Shown here piece after piece: positions 1-64,000 of a stretch of 64,000 nt of DNA. The notes beneath the pieces were generated by a model that was given only the letters and a program-made list of their open reading frames with translations, was not told the DNA's origin and ran no database searches. The stretch comes from Arenicola marina (taxonomy: Eukaryota > Annelida > Polychaeta > Arenicolidae). The translations under genes were made by a program, and so were the position numbers. Positions within the stretch are counted from its first letter, which is position 1. Every line of letters starts with the position of its first letter. Where the stretch lies: NCBI GenBank assembly GCA_964019135.1, contig OZ025250.1, positions 46,717,174 through 46,781,173 of the forward strand, in the 5' to 3' direction.

Positions 1-680
1 AAATAATGTAAGTTTTTGTAGTGTAAAATCACAAAGCTTCAGTTCATATGTTTTGTATCTCATTTATACATGAATTGTTCATAATATGTACCCTGGTAGT
101 TTACTCTTTTCAATGAAGTTATGAATCAATGTTATTTTATCTCATAGTAGATGAAATCTGCAGGATGTAGTTTGCTCTTTTAATTTCAGAGGAGTTTTAT
201 TGATCTCTTTAAGTTAGTATTAAGCCAATGACAATAAAATATGTATTCCCAATGGATTGATGCATTTGATCAGTGACAAGTGAATTTGTGAATAAGATTT
301 ATTTATGTGCATGTAATAACTGCATTACAATTGTTCAATTATTTTAATGGACCTCTTACAGACTAGGAGAAGTGTGCAGCCATGTGGCAGCCTTGCTCTT
401 TAAGATCGAGGCTGCAGTGCGGTTGAAAATCACGGAGAAGGCATGCACCAGCACACTTTGTGCTTGGAATGGGCAGTACAGAAAAAAGGTGATGTAAATA
501 ACAGAACAGTTATGTAACATCTTCACACGCTGATGGGGTTGCATACTGGACTAGCAGATTTCTATAATACATATATATATTTATTTATTTATTGTATACT
601 CAATAGCTTGATGAGATGTATCATTCATGTAAGACGCTGTGTCTATTTAGCCCTCATTTATAACCTCATAGGTTGAACCT
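1..680. other. AT-rich flank / probable 5' part of the transposon
   Basis: No convincing gene. The stretch is AT-rich with short simple runs (TATATAT and ATTT repeats near 565-595). It precedes the first ATG of the YqaJ gene, so it should hold that gene's promoter and the left end of the transposon. I looked for inverted similarity to the sequence beyond the transposase start (5430-6220) and found no terminal inverted repeat by eye, so the left boundary is undetermined. Confidence 0.4.
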
Positions 681-2466
681 ATGGAAGCATCTGGAATCCC
701 CTTCTCCCGGCCGATGAATCCGGCAGGAAAAATGAAGCGCCGGAAGGCAACCGCGTGTGAGGCTCTGCCGGAATTGTCAAAGGAAAAGGCAGCAGCTGCA
801 CTGGATCAGCTCAGAAACATCCTTCCCGATGCTTGCGTCCTTACAAGGCAGGATTCGGACACAGACACTGCATCGGAGGATGGATCATCTGCTGACTTTC
901 CACCGGTGGGAATACATATCACCCTTGAATATTAACAGACCGGCAATGCCATTTGAAGCTGTTCATATAGCAAATTTCGCCGGAGGAACAAAATCAATTT
1001 GTTCATGCAATGTCACCGGCGTATTTAGGTCATTATGCCATAAGCATATTGTGTATGTACATTAAGTAAAAGGGCATATTGATAAAGCAATGTTACAAAC
1101 TTTTAGAAACCCGGGGAAAATTTCGCGTGGGAAAGTGTGGTTGTCTTGTTCACCACGTCATTAAAAATCAGACCTTACTGGCATTTCTGCATTTTAATAC
1201 AAATGTAAATAGGCAAATACATGTACATACTAGTTTAAAAAGTTAAGCAAATTTTGAAGAAAAGAAATTGTTATAAATGAACAATGTATATCTGTTATAA
1301 AGTGTTTCATGATACCTTCTATGCAAATTAACAAATGCAATAATGCATACAAAGACGATTTTCCTTGCATATCAGTTTTTTCAGTGCATATCTTTATTCC
1401 ATGTGTTTTTTACAGAATGATATCGAGACACATGTATATATAGCAGTACATAGCTTTTAGAAACATGTACAATACTTAAAACACAACCGTTTTTTTCCAG
1501 ATACTGACCACTCTCTATCAGAGTGAGCTTGCTAATGCTTCTGACGTCAATATCGAGAAGACGGCTGGCGATATACAGTCATCGTTGCAAGTCACTCCCG
1601 ACCAGGTTGCGAGTTTAGAAGAGTCCACCAGAGGGCAAGCGTTAGCTCCTCTGTGGTGTGCACATCGCGCTGGCCGTATAACAGCTTCTCTTGCCCATAG
1701 AGTAAAGACACTTAAAGATGACACTGATCCTTCAAAGGTACTGAGCGGCATAATGCAGTACGATAACCCAGATTTAACAGATATACCTGCATGTCGATGG
1801 GGAAATTCTCACGAGGGAGAAGCTAGGGCGTCTTATGAGCTTTACTGCAAATCAATGCATGCGTCATTCTCATGCAGACTATCAGGTTTATTTGTCTCAC
1901 TAGAGCACCCATTCTTGGGGGCATCACCGGATGGGGTCACGCTGTGCTCCTGCCATGGTAGGGGTTTGCTTGAAATAAAGTGCCCCTACAAGTACCGCTA
2001 TTTGGCACCAGACGACCAACAGCTCAGAGCAGATGGAGGTTTTCTTACTTTGTCAGGTGAATTAAATAGAAAACATGGTTATTATACACAAATACAGCAT
2101 CAGCTCTTAGTATGCAGCTTATCTTGGTGCGACTTCGTAGTTTGGACAACTAAAGGATTTACAGTACAGCGAATCATGAGAGATCAAACATTCTGCTCTG
2201 AGTTGTTGGCCAAGCTGACGCAATTTATCATCCGTAAACTAATTCCAGAATTACTTACGAGAAGGTTATCCCTCACAGCAGATGCAAGAGAAACGGAACC
2301 CGATGACGACTCTCAGAAAACGTACTGTTCTTGCAAACGTCCAAGTTTTGGACGCATGATTAAATGTGAGAATGAGTCTTGCGATGTGCAGTGGTTCCAC
2401 TTCTCATGCATACAACTTAAACGTGCTCCACGAGGAAGCTGGTTTTGTCCAGTTTGCAAAGACTAG
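681..2466 (+). CDS. YqaJ-like PD-(D/E)XK nuclease with C-terminal PHD finger (ISL2EU second protein)
   Basis: Proposed exons are 681-905 and 1501-2466, giving about 396 aa. Exon 2 is secure: it follows a T-rich tract ending in CAG at 1500 and stays open to TAG. Exon 1 is less sure, but its donor (GTGGGA at 906) is phase 0 and joins exon 2 in frame. Residue numbers refer to the joined protein. The YqaJ/lambda-exonuclease fold shows as WGNSHEGEA (175-183), LGASPDG (214-220, metal-binding Asp), LLEIKCP (Glu and Lys of the E-x-K pair at 233/235) and a following QIQHQ motif. Residues 350-394 form a PHD finger with the order CxC, CxxxxC, WFHxxC, WFCPVC (C4HC3). The family degrades or processes DNA ends; the PHD finger should bind histone tails. 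Its likely role is to help transposition or target choice. The start could instead be the Met at 732. Confidence 0.8.
906..1500 (+). other. probable intron of the YqaJ gene
   Basis: AT-rich 595-bp interval beginning GTGGGA and ending in a long T tract plus CAG. An open frame at 757-1065 overlaps exon 1 in another frame and shows no recognisable domain. Confidence 0.5.
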
Positions 2467-3018
2467 AAGGTTAAATTCGAGCTTTATTTGGCGTTGTGCA
2501 AACATCGTTAAGGTCTGCATTGTATCCCATCACACAGCATGTGTAATCAAGCAACGGTATGTTAAGACCATATATGGCGCCCAGTTTATATAAGCCTACG
2601 ATGTACATGTATTGTCATTTGAGTTATCAACCATTTCTCGTGATAATATGCAATGCATTTTATAAATTGTTGACGATTATTATATAACGAGAAGACAAAA
2701 CAGGGTATATAGCTTTACTAGCGTTTCCATATTATATTAAGAACTCCATAAAACATGTTATCCTATGCGCAGTTCACATATGCTTATGTAATTTTATAAG
2801 TGCGTAGATTAAAATCTGCGCTATATCATCTATATTTAATTCAATCCTACGGTTTCAAAACTACCTGGGTCACGAAGCAGTTCTTAAAAGGACCAACCCC
2901 ATCGACATGCAGGTTCACTTTATCATGTTTATAGAATGCCGATTTATAGAATGTCGATCTCTTATAACGACAAACTATTTTACTCATATGGTAGACTATG
3001 CTACAACAAGATAGTATG
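2467..3018. other. intergenic 3' regions of the two convergent transposon genes
   Basis: AT-rich 552 bp between the two stop codons. No canonical AATAAA was found for either gene. An ATTAAA-type hexamer lies near 2810 on the plus strand and near 2840 on the minus strand, and either could serve. No other gene was seen. Confidence 0.5.
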
Positions 3019-5426
3019 CTACTTTCTTACCAACTTGGGTTGCAGATTTGTAATTGCACAGCATATTTTCACAATATTGTCTGCATAATGTACTAGTGAA
3101 AGCGGTAAGGTATTCTTTAAAATCTTATACTTCTTCAACCGCCCAATAGCTCGTTCAACGTGAATTCTTACAGAAGACAATTCTCTGGCCTTTGTTACTG
3201 TTTGACCTGGAAGTTGCTGCCGCCCCAGGGTAAATGCAGGTATCGCAAGTGTAGCTCCGAGCATTGCCAGTTCTTCCCCTATTGTGAATCCACGATCTGC
3301 CATAACTTGGTCACCAAACTCAATACGATCATAAAATCCAGATTTTTCGGTTATGACCTTGTCGGAAACCCTCCCTCCCCAACATTTTGAAACAAAGGAA
3401 ATAGCTCCATAAGGTGTTATTCCTATCAAGACCTTGAGGGTATGGTGGTGCTTATAATTTGACCAGGTTAAACTCCGTGCTTTCAGATTTTGAGGCCTTT
3501 CAAGAAAAATTTCGCTACAATCAATGATTACCCTGCAAGAACCAAATTTCCGTTTGAAAGCTTGTGGCAGATTCTTTCTTATAGTATCCACAGAAGGCCA
3601 CTGAACTAGAAATGACAATTTAGCGGCCATCACAGGAATTGTATTGCTCAGAACTCTTGTAACGTTTGACATGGATATTCCGAATCGTTGTGACAAGTCG
3701 CGATGACACAGATCAAGTCTAAGTTTCATAAGTGTCAACAGAATCTGGTCTGCTTTTGATATCGTATTGAAATGTTTTAGTGTACTTGTACAAAGAGTTA
3801 CTACCCACATGAAGGCGGCCAGGGACGGAATACCGGTAAAAAACCTTACATCGCTTTCCCTGAGATTGGATGCAGATATCTTGCAGGTCTTCAGGGTGTC
3901 TTTAAGTTGCCGGTTTTCTTGCTGGAGTTGTTGCAGTTCACTCAGAAGTTGTGCTTGTTGTCGCCTTAGCTGAGCGTTTTCAGCCAAGACAGGATCATCT
4001 GTGTTGGTACCTGAAAATATTTGTCACATATTTTCCCATATTATTATAAGTAAGGTTGTTGGGATATCGCATGGAAAGGGGAGTCGCATTACAAATGACC
4101 GCCTAACTTGTTTGTCATGTGATGCACCTAATGTATATATAGCATAGATCATATGAAATGAAAATAAATATCAATTGACTACATATGATGCATATATGTT
4201 TAAGTTGTCATTTTCTGTATATGACCGAAATGTACAGTTTCTCCAGTAGATGTAATACATTTTCTTTCTTTTTTACAATGAAAAGTTGATAGACTTTTTA
4301 CCATTCTTGTCCTAGTAATCTACTGCACAGATATATATTATCAGTACCTCTAACATATATTGTAGGCCAAATAGAGCAGGGACTATGGAGGAATGGAAAT
4401 CAACTAAAGCTTTGGTTTAAAACAACATTAATTTCCGGATAGGCTTATTCACCTTTTTCACAAAACTGGGGCTGCCAGTTGGATGTTTCTGGATCTGGGT
4501 CATCTGGACTTTCTTCAATTCTTTCCTTCTTGCAGACATCCTCCAGCTCACGCAACAATTTCCTCTTTACTGTTCTTGTGTGTCTTTCAATGCTTTTGCC
4601 AGCATTTGGGGTTGACTTGTATGTAAAAATGGTTGGGACATAATCTGGGTGGAGTGGGTCTTTGGATGGTCTTCCTGGAAAATGGTGCAGATCATTTCAT
4701 TTTAGATCTTTTGTTTTCTATCAATAACAAAGTATTCTCACTATTCACTTAATTCAAATTCAATTATAATTGTACTATATACACTATAACACATACAGGT
4801 CACCCTACATATATCTACATAATTTTTATTAAGTCAACATACAATTCATTTTTTACTTATAAATTTAACACCACTGCCGAGAAATTATTGATACGCTGTG
4901 TAACCTTCATTATGAAATTAACCTATACATTCTATGTGATTAGATCAATTAAATATAAAATATAAGATTAGGTAGTTTACATCAGCACAATCACTGAATC
5001 AGGGCTACACTGAAGTGTCACGTACCCCATGCATTCACAGTCCGTCAGATGCAGTGTGTGTGTAGGGGGGGGGGGGGCGTTCCCACAATAGCCCCATATG
5101 AAATATTTATTTTTGACGGTAAGCCTGTCAGTGTATATCATATGCTTGTGTTAGGGACTTAATATTCACGACGAAATTGAAATCATAGGAAACTTTTAGC
5201 TTATACACGTACAAACTTCAAGCTCACCTGACACAAAGTGCAGTCCGCAAACACGCTCTGTTCCTCTGGGCTCCCAAGCTTCCGCCGGGTTTTCAAAGTT
5301 GGATCGCTTGAGAGCTTTGATCCAGGCCAATCTGTGCCTCTTTTCTTCTGGTATGCGGAAAAAACCGATGTCACAGTCTTTCTCGTGCCTCTTTGTGCAT
5401 CCGACAGCTGCACAACTGGTTGGCAT
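3019..5426 (-). CDS. THAP-domain DDE transposase (HTH_Tnp_4 + DDE_Tnp_4), three exons
   Basis: Exons 5426-5228, 4674-4453 and 4010-3019 join into an uninterrupted 470-aa protein. Donors are GTGAGC and GTGAAT, acceptors end TTCCAG and TTTCAG, and both introns fall after codon position 1, each splitting a Gly codon. Residues 1-84 are a THAP zinc finger: Cys5, Cys10, Trp35, Cys60-x2-His63 and the closing YVPTIF box, which is completed only across the first splice. Residues 150-180 are Gln/Leu-rich and look like a coiled coil. A helix-turn-helix follows (about 225-270), then the catalytic RNase-H fold with Asp304 (IIDCSEIF), Asp379 (VMADRGF) and Glu426 (HVERAIGRLKKYKIL). THAP fingers in transposases bind the terminal repeats; the DDE triad cuts and joins DNA. 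The chosen start is the ATG right before the first THAP cysteine; a longer open frame upstream lacks family features. No disruption was seen. Confidence 0.88.
4454..4673 (-). CDS. transposase exon 2 (end of THAP domain and acidic linker)
   Basis: This short exon was missed by simple ORF finding. It begins with the last two bases of a Gly codon, continues RPSKDPLHPDYVPTIF (the conserved THAP C-terminal box), then a Lys/Arg-rich helix (RTVKRKLLRELEDVCKKER) and an acidic, Pro-rich linker, and ends one base into a codon before GTGAAT. Full extent is 4674-4453. Without it the THAP domain is incomplete, so its presence is the best evidence that the three exons form one gene. Confidence 0.85.
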
Positions 5427-5429
5427 GTT

Positions 5430-6228
5430 TATTTTAAAAGAATTGTTGTCAAAAACCAAATAACGCGAAAGTGTTCCGGTGCGAAGTACAGTGTCAACAA
5501 ACCAGCAGACGATCGACGTCCGCGGCAATGTTTTGCCTACCACGCAAACCACGTGCGCATTGTTAATGCATTGTGACGTCATCTGGTAAGGGTCTATCCC
5601 ACACGCTGTCTGTCCCGGTGTCCGCCCAGGCCACTGCTGCACGCTGTGAGAGGTGTCTCGATCTCTGGCGATCTGCTGGTGATTTCCTGGCTATGTAGCA
5701 GCCACTGAGGTTTCCTAGCTTTCTGCTTTCTCTGGTTGTGCTGGTGATTATGGCCAGACGAGGTTTGTCAGGAATCCCCGTTCACACCCCGGACCGCTAT
5801 ATATACTCTCCCGCCACCTGCGGCAACCACTGGAACTGAGAAATCTGCCGAGTCATTACCGATCATTGCAGTTTCCTTGTGAACGGCTGCTTCCAGGCGG
5901 TGGTGTGCCCCTGCCCCCGCCCCCCCTGCTACCATGGGGAACAGTCGAGAACCCGAAAAATGCCGACGTCGCGTCCTGAACGACGCTGGCATTTTCGCCA
6001 AGTCACAGTGACAAGGCGACACTCGTGACAGCAATCGTCGACGCATGACACAGGCGGGGGGAGACTCGGCGCTTAGCATGGGTTGAGCGTTGTGTGGTAA
6101 ATAAACAAATTGTATACTGACTACAATGCAAACGGGGTGGGAACTTGGCGCGAGAGGGTAGGAGGGCTGGGGCTAGCCCTTTTGCATGCCCCTCCCTGGC
6201 TTATCCGCTTTGGGGAGCGGGCCGGAGG
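5430..6228. other. upstream region of the transposase gene, GC-rich, no gene called
   Basis: This region should hold the transposase promoter, and the right end of the transposon may lie in it. GC content rises sharply after about 5600. A TGACGTCA element sits at 5574-5581. The open frames here (5768-6079 minus, 6145-6354 plus) are short, low in complexity and without recognisable domains. Confidence 0.4.
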
Positions 6229-6813
6229 GCCATGAAGCCAGTGTCGGTTGCGATTGTTGATTTAAAAATCAGCGCCCTTCGGCCGTCGATAGCAGAAAGT
6301 ACAGAAATAAACGGTCCTTATCAATTTGTCAAATTGTTCTTCATACCTTTATAGTTCCAAGGGCAATGAGATTGAACACAAACAAAATCCACCACTTTTT
6401 GTACTGGTGAAAGTTTTCAATAACACTTTTCAACAACTCTCCCCGCCGCCATGTCGCTGTTACGTCACAGTTCTCGTCAATCTCCCGGCAGAGGGCGTTA
6501 CGCTTACGCCATAGTCCTAGGAAAAATTGTGATGCGAGGAACGAGCTCCGTCTGCCGGGAGATCGACGAGAACTGTGACGTAACAGCGACATGGCGACGG
6601 GGAGAGTTGTTGAAAATTGTTGTTGAAAACTTTCACCAGTACAAAAAGTGGTGGATTTTGTTTGTTTTCAATCTCATTGCCCTTGGAACTATAAAGGTAT
6701 GAAGAACAACTTGACAAATTGATAAGGACCGTTTATTTCTGTACTTTCTGCAATCGACGGCCGAAGGGCGCTGATTTTTAAATCAACGCTCACAACCGAA
6801 ACTGGCTTCATGG
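6229..6813. mobile_element. foldback (long inverted repeat) element, nonautonomous
   Basis: Two arms of about 265 bp, 6229-6495 and 6551-6813, are near-perfect inverted copies around a spacer of about 55 bp. The outer ends read GCCATGAAGCCAGT and its reverse complement. The mirrored short open frames at 6326-6514 (+) and 6517-6717 (-), with almost the same peptide, show the symmetry. This is the form of a foldback MITE or long-TIR nonautonomous DNA transposon. Arm similarity is high, with only scattered substitutions, so it is young or is kept alike by gene conversion. No coding capacity and no clear target duplication. Confidence 0.8.
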
Positions 6814-6888
6814 CTCTCTCTCGTCTCCTTTAGGTGCGAGGTCAAGAGAGCCATGTGTCAAGGCTAGACTGGGGCTAGGTAAAGCTTA

Positions 6889-9800
6889 GGGGTGATGGGG
6901 GGTGAAGGGTTAGACGGAGGGGCGATGGGGGCTGGAGGGTTAGACGGAGGGGCGATGGGGGCTGGAGGGTCAGATGAAGGGGCGATGGGGGGTGGAGGGT
7001 CCGATGAAGGGGTGATGGGGGCTGGAGGGTCAGATGAAGGGGCGATTAGGGATGGAGGGTCAGATGAAGGGGTGATGGAGGCTGGAGGGTCAGATAAAGG
7101 GGCGATTAGGGATGGAGGGTCAGATGAAGGGGTGATGGAGGCTGGAGGGTCAGATAAAGGGGCGATTAGGGATTGAGGGTCAGATGAAGGGGTGATGGAG
7201 GCTGGAGGGTCAGATGAAGGGGTGATGGGGGCTGGAGGGTCAGATGAAGGGGTGATGGGGGCTGGAGGGTCAGATGAAGGGGTGATGGGGGCTGGAGGGT
7301 CAGATGAAGGGGCGATTAGGGATGGAGGGTCAGATGAAGGGGTGATGGAGGCTGGAGGGTCAGATAAAGGGGCGATTAGGGATGGAGGGTCAGATGAAGG
7401 GGTGATGGAGGCTGGAGGGTCAGATGAAGGGGTGATGGGGGCTGGAGGGTCAGATGAAGGGGCGATTAGGGATTGAGGGTCAGATGAAGGGGTGATGGAG
7501 GCTGGAGGGTCAGATGAAGGGGTGATGGGGGCTGGAGGGTCAGATGAAGGGGCGATTAGGGACGGAGGGTCAGATGAAGGGGTAATGGGGGCTGGGGGGG
7601 TCAGATGAAAAGGCGATGGGGGCTGGAGGGCCAGATGAAGGGGCGAGGGGGGTTGGAGGGCCCGATGAAGGGGTGATGGGGGCTAGAGGGCCACATGAAG
7701 GGGCGATTAGGGATGGAGGGTCAGATGAAGGGGTGATGGAGGCTGGAGGGTCAGATGAAGGGGTGATGGGGGCTGGAGGGTCAGATGAAGGGGCGATTAG
7801 GGACGGAGGGTCAGATGAAGGGGTAATGGGGGCTGGGGGGGTCAGATGAAGGGGTGATGGGGGCTGGAGGGTCAGATGAAGGGGTGATGGGGGCTGGAGG
7901 GTCAGATGAAGGGGTGATGGAGGCTGGAGGGCCAGATGAAGGGGTGATGGGGGCTGGAGGGTCAGATAAAGGGGTTATGGGGGCTGGAGAGTCAGATGAA
8001 GGGGTGATGGGGGCTGGAGGGTCAGATGAAGGGGTGATGGAGGCTGGAGGGCCAGATGAAGGGGCGATTAGAGATGGAGGGTCAGATGAAGGGGTGATGG
8101 AGGCTGGAGGGTCAGATGAAGGGGTGATGGGGGCTGGAGGGTCAGATGAAGGGGTGATGGAGGCTGGGGGCCAGATGAAGGGGTGATGGGGGCTGGCGGG
8201 TCAGATGAAGGGGTGATGGGGGCTGGAGGGTCAGATGAAGGGGTGATGGGGGTAGGAGGGTCAGATGAAGGGGCGATTAGGGATGGAGGGCCAGATGAAA
8301 GGGTGATGGAGGCTGGAGGGTCAGATGAAGGGGTGATGAGGGCTGGAGGGTCAGATGAAGGGGTGATGGGGCTGGAGGGCCAGATGAAGGGGTGATGGAG
8401 GCTGGAGGGCCAGATGAAGGGGCGATTAGGGATGGAGGGTCAGATGAAGGGGGGATGGAGGCTGGAGGGTCAGATGAAGGGGCGATGGGGGCTGGAGGGC
8501 CAGATGAAGGGGCGATGGGGGCTGGAGGGCCAGTTGAAGGGGTGATGGGGGCTGGAGGGCCAGATGAAAGGGGCGATGTGGGCTGGAGGGCCAGATGAAG
8601 GGGTGATGGAGGCTGGAGGGTCAGATGAAAGGGTGATGGGGGCTGGAGGGCCAGATGAAGGGGTGATGGGGGCTCGAGGGCCAGATGAAAGGGCGATGGG
8701 GGCTGGAGGGCCAGATGAAGGGGCGATGTGGGCTGGAGGGCCAGTTGAAGGGGTGATGGAGGCTGGAGGGTCAGATGAAGGGGTGATGGGGGCTCGAGGG
8801 CCAGATGAAGGGGCGATGGGGGCTGGAGGGTCAGATGAAGGGGTAATGGGGGCTGGAGGGTCAGATGAAGGGGTGATGGGGGCTGGAGGGTCAGATGAAG
8901 GGGTGATGGGGGCTGGAGGGTCAGATGAAGGGGTGATGGAGGCTGGGGGCCAGATGAAGGGGTGATGGGGGCTGGCGGGTCAGATGAAGGGGTGATGGGG
9001 GCTGGAGGGTCAGATGAAGGGGTGATGGGGGCTGGAGGGTCAGATGAAGGGGCGATTAGGGATGGAGGGTCAGATGAAGGGGTGATGAGGGCTGGAGGGT
9101 CAGATGAAGGGGTGATGGGGGCTGGAGGGTCAGATGAAGAGGCGATTAGGGATGGAGGGTCAGATGAAGGGGTGATGAGGGCTGGAGGGTCAGATGAAGG
9201 GGTGATGGGGCTGGAGGGCCAGATGAAGGGGTGATGGAGGCTGGAGGGCCAGATGAAGGGGCGATTAGGGATGGAGGGTCAGATGAAGGGGGGATGGAGG
9301 CTGGAGGGTCAGATGAAGGGGCGATGGGGGCTGGAGGGCCAGATGAAGGGGCGATGGGGGCTCGAGGGCCAGATGAAGGGGCGATGGGGGCTGGAGGGCC
9401 AGATGAAGGGGCGATGTGGGCTGGAGGGCCAGTTGAAGGGGTGATGGAGGCTGGAGGGTCAGATGAAGGGGTGATGGGGGCTGGAGGGTCAGATGAAGGG
9501 GTGATGGAGGCTGGAGGGCCAGATGAAGGGGTGATGGGGGCTGGAGGGTCAGATAAAGGGGTTATGGGGGCTGGAGGGTCAGATGAAGGGGTGATGGGGG
9601 CTGGAGGGTCAGACGAAGGGGTGATGGAGGCTGGAGGGCCAGATGAAGGGGCGATTAGGGATGGAGGGTCAGATGAAGGGGTGATGGAGGCTGGAGGGTC
9701 AGATGAAGGGGTGATGGGGGCTGGAGGGTCAGATGAAGGGGCGATTAGGGATGGAGGGTCAGATGAAGGGGTAATGGGGGCTGGAGGGTCAGATGAAGGG

Positions 9801-10884
9801 GTGATGGGGGCAGGAGGGTCAGATGAAGGGGTGATGGGGGCTGGAGGGTCAGATGAAGGGGTGATGGAGGCTGGGGGCCAGATGAAGGGGTGATGGGGGC
9901 TGGCGGGTCAGATGAAGGGGTGATGGGGGCTGGAGGGTCAGATGAAGGGGTGATGGAGGCTGGAGGGTCAGATGAAGGGGCGATTAGGGATGGAGGGTCA
10001 GATGAAGGGGTGATGGGGGCTGGAGGGTCAGATGAAGGGGTGATGGGGCTGGAGGGCCAGATGAAGGGGTGATGGAGGCTGGAGGGCCAGATGAAGGGGC
10101 GATTAGGGATGGAGGGTCAGATGAAGATGGGATGGAGGCTGGAGGGTCAGATGAAGGGGCGATGGGGGCTGGAGGGCCAGATGAAGGGGCGATGGGGGCT
10201 GGAGGGCCAGTTGAAGGGGTGATGGGGGCTGGAGGGCCAGATGAAAGGGGCGATGTGGGCTGGAGGGCCAGATGAAGGGGTGATGGAGGCTGGAGGGTCA
10301 GATGAAAGGGTGATGGGGGCTGGAGGGCCAGATGAAGGGGTGATGGGGGCTCGAGGGCCAGATGAAGGGGCGATGGGGGCTGGAGGGCCAGATGAAGGGG
10401 CGATGTGGGCTGGAGGGCCAGTTGAAGGGGTGATGGAGGCTGGAGGGTCAGATGAAGGGGTGATGGGGGCTGGAGGGCCAGATGAAGGGGTGATGGGGGC
10501 TGGAGGGCCAGATGAAGGGGCGATGGGGGCTGGAGGGCCAGATGAAGGGGCGATGTGGGCTGGAGGGCCAGATGAAGGGGCGATGTGGGCTGGAGGGTCA
10601 GATGAAGGGGTGATGGGGGCTGGAGGGCCAGATGAAGGGGCGATTAGGGCTGGAGGGCCAGTTGAAGGGGTGATGGGGGCTGGGGGGTCAGATGAAGGGG
10701 TGATGGGGGCTGGAGGGTCAGATGAAGGGGCGATGTGGGCTGGAGGGTCAGATGAAGGGGTGATGGGGGCTGGAGGGTCAGATGAAGGGGCGATGGGGGC
10801 TGGAGGGTCAGATGAAGGGGCGATAAGGGCTGGAGGGTCAGATGAAGGGGCGATTAGGGCTGGAGGGCCAGTTGAAGGAGTCCG
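6889..10884. repeat. 30-bp minisatellite, about 133 units, with higher-order repeats
   Basis: Unit of 30 bp, of the form GGAGGGTCAGATGAAGG followed by a GGTGATGGGGGCT-like half. Main variants are TCAGAT/CCAGAT, GGTGATGG/GGCGATTAGGGAT and GGGGGCT/GGAGGCT. The unit is ten codons without a stop, so open frames encoding G(S/P)DEGVMGAG decapeptides occur throughout; these are by-products. Runs of G make the plus strand a strong G-quadruplex candidate. A few units have single-base slips that reset the frame (near 7594, 7838, 8170, 8369). Confidence 0.95.
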
Positions 10885-11634
10885 ATGAGAGAATAAATCA
10901 TGCCTCCCGGTACAGACGCAGTGTTGGACATTTGAAAATGCAGGTCGCTGATCCTTTCATAAACATCCGTCTAGAATGCGTGGATGAGTTCAATATGTTG
11001 GGCCTCACAATACAAAGCAATATGAAATGGCAAGGTCACACAAATGAAATAGCCAACAAGATCTTAAAGGTAATAGCAATGATGAACAAATTCAAATATA
11101 CAATACCCGAGCGTACTCTACAAACAATTTATAATTCGCTTGTAGTGCCACTCCATCAAAGCTAGGTTTATGAAAATCTGAAATTATGTAGTTGTAAACT
11201 TGTACTTAGATTTTCATTTAATTTAGAGTTATTATAACGCTTTCTCTCTGTTTCTATTTTTTTTTTTGGTGAAAAATAGGTGCCTATTTTTATTGTGTCT
11301 TTTCACTCGGTTTGGTTATTGCATAATTTAAATTAATCTGTCAGGTGGCTCTAATGATAGTGGCCCTATGTGGCCTTAATTTTAGTCTCCTGCACTATTA
11401 TTGACTACATTATGAATATGATTAATGTTCTCATTATGGCCATTAGTATGACTTGAATTGTCACTGTTATCAGGATAATGTTTGTTCGAATTATATAATT
11501 ACATATGTATATCTTTATTCACCCATCTCTAGCTATATGTTAATTAGTTTTACCTCGACTAGAACCTGTTAGTGTATGTGATTATTTGTTACCTCCGTAA
11601 TGCAAATGTACAGAGTGAAAATAAATACTGATTG
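10885..11634 (+). mobile_element. LINE (non-LTR retrotransposon) remnant: reverse transcriptase thumb and 3' region
   Basis: The frame to 11165 encodes ECVDEFNMLGLTI, then a helix-rich stretch ending IYNSLVVP. This is the conserved region after the RT catalytic core in Jockey/CR1/RTEX-like LINE ORF2 proteins. The 5' side is cut off by the 30-bp array, and coding stops just where the family would continue, so most of the C-terminus is missing too. What follows (11166-11634) is AT-rich 3' untranslated-like sequence ending in AAATAAATACTGATTGAC, plausible as the LINE 3' tail. Exact family not determined. Confidence 0.65.
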
Positions 11635-11647
11635 ACTCAAGGCTGGG

Positions 11648-11728
<81 letters not shown>

Positions 11729-12410
11729 AAGGGCAGGTTGATGGTTACTCAAGGCTGGGGGTGGGCGGTGGGCGGTGGGCGGTGAGGGGCAGGTTGATGG
11801 TTACTCAAGGCTGGGGGTGGGCGGTGGGCGGTGAAGGGCAGGTTGATGGTTACTCAAGGCTGGGGGTGGGCGGTGGGCGGTGAAGGGCAGGTTGATGGTT
11901 ACTCAAGGCTGGGGGTGGGCGGTGGGCGGTGAAGGGCAGGTTGATGGTTACTCAAGGCTGGGGGTGGGCGGTGGGCGGTGAAGGGCAGGTTGATGGTTAC
12001 TCAAGGCTGGGGGTGGGCGGTGGGCGGTGAAGGGCAGGTTGATGGTTACTCAAGGCTGGGGGTGGGCGGTGGGCGGTGGGCGGTGAGGGGCAGGTTGATG
12101 GTTACTCAAGGCTGGGGGTGGGCGGTGGGCGGTGAAGGGCAGGTTGATGGTTACTCAAGGCTGGGGGTGGGCGGTGGGCGGTGAAGGGCAGGTTGATGGT
12201 TACTCAAGGCTGGGGGTGGGCGGTGGGCGGTGAAGGGCAGGTTGATGGTTACTCAAGGCTGGGGGTGGGCGGTGGGCGGTGAAGGGCAGGTTGATGGTTA
12301 CTCAAGGCTGGGGGTGGGCGGTGGGCGGTGAAGGGCAGGTTGATGGTTACTCAAGGCTGGGGGTGGGCGGTGGGCGGTGAAGGGCAGGTTGATGGTTACT
12401 CAAGGCTGGG

Positions 12411-12477
<67 letters not shown>

Positions 12478-12802
12478 AAGGGCAGGTTGATGGTTACTCA
12501 AGGCTGGGGGTGGGCGGTGGGCGGTGAAGGGCAGGTTGATGGTTACTCAAGGCTGGGGGTGGGCGGTGGGCGGTGAAGGGCAGGTTGATGGTTACTCAAG
12601 GCTGGGGGTGGGCGGTGGGCGGTGAAGGGCAGGTTGATGGTTACTCAAGGCTGGGGGTGGGCGGTGGGCGGTGAAGGGCAGGTTGATGGTTACTCAAGGC
12701 TGGGGGTGGGCGGTGGGCGGTGAAGGGCAGGTTGATGGTTACTCAAGGCTGGGGGTGGGCGGTGGGCGGTGAAGGGCAGGTTGATGGTTACTCAAGGCTG
12801 GG

Positions 12803-12890
<88 letters not shown>

Positions 12891-13068
12891 AAGGGCAGGT
12901 TGATGGTTACTCAAGGCTGGGGGTGGGCGGTGGGCGGTGAAGGGCAGGTTGATGGTTACTCAAGGCTGGGGGTGGGCGGTGGGCGGTGAAGGGCAGGTTG
13001 ATGGTTACTCAAGGCTGGGGGTGGGCGGTGGGCGGTGAAGGGCAGGTTGATGGTTACTCAAGGCTGGG

Positions 13069-13142
<74 letters not shown>

Positions 13143-13284
13143 GCGGTGGGCGGTGAAGGGCAGGTTGATGGTTACTCAAGGCTGGGGGTGGGCGGTGGGC
13201 GGTGAAGGGCAGGTTGATGGTTACTCAAGGCTGGGGGTGGGCGGTGGGCGGTGAAGGGCAGGTTGATGGTTACTCAAGGCTGGG

Positions 13285-13365
<81 letters not shown>

Positions 13366-13870
13366 AAGGGCAGGTTGATGGTTACTCAAGGCTGGGGGTG
13401 GGCGGTGGGCGGTGAAGGGCAGGTTGATGGTTACTCAAGGCTGGGGGTGGGCGGTGGGCGGTGAAGGGCAGGTTGATGGTTACTCAAGGCTGGGGGTGGG
13501 CGGTGGGCGGTGAAGGGCAGGTTGATGGTTACTCAAGGCTGGGGGTGGGCGGTGGGCGGTGAAGGGCAGGTTGATGGTTACTCAAGGCTGGGGGTGGGCG
13601 GTGGGCGGTGAAGGGCAGGTTGATGGTTACTCAAGGCTGGGGGTGGGCGGTGGGCGGTGAAGGGCAGGTTGATGGTTACTCAAGGCTGGGGGTGGGCGGT
13701 GGGCGGTGAAGGGCAGGTTGATGGTTACTCAAGGCTGGGGGTGGGCGGTGGGCGGTGAAGGGCAGGTTGATGGTTACTCAAGGCTGGGGGTGGGCGGTGG
13801 GCGGTGAAGGGCAGGTTGATGGTTACTCAAGGCTGGGGGTGGGCGGTGGGCGGTGAAGGGCAGGTTGATG
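11635..13870. repeat. 49-bp minisatellite with nested 7-bp GGTGGGC expansion
   Basis: The basic unit is 49 bp: CTCAAGGCTGGGG, two or three copies of GGTGGGC, then GAAGGGCAGGTTGATGGTTA. About 35 units occur. In several, the internal heptamer expands to roughly 8-12 copies (near 11650, 12420, 12815, 13080, 13295). The basic unit length is 7 x 7. The plus strand is rich in G triplets. No genes; the open frames here are repeat by-products. Confidence 0.95.
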
Positions 13871-14117
13871 GTTTGTATATTCAGGACGCTTTAACCACTT
13901 TTGGTCATATCGCGTCAATATGGGAGAAGGAAGGCAGAGTGGAGCCCTGTCCCCGGGGTAACTCCCTACTCTTTGCGAGGAAGGACATGGGATCTTTATC
14001 CTGCGACCACACATAGCCGCAGCGGGGCTCGAACCACCGATCCACGTGGATATAGGCTTTCAGGTGGCCAGAGCACTCAATGCGAGCGCTCGAACCCACT
14101 GAACTATCGGGCCGGCC
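13871..14117 (-). repeat. tRNA-derived SINE, near full length
   Basis: Read on the minus strand, it opens with a tRNA-like head: A box TAGTTCAGTGGG near 14108 and B box GGTTCGAGCCCC near 14030. The body holds the motif TGTGGTCGCAGGATAAAGA and it ends GGTTAAAGCGTCCTGAATA. Three other copies or fragments (14763-14820, 15447-15600, 61747-62000) share parts of it. A and B boxes are RNA polymerase III promoter elements. It sits directly against the end of the 49-bp array. Confidence 0.8.
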
Positions 14118-14221
14118 CTGGGTGGAGGGCAGGAGGTGAGCGACCAGTCCCGGGCGATGGGGTCACTTCGGACAAGCAAGCTCGGTGCACCCTCAGCTGA
14201 ATTACAGACAGAGGCAGGTGC

Positions 14222-14370
14222 ATGGGCTGTGGGGGGCAGCGGGTTGGTCTGTGGGGGCCAGCGGGTTGGTCTGTAGGTTGCAGCGGGTTGGTCTGTGGGG
14301 GCCAGCGGGTTGGTCTGTGGGGGGCAGCGGGTTGGTCTGTGTGGGGCCAGCGGGTTGGTCTGTGGGAGGA
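14222..14370. repeat. about 22-bp minisatellite, 6 units
   Basis: Unit GGTTGGTCTGTGGGGGCAGC with small length changes. It is followed by G-rich low-complexity sequence to about 14440. Confidence 0.85.
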
Positions 14371-14762
14371 GAGTGCGGGAGGAAGTGTGCCGCCGCGGCG
14401 GGGGGGGTGGGTGGGGGGGGCGGTAGGAGTGGGGGCTGTCGATTCTAAGTTGGGGCATTTTTCGCCTGATGCGACAGTCAAATAGACAGTCAAATATAAT
14501 TTGACTTAATATTAATTGATTAGTCTCCCGACAATGTTGCCACGGCAACATCATTATTATCTTGTTCAAATGACAATGCTGCCCCCTGGTGAGCGCATTA
14601 GTTACTGCAGGGCACCCTCAGAATACAATCCATGGGGACTAGGCTGAGGTCTGGACAGGTGGAGATAGGAACGAAGTGTCTGTGGATATGATATTGGGCA
14701 CGCCCCATTTAACGATCAAATGACCTTGACGGTCGAATGGCAAATATGACATGACCACAACG
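14371..14762. other. non-coding spacer with an X-box-like site
   Basis: No gene seen. It holds a G-rich tract (14398-14425) and, at 14536-14549, GTTGCCACGGCAAC, which matches the RFX X-box pattern except for asymmetry at the centre. The rest is unremarkable. Confidence 0.4.
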
Positions 14763-14820
14763 TGGTCTCTCGGGTGGCCAGGGCGAGCGCTCCAATCCAC
14801 TGAGCTATCGAGGCGGCCCC
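14763..14820 (-). repeat. tRNA-derived SINE head fragment
   Basis: On the minus strand it starts GGCCGCCTCGATAGCTCAG, then carries GCGCTCGCCCTGGCCACC. This matches the first 55-60 bp of the SINE at 61747-62000, with the A box present. The B box and body are missing. Confidence 0.65.
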
Positions 14821-15045
14821 CTACCCAGGTGAAAGAAGTGTCGGGCGGTACAACGATGCGTAATTTGCGTATTGGGTTTACCTTGGAGATATACCCGGGT
14901 TACCAAGCACATGCGAACACTAACGTGTTCCTTCATTCGCGGTGAGCGCACCACAATGCTTATAGACCCAGGATAGGCACTGGATTAAATCGCTATTTCC
15001 CAAGAGCACTTTTTTTAGGGGCTGATTGTGAGCATTAGAACCAGC

Positions 15046-15224
15046 GGCGGATCCAGGGGGGGGGGGGGGGGTGGCGACCCGGCCCTGGCTCCACTTTTAG
15101 GGCCGACATTATATAATTTATACCATTTAACATATAAAAACCAAAACCGCCCCCCTCTATCCAGCATATCTGGATCCGACTTTGAAACCTACGCCCCCTC
15201 TATCCAGGTTTTCTGGATCCGCCC
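15046..15224. mobile_element. short element with GGATCC-type inverted ends (MITE-like)
   Basis: Starts GGCGGATCCAGGGG followed by a long G run, and ends TTCTGGATCCGCCCC, the inverted form. An internal TATCTGGATCCG copy at about 15168 repeats the end motif. It is about 180 bp and noncoding. The same end motif occurs at 16202-16446, 18385-18543 and 23287. Confidence 0.6.
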
Positions 15225-15446
15225 CTGAGAACTTCTTTTCTGTGTATACAACCTTTGCTGTATCAGTCACAAAACCATCACCTACAGAACCAAATCTGTA
15301 AATGGAGGGAGTCAGAAAACTGCTATATTAGGCAGCAAAAGGAAACCCAGCTTCCCTTTTCAATCTACTTGTTGTTCGGGAGTACTTTGTTTTATTTCCA
15401 CTGCGGCTGGTGCGTACACTTACGCAAGGCCCTGTCTACGCCCCTG

Positions 15447-15600
15447 GATGTGTGGTCGCAGGATAAAGATCTCATGTCTTTCTTCGTAAAGAGTAGGGGG
15501 TTACCCCCTGGGGACATGGCTCCACTCTCCCTTCCTTCTCCAATTGACGCGACAGGACCAAAAGCGGTTAAAGCGTCCTGAATAACCAACCAACCAACCT
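15447..15600 (+). repeat. 5'-truncated tRNA-derived SINE with AACC tail
   Basis: Begins within the body at TGTGGTCGCAGGATAAAGA and runs to GTTAAAGCGTCCTGAATA, then a short (AACC)n tail, the likely 3' end of the family. Plus orientation. Truncation at the 5' side is as expected for target-primed reverse transcription. Confidence 0.75.
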
Positions 15601-15754
15601 ACGCCCCTGGAACTGGTCTACTTGTGGGACATTAGTGTAAGCTGTAGCAGCCAAATACTAGGTTGGCATGTATGTATCTCTTATCTCTCTCATTTATTTA
15701 TGTGAACTACTTTATGACCATGTTATGCAGACTCCAAGATTCATGAGATATCGA

Positions 15755-15900
15755 TAGTGTGTTATTATTTATAAAGCGCTCAACCAGTTGGGCTTCGGAA
15801 TTCAGTTACTTGGAAGGGGATTTTTTGTGATGAAAGAAGAGGGGACATCATGACTTCGCCACGTGGAATCGAACCCAGGACCGCTGGCAGCTCTCAACAG
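15755..15900 (-). repeat. second SINE-like fragment with B box
   Basis: Minus strand GGTCCTGGGTTCGATTCCAC (near 15862-15881) is a good B box. The other side holds TTATAAAGCGCTCAACC-type sequence often seen at SINE 3' ends. It differs from the family at 13871-14117. Limits approximate. Confidence 0.45.
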
Positions 15901-16036
15901 CTAAATAAAACGAAACACTGTTGTTGCGGGCTACGTTTGCGCACGTAAAATCCACTGGTGACGTCACTCCATTGCTCCCTCACGACATTTTCTTTCTGAA
16001 TGTTGTGTGTATGTTTCATAGGTACGTGGATTTTAC

Positions 16037-16072
16037 ATAAGTTAATGTCCTCGGAAACAGACATTAACTTAT
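16037..16072. other. perfect 13-bp stem hairpin
   Basis: ATAAGTTAATGTC (16037-16049) and its exact reverse complement (16060-16072) flank a 10-nt loop. It lies beside a SINE-like B-box segment and could be a small palindromic insertion. No function assigned. Confidence 0.6.
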
Positions 16073-16119
16073 ATATAGAGGCTACATTGGTTGGAGAAGC
16101 CTCCCTGCACAATGACATG

Positions 16120-16195
16120 GGGTGTGGGGGGAACCCACCCCAGATACAGGTGCCAGGGACGCGAACCCACGACCGGTTGATTCAGGTAGGCCTAT
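16120..16195 (-). repeat. third SINE-like tRNA fragment (B box)
   Basis: The minus strand contains GGTCGTGGGTTCGCGTCCC, a close B-box match. The same core, GGTCGTGGGTTCGCGCCC, is the repeated motif of the 35-bp array at 16808-17396, so this may be a dispersed relative of the source SINE. Confidence 0.5.
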
Positions 16196-16201
16196 GTACA
16201 A

Positions 16202-16446
16202 GGGCGGATCCAGGGGGGGGGCTCCAGGAGGTCCGCCACCCCCCCTTTTTTTCCTTTTCTTATGAAGAACGGTATCTGAGGCGGCGTGGAGACCCCCTCC
16301 CCCCCTCGGTCGCAAGATTTCAGTGGATCCCCCCCCCAAGTCGTCAAAAAGTTGCTAGATCCCCCGGTCGCAATTTTGTTCAGAGCCCCCCACCAGTCGC
16401 AAAATTGGAACCCCCCCCCTCCTTTTAAATTCCTGGATCCGCCGCT
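16202..16446. mobile_element. short element with GGATCC-type inverted ends (MITE-like)
   Basis: Starts GGCGGATCCAGGGGG and ends TTCCTGGATCCGCCGC, an inverted pair. The interior is C-rich and holds repeated CGGTCGCAA-like pieces. Second copy of the family at 15046-15224, about 245 bp, noncoding. Confidence 0.65.
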
Positions 16447-16807
16447 GTTATGTATGATAGCTTCGTATGCCTGTCTCGGCTGGGAAGGTGAATTGTGTAT
16501 GTATTCACGCCCCCCCCCCCCGAAGTCTTGTGTCAAGGTAGGTATTGGAAGTGCGTTTCCGCCCCTATCCCCCATCTTTCCGCAGTAATTATGAATAGCG
16601 CTTTCACTTCCAGCAATATATTACGGTCTTCCGTTCCCTCCAGTGCGCTTCTCTGCTAACCTATTTCCTCTGCAAAGCGCATGGCTTTCGCTTGTTATGA
16701 CGTAAAATCTTCGATTTTACGGCATCTATCACTTCGTTCGTTTGTCTGTGTGTGTGTGTGTGTCCGCTCTGTAGGTCGGAAAACGCAACATTTTGTTCTG
16801 TAACTTT

Positions 16808-17430
16808 ACCCAGCGGGTCAAGCTGCTCTGCAGCCCAGGGCGCGAACCCACGACCTGTTGCTCTGCAGCCCAGGGCGCGAACCCACGACCTGTTGGTCTG
16901 CAGCCCAGGGCGCGAACCCACGACCTGTTGCTCTGCAGCCCAGAGTGCGAACCCACGACCTGTTGGTCTGCAGCCCAGGGCGCGAACCCACGACCTGTTG
17001 GTCTGCAGCCCAGGGCGCGAACCCACGACCTGTTGGTCTGCAGCCCAGGGCGCGAACCCACGACCTGTTGGTCTGCAGCCCAGGGCGCGAACCCACGACC
17101 TGTTGGTCTGCAGCCCAGGGCGCGAACCCACGACCTGTTGGTCTGCAGCCCAGGGCGCGAACCCACGACCTGTTGGTCTGCAGCCCAGGGCGCGAACCCA
17201 CGACCTGTTGGTCTGCAGCCCAGGGCGCGAACCCACGACCTGTTGGTCTGCAGCCCAGGGCGCGAACCCACGACCTGTTGCTCTGCAGCCCAGGGCGCGA
17301 ACCCACGACCTGTTGGTCTGCAGCCCAGGGCGCGAACCCACGACTTGTTGGTCTGCAGCCCAGGGCGCGAACCCACGACCTGTGGTTCTGCAGCTCAGCG
17401 CGCCTACCGACGGGGCCATTGAACCTCCCC
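16808..17430 (-). repeat. 35-bp minisatellite built on a tRNA-like B box, about 17 units, with SINE head at its end
   Basis: Each 35-bp unit, read on the minus strand, contains GTCGTGGGTTCGCGCCC, a polymerase III B box (TFIIIC site), plus TGGGCTGCAG. At the right end (17397-17430, minus strand) the last unit continues into GGCCCCGTCGGTAGGCGCGC, which looks like the A-box half of the same tRNA-like head. The array therefore appears to be tandem amplification of the B-box half of a tRNA-derived SINE. Units are very homogeneous, with a handful of single changes. Long open frames on both strands here are artefacts. Confidence 0.85.
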
Positions 17431-18380
17431 CTGAGGTTATAAGTAATAAGGAAATTGCGATTTTTGGGTAGAGAATATTTATTAAATACGAATGTATTAA
17501 GTGAGGAATATAAACTTTACAGGTATGTACAGCCACATATTAAGGTAGCATACCGAGAGACGGTTAAAGTGGCACAAGTCAATGGGTGCTTCACATCTAA
17601 CATCAAATATAAACATTACAATATGTCATTATATGACTTTTATTATATAGTATAAGCCCCGTCCCCTCCCTACCCAAGACCCGCCCCCCTCATTTCACCC
17701 AAAGCGCTTTCCTCAAAAAAACCCAGAACGAAAGATCCTCGTGTTCACATCACATTGCAAATCCATCGCAAGTACATGAACCTGTTTCAAAATCTCCCAA
17801 CGATGTCATAGACTTGACGTGTGTTTGAGGCAGTCTATAGATAGTTACAGTTACAGTAACTTACAGCAGTGCAATGTTTTCATGGTTTACTGACTTTCGT
17901 TACGTACCAGGCAAGTGCGTCTGAATTCCGCGTTCACTTTCCTGGCAACCAGGATGTGTCAGATTAAACTTGGGTTCTATGAAATGCGCCCCCAAAAAAT
18001 GCATTTTTTAACTGTATGAGCAATATGATACAGGAAGTTCTTGGTGTTAAATTGCTTGATTAGTTTTGTTAACTCACTCAGCGGAGATCGACGAACCTGG
18101 TTGATAGTCTACACTAAGCTATCGCGTATCAGGACCAGAACAAGCCTTTTCGCGCTGATACCATCTGTGGCCCATTGTGACACCAGGTCCGGGATAAACC
18201 CATCCGCTCTCCGCGACAGACTACTAAAAACCTACGATTTGTCACGTCTCAGAGTGAACTTTACTGATGTTCGGGCGAGATAATGCGTAAAGGGCATTGC
18301 TTCTCACGCGTGGTGGGTTTATCTCAGCATAAATCTGTCTTTATGGTGCGGAGACAAATCCTTAAACCCAGACTTGTGCT
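17431..18380. other. non-coding spacer
   Basis: No supported gene. The interval contains an AT-rich part (17440-17650), a short C-rich stretch and an 80-codon open frame at 18041-18283 with no recognisable domain. Confidence 0.4.
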
Positions 18381-18384
18381 GAGA

Positions 18385-18543
18385 CAGGGGGGGGGGGGGT
18401 AGGGTGGTTAAAGTCGGCTTCCCCGAGCACGCCTGCGCCCCTCCCCCGCCCCCCCCCCCCCCCCCGGTCGGAAGTTTTTCGGAGAGCAACCCCCCCGCCC
18501 CCCGCCCCCCCCCCCCCCCTTGGCAAATTCCTAGATCCGCCAC
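18385..18543. mobile_element. degraded GGATCC-end element
   Basis: Only the right end, AAATTCCTAGATCCGCC, is clear. The interior is poly-G and poly-C, as in the copies at 15046 and 16202. The left end motif is lost. Confidence 0.45.
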
Positions 18544-18977
18544 ATTGGAACCAATTCCATATGCGTATCTGCCAAGTCATCCCGTATGTGCTATTTACAA
18601 ATACAAATGTATAAACACCGGATCATAACATTAAACAGACATTTACACAGGCCACTATATCGACACTGACCAATCATGTTTATAGATATCTCTTAGATCC
18701 GGAAGATAAGCCAAGCCAATGGGCGATGATACAAGCTTTCTGTTTTCTGTCGCGGACCATGTTAAATAGCTCCACATCTTTTAGTTCTTCTCTGGTATTA
18801 TCTGTCAGATCCGGTGCAACCCCGGCAGGATGTATGCTATCCTGGACCAGACCAGCGTCCGGCAAGGATCCAGGGGACTTCAGTTGACAGCCGTTTGTAT
18901 ATTAGCAGATCAGGAACAAATGTGTATTCCTTGCAGCACTATATACACAATGTTCCGCAGCTTAGGTGTCGAGTCGT

Positions 18978-20680
18978 TTAGGCGGCCAGGGGCTGGGGTG
19001 TCATGGCGACCAGGGGCTGGGGTGTCATGGCGGCCAGGGGCTGGGGTGCCAGGGGCTGGGGTGTCATGGCGGCCAGGGGCTGGGGTGTCATGGCGGCCAA
19101 GGGCTGGGGTGCCAGGGGCTGGGGTGTCTTGGCGGCCACGGGCTGGGGTGTCATGGCGGCCAGTGGCTGGGGTGTCATGGCGGCCAGGGGCTGGGGTGTC
19201 ATGGCGACCAGGGGCTGGGGTGTCATGGCGGCCAGGGGCTGGGGTGTCATGGCGACCAGGGGCTGGGGTGTCATGGCGTCCAGTGGCTGGGGTGTCATGG
19301 CGGCCAGGGGCTGGGGTGTCATGGCGGCCAGGGGCTGGGGTGTCATGGCGGCCACGGGCTGGGGTGTCATGGCGACCAGGGACTGGGGTGTCATGGCGGC
19401 CAGAGACTGGGGTGTCATGGCGGCAAGGGACTGGGGTGTCATGGCGGCCAGGGACTGGGGTGCCATGGGCTGGGGTGTCTTGGCGGCCAGGGGCTGGGGT
19501 GTCATGGCGGCCAGGGGCTGGGGTGTCATGGCGGCCAGGGACTGGGGTGCCATGGGCTGGGGTGTCTTGGCGGCCAGGGGCTGGGGTGTCATGGCGGCCA
19601 GGGGCTGGGGTGTCATGGCGGCCAGGGACTGGGGTGTCATGGCGGCCAGGGGCTGGGGTGTCATGGCGGCCAGGGGTTGGGGTGCCAGGGGCTGGGGTGT
19701 CATGGCGGCCAGGGGCTGGGGTGTCATGGCGGCCAGGGGCTGGGGTGTCTTGGCGGCCACGGGCTGGGTGTCATGACGGCCACGGGCTGGGGTGTCTTGG
19801 CGGCCGCGGCCTGGGGGGTCATGGCGGCCAGGGGCTGGGGTGTCATGACGGCCACGGGCTGGGGTGTCTTGGCGGCCGCGGCCTGGGGGGTCATGGCGGC
19901 CAGGGACTGGGGTGTCTTGGCGGCCGCGGCCTGGGGGGTCATGGCGGCCAGGGGTTGGGGTGCCATGGGCTGGGGTGTCATAGCGGCCAGGGACTGGGGT
20001 GTCATGGCGGCCAGGGGCTGGGGTGTCATGGCGGCCAGGGGCTGGGGTGTCATGGCGGCCAGGGGTTGGGGTGCCATGGGCTGGGGTGTCATGGCGGCCA
20101 GGGACTGGGGTGTCATGGCGGCCAGGGGCTGGGGTGTCATGGCGGCCAGGGATTGGGGTGCCATGGGCTGGGGTGTCATGGCGGCCAGGGACTGGGGTGT
20201 CATGGCGGCCAGGGGCTGGGGTGTCATGGCGGCTAGGGGTTGGGGTGCCATGGGCTGGGGTGTCATGGCGGCCAGGGACTGGGGTGTCATGGCGGCCAGG
20301 GGCTGGGGTGTCATGGCGGCCAGGGGCTGGGGTGTCATGGCGGCCACGGACTGGGGTGTCATGGTGACCAGGGGCTGGGGTGTCATGGCGGCCACGGGCT
20401 GGGGTGTCTTGGCGGCCGCGGCCTGGGAGGTCATGGCGGCCAGGGACTGGGGTGTCATGGCGGCCAGGGGTCGGGGTGTCATGGTGGCCAGGGACTGGGG
20501 TGCCATGGGCTGGGGTGTCATGGCGGCCAGGGACTGGGGTGTCATGGCGGCCAGGGGCTGGGGTGTCATGGCGGCCAGGGATTGGGGTGCCACGGGCTGG
20601 GGTGTCATGGCGACCACGGGCTGGGGTGTCATGACGGCCACGGGCTGGGGTGTCATGGCGACCACGGGCTGGGATGTCCG
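18978..20680. repeat. 24/15-bp G-rich minisatellite, about 70-75 units
   Basis: The main unit is GGGGCTGGGGTGTCATGGCG plus GCCA (24 bp), mixed with a shortened 15-bp form (GGGGCTGGGGTGCCA) and CGCGGCCTGGGG variants. Units with GGGACTGGGG or ACGGGCTGGGG cluster, which suggests block duplication. All six frames stay open for long distances; the 572-codon frame from 18966 is a by-product. Strong G-quadruplex potential on the plus strand. Confidence 0.95.
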
Positions 20681-20689
20681 CTGATATCG

Positions 20690-21550
20690 GATTGCGTTAT
20701 CAGGTCATCGTGACGTTAGGCGGTGGTTTACTACAGGTTTAACACAGACATAATTACAGATATGTTTTCCGGTGTAGCCATTGCAGACAGTGGTTGACAG
20801 TAAGAGAGCTCCACAGCTACAGCTCTCAGTCTCGCATTGCGGCGCCGACTCCCAGTGACCCCTGATGGGAGTCTCGCTCAGTCCGAACCGGTGACGTCAC
20901 GTGGTGTTCAGGTTGCGAAGGCGTCGTTTTCATAGCCGATGACGCCCCCTCTCGGCGAGACGCCACAACTGGTGGCTACTGGCGGCTCCTCCACGATAAC
21001 GTACCACTCACTCCCGCCACTGGAAGACAAACCGCCGCTCAAAACCACCATCTCATTATCCATTGACTATTGTGACTCCTAGAATAATTGTTATCATTGT
21101 GATTATTATAATAATTATCATTATTGTCATTATTAGAATAATAATTATTATTGTCATTATTAAAATAATTTTCATTATTGTCATTATTAGAATAATTATC
21201 GTAATTGTGATTTAAAAAATAGTTATTATTATAAGCAAATGAATAATTATTGCAAAAACGGTTATTTGAATTATTGATATAACAATTATGTTTGCGATTT
21301 TTCTCCCATTATATTAATTTTTGACATATCAATATATATGTACGATTATTCTCGCATTTTATTATGCTTATAATTATCACACCAAATATATAGATCTAAA
21401 TACATAGATCTACACATGCATTTTGTAATATTCACTGTTTTGTAAAAATGTGTTGTTGATTTATTATTACCATCACCGTGATAAATATTTTGTTATCCGT
21501 AGTCATTTTTACAAAATCATCCTAAGCATGACAACTATTTGTCTGATAGA
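20690..21550. other. non-coding spacer downstream of the membrane-protein gene
   Basis: GC-rich to about 21050, then strongly AT-rich with ATTATTGTCATT-type simple repeats (21085-21200). This lies beyond the 3' end of the minus-strand gene that stops at 21642. No gene seen. Confidence 0.45.
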
Positions 21551-21556
21551 TTTATT
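21551..21556 (-). terminator. polyadenylation signal AATAAA for the membrane-protein gene
   Basis: On the minus strand AATAAA lies 86 bp past the stop codon of the terminal exon at 21642. Its position and strand fit a normal 3' end. Confidence 0.5.
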
Positions 21557-21641
21557 TACGCGTAACGTATTCTTTCGGAAGATGCTTACTTGTAAGTTAT
21601 TTACTCCGAAATGAAGTTATATAAGCCTACTCGGACGTTAC

Positions 21642-21784
21642 TTACTCATGTGGAGACTTGCGCTTCTGTTTCGCTCTCCAGAAGAGACAGACGATGAGAA
21701 AGACGACGCTCAGCAGGAGCAACGTTATGACGATCAGCCAGGTCAATATTCCTTCAATGAACTTCTCCGTCAGGAGGAATGAGC
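21642..21784 (-). CDS. terminal exon of a single-pass membrane protein: transmembrane helix and basic tail
   Basis: Starts after TTGACGGTTGTAG (acceptor) at codon position 2 and ends at TAA. It encodes 46 residues: SFLLTEKFIEGILTW, a hydrophobic helix of about 21 residues (LIVITLLLLSVVFLIVCLF), then WRAKQKRKSPHE. A hydrophobic helix followed by a basic stop-transfer tail is typical of the C-terminus of a type I membrane protein. The phase (two bases needing one upstream) matches the donor at 25362, giving a Gly codon across the join. Protein family not recognised. Ectodomain exons lie to the right on the same strand. Confidence 0.65.
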
Positions 21785-22364
21785 CTACAACCGTCAAAGA
21801 ACATCCGGTTACATTGCAATGTCGATTTCGTCTTTTGTAGCGAGTAACCATATAAACAGGACCACTTCACTATTTCGATCCCATCTTTTTGACCAATCTC
21901 TTATTTTGGCTAACATGTACTTAGTCCGAAACTTTACCAGTAAACATAACCAATTAATGTGTAGATAGGGGGTGGAGCAAGGGGGGTCGTGTTCCCAGAC
22001 CACGAAGAATAAATTTAAGGGCGGATACATCATATAAATTAGTGGTTTCCCGATTCACGGCTATTTAATATTAAAATTTCCCAGTTCATGATGAAAGAAA
22101 GTCCTTGATCACGACGGTCGGTTAATACCACATTCCCCATTGCCAGTTCACGAAGAATTATTTGCCTCAATCCCAGTTCACGGTGAAATGAAATCCCCAT
22201 TCCCGAGGAACGGAGATACCCCTTGCACACCCCTAGTTATATGTCAGGACCTGCCGTATACCCATAGCCATATAATTACTGTTGCGTGAGATGTAATGCC
22301 TGGGGTTATAGCCTACCTCCCACGGTGTCCTGTACGCGCTGTGTCGTCTGTAACAAAGACAAAA

Positions 22365-22496
22365 TGACGTCATATTACCACGTGATTTGAGCCAGTGCAG
22401 AACCGACCTCTCGATGCTCGTTACTATGGCAACAACGGTTATCAGTCAACAAATCAAACGGCGACACCACGTGTCCACGACTTCGCTTACCACGTG
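22365..22496. promoter_or_regulatory. cluster of CRE and CACGTG motifs
   Basis: TGACGTCA at 22365-22372 and CACGTG at 22379-22384, 22468-22473 and 22491-22496. A GGCAAC X-box half site lies near 22428. Close packing of such motifs is suggestive of a regulatory element, but function is unproven and no start site is known nearby. Confidence 0.3.
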
Positions 22497-23286
22497 ACCA
22501 ACTCAACGCTGATTAGTTAAAATAGTCGACGCCACATTTTGGGAAACCCCGAGAAACCCCCGAGATCTTTAGGTGATCAGCGGATTTAAAACTGTAATGT
22601 AAGAGCTTGAAGAGAGGGGATAACACAGGGGCGGAGACACATTCTAGTCGCTTAGTTTTCCTAGAAACACCGCGTGCAGTCATAAATAATAATAACGCTT
22701 TTAGATTTTGGTCATGCGACTTTTGTGTCTATTTCAGCATCCACGTGCTCATGATACTATTAACATCGTTCATGGAGCTATATCCTTGCATAGGGCGTGT
22801 CATTGACATAGAAATCATCTCTCCACAAAGGTGTTTCGGGCTGTCTCGTGGTCGGAGTAAGCCACTAATATTATGTGCATGGCAGAATACATTTTAATTC
22901 ATTTGTAAAGCCTCGATTGTTACTGCAAAGTAATGAGTTGCGACCCCCGACCGGTCATGTCAGGATACACTGACCCAGCAAACGTGAGAGTGAAAACCAC
23001 ATATACACGATTATGGCAAGTGATAATTAGATTACAATGCGTGGCTTCTGTTATTCCTGTCTGCTTTACTTAGTCGGTAGACGCAGGTAGGCCCTAGGTA
23101 CGAATGACGCAGAATACAGGCTGGTAACACAGAGTATCCAACACGTATGCAGTAAAAAGCTTCGCTTTCGTGTTGAATCTGATTAATTCAAACCCATAAG
23201 AAACAAAAGCTCTGAAACAGACGTCATCGGGCCTTGGCGCCGTGTCTTTATTGTGTCTAGACGCGTCTGGGTCTCCATTGTACAGT

Positions 23287-23350
23287 ACCGCCGGGGATCC
23301 AGGAATTTACAAAAGGGGTAGGGTGAGGGGGTGGGGGGGTATCGCGTATT
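23287..23350. mobile_element. GGATCC-type element end
   Basis: CCGCCGGGGATCCAGGAATTT resembles the family end seen at 16446 and 18543 in reverse, followed by G-rich sequence as in the other copies. The opposite end was not found. Confidence 0.35.
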
Positions 23351-23464
23351 TATGCACTATCAAGGCGAGGACGCACTGCGAACTTGCGATCGGAGTGGGG
23401 GGGGGGGGTTGTTAATCAATTTGTGCAGAAAGCATAGTGACTGCGCCCCCTGTGCCGATGGGGG

Positions 23465-23535
23465 AAGGCACGTGCCTTTTTGGCGCCCATTTTCCAGCGA
23501 AAAACGAAAGGGGGACGTGCTCCCCCTTTCGTTTT
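23465..23535. other. palindrome and perfect 15-bp hairpin
   Basis: AAGGCACGTGCCTT (23465-23478) is a perfect palindrome. AAAACGAAAGGGGGA (23501-23515) pairs exactly with 23521-23535 around a 5-nt CGTGC loop. Confidence 0.7.
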
Positions 23536-23777
23536 CGGAGCACGGTCGACCGCGATCGAACGCCTCAGCGAGAGTAGTCCCGCATTATAATATTCAATTC
23601 TGGACGACGATTCTTCTAAAATACGTGGTGATTACCTGTAAATATCGTTGCATAATAATTATCAATTATTTATCAATATTTTACACTATTTAGAGTGTGC
23701 TGTTATTTCCAAATTAGGGTTAATTATTTAGTGGATATGCCCGCAACAAATTGTTCGCGGCGGTCGATCGTGCTCCG
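23536..23777. mobile_element. possible small inverted-repeat element
   Basis: CGGAGCACGGTCGACCGC at 23536 is mirrored, with few mismatches, by 23753-23777 about 190 bp away. An AT-rich interior between inverted ends suits a MITE, but no target duplication is visible and no second copy is in the window. Confidence 0.35.
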
Positions 23778-24117
23778 CAACTCAACCCAGATTTCTGGTA
23801 AGTGTTGATTTCTTTAATCATAATGTCACCGTTTAGTGCGCGGCACAACGCGCTCCCTCCCCCGGCCACACCGGCGGCGATTGGGCAAAGGAAACTCCGT
23901 TCCTATTTGTCAGTCATTTCATGGAATTACCCGAAATATTAGGGGGGGTCAGACCTCCTGCACTGCAATAATCCGATATTCCCCTGTGCAATAGAACGTT
24001 CAACTGGGCTCGGGGCAGAGCGACATAATATCTGGTTTGCATAGGTTTTCGGTTTAAAATCAAAGTTCAAGTACGGATGAAAGTAGAACCGGGACATTCA
24101 GGAAAGGTTCGATTGGG

Positions 24118-24180
24118 ACCGGGTCCCGGTCGGTGTCCCGATCGGTGTCCCGGTCGGTGTCCCGGTCGGTGTATTGGTCG
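24118..24180. repeat. 12-bp tandem repeat, 5 units
   Basis: Unit CGGTCGGTGTCC, slightly diverged. Confidence 0.8.
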
Positions 24181-25255
24181 AGCGTTCGGTTTGGGAGGTC
24201 GCACTGTATAATGTCTATGACTGACCTGTGTTGAGGGTGTGATTGTCTGGAACGTCCCCTCCGTATAACAGTCTGAAACACAGCGAGACAGGCAGATCGA
24301 GAGATAAATAACAAAATAAGTTAACTTCTTCCCTTCCATACGAATGACATTTGTGACATTCTTAAAGATATTCAAACAGTTGTTTCCCGCCCAAATCCCG
24401 TCGAGCTCTAAACTTGACACAGTTCATGGCCTAAAGAGTGCAAGAAATTACTAAAAATTCATTGCGGTAAATTGATCTGCCCGATTGACCGTCACACTAA
24501 GCAAATAATACACTTTATGTTTTCTTGACTTATTTTTCTTAAAATAGCTACATTGTAAGTAGGAACTCATATACATTGATAAATTTAGGTTATGAATATT
24601 GCTTGGTTTGGAGAGCATATTACTCATATAGAACCCAGCACAAAACGTAGCCCAGAACACGTGATATTATCAAATGTAACTTAACTCGGTGGTCTTCAAG
24701 ATTAACAAATACTCTAATGCAAATATAACATTCATGCTCCAAATATTTTATAAAATGTCTACGAACCGTTACTTAAAGCATAGGTACTCCAAACGTAGAA
24801 GAGAACATGAATGTACTCTCTGAATTTGTGAACCGGTTATCCTGGTTTCCGTGTGTCTAAACCCATTAATCTCAACATTCTAGACACCTAATCTGTTGAC
24901 ATCTTGACTGCGTTCAGTGGCATTACACGCTGTTTACTAGCCTGGTATCTGTGCTCTGTGTCGACCAATGAAGACATTATACACATTACGTCATGACTGT
25001 TGATGGGCTTAGCCGGCTGTTCTACGACCCTCACCTTACACTCCAATATATGTCACGGTTAATTGCAAACAAAGCTAGGTCGTGGTACAAAGAACCCTGG
25101 GATTCTAAAATAACATTTGTAATTGACCGATCCGTAAGACCGAAGGTCATCGGTCCAAGGTTACGATAGAGGGCATGTTGAATCGTTTAGTGGACCATCA
25201 CACCTCGTCACACATTCGGGGATTGGTCGAGACGTCACACAACCCGCCGCAATGC

Positions 25256-25355
25256 GGAAGTGACTGGCCGTAACCTGGCCGAAGTCACGTGACTGGCCGT
25301 AACCTGGCAGAAGTCACGTGACTGGACCTAACTTGGCAGAGGTCACGTGACTCGG
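25256..25355. repeat. 29-bp tandem repeat carrying palindromic GTCACGTGAC
   Basis: About 3.5 units, each with the perfect palindrome GTCACGTGAC (25284-25293, 25313-25322, 25342-25351) and a TGGCCGTAACCTGG-like half. It starts within 10 bp of the 5' splice donor at 25361, inside the intron of the minus-strand gene. Palindromic CACGTG is a bHLH-ZIP (USF/MITF type) site. Confidence 0.8.
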
Positions 25356-25361
25356 ACTCAC

Positions 25362-25590
25362 CTGAGGTGGAGTTGCAGAGACTGACGGCGAAACGAAACG
25401 GAAAGCCGTAGCCATCCTCGAACAGAATATTGGTCCTCAGTGGCCGGAAGTCGTAGGGCTGATGTACTTCCTCCGAGAGGGACACTTCCGGTTGTGATGT
25501 CACAATGTAGGGGATGGGTCCCGGCTCCTGTTCGTTGTAGATGGCGAGGAACATGTCTGGTTCCAGGATGACTGGGTGGGTGAGGCTGAC
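25362..25590 (-). CDS. ectodomain exon of the membrane protein
   Basis: Runs from acceptor CCCCCAG|GTC at 25590 to donor TCAG|GTGAGT at 25361 and encodes 76 residues plus one base. The sequence is non-repetitive, with a PDMFLAIYNEQEPGPIPYI stretch, then acidic and aromatic residues, GYGFPFRFAVSLC and an N-glycosylation sequon (NST). It starts in phase 0, matching the donor of the exon at 49767, and ends with one base over, matching the terminal exon at 21784. An alternative acceptor (CACCCAG) would start it at 25571 but does not fit the upstream phase. The first 17 bases of the exon (GTCAGCCTCACCCACCC) are repeated with the acceptor in every unit of the adjoining array. Family not recognised. 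Confidence 0.7.
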
Positions 25591-26790
25591 CTGGGGGTGA
25601 GAGGACCACAGGGTGGGTGAGGCTGACCTGGGGGAGAGAGGGTCAGAGGGTGGGTGAGGCTGACCTGGGAGAGAGAGGGTCACAGGGTGGGTGAGGATGA
25701 CCTGGGGGTTAGAGGACCACAGGGAGGGTGAGGCTGATCTGGGGGAGAGAGAGTCACAGGGTGGGTGAGGCTGACCTGGGGCAGAGAAGGTCACAGGGTG
25801 GGTCAGGGTGACCTGGGGGTGAGAGGGTCACAGGGTGGGTGAGGCTGACCTGGGGGAGAGAGGGTCACAGGGTGGGTGAGGCTGACCTGGGGCAGAGAAG
25901 GTCACAGGGTGGGTCAGGGTGACCTGGGGGTGAGAGGACCACAGGGAGGGTGAGGCTGATCTGGGGCAGAGAAGGTCACAGGGTGGGTGAGGCTGACCTG
26001 GGGCAGAGAAGGTCACAGGGTGGGTCAGGGTGACCTGGGGGTGAGAGGACCACAGGGAGGGTGAGGCTGACCTGGGGCAGAGAAGGTCACAGGGTGGGTC
26101 AGGGTGACCTGGGGGTGAGAGGGTCACAGGGTGGCTGAGGCTGACCTGGGGGAGAGATGGTCACAGGGGGGGGGGGGTGAGGCTGACCCGGGGGAGAGAG
26201 GGTCACAGGGTGGGTGAGGCTGACCTGGGGGAGAGATGGTCACAGGGGGGAGGGGGGTGAGGCTGACCTGGGGGAGAGAGGGTCACAGGGTGGGTGAGGC
26301 TGACCTGGGGGAGAGAGGGTCACAGGGTGGGTGAGGCTGACCTGGGAGAGAGAAGGCCGCAGGGTGGGTGAGGCTGACCTGGGGTAGAGATGGTCATAGG
26401 GGGAGGGGGGGGGGGGGGTGAGGCTGACCTGGGGGAGAGAGGGTCACAGGGTGGGTGAGGCTGACCTGGGGCAGAGACGGCCACAGGGTGGGTGAGGCTG
26501 ACCTGGGGAAGAGAGGGCCACAGGGTGGGTAAGGCTGCCCCGGGGGAGAGATGAGCATATGGGGGGGGGGGGGGGTCAGGGTGACCTGGAGGAGAGAGGG
26601 CCACAAGGTGGGTGAGGCTGAACTGGGGGAGAGAGGGTCACAGGGTGGGTAAGGCTGACCTCGGGGAGACAGGGTCACAGGGTGGGTGAGGCTGACCTGG
26701 GGGTGAGAGGGTCACAGGGTGGGTGAGGCTGAACTGGGGAAGACAGGGTCACAGAGGGGGTCAGGGTGATCTGAGGGTGAGAGATAGAGG
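25572..26790 (-). repeat. 37-bp minisatellite made of 3' splice acceptors, about 33 units
   Basis: On the minus strand each unit reads CTCTCTCCCCCAG followed by GTCAGCCTCACCCACCC and TGTGACC. That is a pyrimidine tract, CAG, and a copy of the first 17 bases of the exon at 25590. The array sits in the intron just upstream of that exon and merges with its true acceptor. Some units carry poly-C inserts (near 26168, 26400, 26560). Resembles the mirage minisatellites described at splice junctions in amphioxus. Confidence 0.9.
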
Positions 26791-27081
26791 GAAGGAGGGA
26801 GGGAGGGAGGGAGGGGGTGGGGGCGGAGGGAGAGCATGAATCTAGTGAGTTCTGTTGAGGGATTCCCCTTTCAATCCGGGTTACGTCTTTGCCAAAGATT
26901 CGCCCTGTACGCAACAGGAAATCAGCTCTGACCAAGGACCTCTCCATTAACAATGTGGAACCGGAAACGAGAAAGTGGTTGGAGCGGGCAAAAACTGCGT
27001 CCAATCGGCACGTGTAAATAATACAGGGGACTGAGCATCGATCCTTGGGGTGGGGGGGAGGGGGGTGGGGGTGCTGGATTG
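26791..27081. other. intronic spacer
   Basis: GGGA-rich low complexity to 26830, then unique sequence. A minus-strand frame (26675-27004) has a non-repetitive segment around RADFLLRTGRIFGKD, but no good donor follows, so I do not call an exon. Confidence 0.35.
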
Positions 27082-27689
27082 CTGCGACTGTCGTCTCCAG
27101 CCGGCGCCGCTAGGTGGCGCCGCTAGGTGGCGCTCCCATTGTGTGGAGCTCTTCACGGTGGAGACCAACAATGGCGACAAATGAAAATTGGCGACTAACT
27201 TCCGGTTGAGCTCGATTCGGACCGGAAGGAGGGACATGGGGCGGGGCGGTTACGGGGAGATGCTGGTGGGGCCACGGGCTTGATGGTCTTGGGGCTTTGT
27301 GTTTTTTTACCGGTTGAAGATATACCACATCAAAGAAAGTATTTTTTAGTCTTGTCTTTCTGGTCCCTGGTGCAGGCCTGCAGTGTTGGGTACGGGGGGG
27401 GGGGAGGTGTAAGTCGGGTCGAGGAGAGAGGGAGGGGGAGGCGTAGTGGTGTGTGTGTGGGGTCGGGGATGACGGGTGGAGGATTGTAGGGGGACGGTTG
27501 TAATGAGTTTGACGGGTATTTTGAGGTAGTTATTTAAGGTGGCCACATTTAGATTTTCTCAGTGAGTGATGGTTATTCGTTGTCAGTTGGAGATGCTCGT
27601 TTGACGTTAGGATGGTTTTTTGAGGTTGCAACATTGATTTCATTTGGCAAGAGTTGTTTGAGGTGGTAATAGTTGTTTGAAATGTGATG

Positions 27690-28430
27690 GTTGTTTAAAG
27701 TAATTATGGTTGCACGGGCTCACAATGTAAATGTTGTAAAAAATGTAAAATGGTTGTTTTAGCTAAAATGGTTGTTTTAGGAAACTGGTTGTTTTAGATC
27801 AAATGGTTGTTTTAGATAAAATTGTTGTTTTAGTAGATAAAATGCCTGTTTTATGTAAAATGGTTGTTTTAGGTAAAATGGCTGTTTTAATTAAAATAGT
27901 TGTTTTAGCTAAAATGGTTGCTTTAGGTAAAATGGTTATTTTAGTAGGTCATATGCTTGTTTTATGTAAAATGGTTGTTTTAGGTAAAATGGTTGTTTGG
28001 GTAAAATGGTTGTTTAGGTAAAATGGTTGTTTTAGTAGGTAAAATGGTTGTTTTATGTAAAATGGTTGTTTGTTTAAGTAAAATGGTTGTCTTAGTATGT
28101 AAAATGGTTGTTTTAGGTAAAATGGTTGTTTTAAATAAAATGGTTGTCTGAGTAGGTAAAATGGTTGACTTAGTAGATAAAATGGTTGTTTTAGGTAAAG
28201 TGGTTGTTTTAGGTAAAATGGTTGTTTTAGGTAAAATGGTTGTTTTAGGTAAAATGTTGTTTTAGGTAAAATGGCTATAAATGGTTGTTTTAGGTAAAAT
28301 GGTTGTTTTAGGTAAAATGGTTGTTTTAGGTAAAATGGTTGTTTTAGGTAAAATGGTTGTTTTGGGTAAACTGGTTGTTTTAGGTAAAATGGTTGTTTTA
28401 GGTAAAATGGTTGTTTTAGGTAGAAAGATT
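27690..28430. repeat. 18-bp minisatellite (copy 1), about 40 units
   Basis: Unit TAAAATGGTTGTTTTAGG with variants (TTTTAGTAGG, TTTTATG). Units become more diverged toward both ends and grade into the open frame at 28475-28780 (ACAACCATCTTCACC on the minus strand). Confidence 0.9.
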
Positions 28431-28474
28431 GTTTGAGGCGATCATGGCTGTTTGAGGTGGTGATGTTAGTTGTT

Positions 28475-28780
28475 TCAGGTGAAGATGGTTGTCAATAATT
28501 TCTTGCCGCTATGATAACGGACAATATGTACTAGGCGTTGCCGCGGTGGTCTGTAACCAGGGGCAACGAAACAGAGAAGATCGAGCGCTTCATACGTGTC
28601 ATCAACAGCTAAAGTACGGAATAGTTTCTTTATGATGTACGGTAATACAGGTCTGTAGATTGAGTGTTTCGGTTGGGTAGGCGCCGGGCTGTATGCTGGG
28701 GATGGGACAGCTTTATCGACAGGCTGATGGTACAGTAAAGCCGAGTCCATTAAGTACGCTGAGGGTAGTGGCAGCGACAC
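28475..28780 (-). CDS. possible exon, unrecognised protein (copy 1)
   Basis: An open 101-codon minus-strand segment of normal, non-repetitive composition (for example KHSIYRPVLPYIIKKLF and EALDLLCFVAPGYRPP) that ends at TGA. CCCCCAAG precedes its first codon, so it could be read in phase 0 from the donor at 49767, but that route would bypass the transmembrane exon and no splice donor follows. It may be an alternative terminal exon, a separate gene fragment or chance. The whole segment recurs at 30696-31001. Confidence 0.3.
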   Translation of the reverse strand: MSLPLPSAYLMDSALLYHQPVDKAVPSPAYSPAPTQPKHSIYRPVLPYIIKKLFRTLAVDDTYEALDLLCFVAPGYRPPRQRLVHIVRYHSGKKLLTTIFT

Positions 28781-29025
28781 CTTGGGGGCGGAGATAACAC
28801 TATGAAGACGATCAGCGTCCCGTCAGTGGATACCGACAGGAAAGGCCAGACTGGGGGGGGGGGGGGAGGGGAGGGGGGGGGGTGAGGTAGTCAGATATTG
28901 GGGGATATATAATAGCCTGCCCCCAGTAGGGTTAAAGGGGTTACGTATTGTGTTTGCCTGGGAGGGTGACAGATATCAGGGGTAATCTCTTGGGGGGTGC
29001 CAACCCAAGGGTCACGTGCTAAGTG

Positions 29026-29225
29026 NNNNNNNNNNNNNNNNNNNNNNNNNNNNNNNNNNNNNNNNNNNNNNNNNNNNNNNNNNNNNNNNNNNNNNNNNNN
29101 NNNNNNNNNNNNNNNNNNNNNNNNNNNNNNNNNNNNNNNNNNNNNNNNNNNNNNNNNNNNNNNNNNNNNNNNNNNNNNNNNNNNNNNNNNNNNNNNNNNN
29201 NNNNNNNNNNNNNNNNNNNNNNNNN
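29026..29225. other. scaffold gap of exactly 200 N
   Basis: Fixed-size gap, flanked on both sides by copies of the same 2-kb block. Confidence 0.99.
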
Positions 29226-29889
29226 CTGCGACTGTCGTCTCCAGCCGGCGCCGCTAGGTGGCGCCGCTAGGTGGCGCTCCCATTGTGTGGAGCTCTTCAC
29301 GGTGGAGACCAACAATGGCGACAAATGAAAATTGGCGACTAACTTCCGGTTGAGCTCGATTCGGACCGGAAGGAGGGACATGGGGCGGGGCGGTTACGGG
29401 GAGATGCTGGTGGGGCCACGGGCTTGATGGTCTTGGGGCTTTGTGTTTTTTTACCGGTTGAAGATATACCACATCAAAGAAAGTATTTTTTAGTCTTGTC
29501 TTTCTGGTCCCTGGTGCAGGCCTGCAGTGTTGGGTACGGGGGGGGGGGGAGGTGTAAGTCGGGTCGAGGAGAGAGGGAGGGGGAGGCGTAGTGGTGTGTG
29601 TGTGGGGTCGGGGATGACGGGTGGAGGATTGTAGGGGGACGGTTGTAATGAGTTTGACGGGTATTTTGAGGTAGTTATTTAAGGTGGCCACATTTAGATT
29701 TTCTCAGTGAGTGATGGTTATTCGTTGTCAGTTGGAGATGCTCGTTTGACGTTAGGATGGTTTTTTGAGGTTGCAACATTGATTTCATTTGGCAAGAGTT
29801 GTTTGAGGTGGTAATAGTTGTTTGAAATGTGATGGTTGTTTAAAGTAATTATGGTTGCACGGGCTCACAATGTAAATGTTGTAAAAAAT

Positions 29890-30655
29890 GTAAAATGGTT
29901 GTTTTAGCTAAAATGGTTGTTTTAGGAAACTGGTTGTTTTAGATCAAATGGTTGTTTTAGATAAAATTGTTGTTTTAGTAGATAAAATGCCTGTTTTATG
30001 TAAAATGGTTGTTTTAGGTAAAATGGCTGTTTTAATTAAAATAGTTGTTTTAGCTAAAATGGTTGCTTTAGGTAAAATGGTTATTTTAGTAGGTCATATG
30101 CTTGTTTTATGTAAAATGGTTGTTTTAGGTAAAATGGTTGTTTGGGTAAAATGGTTGTTTAGGTAAAATGGTTGTTTTAGTAGGTAAAATGGTTGTTTTA
30201 TGTAAAATGGTTGTTTGTTTAAGTAAAATGGTTGTCTTAGTATGTAAAATGGTTGTTTTAGGTAAAATGGTTGTTTTAAATAAAATGGTTGTCTGAGTAG
30301 GTAAAATGGTTGACTTAGTAGATAAAATGGTTGTTTTAGGTAAAGTGGTTGTTTTAGGTAAAATGGTTGTTTTAGGTAAAATGGTTGTTTTAGGTAAAAT
30401 GGTTGTTTAGTAGATAAAATGGTTGTTTTAAGTAAAATTGTTGTTTTAGTGGGTAAAATGATTGTCTTAGGTAAAATGTTGTTTTAGGTAAAATGGCTAT
30501 AAATGGTTGTTTTAGGTAAAATGGTTGTTTTAGGTAAATGGTTGTTTTAGGTAAAATGGTTGTTTTAGGTAAAATGGTTGTTTTGGGTAAACTGGTTGTT
30601 TTAGGTAAAATGGTTGTTTTAGGTAAAATGGTTGTTTTAGGTAGAAAGATTGTTT
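29890..30655. repeat. 18-bp minisatellite (copy 2)
   Basis: Same array as 27690-28430 but with about four extra units around 30405-30480. A copy-number difference of this kind between otherwise near-identical blocks is what two VNTR alleles would show. Confidence 0.9.
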
Positions 30656-30695
30656 GAGGCGATCATGGCTGTTTGAGGTGGTGATGTTAGTTGTT

Positions 30696-31001
30696 TCAGG
30701 TGAAGATGGTTGTCAATAATTTCTTGCCGCTATGATAACGGACAATATGTACTAGGCGTTGCCGCGGTGGTCTGTAACCAGGGGCAACGAAACAGAGAAG
30801 ATCGAGCGCTTCATACGTGTCATCAACAGCTAAAGTACGGAATAGTTTCTTTATGATGTACGGTAATACAGGTCTGTAGATTGAGTGTTTCGGTTGGGTA
30901 GGCGCCGGGCTGTATGCTGGGGATGGGACAGCTTTATCGACAGGCTGATGGTACAGTAAAGCCGAGTCCATTAAGTACGCTGAGGGTAGTGGCAGCGACA
31001 C
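30696..31001 (-). CDS. possible exon, unrecognised protein (copy 2)
   Basis: Identical in translation to 28475-28780; see that entry. Because the block is probably an assembly duplicate, these are likely one locus. Confidence 0.3.
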   Translation of the reverse strand: MSLPLPSAYLMDSALLYHQPVDKAVPSPAYSPAPTQPKHSIYRPVLPYIIKKLFRTLAVDDTYEALDLLCFVAPGYRPPRQRLVHIVRYHSGKKLLTTIFT

Positions 31002-31249
31002 CTTGGGGGCGGAGATAACACTATGAAGACGATCAGCGTCCCGTCAGTGGATACCGACAGGAAAGGCCAGACTGGGGGGGGGGGGAGGGGAGGGGGGGGG
31101 GGGTGAGGTAGTCAGATATTGGGGGATATATAATAGCCTGCCCCCAGTAGGGTTAAAGGGGTTACGTATTGTGTTTGCCTGGGAGGGTGACAGATATCAG
31201 GGGTAATCTCTTGGGGGGTGCCAACCCAAGGGTCACGTGCTAAGTGAGG

Positions 31250-31705
31250 TCCTTGGGGCACCCGTTAGGGGCACCAGCCTGGGGCACCAGCCCGGGGCAC
31301 CAGCCTGGGGCACCAGCCTGGGGCACCAGCCTGGGGCACCCGTTAGGGGCACCAGCCTGGGGCATCAGCCTGGGGCATCAGCCGGGGTCACCAGCCCGGG
31401 GGCACCAGCTTGGGGCACCAGTCTGGGGCACCAGCCTGGGGCATCAGGCCGGGGCACCAGCCTGAGGCACCAGCCTGGGACACCAGTCTGGGGCACCAGC
31501 CCGGGGCACGAGCCCGGCGGCACCCGCCTGGGGTATCAGCCTGGGGCACCAGCCTGGGGCACCAGCCCGGGGCACCCGCCTGGGGTATCAGCCTGGGGCA
31601 CCAGCCGGGGGCACCACCCCGGGGCACCAGCCCAGGGCACCAACCCAGGGCACCAGCCCGGGGCACCAGCCCAGGGCACCAGCCTGGGCCACCTGCATGG
31701 GGCAC
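31250..31705. repeat. 13-bp minisatellite, about 35 units
   Basis: Unit GGGCACCAGCCTG with CCCG and TATCAG variants. Three units make 13 codons, hence the GHQPGAPAWGTSL-like open frames on the plus strand, which are by-products. Confidence 0.9.
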
Positions 31706-31924
31706 CAATGAAAACAAGATAAGAAAAGATTGCTCAGTGCTGGTGATCTTTACAAGGGCTGAGGCTAATTGGTCTGCTGTATGCTCTGCAATCTGATGAC
31801 ACTGTCCCCTCTAACCGTCCAGCGTGGAAGCCAACCGCTAGATCACGTGGGGGACTATTTTGCAGTGCCTATTTTTAGTCAATACTGGGTGCATAGCGGT
31901 CTACTTGCAGATCAAATTAAAGGG

Positions 31925-32115
31925 TACCCACCCCATAGTGCCCACCTCATAGTGCCCACCTCCTAGTACCGAGCCCATAATGCCCACCCAGTGGTACTCA
32001 CCCCATAGTAGGTCATAGTGCACACCCCATAATATCCACCCCATAATACTCACCCCACAATACTCAATTAATAGTATCCAACCCATAATATGCATCCCAT
32101 AATACTCAAAATACC
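31925..32115. repeat. degenerate 15-17-bp repeat
   Basis: Variants of CCCATAATACCCACC; about 11 diverged units. Confidence 0.7.
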
Positions 32116-32159
32116 CACTCCGTAATACCGCCCCATAATGACAACCCCTCACATGTCAC

Positions 32160-32680
32160 CCCTCTGCCCCCCCCCCCCTCCCCCGGGGTTCTTTACGAGT
32201 CACTCCCCCTCCCCCCCTCCCCCCCTCCCCCCGGGGTGGAAGGGTTGGCCTGTTCCTTACGAGTCACTATCCCCCCCCTTCTCCCCCCCCCTTCCCCTCA
32301 CCCCTTCCCTCTCGCCCTTCCGCTCCCCTCGGGGTGGAAGGGTTGGCGTGTGCCTCACGAGTCACTCCCCCTCCCCCCCTCCCCCCCCCCCCTCCCCCCT
32401 GGGTGGAAGGGTTGGCGTGTGCCTCACGAGTCACTCCCCCTCCCCCCTCCCTCCTGGGTGAAAGGGTTGGCGAGTCCCTCACGAGTCACTCCTACTCCCC
32501 CCCTCCCCCTCCCCCCTGGGTGGAAGGGTTGGCGAGTCCCTCACGAGTCACTCCCACTCCCCCCCTCCCCCCTCCCCCCTGGGTGGAAGGGTTGGCGAGT
32601 CCCTCACGAGCCACTCCCCCTCCCCCCTCCCCCCTCCCCCCTGGGTGGAAGGGATGGCGTGTCCCTCACGAGTCACTTGT
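32160..32680. repeat. about 60-bp repeat with poly-C spacers, about 9 units
   Basis: Unit core TGGAAGGGTTGGCG then TCACGAGTCACTCCC and a C-rich tract of variable length. The poly-C runs change frame from unit to unit. Confidence 0.85.
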
Positions 32681-33506
32681 ACCACGGGATAGTTGTCACC
32701 TGTCCCCAGATGGCGTTCCAATCAAATAGAGACTTTGCCTGGCGGTGGCGGCCCAGGGATGGGTGGGGAGGGGTGTGGGGAGGAGGGAGGGGGGGGGGGG
32801 GCGGGCGGTCACCCCCCACACCGGTGGCGGCGCCTTGGTGGCAGTGTCGAGGGGTAGATAGTTAGGTGGGTATAGGCACCTGGTGAGCCGTATATGCCGA
32901 GGTGTCTATAGCTATGCATGACAAACACGTGGCGCCAATAGAACGGTTGTGGCGGGTGTTTTTCATCACGTGGTCTATGGCTGTGGCTCCAGGGTGAGCC
33001 GCCACAGGGCCGCCAGGGGAAATAATTTATGGAAGAGCTTCCCGACCACTGTACATGGCAGACTGGAGGCCGCCATGCAAGCGATAACTCACTGACGTGG
33101 GGTCTCAATACACACCTGGCAAGCTTTTGAAGTCCCACCTCCCTCTACCCCCCCCCTCTACCCTCCCCCCCCACCGCTCCCCCCCCCCCGCCTCTACCCT
33201 CAACGCCCCCCCCCCCCCTACCCACCGCCCCTTCCCCCCTAACTGCCCGTACCTCCTTCAGCTATTGCAGGTATTACCACATTGATACCTTGCTGTGTGG
33301 CTATGAGCTGGCTGGTGAAGTGGGGGGCGGGGGGGAGGGGGGTAGTGAGGGTTAAGGAGGGGCGGGAGCGGGCGGGGGGTGGGCTGGCCTCTTGCGGTGT
33401 AGCTGTCCCTTTGTGTGGCCTGTATCAGGTGACGGTTAAAATTGTACCACGTGACAGATGTTAGTACTTAATAAGTAACCATAACTGGTTATAATGGGTT
33501 CCCTGC
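32681..33506. other. intronic spacer, pyrimidine-rich in part
   Basis: No gene. G-rich run near 32790, C-rich tract 33135-33245, G-rich 33320-33385. The rest is unique sequence. Confidence 0.4.
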
Positions 33507-34585
33507 AAGTCCCAGCAGTGACGGGCAGTGTACAGGCTGAACCAAGTCCCAGCAGTGACGGGCAGTGTACAGGCTGAACTAAGTCCCAACAGTGACGGGC
33601 AGTGTACAGGCTGAACCAAGTCCCAACAGTGACGGGCAGTGTACAGGCTGAACCAAGTCCCAACAGTGACGGGCAGTGTACAGGCTGAACCAAGTCCCAA
33701 CAGTGACGGGCAGTGTAAAGGCTGAACCAAGTCCCACCAGTGACGGGCAGTGTACAGGCTGAACCAAGTCCCAACAGTGACGGGCAGTGTACAGGCTGAA
33801 CCAAGTCCCACCAGTGACGGGCAGTGTACAGGCTGAACCAAGTCCCAACAGAAACGGGCAGTGTACAGGCTGAACCAAGTCCCACCAGTGACGGGCAGTG
33901 TACAGGCTGAACCAAGTCCCAACAGTGACGGGCAGTGTACAGGCTGAACCAAGTCCCAACAGTGACGGGCAGTGTACAGGCTGAACCAAGTCCCAACAGT
34001 GACGGGCAGCGTACAGGCTGAACCAAGTCCCAACAGTGACGGGCAGTGTACAGGCTGAACCAAGTCCCAACAGTGACGGGCAGTGTACAGGCTGAACCAA
34101 GTCCCAACAGTGACGGGCAGTGTACAGGCTGAACCAAGTCCCAACAGTGACGGGCAGTGTACAGGCTGAACCAAGTCCCACCAGTGACGGGCAGTGTACA
34201 GGCTGAACCAAGTCCCAGCAGTGACGGGCAGTGTACAGGCTGAACCAAGTCCCAACAGTGACGGGCAGTGTACAGGCTGAACCAAGTCACAACAGTGACG
34301 GGCAGTGTACAGGCTGAACCAAGTCCCAGCAGTGACGGGCAGTGTACAGGCTGAACCAAGTCCCAACAGTGACGGGCAGTGTACAGGCTGAACCAAGTCC
34401 CAACAGTGACGGGCAGTGTACAGGCTGAACCAAGTCCCAACAGTGACGGGCAGTGTACAGGCTGAACCAAGTCCCAACAGTGACGGGCAGTGTACAGGCT
34501 GAACCAAGTCCCAACAGTGACGGGCAGTGTACAGGCTGAACCAAGTCCCAACAGTGACGGGCAGTGTACAGGCTGAACCAAGCAC
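33507..34585. repeat. 37-bp minisatellite, about 29 units
   Basis: Unit made of AACCAAGTCCCAACAGTGAC and GGGCAGTGTACAGGCTG, very homogeneous; changes are mostly AACAG/ACCAG/AGCAG. Because 37 is not a multiple of three, all three frames are cycled through; the 435-codon minus-strand frame is not a gene. Confidence 0.95.
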
Positions 34586-35744
34586 GGATCTGGCACCGAG
34601 TCAGCTACCATTGTGTACAACAGCTGTGCACACTTGGCTTGGATTGGACTGCTTGAATATTCAGGTTGGCATCTGTCCGTCTGCGAAATATGATGGATTC
34701 GCAGCTTGAATACCAAAGGGCCCAACATTTGAAGGTCAATCATTAAACAGGCATCATACCCTTTAGATTCTACAGGTTAGGATTTTGTATGCAATTTTTG
34801 CTATCCATATTTTGTATGGATAATTCCGGTGATAACGAAGCACTTTATTCGAAAGGTAAACATTAATATATGAAGATAAGAGATAAAAAGATTATAGATT
34901 TGAAGCAACACCCAAACTTCGAAAAACTGCATCCAGTTCAAATATTTCTTGCCAGTCTCGCGTCCAGATTGGCCGCAGTCCCGTGCCCCCTCCCCCGAAC
35001 GTCACCCCCCCCCCCCGCCCCCCAACTCGCCCTCTCCCTCCAATAATATTGTTTTCCGATCCTGTCGCCACATTTTCATTTCTGGATCAAAAAATTTTTT
35101 TTCGTTTTTTTTTCGTTTCGTGGCAACCGACGCTTTAGTTGCACTCTCAGCAAGCCAAGATTCTTGCCCGTGATATCTATGAAGATGTTAAAGACCCACT
35201 CTGACCAATCTATCGTCAGTCCACAATCTGTCCCCAGTTTTAATTATGTTCCGTTCGTGTGTCAACTGCTGGGCAGGGATGGCCCTGAGGCACAATTACC
35301 GTAGTTTACGGCATTCACTGGCAGTGAGACTGCTTGGTATGCCTTCACCCCCTCCCTCGGGGGTGCTGAGGGGGAGTCCCATGCCCAGCCCATGCTCACT
35401 TTCCCTCCTTTCCAGATCCCCGCACCCCGGCCACCCGCCTACACCCAACCCCCAGCTATCCATCGCCAGCACCAATCACCCGGCTAAATGTGACATGGCA
35501 AGAGTCGTTTGACACCCCTCCCCCGACCCGTATCCCCCCGCCAGACATTATCACTCAAAGAGGTGGTCAGAATTTTAGTATCGGGCCAGGGTTGTGCAGG
35601 GAGAGGGGGTTGGGGGTGTGGGTGGGATGGAGAGGGGTTATTAAGGGTGAGGGGCTCAATTTGTACCCTGCCCATCCCCAGAGTTTGATATATGTAGTCC
35701 GTTTTTAGCGTCACCATGACCACTGTGGTCTCTCCAGTCCCTGC
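34586..35744. other. intronic spacer
   Basis: Unique sequence with C-rich and T-rich tracts (34985-35030, 35095-35120). No exon with credible splice sites was found. Confidence 0.4.
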
Positions 35745-38700
35745 ACCAGCCACACATAGCGCCGTCAGTACAGTCACCACAGCCACACATAGCGCCGTCA
35801 GTATAGTCACCACAGCCACACATAGCGCCGTCAGTATAGTCACCACAGCCACACATAGCGCCGTCAGTACAGTCACCACAGCCACACATAGCGCCGTCAG
35901 TACAGTCACCACAGCCACACATAGCGCCGTCAGTATAGTCACCACAGCCACACATAGCGCCGTCAGTACAGTCACCACAGCCACACATAGCGCCGTCAGT
36001 ATAGTCACCACAGCCACACATAGCGGCGTCAGTATAGTCACCACAGCCACACATAGCGCCGTCAGTATAGTCACCACAGCCACACATAGCGCCGTCAGTA
36101 CAGTCACCACAGCCACACATAGAGCCGTCAGTATAGTCACCACAGCCACACATAGCGCCGTCAGTATAGTCACCACAGTCACACATAGCGGCGTCAGTAT
36201 AGTCAACACAGCCACACATAGCGCCGTCAGTATAGTCACCAAAGCCACACATAGCGCCGTCAGTATAGACACCACAGCCACACATAGCGCAGTCAGTATA
36301 GTCAACACAGCCACACATAGCGCCGTCAGTACAGTCACAACAGCCACACATAGCGTCGTCAGTAGTCACCACAGCCACACATAGCGCCGTCAGTATAGTC
36401 ACCACAGCCACACATAGCGCCGTCAGTATAGTCACCACAGCCACACATAGCGCCGTCAGTATAGTCACGACAGCCACACATAGCGCCGTCAGTATAGTCA
36501 CCACAGCCACACATAGCGCCGTCAGTAGTCACCACAGCCACACATAGCGCCGTCAGTATAATCACCACAGCCACATATAGCGCCGTCAGTATAGTCACCA
36601 CAGCCACACATAGCGCCGTCAGTATAGTCACCAGAGCCACACATAGCGCCGTCAGTATAGTCACCACAGCCACACATAGCGCCGTCAGTATAGTCACCAC
36701 AGCCACACATAGCGCCGTCAGTATAGTCACGACAGCCACACATAGCGCCGTCAGTATAGTCACGACAGCCACACATAGCGCCGTCAGTATAGTCACCACA
36801 GCCACACATAGCGCCGTCAGTAGTCACCACAGCCACACATAGCGCCGTCAGTATAATCACCACAGCCACATATAGCGCCGTCAGTATAGTCACCACAGCC
36901 ACACATAGCGCCGTCAGTATAGTCACCACAGCCACACATAGCGCCGTCAGTATAATCACCACAGCCACATATAGCGCCGTCAGTATAGTCACCACAGCCA
37001 CACATAGCGCCGTCAGTATAGTCACCAGAGCCACACATAGCGCCGTCAGTATACTCAACACAGCAACACATAGCGCCGTCAGTATAGACACCACAGCCAC
37101 ACATGGCGCTGTCAGTATAGTCACCACAGCCACACATAGCGCCGTCAGTATAGTCACCACAGCCACACATAGCGCCGTCAGTATTGTCACCACAGCCACA
37201 CATAGCGCCGTCAGTATAGTCACCACAGCCACACATAGCGCCGTCAGTATAGTCACCACAGCCACACATAGCGCCGTCAGCATAGTCACCACAGCCACAC
37301 ATAGCGCCGTCAGTACAGTCACCACAGCCACACATAGCGATGTCAGTATATTCACCACAGCCACACATAGCGCCGTCAGTATAGTCACCACAGCCACACA
37401 TAACGCCGTCAGTATAGTCACCACAGCCACACATAGGGCCGTCAGTATAGTCACCACAGCCACACATAGCGCCGTCAGTATGGTCATCACAGCCACACAT
37501 AGCGCCGTCAGTATAGTCACCCCAGCCACACATAGCGCCGTCAGTATAGTCACCACAGCCACACATAGCGCCGTCAGTATAGTCACCACAGCCACAAATA
37601 GGGCCGTCAGTATGGTCACCACAGCCACACATAGCGCCGTCAGTATAGTCACCACAGCCACACATAACGCCCTCAGTATAATCACCACAGCCACACATAG
37701 CGCCGTCAGTATAGTCCCCACAGCCACACATAACGCCGTCAGTATAGTTACAACAGCCACACATAGCGATGTCAGTATATTCACCACAGCCACACATAGC
37801 GCCGTCAGTATAGTCACCCCAGCCACACATAGCGCCGTCAGTATAGTCACCACAGCCACACATAGAGCCGTCAGTATAGTCACCACAGCCACACATAGGG
37901 CCGTCAGTATGGTCACCACAGCCACACATAGCGCCGTCAGTATAGTCACCACAGCCACACATAACGCCGTCAGTATAATCACCACAGCCACACATAGCGC
38001 CGTCAGTATAGTCACCCCAGCCACACATAGCGCCGTCAGTATAATCACCACAGCCACACATAGCGCCGTCAGTATAGTCACTACAGCCACACATAGCGCC
38101 GTCAGTATAGTCACCACAGCCACACATAGGGCCGTCAGTATGGTCACCACAGCCACACATAGGGCCGTCAGTATAATCACCACAGCCACACATAGCGCCG
38201 TCAGTATAGTCACCACAGCCACACATAGCGCCGTCAGTATAGTCACCCCAGCCACACATAGCGGAGTCAGTATAGTCACTACAGCCACACATAGCGCCGT
38301 CAGTATAGTCACCACAGCCACACATAGCGCCGTCAGTATAGTCACCACAGCCACACATAGCGCCGTCAGTATAGTCACCCCAGCCACACATAGCGCCGTC
38401 AGTATAGTCACCACAGCCACACATAGCGCCGTCAGTATAGTCACCACAGCCACACATAGCGCCGTCAGTATAGTCACCACAGCCACACATTGCGCCGTCA
38501 GTATAGTCACCACAGCCACACATAGCGCCGTCAGTAGAGTCACCACAGCCACACATAGCGCAGTCAGTATTCACCACAGCCACACATAGCGCAGTCAGTA
38601 TTCACCACAGCCACACATAGCGCCGTCAGTACAGTCACCACAGCCACACATAGCGCCGTCAGTACAGTCACCACAGCCACACAGAGCGCCGTCAGTATAG

Positions 38701-41700
38701 TCACCACAGCCACACATATTGCCGTCAGTATAGTCACCACAGCCACACATAGAGCCGTCAGTATAGTCACCACAGCCAGATATAGCGCCGTCAGTATAGT
38801 CACCACAGCCACACATAGCGCCGTCAGTATAATCACCACAGCCACACATAGCGCCGTCAGTATAGTCACTACAGCCACACATAGCGCCGTCAGTATAGTC
38901 ACCACAGCCACACGTAGGGCCGTCAGTATGGTCACCACAGCCACACATAGGGCCGTCAGTATAATCACCAGAGCCACACATAGCGCCGTCAGTATAGTCA
39001 CCACAGCCACACATAGCGCCGTCAGTATAGTCACCACAGCCACACATAGCGCCGTCAGTATAGTCACTACAGCCACACATAGCGCCGTCAGTATATTCAC
39101 CACAGCCACACATAGCGCCGTCAGTATAGTCACCACAGCCACACATAGCGCCGTCAGTATAGTCACCACAGCCACACATAGCGCCGTCAGTATAGTCACC
39201 ACAGCCACACATAGCGCCGTCAGTATAGTCACCACAGCCACACATAGCGCCGTCAGTAGAGTCACCACAGCCACACATAGCGCAGTCAGTATTCACCACA
39301 GCCACACATAGCGCAGTCAGTATAGTCACCAGAGCCACACATAACGCCGTCAGTATAGTCCCCACAGCCACACATAACGCCGTCAGTATAATCACCACAG
39401 CCACACATAACGCCGTCAGTATAATCACCACAGCCACACATAGCGCCGTCAGTATAGTCACCACAGCCACACATAACGCCGTCAGTATAGTCCCCACAGC
39501 CACACATAACGCCGTCAGTATAGTTACAACAGCCACACATAGCGATGTCAGTATATTCACCACAGCCACACATAGCGCCGTCAGTATAGTCACCCCAGCC
39601 ACACATAGCGCCGTCAGTATAGTCACCACAGCCACACATAGAGCCGTCAGTATAGTCACCACAGCCACACATAGGGCCGTCAGTATGGTCACCACAGCCA
39701 CACATAGGGCCGTCAGTATAGTCACCACAGCCACACATAACGCCGTCAGTATAATCACCACAGCCACACATAGCGCCGTCAGTATAGTCACCCCAGCCAC
39801 ACATAGCGCCGTCAGTATAATCACCACAGCCACACATAGCGCCGTCAGTATAGTCACTACAGCCACACATAGCGCCGTCAGTATAGTCACCACAGCCACA
39901 CATAGGGCCGTCAGTATGGTCACCACAGCCACACATAGGGCCGTCGGTATAATCACCACAGCCACACATAGCGCCGTCAGTATAGTCACCACAGCCACAC
40001 ATAGCGCCGTCAGTATAGTCACCCCAGCCACACATAGCGGAGTCAGTATAGTCACTACAGCCACACATAGCGCCGTCAGTATATTCACCACAGCCACACA
40101 TAGCGCCGTCAGTATAGTCACCACAGCCACACATAGCGCCGTCAGTATAGTCACCACAGCCACACATAGCGCCGTCAGTATAGTCACCACAGCCACACAT
40201 TGCGCCGTCAGTATAGTCACCACAGCCACACATAGCGCCGTCAGTAGAGTCACCACAGCCACACATAGCGCAGTCAGTATTCACCACAGCCACACATAGC
40301 GCAGTCAGTATTCACCACAGCCACACATAGCGCCGTCAGTACAGTCACCACAGCCACACATAGCGCCGTCAGTACAGTCACCACAGCCACACAGAGCGCC
40401 GTCAGTATAGTCACCACAGCCACACATAGTGCCGTCAGTATAGTCACCACAGCCACACATAGAGCCGTCAGTATAGTCACCACAGCCACACAGAGCGCCG
40501 TCAGTATAGTCATCACAGCCACACATAGTGCCGTCAGTATAGTCACCACAGCCACACATAGAGCCGTCAGTATAGTCACCACAGCCACACATAGCGCCGT
40601 CAGTATAGTCACTACAGCCACACATAGCGCCGTCAGTATAGTCACCACAGCCACACGTAGGGCCGTCAGTATGGTCACCACAGCCACACATAGGGCCGTC
40701 AGTATAATCACCAGAGCCACACATAGCGCCGTCAGTATAGTCACCACAGCCACACATAGCGCCGTCAGTATAGTCACCACAGCCACACATAGCGCCGTCA
40801 GTATAGTCACTACAGCCACACATAGCGCCGTCAGTATATTCACCACAGCCACACATAGCGCCGTCAGTATAGTCACCACAGCCACACATAGCGCCGTCAG
40901 TATAGTCACCACAGCCACACATAGCGCCGTCAGTATAGTCACCACAGCCACACATTGCGCCGTCAGTATAGTCACCACAGCCACACATAGCGCCGTCAGT
41001 AGAGTCACCACAGCCACACATAGCGCAGTCAGTATTCACCACAGCCACACATAGCGCAGTCAGTATTCACCACAGCCACACATAACGCCGTCAGTAGAGT
41101 CACCACAGCCACACATAGCGCCGTCAGTACAGTCAACACAGCCACACAGAGCGCCGTCAGTATAGTCACCACAGCCACACATAGTGCCGTCAGTATAGTC
41201 ACCACAGCCACACATAGAGCCGTCAGTATAGTCACCACAGCCACACATAGCGCCGTCAGTATAGTCACCACAGCCACACACAGCGCCGTCAGTATAATCA
41301 CCACAGCCACACATAGCGCCGTCAGTATAGTCACTACAGCCACACATAGCGCCGTCAGTATAGTCACCACAGCCACACGTAGGGCCGTCAGTATGGTCAC
41401 CACAGCCACACATAGGGCCGTCAGTATAATCACCACAGCCACACATAGCGCCGTCAGTATAGTCACCACAGCCACACATAGCGCCGTCAGTATAGTCACC
41501 CCAGCCACACATAGCGCCGTCAGTATAGTCACTACAGCCACACATAGCGCCGTCAGTATAGTCACCACAGCCACACATAGCGCCGTCAGTATAGTCACCA
41601 CAGCCACACATAGCGCCGTCAGTATAGTCACCACAGCCACACATAGCGCCGTCAGTATAGTCACCACAGCCACACATTGCGCCGTCAGTATAGTCACCAC

Positions 41701-42770
41701 AGCCACACATAGCGCCGTCAGTAGAGTCACCACAGCCACACATAGCGCAGTCAGTATTCACCACAGCCACACATAGCGCAGTCAGTATTCACCACAGCCA
41801 CACATAGCGCCGTCAGTACAGTCACCACAGCCACACAGAGCGCCGTCAGTATAGTCACCACAGCCACACATAGTGCCGTCAGTATAGTCACCACAGCCAC
41901 ACATAGAGCCGTCAGTATAGTCACTACAGCCAGATATAGCGCCGTCAGTATAGTCACCACAGCCACACATAGCGCCGTCAGTATTGTCACCACAGCCACA
42001 CATAGCGTCGTTAGTATAGTTACCACAGCCACACATAGCGCCGTCAGTATAGTCACTACAGCCACACATAGCGCCGTCAGTATAGTCACCACAGCCAGAT
42101 ATAGCGCCGTCAGTATAGTCACCACAGCCACACATAGCGCTGTCAGTATAGTCACCACAGCCACACATAGCGCCGTCAGTATAGTCACCACAGCCACACA
42201 TAGCGCTGTCAGTATAGTCACCACACCCACACATAGCGCTGTCAGTATAGTCACCACAGCCACACATAGCGCCGTAAGTATAGTCACCACAGCCACACAT
42301 AGCGCCGTCAGTATAGTCACCACAGCCACACATAGCGCCGTCAGTATAATCACCACAGCCACACATAGCGCTGTCAGTATAGTCACCACAGCCACACATA
42401 GCGCTGTCAGTATAGTCACCACAGCCACACATAGCGCCGTCAGTATAGTCACCACAGCCACACATAGCGCTGTCAGTATAGTCACCACAGCCACACATAG
42501 CGCCGTCAGTATAGTCACCACAGCCACACATAGCGCTGTCAGTATAGTCACCACAGTCACACATAGCGCCGTCAGTATAGTCACCACAGCCACACATAGC
42601 GCCGTCAGTATAGTCACCACAGCCACACATAGCGCCGTCAGTATAGTCGCCACAGCCACACATAGCGCCGTCAGTATAGTCACCACAGCCACACATAGCG
42701 CCGTCAGTATAGTCACCACAGCCACACATAGCCCGTCAGTACAGTCACCACAGCCACACATAGCGCGGTC
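35745..42770. repeat. 33-bp minisatellite, about 210 units, with higher-order blocks
   Basis: Unit CACATAGCGCCGTCAGTATA followed by GTCACCACAGCCA. This is the largest array of the window (7 kb). A truncated double unit (CAGTCAGTATTCACC) recurs near 38560, 39280, 40275, 41030 and 41750, marking higher-order blocks of about 720, 990, 755 and 720 bp. The unit is 11 codons without stops in most frames. This produces minus-strand frames of up to 676 codons (Cys-rich CGCGDYTDGAM, or hydrophobic AVVTILTALCV) and plus-strand THSAVSIVTTA frames. None is supported as a gene. Confidence 0.95.
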
Positions 42771-43685
42771 AGCGATACCAAAAGTAACCGTCCAGGCTGG
42801 TTCCATTGCCCCTAAATTACCTAAATGACCGGTGCAAACCTTTCATTGGCATACCGCGTAGCCCTACCGGCACTCCCGGAACAGCACTGTCACAAGTTGG
42901 GTATCCTCGGAAGATATCCACCCTCTGTGTTTCTCCACTTCCGGTAGGGACGCGAGCGCCTTTCTATAGTTGCACCCACTTCCGGTTCCGGTGTCAGTTA
43001 CCCGCGTTCGACTGTCTCCGGATTTCGCTTCCAGTGTACGTGGGTGATAGTTCAGGGTTCAGGGGTCAGAGGTCAGCTAGGGATCAGTCAGGGGTCGGCC
43101 AAAGGTGAGTGGCTGACTGGCCCAATGCATAATATGACTTCCGGTTCCGTCACATCGCCAATCGCCCACACATACCTTTCTGGTTCCGGTGTACACTGCC
43201 CCGACCTGCCCCGGGTCAGAATCCTCACAGCGGCCTCAATCAATGCCCGGATGGGTGTGAGTCTCGCGGAGTCTCGCTGCGTCTCGAGGGACTAGTGGTG
43301 GTAAGGAATCCAGTCGGAAGGTCCTGCCCGAGTCTTCATGCCAGTGACCCCTAGCCGGGAGCAGGTGGTGGCGGTCGGGGAGGCGTGGCGGGGCCAAGGG
43401 GAGGGAGGCTGGGGGGTAGACGAGGCGCGTTTATGGGGTGGGGGGGGGAGGGGGGAGGGGCTGGACGGTTGGCGCGGTTCTCACCATCCATGGACACTTC
43501 TCGGGGAGTTGGCGAGACCAGGTCGGCTTTACCAGTTGATATGCCGCGGCGAGAGATATAGACGTGCGGCCACCACACCCACCCTACCCACGCCCCCCAC
43601 GCCCCACCCCCGGGGCGGCGAGCAGCAGGTGTTTATGGGATCAGGGCCGCGTGGCTTGAATATTACGGAGGCCAGGAGCATCAAC
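42771..43685. other. intronic spacer
   Basis: Unique GC-rich sequence; several short repeats of CACTTCCGGT-like words (42935-43180) and a GGTCAGGG-type repeat (43050-43100). No supported exon. Confidence 0.4.
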
Positions 43686-46028
43686 CTACGGCAGCCGTCA
43701 TGGTCACCCTACACCAGCCGTCATGGTCACCCTACACCCGCCATCATGGTCACTCTACACCAGCCGTCATGGTCACCCTAGACCAGCCGTCATGGTCACC
43801 CTACACCAGCCGTCATGGTCACCCTACACCAGCCGTCATGGGCACCCTACACCAGCCGTCATGGTCACTCTACACCAGCCGTCATGGTCACCCTACACCA
43901 GCCGTCATGGTCACCTTACACCAGCCGTCATGGTCACCTACACCAGCCGTCACGGTCACCCTACACCAGCCGTCATGGTCACTCTACACCAGCCGTCATG
44001 GTCACCCTACACCAGCCGTCATGGTCACCCTACACCAGCCGTCATGGTCACTCTACACCAGCCGTCATGGTCACCCTACACCAGCCGTAATGGTCACCCT
44101 ACACCAGCCGTCATGGTCACTCTACACCAGCCGCCATGGTCACCCTACACCAGCCGTCATGGTCACACTACACCAACCGTCATGGTCACCCTACACCAGC
44201 CGTCATGGTCACCTACACCAGCCGTCACGGTCACCCTACACCAGCCGTCATGGTCACTCTACACCAGCCGTCATGGTCACCCTACACCAGCCGTCATGGT
44301 CACCCTGCACCAGCCGTCATGGTCACTCTACACCAGCCGTCATGGTCACCCTACACCAGCCGTCATGGTTACCCTACACCAACCGTCATGGTCACTCTAC
44401 ACCAGCCGCCATGGTCACCCTACACCAGCCGTCATGGTCACACTACACCAACCGTCATGGTCACCCTACACCAGCCGTCATGGTCACCCTACACCAGCCG
44501 TCATGGTCACCCTACACCAGCCGTCATGGTCAACCGACACCAGCCGTCATGGTCACACTATACCAGCCGTCATGGTCACCCTACACCAGCCGTCATGGCC
44601 ACCCTACAACAGCCGTCATGGTCACCCCTACACCCGCCATCATGGTCACCCTACACCAGCCGTCATGGTCACTCTACACCAGCCGTCATGGTCAGCCTCC
44701 ACCAGCCGTCATGGTCACCCTACACCAGCCGTCATGGTCACTCTACACCAGCCGTCATGGTCACCCTACACCAGCCGTCATGGTTACCCTACACCAACCG
44801 TCATGGTCACTCTACACCAGCCGCCATGGTCACCCTACACCAGCCGTCATGGTCACACTACACCAACCGTCATGGTCACCCTACACCAGCCGCCATGGTC
44901 ACCCTACACCAGCCGTCATGGTCACACTATACCAGCCGTCATGGTCACCCTACACCAGCCGTCATGGCCACCCTACAACAGCCGTCATGGTCACCCCTAC
45001 ACCCGCCATCATAGTCACCCTACACCAGCCGTCATGGTCACTCTACACCAGCCGTCATGGTCAGCCTCCACCAGCCGTCATGGTCACCCTACACCAGCCG
45101 TCATGGTCACTCTACACCAGCCGTCATGGTCACCCTACACCAGCCGCCATGGTCACCCTACACCAGCCGTCATGGTCACACTACACCAACCGTCATGGTC
45201 ACCCTACACCAGCCGTCATGGTCACCCTACACCAGCCGTCATGGTCACCCTACACCAGCCGTCATGGTCAACCTACACCAGCCGTCATGGTCACACTATA
45301 CCAGCCGTCATGGTCACCCTACACCAGCCGTCATGGCCACCCTACAACAGCCGTCATGGTCACCCCTACACCCGCCATCATGGTCACCCTACACCAGCCG
45401 TCATGGTCACTCTACACCAGCCGTCATGGTCAGCCTCCACCAGCCGTCATGGTCACCCTACACCAGCCGTCATGGTCACTCTACACCAGCCGTCATGGTC
45501 ACCCTACACCAGCCGTCATGGTCACCCTACACCAGCCGTCATGGTCACACTACACCAACCGTCATGGTCACCCTACACCAGCCGTCATGGCCACCCTACA
45601 ACAGCCGTCATGGTCACCCCTACACCCGCCATCATGGTCACCCTACACCAGCCGTCATGGTCACTCTACACCAGCCGTCATGGTCAGCCTCCACCAGCCG
45701 TCATGGTCACCCTACACCAGCCGTCATGGTCACTCTACACCAGCCGTCATGGTCACCCTACACCAGCCGCCATGGTCACCCTACACCAGCCGTCATGGTC
45801 ACACTACACCAACCGTCATGGTCACCCTACACCAGCCGTCATGGTCACTCTACACCCGCCATCATGGTCACCCTACACCAGCCGTCATGGTCACTCTACA
45901 CCAGCCGTCATGGTCACCCTACACCAGCCGTCATGGTCACCTACACCAGCCGTCACGGTCACCCTACACCAGCCGTCATGGTCACCCTACACCAGCCGTC
46001 ATGGTCACTCTACACCAGTCGCCATGGT
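43686..46028. repeat. 23-bp minisatellite, about 100 units, with higher-order blocks
   Basis: Unit CCAGCCGTCATGGTCACCCT plus ACA. A distinctive block containing CATGGCCACCCTACAACAG recurs near 44597, 44966, 45333 and 45588, giving higher-order repeats of about 370, 370 and 255 bp. Open frames of up to 786 codons with a 23-residue period are by-products. Confidence 0.95.
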
Positions 46029-46044
46029 CACCGGGCAAATGGAT

Positions 46045-46215
46045 TGAGCGTGATGATTGATCAGACTCACTTTGACAAGTAACTGTCCAATCGGATTGAA
46101 GTTGACAAGTAACTGTCCAATCAGACTCACTTTGACAAATGACTGCTCAACCAGACTCACTTTTTTTCAAGTGGCTGTCCAATCAGATGGACTGTAACAA
46201 GTGACTGACCAATTA
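46045..46215. repeat. diverged ~30-bp repeat
   Basis: Variants of GACAAGTAACTGTCCAATC and AGACTCACTTT; five or six units. Confidence 0.65.
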
Positions 46216-46624
46216 GATGGACTGGGACAGATGACAGGCGAGCTACGAGGGATGATTTATCCCATATTTTCTAGAATCTGGTGGGGGGTGGGGGGGGGGG
46301 GTTAGCCATCAGATGATATCAGCGAGAGACCAATGACCCAGCCTCAGTCCCTCACTTAAGACATCGGCCACTGTACATATTGCTCACTGACGCAATGCAA
46401 TATGAGTTAGAGCCAGGGTCAGGGGTGCCAGGGCGGGAGGGCCGGACTCCCCCCTCCCCCACACCCAACAACCCCCACCCTGGTAACGTCCTAGGGTTGC
46501 AGTCTAGATTGATCGAGCTTTTTACGCCATATTTAGCTAAACGCTTTCCCGGAGCCGAGATGGACAAAAGTACACAGTGCGAAGATCAGACTCGCTCAGC
46601 CGCAAAGTGAAGCCGTGGTTTGGT
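46216..46624. other. intronic spacer
   Basis: Unique sequence with a short G run (46283-46305). No supported exon. Confidence 0.35.
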
Positions 46625-46960
46625 CCACACAAAAACTGGTAGTGTGGGGTGGGGGGTGGGTGGTGTTGGGTGGGGTTGCCTGTTGTGGGGTGGGGCTGGG
46701 AGGGTTGGTTTGGTTTGCGGTGGGGTTGGGTTGGTGTGGGGTTGGGTGGGCTGGGTACTGGGTGGGGTGGGGTTGGGTTGGTGTGGGGTGGGGTGGGCTG
46801 GGTACTGGGTGGGTTGGGGTTGGGTTGGTGTGAGGTGAGGTGGGTTGGTGTGGGGTGGGGCAAGGGTGGGTTGCTGTAGGATGGGTTAGTGTGGGGTGGG
46901 GCTGGGGTGGGTTGCTGTGGGGTGGGGTGGGGTGGGGCTGGGTTGGTGTGGGTTCCAGCC
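46625..46960. repeat. GT-rich degenerate satellite
   Basis: Mixtures of GGTGGGGTTGGGTTGGTGTG and related words, without one strict period. Low complexity, G-quadruplex-prone on the plus strand. Confidence 0.75.
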
Positions 46961-47439
46961 CGGAAGACCAGGAAATAAATAGGTGACAAAGGCGCTGTGC
47001 GGGCGAAGTGGTTAATCACATTACGGTGTTAGGTGTGGGGCGCCAATCGGGAAGGCACCCACCGGGCAAAGACCCGGAGGCGGCGGGGGGGGGGGGGTTA
47101 TCACTATAAGAGCCACCCAGATGAGGAAGTGTTGAGCCACACACCCCGGGGGGTGGGGGGGGGCATGGGTGGGGTGGAAAGGGGGGTCAGGAGAAGGACC
47201 CCCCCCCGGGAGCTGTCTAACCCAGCCATCAGTAATGTGGGTTTTGATATGAGGCGGAATTGGTTTTGACAGTAATTCGGGCCGTGTTTTTGTTGCCTTT
47301 GATTATCTAAGTTATCAATTACCGTGCTGGAAAAACACAACCAAGACAAAAAGATTTTTTTTTCGCCGGATGCCAGAAGCCTGTGATCCGCGACCTCTAA
47401 ATGACCCCTATAGGTAGGCCCCCTAGCGCTAGGACCTCT

Positions 47440-47945
47440 CTTCAGGATCAAATCCCTAGAACCCATATCCCTAGAACCCTATCCCTAGGACCCATATCCC
47501 TAGGACCCATATCCCTAGAACCCTATCCCTAGGACCCATATCCCTAGGACCCATATCCCTAGAACCCTATCCCTAGGACCCATATCCCTAGGACCCATAT
47601 CCCTAGGACCCATATCTCTAGGACCCTTATCCCTAGGACCCATATCCCTAGAATCCATATCCCTAGGACCCATATCCCTAGGAACCCTATCCCTAGGACC
47701 CATATCCCTAGAACCCTATCCCTAGGACCCCCATCCCTAGGGCCCATATCCCTAGGACCCCATCCCTAGGACCCCATCCCTAGGACCCCATCCCTAGGAC
47801 CCCATCCCTAGGACCCCATCCCTAGGACCCCATCCCTAGGACCCCCATCCCTAGGGTCCATATCCCTAGGACCCCATCCCTAGGATCCCATCCCTAGGAC
47901 CCCATCCCTAGGACCCCTATCCCTAGAACCCATTCCCCTAGGGCC
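47440..47945. repeat. 15/14-bp minisatellite, about 33 units
   Basis: Unit CCCTAGGACCCATAT, changing to CCCTAGGACCCCAT after about 47755. CCTAGG within each unit is palindromic. Confidence 0.9.
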
Positions 47946-47964
47946 CCCTCCGTCTCCCCTCACC

Positions 47965-48385
47965 CCTTTCTCGTACCTAGTGGTCTAGTGGTTAGCGTGT
48001 TCTGCCAGGCCAGCCAGCTGCCGTACCGGAGTAGCCTGTTGTCTAGTGGTTAGCGTGCTCTGCCATGCCAGCCAGGTACCGTACGAAGTACTCTGTGGTC
48101 CAGTGGTTAGTGGAGTCTGCCAGGCCAGCCAGCTACCGTACCGGAGTACCCTGTGATCTAGTGGTTCGCGTGCTCTGCCAGGCCAGCCAGCTACCGTACG
48201 GAGTACCCTGCGGTCTAGTGGTTAGTGTACTCTGTCAGGTCAGCCAGCTAAAGTACGGTGGTACCCTGTGGTCTAGTGGCTAGTGTGCTCTGCCAGGCCA
48301 GCGAGCTACCGTACCGGAGTACCCTATGGTCTAGTGGTTAGTGTACTCTACAAGGCCAGCCAGCTACCGCACCAGAGTACACTGT
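47965..48385 (+). repeat. 58-bp minisatellite carrying a tRNA-like A box, about 7 units
   Basis: Each unit contains TGTGGTCTAGTGGTTAGCG, close to the D-arm/A-box region of tRNA-Glu, followed by TGCTCTGCCAGGCCAGCCAG and CTACCGTACCGGAGTACCC. No B box is present and no unit can fold as a full tRNA, so these are not tRNA genes. The array probably grew from the front of a tRNA-derived SINE. Confidence 0.8.
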
Positions 48386-48744
48386 AAATGTTTAATCCTC
48401 GGATAAGGACCCGATGTCCTCCCGCGAAGAAGGTTTGGACGGATTCGCGGTAAGCACGCTCGGCCGCAGATAACAAGGATAAAACAATCAAGACGATAAT
48501 CACGTCTTGCTGCTTTAAATAGTGAGCGCTGATCAGTGAGGAGACATGCCTTGCCAGTATCAATATCAGTATCAATATATGGAAATGAATCGGTGTTTAG
48601 GCCGCTGTTCTGCGGAAATTCCCGTGCCGATGAGGGGTGGATGGATGAAACACGCCTTGGAGTAGGCGCCCTGACCCGGAGTCACACCCAGGACCCAGAT
48701 CTGCGGTCTGTCGCACTGATCAATACATCAGGGAGACCCCAAGA

Positions 48745-49635
48745 CCTTATGTGACAGTCCCTAAGTGGCAGTCACTATGTAGCAGGCCCTATGTGGCAGG
48801 CCCTAAGTGGCAGTCACTATGCGGCAGTCCCTATGTGGCAGTCACTATGTGGCAGGCCGTACGAGGCAGTTACTATGCGGCAGGACCTATGTGACAGTCC
48901 CTATGTGACAGTCCCTATGTGGCAGAACATATGTGATAGTCCCTATATGGCAGTCACTATGTGGCAGTCACTATGTGGCAGTCTAGGTGGCAGTCCCTAT
49001 GTGATAGTGCCTATGTGACAGTCCCTATGTAGCGGTTCCTATGTGACTCCCTATGTGACAGTCCCCAAATGTTTCTAGGTGGCAGTCCCTATTTGACAGT
49101 CCCTATGTGACAGTTCCTATGTGGTAGAACATATGTGATAGTCCCTATATGGCAGTCACTATGTGGCAGTCACTATGTGGCAGTCTAGGTGGCAGTCCCT
49201 ATGTGATAGTGCCTATGTGACAGTCCCTATGTAGCGGTTCCTATGTGACTCCCTATGTGACAGTCCCCAAATGTCTCTAGGTGGCAGTCCCTATTTGACA
49301 GTCCCTATGTGACAGTTCCTATGTGGTAGAACATATGTGATAGTCCCTATATGGCAGTCACTATGTGGCAGTCACTATGTGGCAGTCTAGGTGGCAGTCC
49401 CTATGTGATAGTGCCTATGTGACAGTCCCTATGTAGCGGTTCCTATGTGACTCCCTATGTGACAGTCCCCAAATGGCAGTCTCTAGGTGGCAGTCCCTAT
49501 TTGACAGTCCCTATGTGACAATACCCATGTGGCAGTCTCTGGGTGGCAGTCCCTATGTGACAGTCCCTATGTGGCAGTCCCTATTTGGCAGTCCCTATTT
49601 GGCAGTCCCTATGGGATCTGTCCTATTGGTTCAGT
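48745..49635. repeat. 14-bp minisatellite with ~200-bp higher-order repeat
   Basis: Unit CCCTATGTGACAGT / CACTATGTGGCAGT. A larger block beginning AGAACATATGTGATAGTCCC recurs near 48924, 49136 and 49328. A shorter array of the same unit lies at 52880-53095. Confidence 0.9.
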
Positions 49636-49766
49636 CCCTTGTATTGTCAGGATAAATTCTCACAATAAGTATTAATAATCACTGCGATATGTTTGTACAG
49701 GACTTTTATGTACAATTCTTTTAACATAACATTATAATAGTAAAATGCGGCTTTGGCCACGCTTAC

Positions 49767-49990
49767 CACATGCATCCCCAGCTTATCCCAGGCCTGGACC
49801 ACAATCTGCCAGCGAAGCGTGTAATTCTGCACCGCCTCTCGCCGCCATAGCTGCACGCGCACTGCATTGTGGTTAACCAGGTCGGCCCGCAGCGCACGTG
49901 CTTCGTGCGCTCCGGTTGGCTGATATTTAATCAGCGCCACTCTCCCATTTAACTCCAGTAAATTGTATCCTTTGGCGCCACATAGGAACG
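49767..49990 (-). CDS. ectodomain exon of the membrane protein
   Basis: From acceptor TTTGCTTTCAG at 49991 to donor GTG|GTAAGC at 49766. Encodes 74 complete codons after two bases that finish an Ala codon from the exon at 53890. The protein has normal globular composition (LLELNGRVALIKYQPTG, LVNHNAVRVQLWRREAV) and one sequon (NYT) followed by LRWQIVVQAWDKLGMHV. It ends in phase 0, fitting the exon at 25590. The stretch immediately upstream (49995-50250) repeats its acceptor and first bases five more times. Alternation of beta-like strands with conserved-looking Trp suggests an extracellular domain; family not recognised. Confidence 0.65.
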
Positions 49991-50250
49991 CTGAAAGCAA
50001 ACATAATTATATCATTTCGCGCCACATAAGAACGCTGAAAGCAAACATAATTATATCATTTCGCGCCGCATAGAAACACTGAAAGTAAACATAATTTTCT
50101 TCTGTGCCATTTAGGAACGCTGAAAGCAAACATAGTGGTATCATTTCGCGCCACATAGGAACGCTGAAAGCAAACACAATTATATAATTTCGCGCCACGC
50201 AGGAACGCTGAAAGCAAGTATAATTGTATACTTCCACAACATAGAGGAAC
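49991..50250 (-). repeat. 45-bp repeat of a 3' splice acceptor, five units plus the true site
   Basis: On the minus strand each unit holds ATGTTTGCTTTCAG then CGTTCCTATGTGGCGC, a branch-distance AT-rich part, the acceptor and the first 15 or so bases of the exon at 49990. The unit nearest the exon is best conserved; the distal ones drift (TTTACTTTCAGTG, CGTTCCTAAATGG). A second example of an acceptor-bearing minisatellite in this gene. Confidence 0.85.
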
Positions 50251-51740
50251 GGTCAAAAAACAAAAACAAATATAATTAGGGCTGTTGATTAGCAAATTAA
50301 TTGCTTTATGGTCGAACACGTCGGCGATTAGTTTATGCCTGGAGATCTAGATATATATAAATCATCTATTGTATTGAGCCTTGATAATCATTTTATTTTT
50401 CAATGGGAATATGAGTTGTTCATACTGCACACAGCATGATGTAGATTGTAGAGATTATAAATGACGCATCGTCAAAAAACGGATGACACAGAAAACGATT
50501 GAACTTGATCTTGGTGGACCGAATGTAATGACATGGCTGCGTTCGTCACACGAGCGGCGAACAGTCCAGAACAACCTCCAGGGACGATAAGAGGCTGAAT
50601 GGATGAAGCATGCTCCAGATTAGGCATCCGATGTCAGATCCGACGTCCGAGATTTATGCTTGTCTCAAATCCGTGTTCGGCTGCTCTCCGGTTTACAACC
50701 GATATATATCCCCTATTTCAAGCTCTTTGGGTCTCGGTGTTGGGGAGGCGCTGGCGGTCCCAGGTGTTCCTGCCCTCACCCCCCGGGCGGTGCCCCCCCC
50801 ACGGCGGGCGGTGGCCCCCACACGGCTGGCGGTGGTCCCACCCTGGGCGGCGGGAGAGGCGGGCAGGCCGCCGGGGTAGAGGATCTACAGGCGGGGGGGC
50901 TCCATGGTGTCCGAGTCAGACCTGGTCCTCCTCAAGATGGCATCCACAACATATCGATAACGCTTCGAGAATTACGGACATTTGGCTAAATGGAGACGCG
51001 TAAACAAATTGCGGGTTTATGAGTGAGGTGTATGTGCTTCAGGCGATGGGGGCAGGGCGGGGTGGGGGTGGTGAGGGTGGCTGGCTGTCCGGGGGGGTCT
51101 GTGAGACAGAGGGGTGTACTCACCGATTAGGAGGGCGCCCGCCAGAAGCATGCTGCAAGTTACGTCCTCGGCATGAACACACGCAATGACTGGTGAAGGA
51201 AACTGGCAGAGCGCAGACCCGGCGGGCTGGGGTAAGGCACTCCCATCTCCCTCCTCCCACCCCGGCCCGGCCCGCCCCGCCCATCCCACCCCCGCCCCCC
51301 ACACACACACACTCAGGCCCACGGGCTGGGGTATGGGGACGCCTGCTAGCCCCACCGCCCGACAGGCAAGGAGGATAGGACCAAGTTAACCCCACCCCCA
51401 TAGAAAGGGAAAGGGGTTCGGCCGTCATGTGACCACCCTACAACCCCCCCCCCCCACCCCTATACAGAGCGGGAGGGCCAACCCTGCCTTCCCATACCGG
51501 CCGGGAGTGGGGCGTCTCCTCACCCCCTGCCCTCACCCCCCCCCCCCCGACCCCCTCAGCCCGCACGCGCCACCGACAGCGGAAGGCTTTTCACGCCGCC
51601 CACAAATATTGGATTTCATCGGCGCCGCGGGATGTGACGTCACGTGGCGGAGCAGCCCCGCAGTGAAGGGAAGGAGTCGCCGTTATAGGTGGGATGGGCA
51701 GCATATGAGGCACCGCTGATTGCTTGGGCCGGGCCCTTGA
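50251..51740. other. intronic spacer
   Basis: AT-rich to about 50500, then GC-rich with C tracts (50780-50830, 51240-51330, 51440-51560). Overlapping short open frames have no recognisable domain and no strong splice sites. Confidence 0.35.
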
Positions 51741-52510
51741 CGGGAACTTGAGGGGGTGGGCGGGGCAGCGCGGGTGGGAATGAGGAGGGGGGTGGGGCAC
51801 TCAGGGTGGGATGGGGAGGGGGCAATCAGGGTGGGATGGGAAGAGGGGTGGGACAGTCAGGGTTGGATGGGAAGATGGGTGGGGCAGTCAGAGTGTAATG
51901 GGGAGGGAGTGGGGCAGTCAAGGTGTAATGGGGAGGGAGTGGGGCAGTCAAAGTGAGATGGGGAGGGGGTGGGACAGTCAGGGTGGGATAGGGAGGGGGT
52001 GGGGCAGTCAGTGTGGGATGGGGAGGGAGTGGGGCAGTTAGGGTGGGATGGGGCGGGGGTGGGGCAGTCAGAGTGGGATGGGGCGGGGGGGGGCAGTCAG
52101 GGCGTAAAGGGGAGGGGGTGGGGCAGCGCGGGTGGGGATGGGAAGAGGGACGGGCAGTCAGGGTGGGATGGGGAGGGGGTGGGACAGTCAGGGTGGGATA
52201 GGCAGGGGGTGGGGCAGCCAGGGTGGGATAGGGAGGGCGTGGGGCAGTCAGGGTAGGATGGGGAGGGAGTGGGGCAGTTAGGGTGGGATGGGGAGGGAGT
52301 GGGGCAGTCAAAGTGAGATGGGGCGGGGGTGGGGCAGTTAGGGTGGGATGGGGCGGGGGGGGCAGTCAGGGCGTAAAGGGGAGGGGGTGGGGCAGCGCGG
52401 GGGTTTAGGATGGGAAGAGGGACGGGGCAGTCAGGGTGTGGATAGGAAGAGGGGTGGGGCAATCAGGGTTGGGATGGTGAGGAGGGTCAGGGAGTCCGGC
52501 TGGGGAAGGG
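51740..52510. repeat. about 30-bp G-rich minisatellite, about 25 units
   Basis: Unit GGTGGGATGGGGAGGGGGTG plus GGGCAGTCAG, with AAGAGG and GGAGT variants. Strong G-quadruplex potential. Confidence 0.9.
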
Positions 52511-52879
52511 GAGGGGAAAGAGGCGCAGGGGGGGGGGGGGTGATAAGTCTGCTTTACAGCTGTGATGACTTGAAAATAATGATGGAGTCGTGGAGGGGTA
52601 TATGGGGATGGATGGCAGGGTGCTGTGGGGGTGGAGGGGGAGGGGGGGAGGGTGACGAACCGTTGGAACCCCGGACAAGATGTGATTGAGTTGTAGTTGT
52701 AGTTGCGACTGATCTGCCCCTATATAAACAAATTTGAGTAAATCGCCAGACTACGCACAGTTTAGTTCAGGGATGTGTGTGTGTGTGGGGGGGGGCGGGT
52801 ACTGTGGAGGACGGTCAGCGGATCAGTCGCTGCGCCACATGCATGGCGGCGTTAATCTGCAAGGTACGCCACATGGTGC

Positions 52880-53095
52880 TCCATGACAGGCCCCATCAGC
52901 CCCTATGTGAGTCCCTATGTGACAGTCCATATGTGGCAGCTCCTATGTGACAGTCCCTATGTGACAGTCCCTATGTGGCAGCCCCTATGTGAGTCCCTAT
53001 GTGGCAGTCCATGTGTGGCAGCCCCTATGTGAGTCCCTATGTGACAGTCCATATGTGGCAGCCCCTATGTGACAGTCCCTATGTGACCGTTACTC
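52880..53095. repeat. 14-bp minisatellite, second locus
   Basis: Same CCCTATGTGACAGT family as 48745-49635, with GCCCCTATGTGAGT variants; about 15 units. Confidence 0.85.
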
Positions 53096-53164
53096 CGCTG
53101 TCAGATGTTGAGATGAATACGTGGTTGGCCGTATCAGTGTGTGGTATATTTGGTGGGGTTGGGT

Positions 53165-53455
53165 TGGGGGGGAGGGGGGTGGTATCGCGGAACAAGCCAA
53201 TTTGAGACCGGCAGAGCTTGCCGCAGTCATCACATCGAGGTCCTGTCGTTTGCATCCTCACTATAACTGGATTCTCTCAGCCTGATGTGCAATTTCGTGA
53301 GCCAGAGCTCAAGGTGGTGGACGATTCCATCTGCGCCGAAACGTCCCCATCTTCTACCAATGTCGCCAAAGCCGCTATAAGTCGATGGAGTGATACCTTC
53401 ATGTCACGTTTGCTGGCGTCCTTGAACCTTTGGGCTTTGGTCGCCCAGTAGGCGG
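53165..53455 (-). mobile_element. LINE ORF2 C-terminal remnant (zinc-knuckle tail)
   Basis: A minus-strand frame encodes RCDDCGKLCRSQIGLFRD, matching the Cys-x2-Cys ... SRIGLxxH tail common at the end of LINE ORF2 proteins in aquatic animals (the final His appears replaced by Asp). Upstream in another frame are WATKAQRFKDASKRDMKVSL and related residues. At least one frame change separates the pieces, so it is a decayed fragment. Confidence 0.45.
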
Positions 53456-53889
53456 CGGTCTGTTCGCCATGGGGCTATAAGGCCATAGGGTCATAGAGCC
53501 ACATGGCCATAGGGCCACAGGGCAGACCCTTTGGGATACGCCGCAATTATACGCCATCTTGGAAAAGCATGACAGGCGCAAAGAGTGTTAGGAAATGTTT
53601 TGGTGTTATCTTGACTTCACCACGGAGATAAATAGCACGTCTCTAGGTTATTGGCAAGGCATGTATTAAGTTAATGAGCTTGTCTAACTTACGTCCCGCA
53701 GATATAATAACTTTTTCTTTAGATAGATGAAAATATCGTATGTTTAACTGTCGACAGAATATGTAATCATGCGATGACGCGGTCTTGACGTCTCGCAAAG
53801 ACAAAAATAATACCCAGAATGCATTGCACCTGCAGTGGCGCCTCACAGTATAATAATCTGAACTATGATGCGCGAAGTCGTACACTTAC

Positions 53890-53949
53890 CCAGGTCAGCG
53901 AAAACGTCCTTGCATGTGATTTTCTCGTCTTTCGAAAATATGACGCAGG
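53890..53949 (-). CDS. 60-bp exon of the membrane protein (copy 1)
   Basis: Bounded by ATCTTCGCAG and GTAAGT, both strong sites. It reads CVIFSKDEKITCKDVFADL with two bases before and one after. Its trailing G plus the CG opening the exon at 49990 makes an Ala codon, so the two are phase-compatible. Two cysteines in 19 residues fit an extracellular segment. Repeated at 56314-56373 in the duplicated block. Confidence 0.55.
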
Positions 53950-54872
53950 CTGCGAAGATGGCAAAATGGGTTAGACGATAACAAGGTGCTACGAGAACAT
54001 TGGCTGTAAATTAGCATTTTGTGCCTACTATGAATGTATCCCAAACTTGTGGCGCTGTTACCGAGAACAACGCCGCAAGTTCTACTGTTTACTTTTGCTG
54101 TGAATGAAAATAAAATACACTGAAAATAAAGCCGAGATGGGCTTTAGAAGTGAACTATGTTTACATTTCTGCATGAAGCTAGTTTTTTCGATAGTTTTAA
54201 AGACACTTTGTGGAAGTTTTTGCATACAGCGCATGCGCCTTAACACTGCGTGCAGTGTCGCCCTCAGGCGAATGCGGTAGTGCCTGAAACCGCACGTGAA
54301 AATTCCTATCGCATGCTCAATAGGGCAATTTGAACAACAAAAATGGCGTAACCACATTGCTTGATCGAATAGGACGCGTCTCGATATGAAATGGTCAGAT
54401 CATCTTGAATTAAGTTCAGTTAAATCATGCAGGCAAAGAAATGAAACATTTTCTCTTTTTATGTTACATTTTTTACTGAATCCTCATCGGATTATATCTT
54501 CCTATGGTAATTTGCGTGCAGGGAAATGTAGCCTTTGCTACGTGATATGGTTACTTTGAATGTTACCGCTCTAAGACCGAAGGAAGCCCTTGTGAACCAG
54601 AAATAAGGTAGTACATTGTAATATACCAATATGAAGGAGAGAACACAATTGTTGCCATGCCTTCACCAGTTGTTGGTTACGTTCCCACGGCAACCGTTGA
54701 CGAGGCGGCTATCAATTATTGACCGACAATTTAAGTAATATACAACAGTTAGCTCCCACAAAGCAAACGATAAATTCAGTTCTTTTCTTTGGACTGACTT
54801 TGCAGAGAAAGAACAACAACTTTACTCTTGTTTGCATAGATACCATACTATGACAAAGATACCAAGCTTAAC

Positions 54873-55045
54873 TTAATTAACCGTTAAATAATCCATATAT
54901 ATTTGTAGTGAGGTGTCCCAATGTATGTCACAAGGCTGGTTCCTTGGATAGTCTATTAGCGTCTGCTCGTCCGGCGAATACTTGGCCACGCTACCGATTT
55001 CTGACAGTCTCCACTTAAAGTCAATAAAACACACGTGGCAGGTGC
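54873..55045 (-). CDS. exon-like open segment, unrecognised (copy 1)
   Basis: The frame holds WRLSEIGSVAKYSPDEQTL and YPRNQPCDIHWDTSL, which look like real protein. A possible acceptor (TTGACTTTAAG) precedes the first Trp. No good donor follows before the stop, and phase does not fit the exon at 53949 directly. Either part of the same gene with an unseen junction, or not coding. Second copy near 57300-57466. Confidence 0.3.
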
Positions 55046-55827
55046 ACATCCTAAGAGCCGGATTCAACGGATTCAACGGATTCAACAGACAAAAAATCGG
55101 AATCGAAATTGCCTTTTACTGGTCGGTTCTGTCTGTCCCGCGTCCTTCAAAGCCTGACACTGTTGACCAGAACCATGATGACATATCACACCACACAGCC
55201 AATACCAAGGTGGCGCAATAGAGGGTGGAACGAGGGTCCGCCATTAGGCGGTGAGGCTATGCACCCCAAGGGTTGACACCATGTCAACACGCGGGGTGCC
55301 ACCACTCCCCGGGCACCAAAAGCCACCCCCCTCCCCGCAACCACCCACTGAGTGATCCAGGGTGATCCCTGAGGCTGGAGAAAAACTGCTCGTCTGATGG
55401 CGGGAAGTAAATTTCAATATTATCTCAAAGTCCGATATCAGAGGCAGATATTAACTGTATGTTTTTTTTCCGGCGAGACGTCATCGAGGGTTTGACAAGT
55501 GAACATTATCCTCTGCCCCACGGTACAACCGACAGACCCACAGACGTATATCCAATTTAAATAGCGCGTTTAAAGCATGGGAATAGACCCCAATTTGTCT
55601 TCTCTGACCGATGTTTTCGTTGTTTGGGGGGGGGGGGCGGGGGGGGGCGTGTTATTATGTTCTTCACGGTCTGTGGCTTAAACCCAATAGTTATCTCAGC
55701 ACAAGACTCCCAGATATGAGGATAGGATATGGCATTTGTGCTGACATTAATCCATCTGGGAGTTGGATCACTGATCCAAGTGGGTTAAGGGATGGAGAGA
55801 GGGCGGGACATGTTGTCATGGGTTAAT

Positions 55828-56027
55828 NNNNNNNNNNNNNNNNNNNNNNNNNNNNNNNNNNNNNNNNNNNNNNNNNNNNNNNNNNNNNNNNNNNNNNNNN
55901 NNNNNNNNNNNNNNNNNNNNNNNNNNNNNNNNNNNNNNNNNNNNNNNNNNNNNNNNNNNNNNNNNNNNNNNNNNNNNNNNNNNNNNNNNNNNNNNNNNNN
56001 NNNNNNNNNNNNNNNNNNNNNNNNNNN
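55828..56027. other. scaffold gap of exactly 200 N
   Basis: Fixed-size gap flanked by two copies of the same 2.15-kb block. Confidence 0.99.
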
Positions 56028-56313
56028 TGTTATCTTGACTTCACCACGGAGATAAATAGCACGTCTCTAGGTTATTGGCAAGGCATGTATTAAGTTAATG
56101 AGCTTGTCTAACTTACGTCCCGCAGATATAATAACTTTTTCTTTAGATAGATGAAAATATCGTATGTTTAACTGTCGACAGAATATGTAATCATGCGATG
56201 ACGCGGTCTTGACGTCTCGCAAAGACAAAAATAATACCCAGAATGCATTGCACCTGCAGTGGCGCCTCACAGTATAATAATCTGAACTATGATGCGCGAA
56301 GTCGTACACTTAC

Positions 56314-56373
56314 CCAGGTCAGCGAAAACGTCCTTGCATGTGATTTTCTCGTCTTTCGAAAATATGACGCAGG
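56314..56373 (-). CDS. 60-bp exon of the membrane protein (copy 2)
   Basis: Same sequence and splice sites as 53890-53949. Only one of the two copies is probably real in any one chromosome. Confidence 0.5.
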
Positions 56374-58074
56374 CTGCGAAGATGGCAAAATGGGTTAGAC
56401 GATAACAAGGTGCTACGAGAACATTGGCTGTAAATTAGCATTTTGTGCCTACTATGAATGTATCCCAAACTTGTGGCGCTGTTACCGAGAACAACGCCGC
56501 AAGTTCTACTGTTTACTTTTGCTGTGAATGAAAATAAAATACACTGAAAATAAAGCCGAGATGGGCTTTAGAAGTGAACTATGTTTACATTTCTGCATGA
56601 AGCTAGTTTTTTCGATAGTTTTAAAGACACTTTGTGGAAGTTTTTGCATACAGCGCATGCGCCTTAACACTGCGTGCAGTGTCGCCCTCAGGCGAATGCG
56701 GTAGTGCCTGAAACCGCACGTGAAAATTCCTATCGCATGCTCAATAGGGCAATTTGAACAACAAAAATGGCGTAACCACATTGCTTGATCGAATAGGACG
56801 CGTCTCGATATGAAATGGTCAGATCATCTTGAATTAAGTTCAGTTAAATCATGCAGGCAAAGAAATGAAACATTTTCTCTTTTTATGTTACATTTTTTAC
56901 TGAATCCTCATCGGATTATATCTTCCTATGGTAATTTGCGTGCAGGGAAATGTAGCCTTTGCTACGTGATATGGTTACTTTGAATGTTACCGCTCTAAGA
57001 CCGAAGGAAGCCCTTGTGAACCAGAAATAAGGTAGTACATTGTAATATACCAATATGAAGGAGAGAACACAATTGTTGCCATGCCTTCACCAGTTGTTGG
57101 TTACGTTCCCACGGCAACCGTTGACGAGGCGGCTATCAATTATTGACCGACAATTTAAGTAATATACAACAGTTAGCTCCCACAAAGCAAACGATAAATT
57201 CAGTTCTTTTCTTTGGACTGACTTTGCAGAGAAAGAACAACAACTTTACTCTTGTTTGCATAGATACCATACTATGACAAAGATACCAAGCTTAACTTAA
57301 TTAACCGTTAAATAATCCATATATATTTGTAGTGAGGTGTCCCAATGTATGTCACAAGGCTGGTTCCTTGGATAGTCTATTAGCGTCTGCTCGTCCGGCG
57401 AATACTTGGCCACGCTACCGATTTCTGACAGTCTCCACTTAAAGTCAATAAAACACACGTGGCAGGTGCACATCCTAAGAGCCGGATTCAACGGATTCAA
57501 CAGACAAAAAATCGGAATCGAAATTGCCTTTTACTGGTCGGTTCTGTCTGTCCCGCGTCCTTCAAAGCCTGACACTGTTGACCAGAACCATGATGACATA
57601 TCACACCACACAGCCAATACCAAGGTGGCGCAATAGAGGGTGGAACGAGGGTCCGCCATTAGGCGGTGAGGCTATGCACCCCAAGGGTTGACACCATGTC
57701 AACACGCGGGGTGCCACCACTCCCCGGGCACCAAAAGCCACCCCCCTCCCCGCAACCACCCACTGAGTGATCCAGGGTGATCCCTGAGGCTGGAGAAAAA
57801 CTGCTCGTCTGATGGCGGGAAGTAAATTTCAATATTATCTCAAAGTCCGATATCAGAGGCAGATATTAACTGTATGTTTTTTTTCCGGCGAGACGTCATC
57901 GAGGGTTTGACAAGTGAACATTATCCTCTGCCCCACGGTACAACCGACAGACCCACAGACGTATATCCAATTTAAATAGCGCGTTTAAAGCATGGGAATA
58001 GACCCCAATTTGTCTTCTCTGACCGATGTTTTCGTTGTTTGGGGGGGGGGGGCGGGGGGGGGGCGTGTTATTAT

Positions 58075-58178
58075 GTTCTTCACGGTCTGTGGCTTAAACC
58101 CAATAGTTATCTCAGCACAAGACTCCCAGATATGAGGATAGGATATGGCATTTGTGCTGACATTAATCCATCTGGGAG
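58075..58178 (-). CDS. exon-like open segment, unrecognised
   Basis: After TTTTCCCTCCCAG the minus strand reads WINVSTNAISYPHIWESC and then AEITIGFKPQT, with one sequon (NVS). The composition looks like protein and the acceptor is good, but the donor (GTGAAG) is weak. It could be an upstream exon of the membrane-protein gene. In the first block copy (55662-55762) the sequence beyond this acceptor differs. Confidence 0.35.
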
Positions 58179-58179
58179 G

Positions 58180-58860
58180 GAAAAGTAATGGCATAATTAT
58201 GCCTTTGCTCACCAGAACCTCTGTAAATGACCCCATGAGAGGTAACCAATCATCTTCTTGTCAAACCGTGACACGAGTTAAGAAGTGACCGGTCACAGTG
58301 GGAGGTGGGGAGAGGTGGTGGGCGGGGTGGGGGCGGGGGGGGTATTAGACCTGGTGGGCATCAGCCAAGTGAGGGCGAAGTCTAACTCTGCACTAAATAT
58401 TGGCAAGCTATGATTCTATTATCTAAAAATGTAATTGTATGATAATATTAGTGTGTCAATGAACTTACGATGCTTACCATCCATTCTCTCGACTAGTCTT
58501 CTAGTTCCAGCTTAATAGTAAGAAAACAACTTCACTCCTAGCGGCATGCTACAGAGTTGGGCAAACAGTTGATTCCTTTCTACGTATTACCCTAAAGACC
58601 TCAGGAATCTAAATTATCTTCTCTCTGTACTTTGACATTCTATTAATCTTACTGCTCTAAACATTATTATCTCGAGTGAGAAGTGAACAATGAGGGGGTG
58701 ATTACTTCAGGTCCATATATCAAAAGCAACGTCTGCGAGGTGGGGGTTGAGTTTCGGAGTCATACATATCTTATGGCAGGGATGACGCTCCTTCGCCTGT
58801 TTAATGGGCGCCAGGACGCAGGCCCTGGGCGGGCGATGTGACCGATCGGCCAGGAGATGG
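58180..58860. other. non-coding spacer
   Basis: A G-rich patch (58300-58345), then AT-rich unique sequence. No gene supported. Confidence 0.35.
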
Positions 58861-58864
58861 TATG

Positions 58865-59300
58865 GGGAGTGGAGGGGGGGGGGGGGTGCGTGGGGCGGTG
58901 GAAGGGGGGGGGGGCGGTGGAAGGGGGGGGGGCGACCGGGGCATGGAGCGGGAGGGGCGTGGAGGAGGGGGGGAGTGGGGCGGGAGGGGCGTGGAGGAGG
59001 GGGGGAGTGGGGCGGGAGGGGCGTGGGGCCGCAGGGGCGTGGGGTGGGAGGGGCGTGGGGCGGGAGGGGCGTGGGGTGAGAGGGGCGTGTGGCGGGAGAG
59101 GTGTGGGGAGTGAGGGGCGTGGGACTGTGGGAGGAGCGTGGGGCGACAGCGGTGGGAGGGGCGTGGGGCGATGGGAGGGGCGTGGGGCGGGAGGGGCGAG
59201 GGGCGGGAAGGGTGTGGGCGGTGGGAGGGAGCGTGGGACGGGAGGGGTGTGGGACTGTGGAGGGTTGGGGGACTAGAGAAAGTGTGGGCGGTAGAGGTAA
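58865..59300. repeat. G-rich degenerate minisatellite
   Basis: Repeats of GGGAGGGGCGTGGGGC with GGAGG and TGTGGG variants, about 15-17 bp per unit. Open frames rich in Gly/Arg (plus) or Pro/His (minus) are by-products. Confidence 0.8.
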
Positions 59301-59818
59301 GAGGTGGGTGTGGCAGGTTGACATGTTCAGTGATGAGGAGGGAGGGAGGAGGAGAACGACCCCTGTAGGGGCCGTCAGGGGAGATACTATCCTCGCCAAT
59401 CTGTAGCAGGGATTGGACGGTGGGGCGAGGGGTGAGGGGTGAGGGGTGGGAGTGGGGGGGGGGGGGGGGTACGACGGTCAATCCGGACCACCGTTTATCA
59501 ACGGTCGCTTTTCGTATCACCCGTCGGCCACGGCGACAAACTCAATTCCACGGCGGACGGCGTGGTGGACGCTGAATGCTGTCCGCCACAGCCCCCTGAT
59601 TGCCCAATCCTGTCTCCGGGGCGCCTTCACTGCGGGATCACTGCCCTAATTGATTTGAGTCTATTGTGTGTGCGGCGAGGTGAGGTTCATGCTCTCGTTC
59701 ACACCTCGCCTGGCGCGAGATCGCCTCTCAGGAGTTTGTGGGGGAGGAAGGATTGGGGGCACGTGCCCGGCGTTTATCGCGGTGCTCGGGCAATGTCTGC
59801 TGGTCTAAGTGCTGTCTG
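59301..59818. other. spacer before the 15-bp array
   Basis: Unique sequence with a G run (59453-59469). The plus-strand open frame from 59439 runs into the array and is not supported as a gene. Confidence 0.35.
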
Positions 59819-61205
59819 CAAGGGTGTTGTTTGCCTGGGTGTTGTTTGCCTGGGTGTTGTTTGCCTGGGTGCTGTTTGCCTGGGTGTTGTTTGCCTGGGT
59901 GTTGTGTGCCTGGGTGTTGTTTGCATGGGTGTTGTTTGCCTGGGTGTTGTTTGCCTGGGTGTTGTGTGCCTGGGTGGTGTTTGCCTGGGTGGTGTTTGCC
60001 TGGGTGTTGTTTGCCTGGGTGTTGTTTGCCTGAGTGTTGTTTGCCTGCTTGTTGTTTGCCTGGGTGTTGTTTGCATGGGTGTTGTCTGCCTGGGTGTTGT
60101 TTGCCTGGGTGTTGTTTGCCTGGGTGTTGTTTGCCTGGGTGTTGTTTGCCTGCGAGTTGCTTGCCTGGGTGTTGTTTGCATGGGTGTTGTTTGCCTGGGT
60201 GGTGTGTGCCTGGGTGTTGTTTGCCTGGGTGTTGTGTGCTTGGGTGTTGTTTGCCTGGGTGGTGTTTGCATGGGTGTTGTCTGCCTGGGTAGTGTTTGCC
60301 TGGGTGTTGTTTGCCTGGGTGTTGTTTGCTTGGGTGTTGTTTGCATGGGTGTTGTTTGCCTGGGTGTTGTTTGCCTGGGTGTTGTTTGCCTGGGTAGTGT
60401 GTGCATGGGTATTGTTTGCCTGGGTGTTGTTTGCCTGGGTAGTGTGTGCCTGGGTGTTGTTTGCCTGGGTAGTGTGTGCCTGGGTGTTGTTTGCCTGGGT
60501 GTTGTTTGCCTGGGTGTTGTTTGCCTGGGTGTTGTTTGCCTGGGTGTTGTTTGCCTGGGTGTTGTTTGCCTGGGTATTGTTTGCCTGGGTGTTGTTTGCC
60601 TGGGTGTTGTTTGCCTGGGTGTTGTTTGCCTGGGTGGTGTGTGCCTGGGTGTTGTGCGCCTGGGTTTTGTCTGCCTGTGTGGTATTTGCCTGGGTGTTGT
60701 TTGCCTGGGTGTTGTTGGCCTGGGTGGTGTGTGCCTGGGTGTTGTTTGCCTGGGTAGTGTGTGCCTGGGTGTTGTTTGCCTGGGTGGTGTTTGCCTGGGT
60801 GTTGTTTGCCTGGGTGTTGTTTGCCTGGGTGGTGTGTGCCTGGGTGTTGTTTGCCTGGGTGGTGTGTGCCTGGGTGTTGTTTGCCTGGGTGGTGTTTGCC
60901 TGGGTGTTGTTTGCCTGGTTGTTGTTTGCCTGGGTGTTGTTTGCCTGGGTGTTGTTTGCCTGGGTGGTGTGTGCCTGGGTGTTGTTTGCCTGGGTGGTGT
61001 TTGCCTGGGTGTTGTTTGCCTGGGTGGTGTGTGCCTGGGTGTTGTTTGCCTGGGTGGTGTTTGCCTGGGTGTTGTTTGCCTGGGTGTTGTTTGCCTGGGT
61101 GTTGTTTGCCTGGGTGTTGTTTGCCTGGTTGTTGTTTGCCTGGGTGTTGTTTGCCTGGGTGTTGTTTGCCTGGGTGTTGTTTGCCTGGGTGTTGTTTGCC
61201 TGGCT
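59819..61205. repeat. 15-bp minisatellite, about 92 units
   Basis: Unit TGGGTGTTGTTTGCC; variants TGGTGT, TAGTGT, TGTGTGCC, TTGCAT. Five codons per unit, so every frame is open on both strands (CLGVV, FAWVL and CLPGC pentapeptides on plus; QHPGK and TTPRQ on minus). These are not genes. Confidence 0.95.
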
Positions 61206-61284
61206 GCTGCTTGCATCCCATCAGGAACCTTGGCCCCCCTTTTCGCGTCATATTTGAGTGACAATGTTAAATAATTCGATCAGA

Positions 61285-61345
61285 TAATCAGTTTCACGTC
61301 AACACATTATTTCACGTCAACACATTATTTCACGTCAACACATTA
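61285..61345. repeat. 18-bp tandem repeat, 3 units
   Basis: Unit CACATTATTTCACGTCAA. Confidence 0.85.
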
Positions 61346-61550
61346 TTGTCTTACAAACACTTTCTTCTTTAAAACCGCTACTATTTTGATGTTTTTTCGT
61401 GTAGGATAATCCTCGCGAGGCGCATGAAGAACATGAACCAATAACATAAGGATAAAGTGTTTCTTGCTAGCGAGAACCATTTTTCTCAGAGGTCTGGTCT
61501 TAAACCATGGACGCCTATCTTCCTTGAAGCAGTAAACATGGCATGTGTTG
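61346..61550. other. non-coding spacer
   Basis: Unique sequence; the 77-codon minus-strand frame here has no recognisable domain. Confidence 0.3.
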
Positions 61551-61552
61551 AC

Positions 61553-61690
61553 GTTATGAGCCGCCACGGGTGACACATGGTGACGTTATGAGCCGCCACG
61601 GCTGACACATGGTGACGTTATGAGCCGCCACGGCTGACACATGGTGACGTTATGAGCGGCCACGGCTGACACATGGTGATGTTATGACAG
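61553..61690. repeat. 32-bp tandem repeat, 4 units
   Basis: Unit GTTATGAGCCGCCACGGCTG plus ACACATGGTGAC, highly similar. Confidence 0.85.
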
Positions 61691-61746
61691 TGAGACACCG
61701 GGAAGACGACCCCGGCCTAACGTGCAGTGGCAATGGCTTGTGTCGT

Positions 61747-62000
61747 TGTACATGTATATTCAGGGCGCTTTACCCAACTCTAGTCACATCGCGTCAATGG
61801 CAGAAGGAAGGAAGAGCGGAGCCATGTCCCCGGGGGTAACCCCCTACTCTTTACGAAGAAGGGCATGGCACCTGTATCCTGCGACCACGCAGACATGGCC
61901 AAAGCCGGGGCTCGAACCATCGATCCACGTGCCGTTAGGCTCTCAGGTGGCCAGAACACTCAAGGCGAGCGCTCTAGCCCACTGAGCTATCGGGGCGGCC
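61747..62000 (-). repeat. tRNA-derived SINE, full-length reference copy
   Basis: The minus strand starts GGCCGCCCCGATAGCTCAG with A box TAGCTCAGTGGGC, followed by AGAGCGCTCGCC and B box GATGGTTCGAGCCCCGG. The body has TGGTCGCAGGATACAGGTG and GGGGTTACCCCCGGGGACA, and it ends GTAAAGCGCCCTGAATATAC. Best-preserved copy of the family seen at 13871-14117, 14763-14820 and 15447-15600. Confidence 0.85.
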
Positions 62001-62248
62001 ATGTGGTGACAAAGGGTGAATGTAGCCTAAAGATATTTTTCATCGAAGAAAAAAAAAAAAACATAATTCAATGTGTAAACACACGCATTGTCGTCTAGAA
62101 ATGGGTTTTCGGTGGTCTAGAGCTCACTTCCGTTAGCTTGTAAACACAGGTAAATCAATATGAAGTGATTTTCATGCATCGATTAATTCGTCTGTGAGAT
62201 GTGCATATTCGGTGTTGCCAGAGTGAAAAGCGGCGTCTCTGATCAAAA
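62001..62248. other. non-coding spacer
   Basis: AT-rich unique sequence with a poly-A run (62048-62061). Nothing else seen. Confidence 0.3.
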
Positions 62249-62345
62249 TGCCGTATTTTACAGCTGTGAACTGTTGTAATTCGTTAGCCATACCGGATCG
62301 TGACCACACCAGGGGGTCATTTCACTGAAACCCCATAACTCTTAA
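62249..62345 (+). pseudogene. possible decayed THAP-domain start
   Basis: ATG at 62249 opens MPYFTAVNCCNSLAIP, followed by GSFH and an in-frame stop. THAP proteins typically start M-P-x-x-C-x-A-x-x-C-x-N and have an SFHxFP block about 20 residues later. The first Cys is Thr here and the SFH block is followed by TGA. A GTAAGA donor-like site follows at about 62349. Could be a relic of a THAP transposon or gene, or chance. Confidence 0.3.
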
Positions 62346-62560
62346 CGGTAAGATTAAAAAAATGACTTACCGGCCCGACGAAAAGCGAAAAATGGTGAAT
62401 TTATTATAAATATATGTCAAACATGTTTTTGAATACTGAACGAAGTTGGCTGCAATAATCGATAATAACCAATAATCGCAGTATAACGCTTATTCCATTG
62501 CTCGTCAAATTATATTCTGTCGTTAAATTAGCAAGTAGGAGATACGGTTACGAGCTGGTA
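62346..62560. other. non-coding spacer
   Basis: AT-rich unique sequence leading into the last array. Confidence 0.3.
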
Positions 62561-62564
62561 AACT

Positions 62565-64000
62565 ATTAGTGGAACGATGGAGCCGCGGCACCAGCCTAGA
62601 CACTTGGTGGAACGATGGAGCCGCTGCACCAGCCTAGACACTTGGTGGAACGATGGAGCCGCGGCACCAGCCTAGACACTTGGTGGAACGATGGAGCCGC
62701 GGCACCAGCCTAGACACTTGGTGGAACGATGGAGCCGCGGCACCAGCCTAGACACTTGGTGGAACGATGGAGCCGCGGCACCAGCCTAGACACTTGGTGG
62801 AACGATGGAGCCGCGGCACCAGCCTAGACACTTAGTGGAACGATGGAGCCGCTGCACCAACCTAGACACTTAGTGGAACGATGGAGCCGCTGCACCAGCC
62901 TAGACACTTAGTGGAACGATGGAGCCGCGGCACCAGCCTAGACACTTAGTGGAACGATGGAGCCGCTGCACCAGCCTAGACACTTAGTGGAACGATGGAG
63001 CCGCTGCACCAGCCTAGACACTTAGCGGAACGATGGAGCCGCTGCACCAGCCTAGACACTTAGTGGAACGATGGAGCCGCTGCACCAGCCTAGACATCTA
63101 GTGGAACGATGGAGCCGCTGCACCAGCCTAGACACTTAGTGGAACGATGGAGCCGCGGCACCAGCCTAGACACTTAGTGGAACGATGGAGCCGCTGTGCC
63201 AGCCTAGACACTTAGTGGAACGATGGAGCCGCTGCACCAGCCTAGACACTTAGTGGAACGATGGAGCCGCTGCACCAGCCTAGACACTTAGTGGAACGAT
63301 GGAGCCGCTGCACCAACCTAGACACTTAGTGGAACGATGGAGCCGCTGTACCAGCCTAGACACTTAGTGGAACGATGGAGCCGCTGCACCAGCCTAGACA
63401 CTTAGTGGAACGATGGAGCCGCTGCACCAGCCTAGACACTTAGTGGAACGATGGAGCCGCTGCACCAGCCTAGACACTTAGTGGAACGATGGAGCCGCTG
63501 CACCAGCCTAGACACTTAGTGGAACGATGGAGCCGCTGCACCAGCCTAGACACTTAGTGGAACGATGGAGCCGCTGCACCAGCCTAGACACTTAGTGGAA
63601 CGATGGAGCCGCTGCACCAGCCTAGACACTTAGTGGAACGATGGAGCCGCTGTGCCAGCCTAGACACTTAGTGGAACGATGGAGCCGCTGCACCAGCCTA
63701 GACACTTAGTGGAACGATGGGGCCGCTGCACCAGCCTAGACACTTAGTGGAACGATGGAGCCGCTGCACCAGCCTAGACACTTAGTGGAACGATGGAGCC
63801 GCTGCACCAACCTAGACACTTAGTGGAACGATGGAGCCGCTGTGCCAACCTAGACACTTAGTGGAACGATGGAGCCGCTGCACCAGCCTAGACACTTAGT
63901 GGAACGATGGAGCCGCTGCACCAGCCTAGACACTTAGTGGAACGATGGAGCCGCTGCACCAGCCTAGACACTTAGTGGAACGATGGAGCCGCTGCACCAG
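62565..64000. repeat. 38-bp minisatellite, about 38 units, running off the window
   Basis: Unit TGGTGGAACGATGGAGCCGC plus GGCACCAGCCTAGACACT. The first seven units mostly have TTGG and CGCGG; later ones have TTAG and CGCTG, with scattered TGTGCC and CAACCT forms. The array continues past the window end. Confidence 0.95.

Follow-up and report, generated by a model that had tools for sequence, protein, structure and literature searches.

The 64,000-nucleotide stretch of the Arenicola marina genome analysed here (hereafter the window) raises the question of whether it carries a complete and mobile two-gene transposon, as the original prediction proposed for positions 681–5426, where an ISL2EU-type element with two spliced, convergent genes had been described. 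The transposase gene was found as announced. Its three minus-strand exons, at positions 5426–5228, 4674–4453 and 4010–3019 (the last including the stop codon), joined in phase to encode 470 aa, and both introns are bounded by GT/AG. Exons 1 and 2 were read from splice sites and from the comparison of copies, exon 1 also from Pfam, and exon 3 from its ORF, splice reading and Pfam. The Pfam search recovered THAP (8.6e-13) in exon 1, HTH_Tnp_4 (6.2e-14) and DDE_Tnp_4 (2.6e-49, across 158 of 158 positions) in exon 3, which also contains a coiled-coil-like stretch, and YqaJ (1.9e-19) in the plus-strand ORF 1480–2466. Exon 3 showed no match to solved structures at E 0.1.

The limits of the element were different from those predicted. 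The ends common to six copies delimited a transposon of 7,026 bp (L009:1572–8597), which spans label −1428 (L009:1572; label 0 is the base preceding window base 1) to window position 5597. The repeated unit therefore has approximately 1.4 kb, including its left end, outside the window: positions 1–5597 correspond to the in-window portion, and 1429 bases with the left terminal inverted repeat (TIR) precede window base 1. The genome holds the whole element, of which the interval 681–5426 covers a part. The TIRs are 12 bp long with one mismatch between the ends, and AT flanks both. The right TIR, AGACCCTTACCA, is located at positions 5584–5595 on the minus strand and the left TIR, AGACCCTTATCA, at L009:1574–1585. 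Given the AT at both ends, that on the right (positions 5596–5597) was interpreted as one of the two copies of a duplicated target site. No empty site was found for the window copy. Those of the sister copies C6b (two loci) and C6c (three loci), read base by base, hold a single AT, indicating a 2-bp duplication; this reading left out a fourth C6c locus, L068, and the matches spanning the C7 junction. The subterminal word TGGTAGGCAAAA (positions 5531–5542, minus strand) is repeated in inverse orientation near the left end. It is a 12-base match, and a match of at least 12 bases was reached in 4 of 2000 mononucleotide shuffles. TGGTAGGCAAAA is a candidate transposase binding site.

At least six full-length copies, one truncated copy and fragments were observed in the genome, counts that are lower bounds because the DNA searches score the best candidates only. 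The main BLAST pieces of the full-length copies were 98.3–99.6% identical to the window copy, above the 95% proposed as a search threshold, and these copies have the TIRs and AT in common. Neither single-copy synteny nor undefined ends were found. Both genes are open, with canonical splice sites, in two copies, that of the window and C12, separated by 20 substitutions over 7018 aligned bases. Copies C6a and C6b possess three stop codons in common, distributed across both genes, and their insertion sites are unrelated, so that a broken element was probably mobilised in trans; gene conversion could also account for the common stops. The proximity of C12 and the presence of a broken copy at two unrelated sites agree with the recent mobility that had been predicted. 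The family, with its two near-identical copies with open genes and its broken copy at two unrelated sites, suits a transposition assay. A pattern search for relatives in viral contigs gave no match. Genome-wide, the end-motif pattern yielded 22 matches, 13 of them at known copy ends, and the remaining 9 are close in number to the 10 that the reversed control pattern gave; a swarm of short non-autonomous derivatives was thus not seen, and this candidate was rejected.

The second gene, on the plus strand, was larger than expected. The YqaJ domain was present as predicted, but the gene does not start at position 681 and its 5′ half had been missed. Four exons (−1296 to −878, 362–488, 672–905 and 1501–2466) join in phase into a 581-aa protein in which a SWIM-like motif is followed by a YqaJ nuclease and, at the C-terminus, by a PHD finger. 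Exon 1, placed by in-phase joining, lies outside the window (L009:1704–2122). Exon 2 carries the second half of the SWIM-like motif and exon 3 is a linker; both rest on in-phase joining and on coding stretches homologous to them in two further families, L035 and L036; this homology backs the four-exon model. Exon 4, stop codon included, carries YqaJ and the PHD finger and was identified from its ORF, Pfam and phmmer. A CxC...CxH motif, CTCMAGLGEVCSH, which we take to be that of a SWIM zinc finger, extends across exons 1 and 2 and is kept in L035 and L036. The Pfam SWIM model gave no match to the protein at E 0.1, and the motif is therefore named SWIM-like. The YqaJ domain is weakly similar to the Lambda/YqaJ-type exonuclease 3syy (E 1.4e-4), and the alignment places the D, ExK and Q positions, presumably catalytic, in both; in contrast to such exonucleases, the window protein has the additional SWIM-like and PHD parts.

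The PHD finger (positions 2299–2463, plus strand), which the prediction listed merely as an item to be searched for, scored below the cut-off of the general Pfam PHD model, but was recognised as an ING-type finger by phmmer against solved structures and by a search of the worm's own genome. The best 20 of 31 PDB matches were ING-family proteins (best E 3.4e-18). It is 44% identical to L058, the ING finger of the host, and 48–51% identical to three PDB ING chains. In ING proteins the finger is joined to an ING N-terminus, whereas here it is fused to a transposon nuclease. In the alignment, three residues of the K4me3 cage, a tyrosine, a methionine and a tryptophan, are retained by the window finger; the tyrosine is, we assume, Y215 of ING2. 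PMC4225485 names M226 and W238 as ING2 cage residues and prints the tyrosine as Y315. A PHD tree, built on approximately 50 residues, had weak support and is compatible with one capture or several. By its sequence the finger is of ING type, and H3K4me3 reading is predicted for it.

These domains, the ends and the AT duplication place the element, as far as sequence can tell, in a new family of the ISL2EU group (PHIS superfamily), in agreement with the type originally proposed. A DDE transposase with HTH and THAP domains, a second gene with YqaJ, short TIRs, a 2-bp AT duplication and an animal host are found in this group as described in the consulted part of Han et al. 2015 (PMC4482050). The COX1 gene of the present host reads well, at conserved positions, with ATA as Met, AGA as Ser and TGA as Trp (genetic code table 5), evidence against an echinoderm. 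There, the elements average about 4.8 kb, compared to 7.0 kb here, and have TIRs of 6–259 bp usually starting with GG, whereas those of the window element begin with AG and depart from this usage. The same source presents A|AT|T as a conserved target preference, and it was accordingly treated as usual rather than defining: the left A was found in one of the six copies and the right T in two. Neither a SWIM-like motif nor an ING-type PHD finger is mentioned in that part of PMC4482050, and no report of an ING-type PHD finger on an ISL2EU nuclease was found in the literature searched.

We propose that the locus is a young, low-copy, autonomous cut-and-paste ISL2EU transposon whose nuclease is an end-acting cofactor and whose PHD finger docks on H3K4-methylated chromatin, a joint reading which we regard as likely. 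In this model, the THAP/HTH/DDE transposase would bind the terminal and subterminal repeats, excise the element and join it at AT, and broken copies would be moved by those with open genes. The SWIM-YqaJ-PHD protein may act on DNA ends as a lambda-exonuclease-like cofactor, for example by resecting the donor gap so that template repair restores a copy, and its PHD finger would dock it on H3K4-methylated chromatin. The predicted histone-reading module makes target choice, guidance of donor-site repair, or activity limited to open chromatin testable.

It is very improbable that the two genes form a domesticated pair serving the host, the remaining copies being dead relics. Exons diverged less than the remainder in all 15 pairs of copies compared, as selection on the proteins would give, and neither gene is disrupted in the window copy; on the 92% fragment C78, exon and intron divergence were about equal, favouring selection neither way. 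Against domestication, the ends are defined, introns and ends are near-identical in six copies, C12 is equally open and the flanking sequence varies among copies. A single-copy domesticated pair was rejected on the six full-length copies, their common ends and the empty sites of sister copies. The YqaJ gene could also be a passenger giving no help to movement, which we find unlikely. The role of the additional ORFs is called unknown in PMC4482050, and no transposase was located near 28 of the 81 YqaJ matches in the genome. Against a passenger, the other 53 are paired with a convergent transposase no more than 4 kb away, and no match has one solely on another side, a pairing count into which 97 of 122 transposase matches were entered and in which many YqaJ matches are copies of one another. 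In addition, pN was well below pS, itself mostly saturated, in the SWIM part, YqaJ and PHD compared with L035 and L036.

A quite possible alternative accepts the ISL2EU element but sees in the PHD finger a zinc-bound structural or protein-interaction module that no longer reads H3K4me3, leaving a nuclease without chromatin choice. Where ING has an aspartate after a zinc cysteine, the window finger has a glutamate, and several related fingers in other families are decayed, truncated, or without the cage tyrosine or tryptophan. Three of the six full-length copies lie within interspersed repeats, so strict promoter targeting by the finger is not favoured. The conservation of all three cage positions in the window finger, with ING proteins as its best matches, argues instead for the docking function proposed above.

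The docking model suggests, by inference, a RAG2-like chromatin-reading cofactor. RAG1/RAG2-type transposons also associate a convergent gene pair, a DDE transposase and a PHD finger on the second protein (PMC8355894 and PMC9885083). The RAG transposase is unrelated, and RAG2 is a beta-propeller, in place of which the window element has a YqaJ nuclease. Target duplications of RAGL elements measure 5 bp and those here 2 bp, H3K4 binding has been shown for RAG2 whereas it is predicted here, and amphioxus ProtoRAG is without PHD. We tentatively suggest an ISL2EU lineage whose SWIM-YqaJ nuclease became tied to open chromatin by an ING-derived, H3K4me3-reading PHD finger, separately from and in parallel to RAG1 and the PHD-bearing RAG2. 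If true, the RAG type would be joined by a further two-gene DNA transposon with a second protein reading methylated H3K4.

A PHD finger of this kind was located downstream of 28 of the 81 YqaJ matches, and 26 of these 28 also had a convergent transposase. In the related family L036, a point against the proposed reading, the TIRs begin with GG and the flanking AT was absent in the one copy read; the ends of L035 were undefined, its right side merging into an abundant repeat. The DNA searches additionally returned weak matches, four of 50–76 bases at 76–84% and one of approximately 255 bases at 67%.

The window occupies G000:C3:46717174-46781173 of an 867-Mb genome. Queried with window positions 640–5700, this genome yielded near-identical copies of the transposon on contigs C12, C6 (three), C3 and C7; upstream sequence was then added. 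Alignment placed a shared start at label −1428 (label 0 being the base preceding window base 1, and negative labels lying further upstream) and a shared end at 5597 in six copies: the window copy, which measures 7026 bp, C12, C6a, C6b, C6c and C7. The original prediction of a mobile element at 681–5426 was therefore right as to a repeated transposon having copies with defined ends, but not as to its limits, as the common stretch passes the left edge of the window. The left end reads AT-AGACCCTTATCA and the right end, inverted, AT-AGACCCTTACCA, giving a terminal inverted repeat (TIR) of 12 bp with one mismatch. The terminal dinucleotide deviated in two copies, the left end of C6c and the inverted right end of C7 both being AA. 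The subterminal word TGGTAGGCAAAA formed an inverted pair 55 and 53 bases inward of the outer ends of the TIRs; a shared word of this length appeared in 4 of 2000 mononucleotide shuffles. The truncated copy C3b lacked the left end and the internal stretch from −935 to 28, and fragments lay on C1 (right end), C78 and C450 (left half, 92% identical) and C18 (0.4 kb). Near position 5056, approximately 70–80 extra bases beside a poly-G run were present in the C1 fragment and in the full-length copies other than C12, and absent from the window copy.

Putative empty sites (flank, one AT, flank) were built for the six full-length copies and compared with the genome, where 40 of 5582 candidates were scored. 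Junction-spanning matches among these 40 numbered 15 for C6b, 15 for C7 and 10 for C6c, with none for the window, C12 and C6a flanks. Five loci were read base by base, leaving out L068, in opposite orientation. The C6b site was matched by L064 and L067, and the C6c site by L065, L066 and L069, gap-free there and with a single AT, so that these insertions duplicated AT. From the AT at both its ends, we infer the same duplication for the window copy.

Substitutions separating the other full-length copies from the window copy amounted to 0.25–0.74% in exons and 0.31–0.99% elsewhere, and exons diverged less than the remainder in all 15 copy pairs. Both genes were open, with canonical splice dinucleotides, in the window and C12 copies. 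C7 kept an open nuclease gene and a frame-shifted joined transposase, C3b an open transposase gene only, and both genes were broken in C6a, C6b and C6c. Three stops, two of them disrupting the nuclease gene and the third the transposase gene, were common to C6a and C6b and occurred in none of the five other copies, yet the 1-kb flanks of this pair were unrelated. Most simply, the proteins of a different copy mobilised an element that had already been broken; gene conversion could also account for the shared stops.

The transposase gene was confirmed as three exons encoding 470 aa, and a Pfam search recovered the expected THAP, HTH_Tnp_4 and full-length DDE_Tnp_4 domains. The plus-strand nuclease gene consists of four exons which join in phase into 581 aa: −1296 to −878 (outside the window; 1704–2122 of L009, the locus holding the element), 362–488, 672–905 and 1501–2466. 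The last exon contains the predicted YqaJ domain (E = 1.9e-19), which aligned with the exonuclease 3syy (E = 1.4e-4). Exons 1 and 2 together form CTCMAGLGEVCSH, which we take to be a SWIM-like motif; the Pfam search reported no SWIM family for the element proteins. The coding stretches of L036, a related family of the same genome, showed the same breaks at residues 140/141 and at 67 of the transposase, plus a further break at 62; L035, another related family, lacks the intron at 140/141. Identity over transposase exon 3 was 40% with L036 and 55% with L035. An 18-base word within the YqaJ exon (1785–1802) has a perfect inverted match between the genes (2897–2914). Both arms were exact in four of seven copies and one arm in three, and the word occurred nowhere else in the genome. 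No such pair was found in L035; the comparison in L036 covered 25 of 50 pairs.

The last ~50 residues of the nuclease protein matched ING-family PHD fingers in a Protein Data Bank search. The general PHD model fell below the Pfam cut-off. Among the Protein Data Bank matches, 9m4r (PHD finger protein ING1, 3.4e-18) was the best, with 2qic (Inhibitor of growth protein 1) at 9e-18 and 2g6q (Inhibitor of growth protein 2) at 1.8e-17, and ING-family chains, including yeast YNG1, YNG2 and PHO23, filled the top 20 of 31 places. Alignment with ING chains, mapped by hand counting, indicated that the Tyr, Met and Trp of the trimethyl-lysine cage are kept and that a nearby ING aspartate is a glutamate; PMC4225485 names the ING2 residues M226 and W238. 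The finger had 62 matches in its own genome, the weaker ones partly ordinary PHD genes, and among 27 stretches read several were decayed or lacked cage residues. The finger seems to be kept by selection, like the remaining protein, since pN lay below a saturated pS in comparisons of the window family with L035 (0.38/0.91) and L036 (0.43/0.83). Identity was 48–51% to three PDB ING chains and 44% to L058, the only stretch resembling an ING gene of the host.

The element is an ISL2EU by the domains of its transposase, by its YqaJ gene and by the duplicated AT. It differs from the usual members in two respects: its TIR does not start with GG, and the bases neighbouring its AT in the flanks of the copies do not follow A|AT|T. 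Neither 'PHD' nor 'SWIM' occurs in the main text of PMC4482050, and 'PHD' in PMC9179366 is the academic degree only. No ING-type PHD finger on an ISL2EU element was found in the literature searched; with Repbase reports, supplementary files and most subscription-only journals outside its scope, the SWIM–YqaJ–PHD module may already have been described elsewhere. In functional terms, the closest parallel is the convergent RAG1/RAG2 pair, in which one gene encodes a transposase and the other carries a PHD finger, described as binding methylated H3K4 (PMC8355894, PMC9885083).

PHIS transposases are described in PMC4482050 as having DDE domains and favouring AT-rich targets. We propose that THAP and HTH bind the transposon ends, that the YqaJ protein would work on DNA ends, plausibly the donor break, and that the PHD finger would link this action to H3K4-methylated chromatin. 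Strict promoter targeting is disfavoured because three of the six full-length copies lie inside repeats; PHD docking may serve timing or access and not the choice of site.

Across the genome, 81 YqaJ matches were compared with 97 of 122 transposase and 55 of 58 SWIM-exon matches. A finger lay within 1.2 kb downstream in 28, a SWIM exon within 4 kb upstream in 32 and a convergent transposase within 4 kb in 53; finger and transposase coincided in 26, and all three in 24. These are counts of loci and not of independent families, as many matches are copies of one another. L036 (G000:C7:14089981-14098281) has the same gene layout and 14-bp identical TIRs, GGTGAAAACAAACG; AT did not flank them in the single copy inspected, and this family may therefore have a different target duplication. 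Five L035-type YqaJ–PHD gene fragments spaced ~22–37 kb apart (L060–L062; G000:C19:6165965-6273934) are probably a segmental tandem array. Immediately to the right of the element, positions 6225–6818 hold a long inverted repeat (arms of 271 nt each, 95% complementary, 52 nt apart), and two large minisatellites extend over 6888–10878 (30-bp unit, ~133 copies) and 11706–13873 (49-bp unit, ~43 copies).
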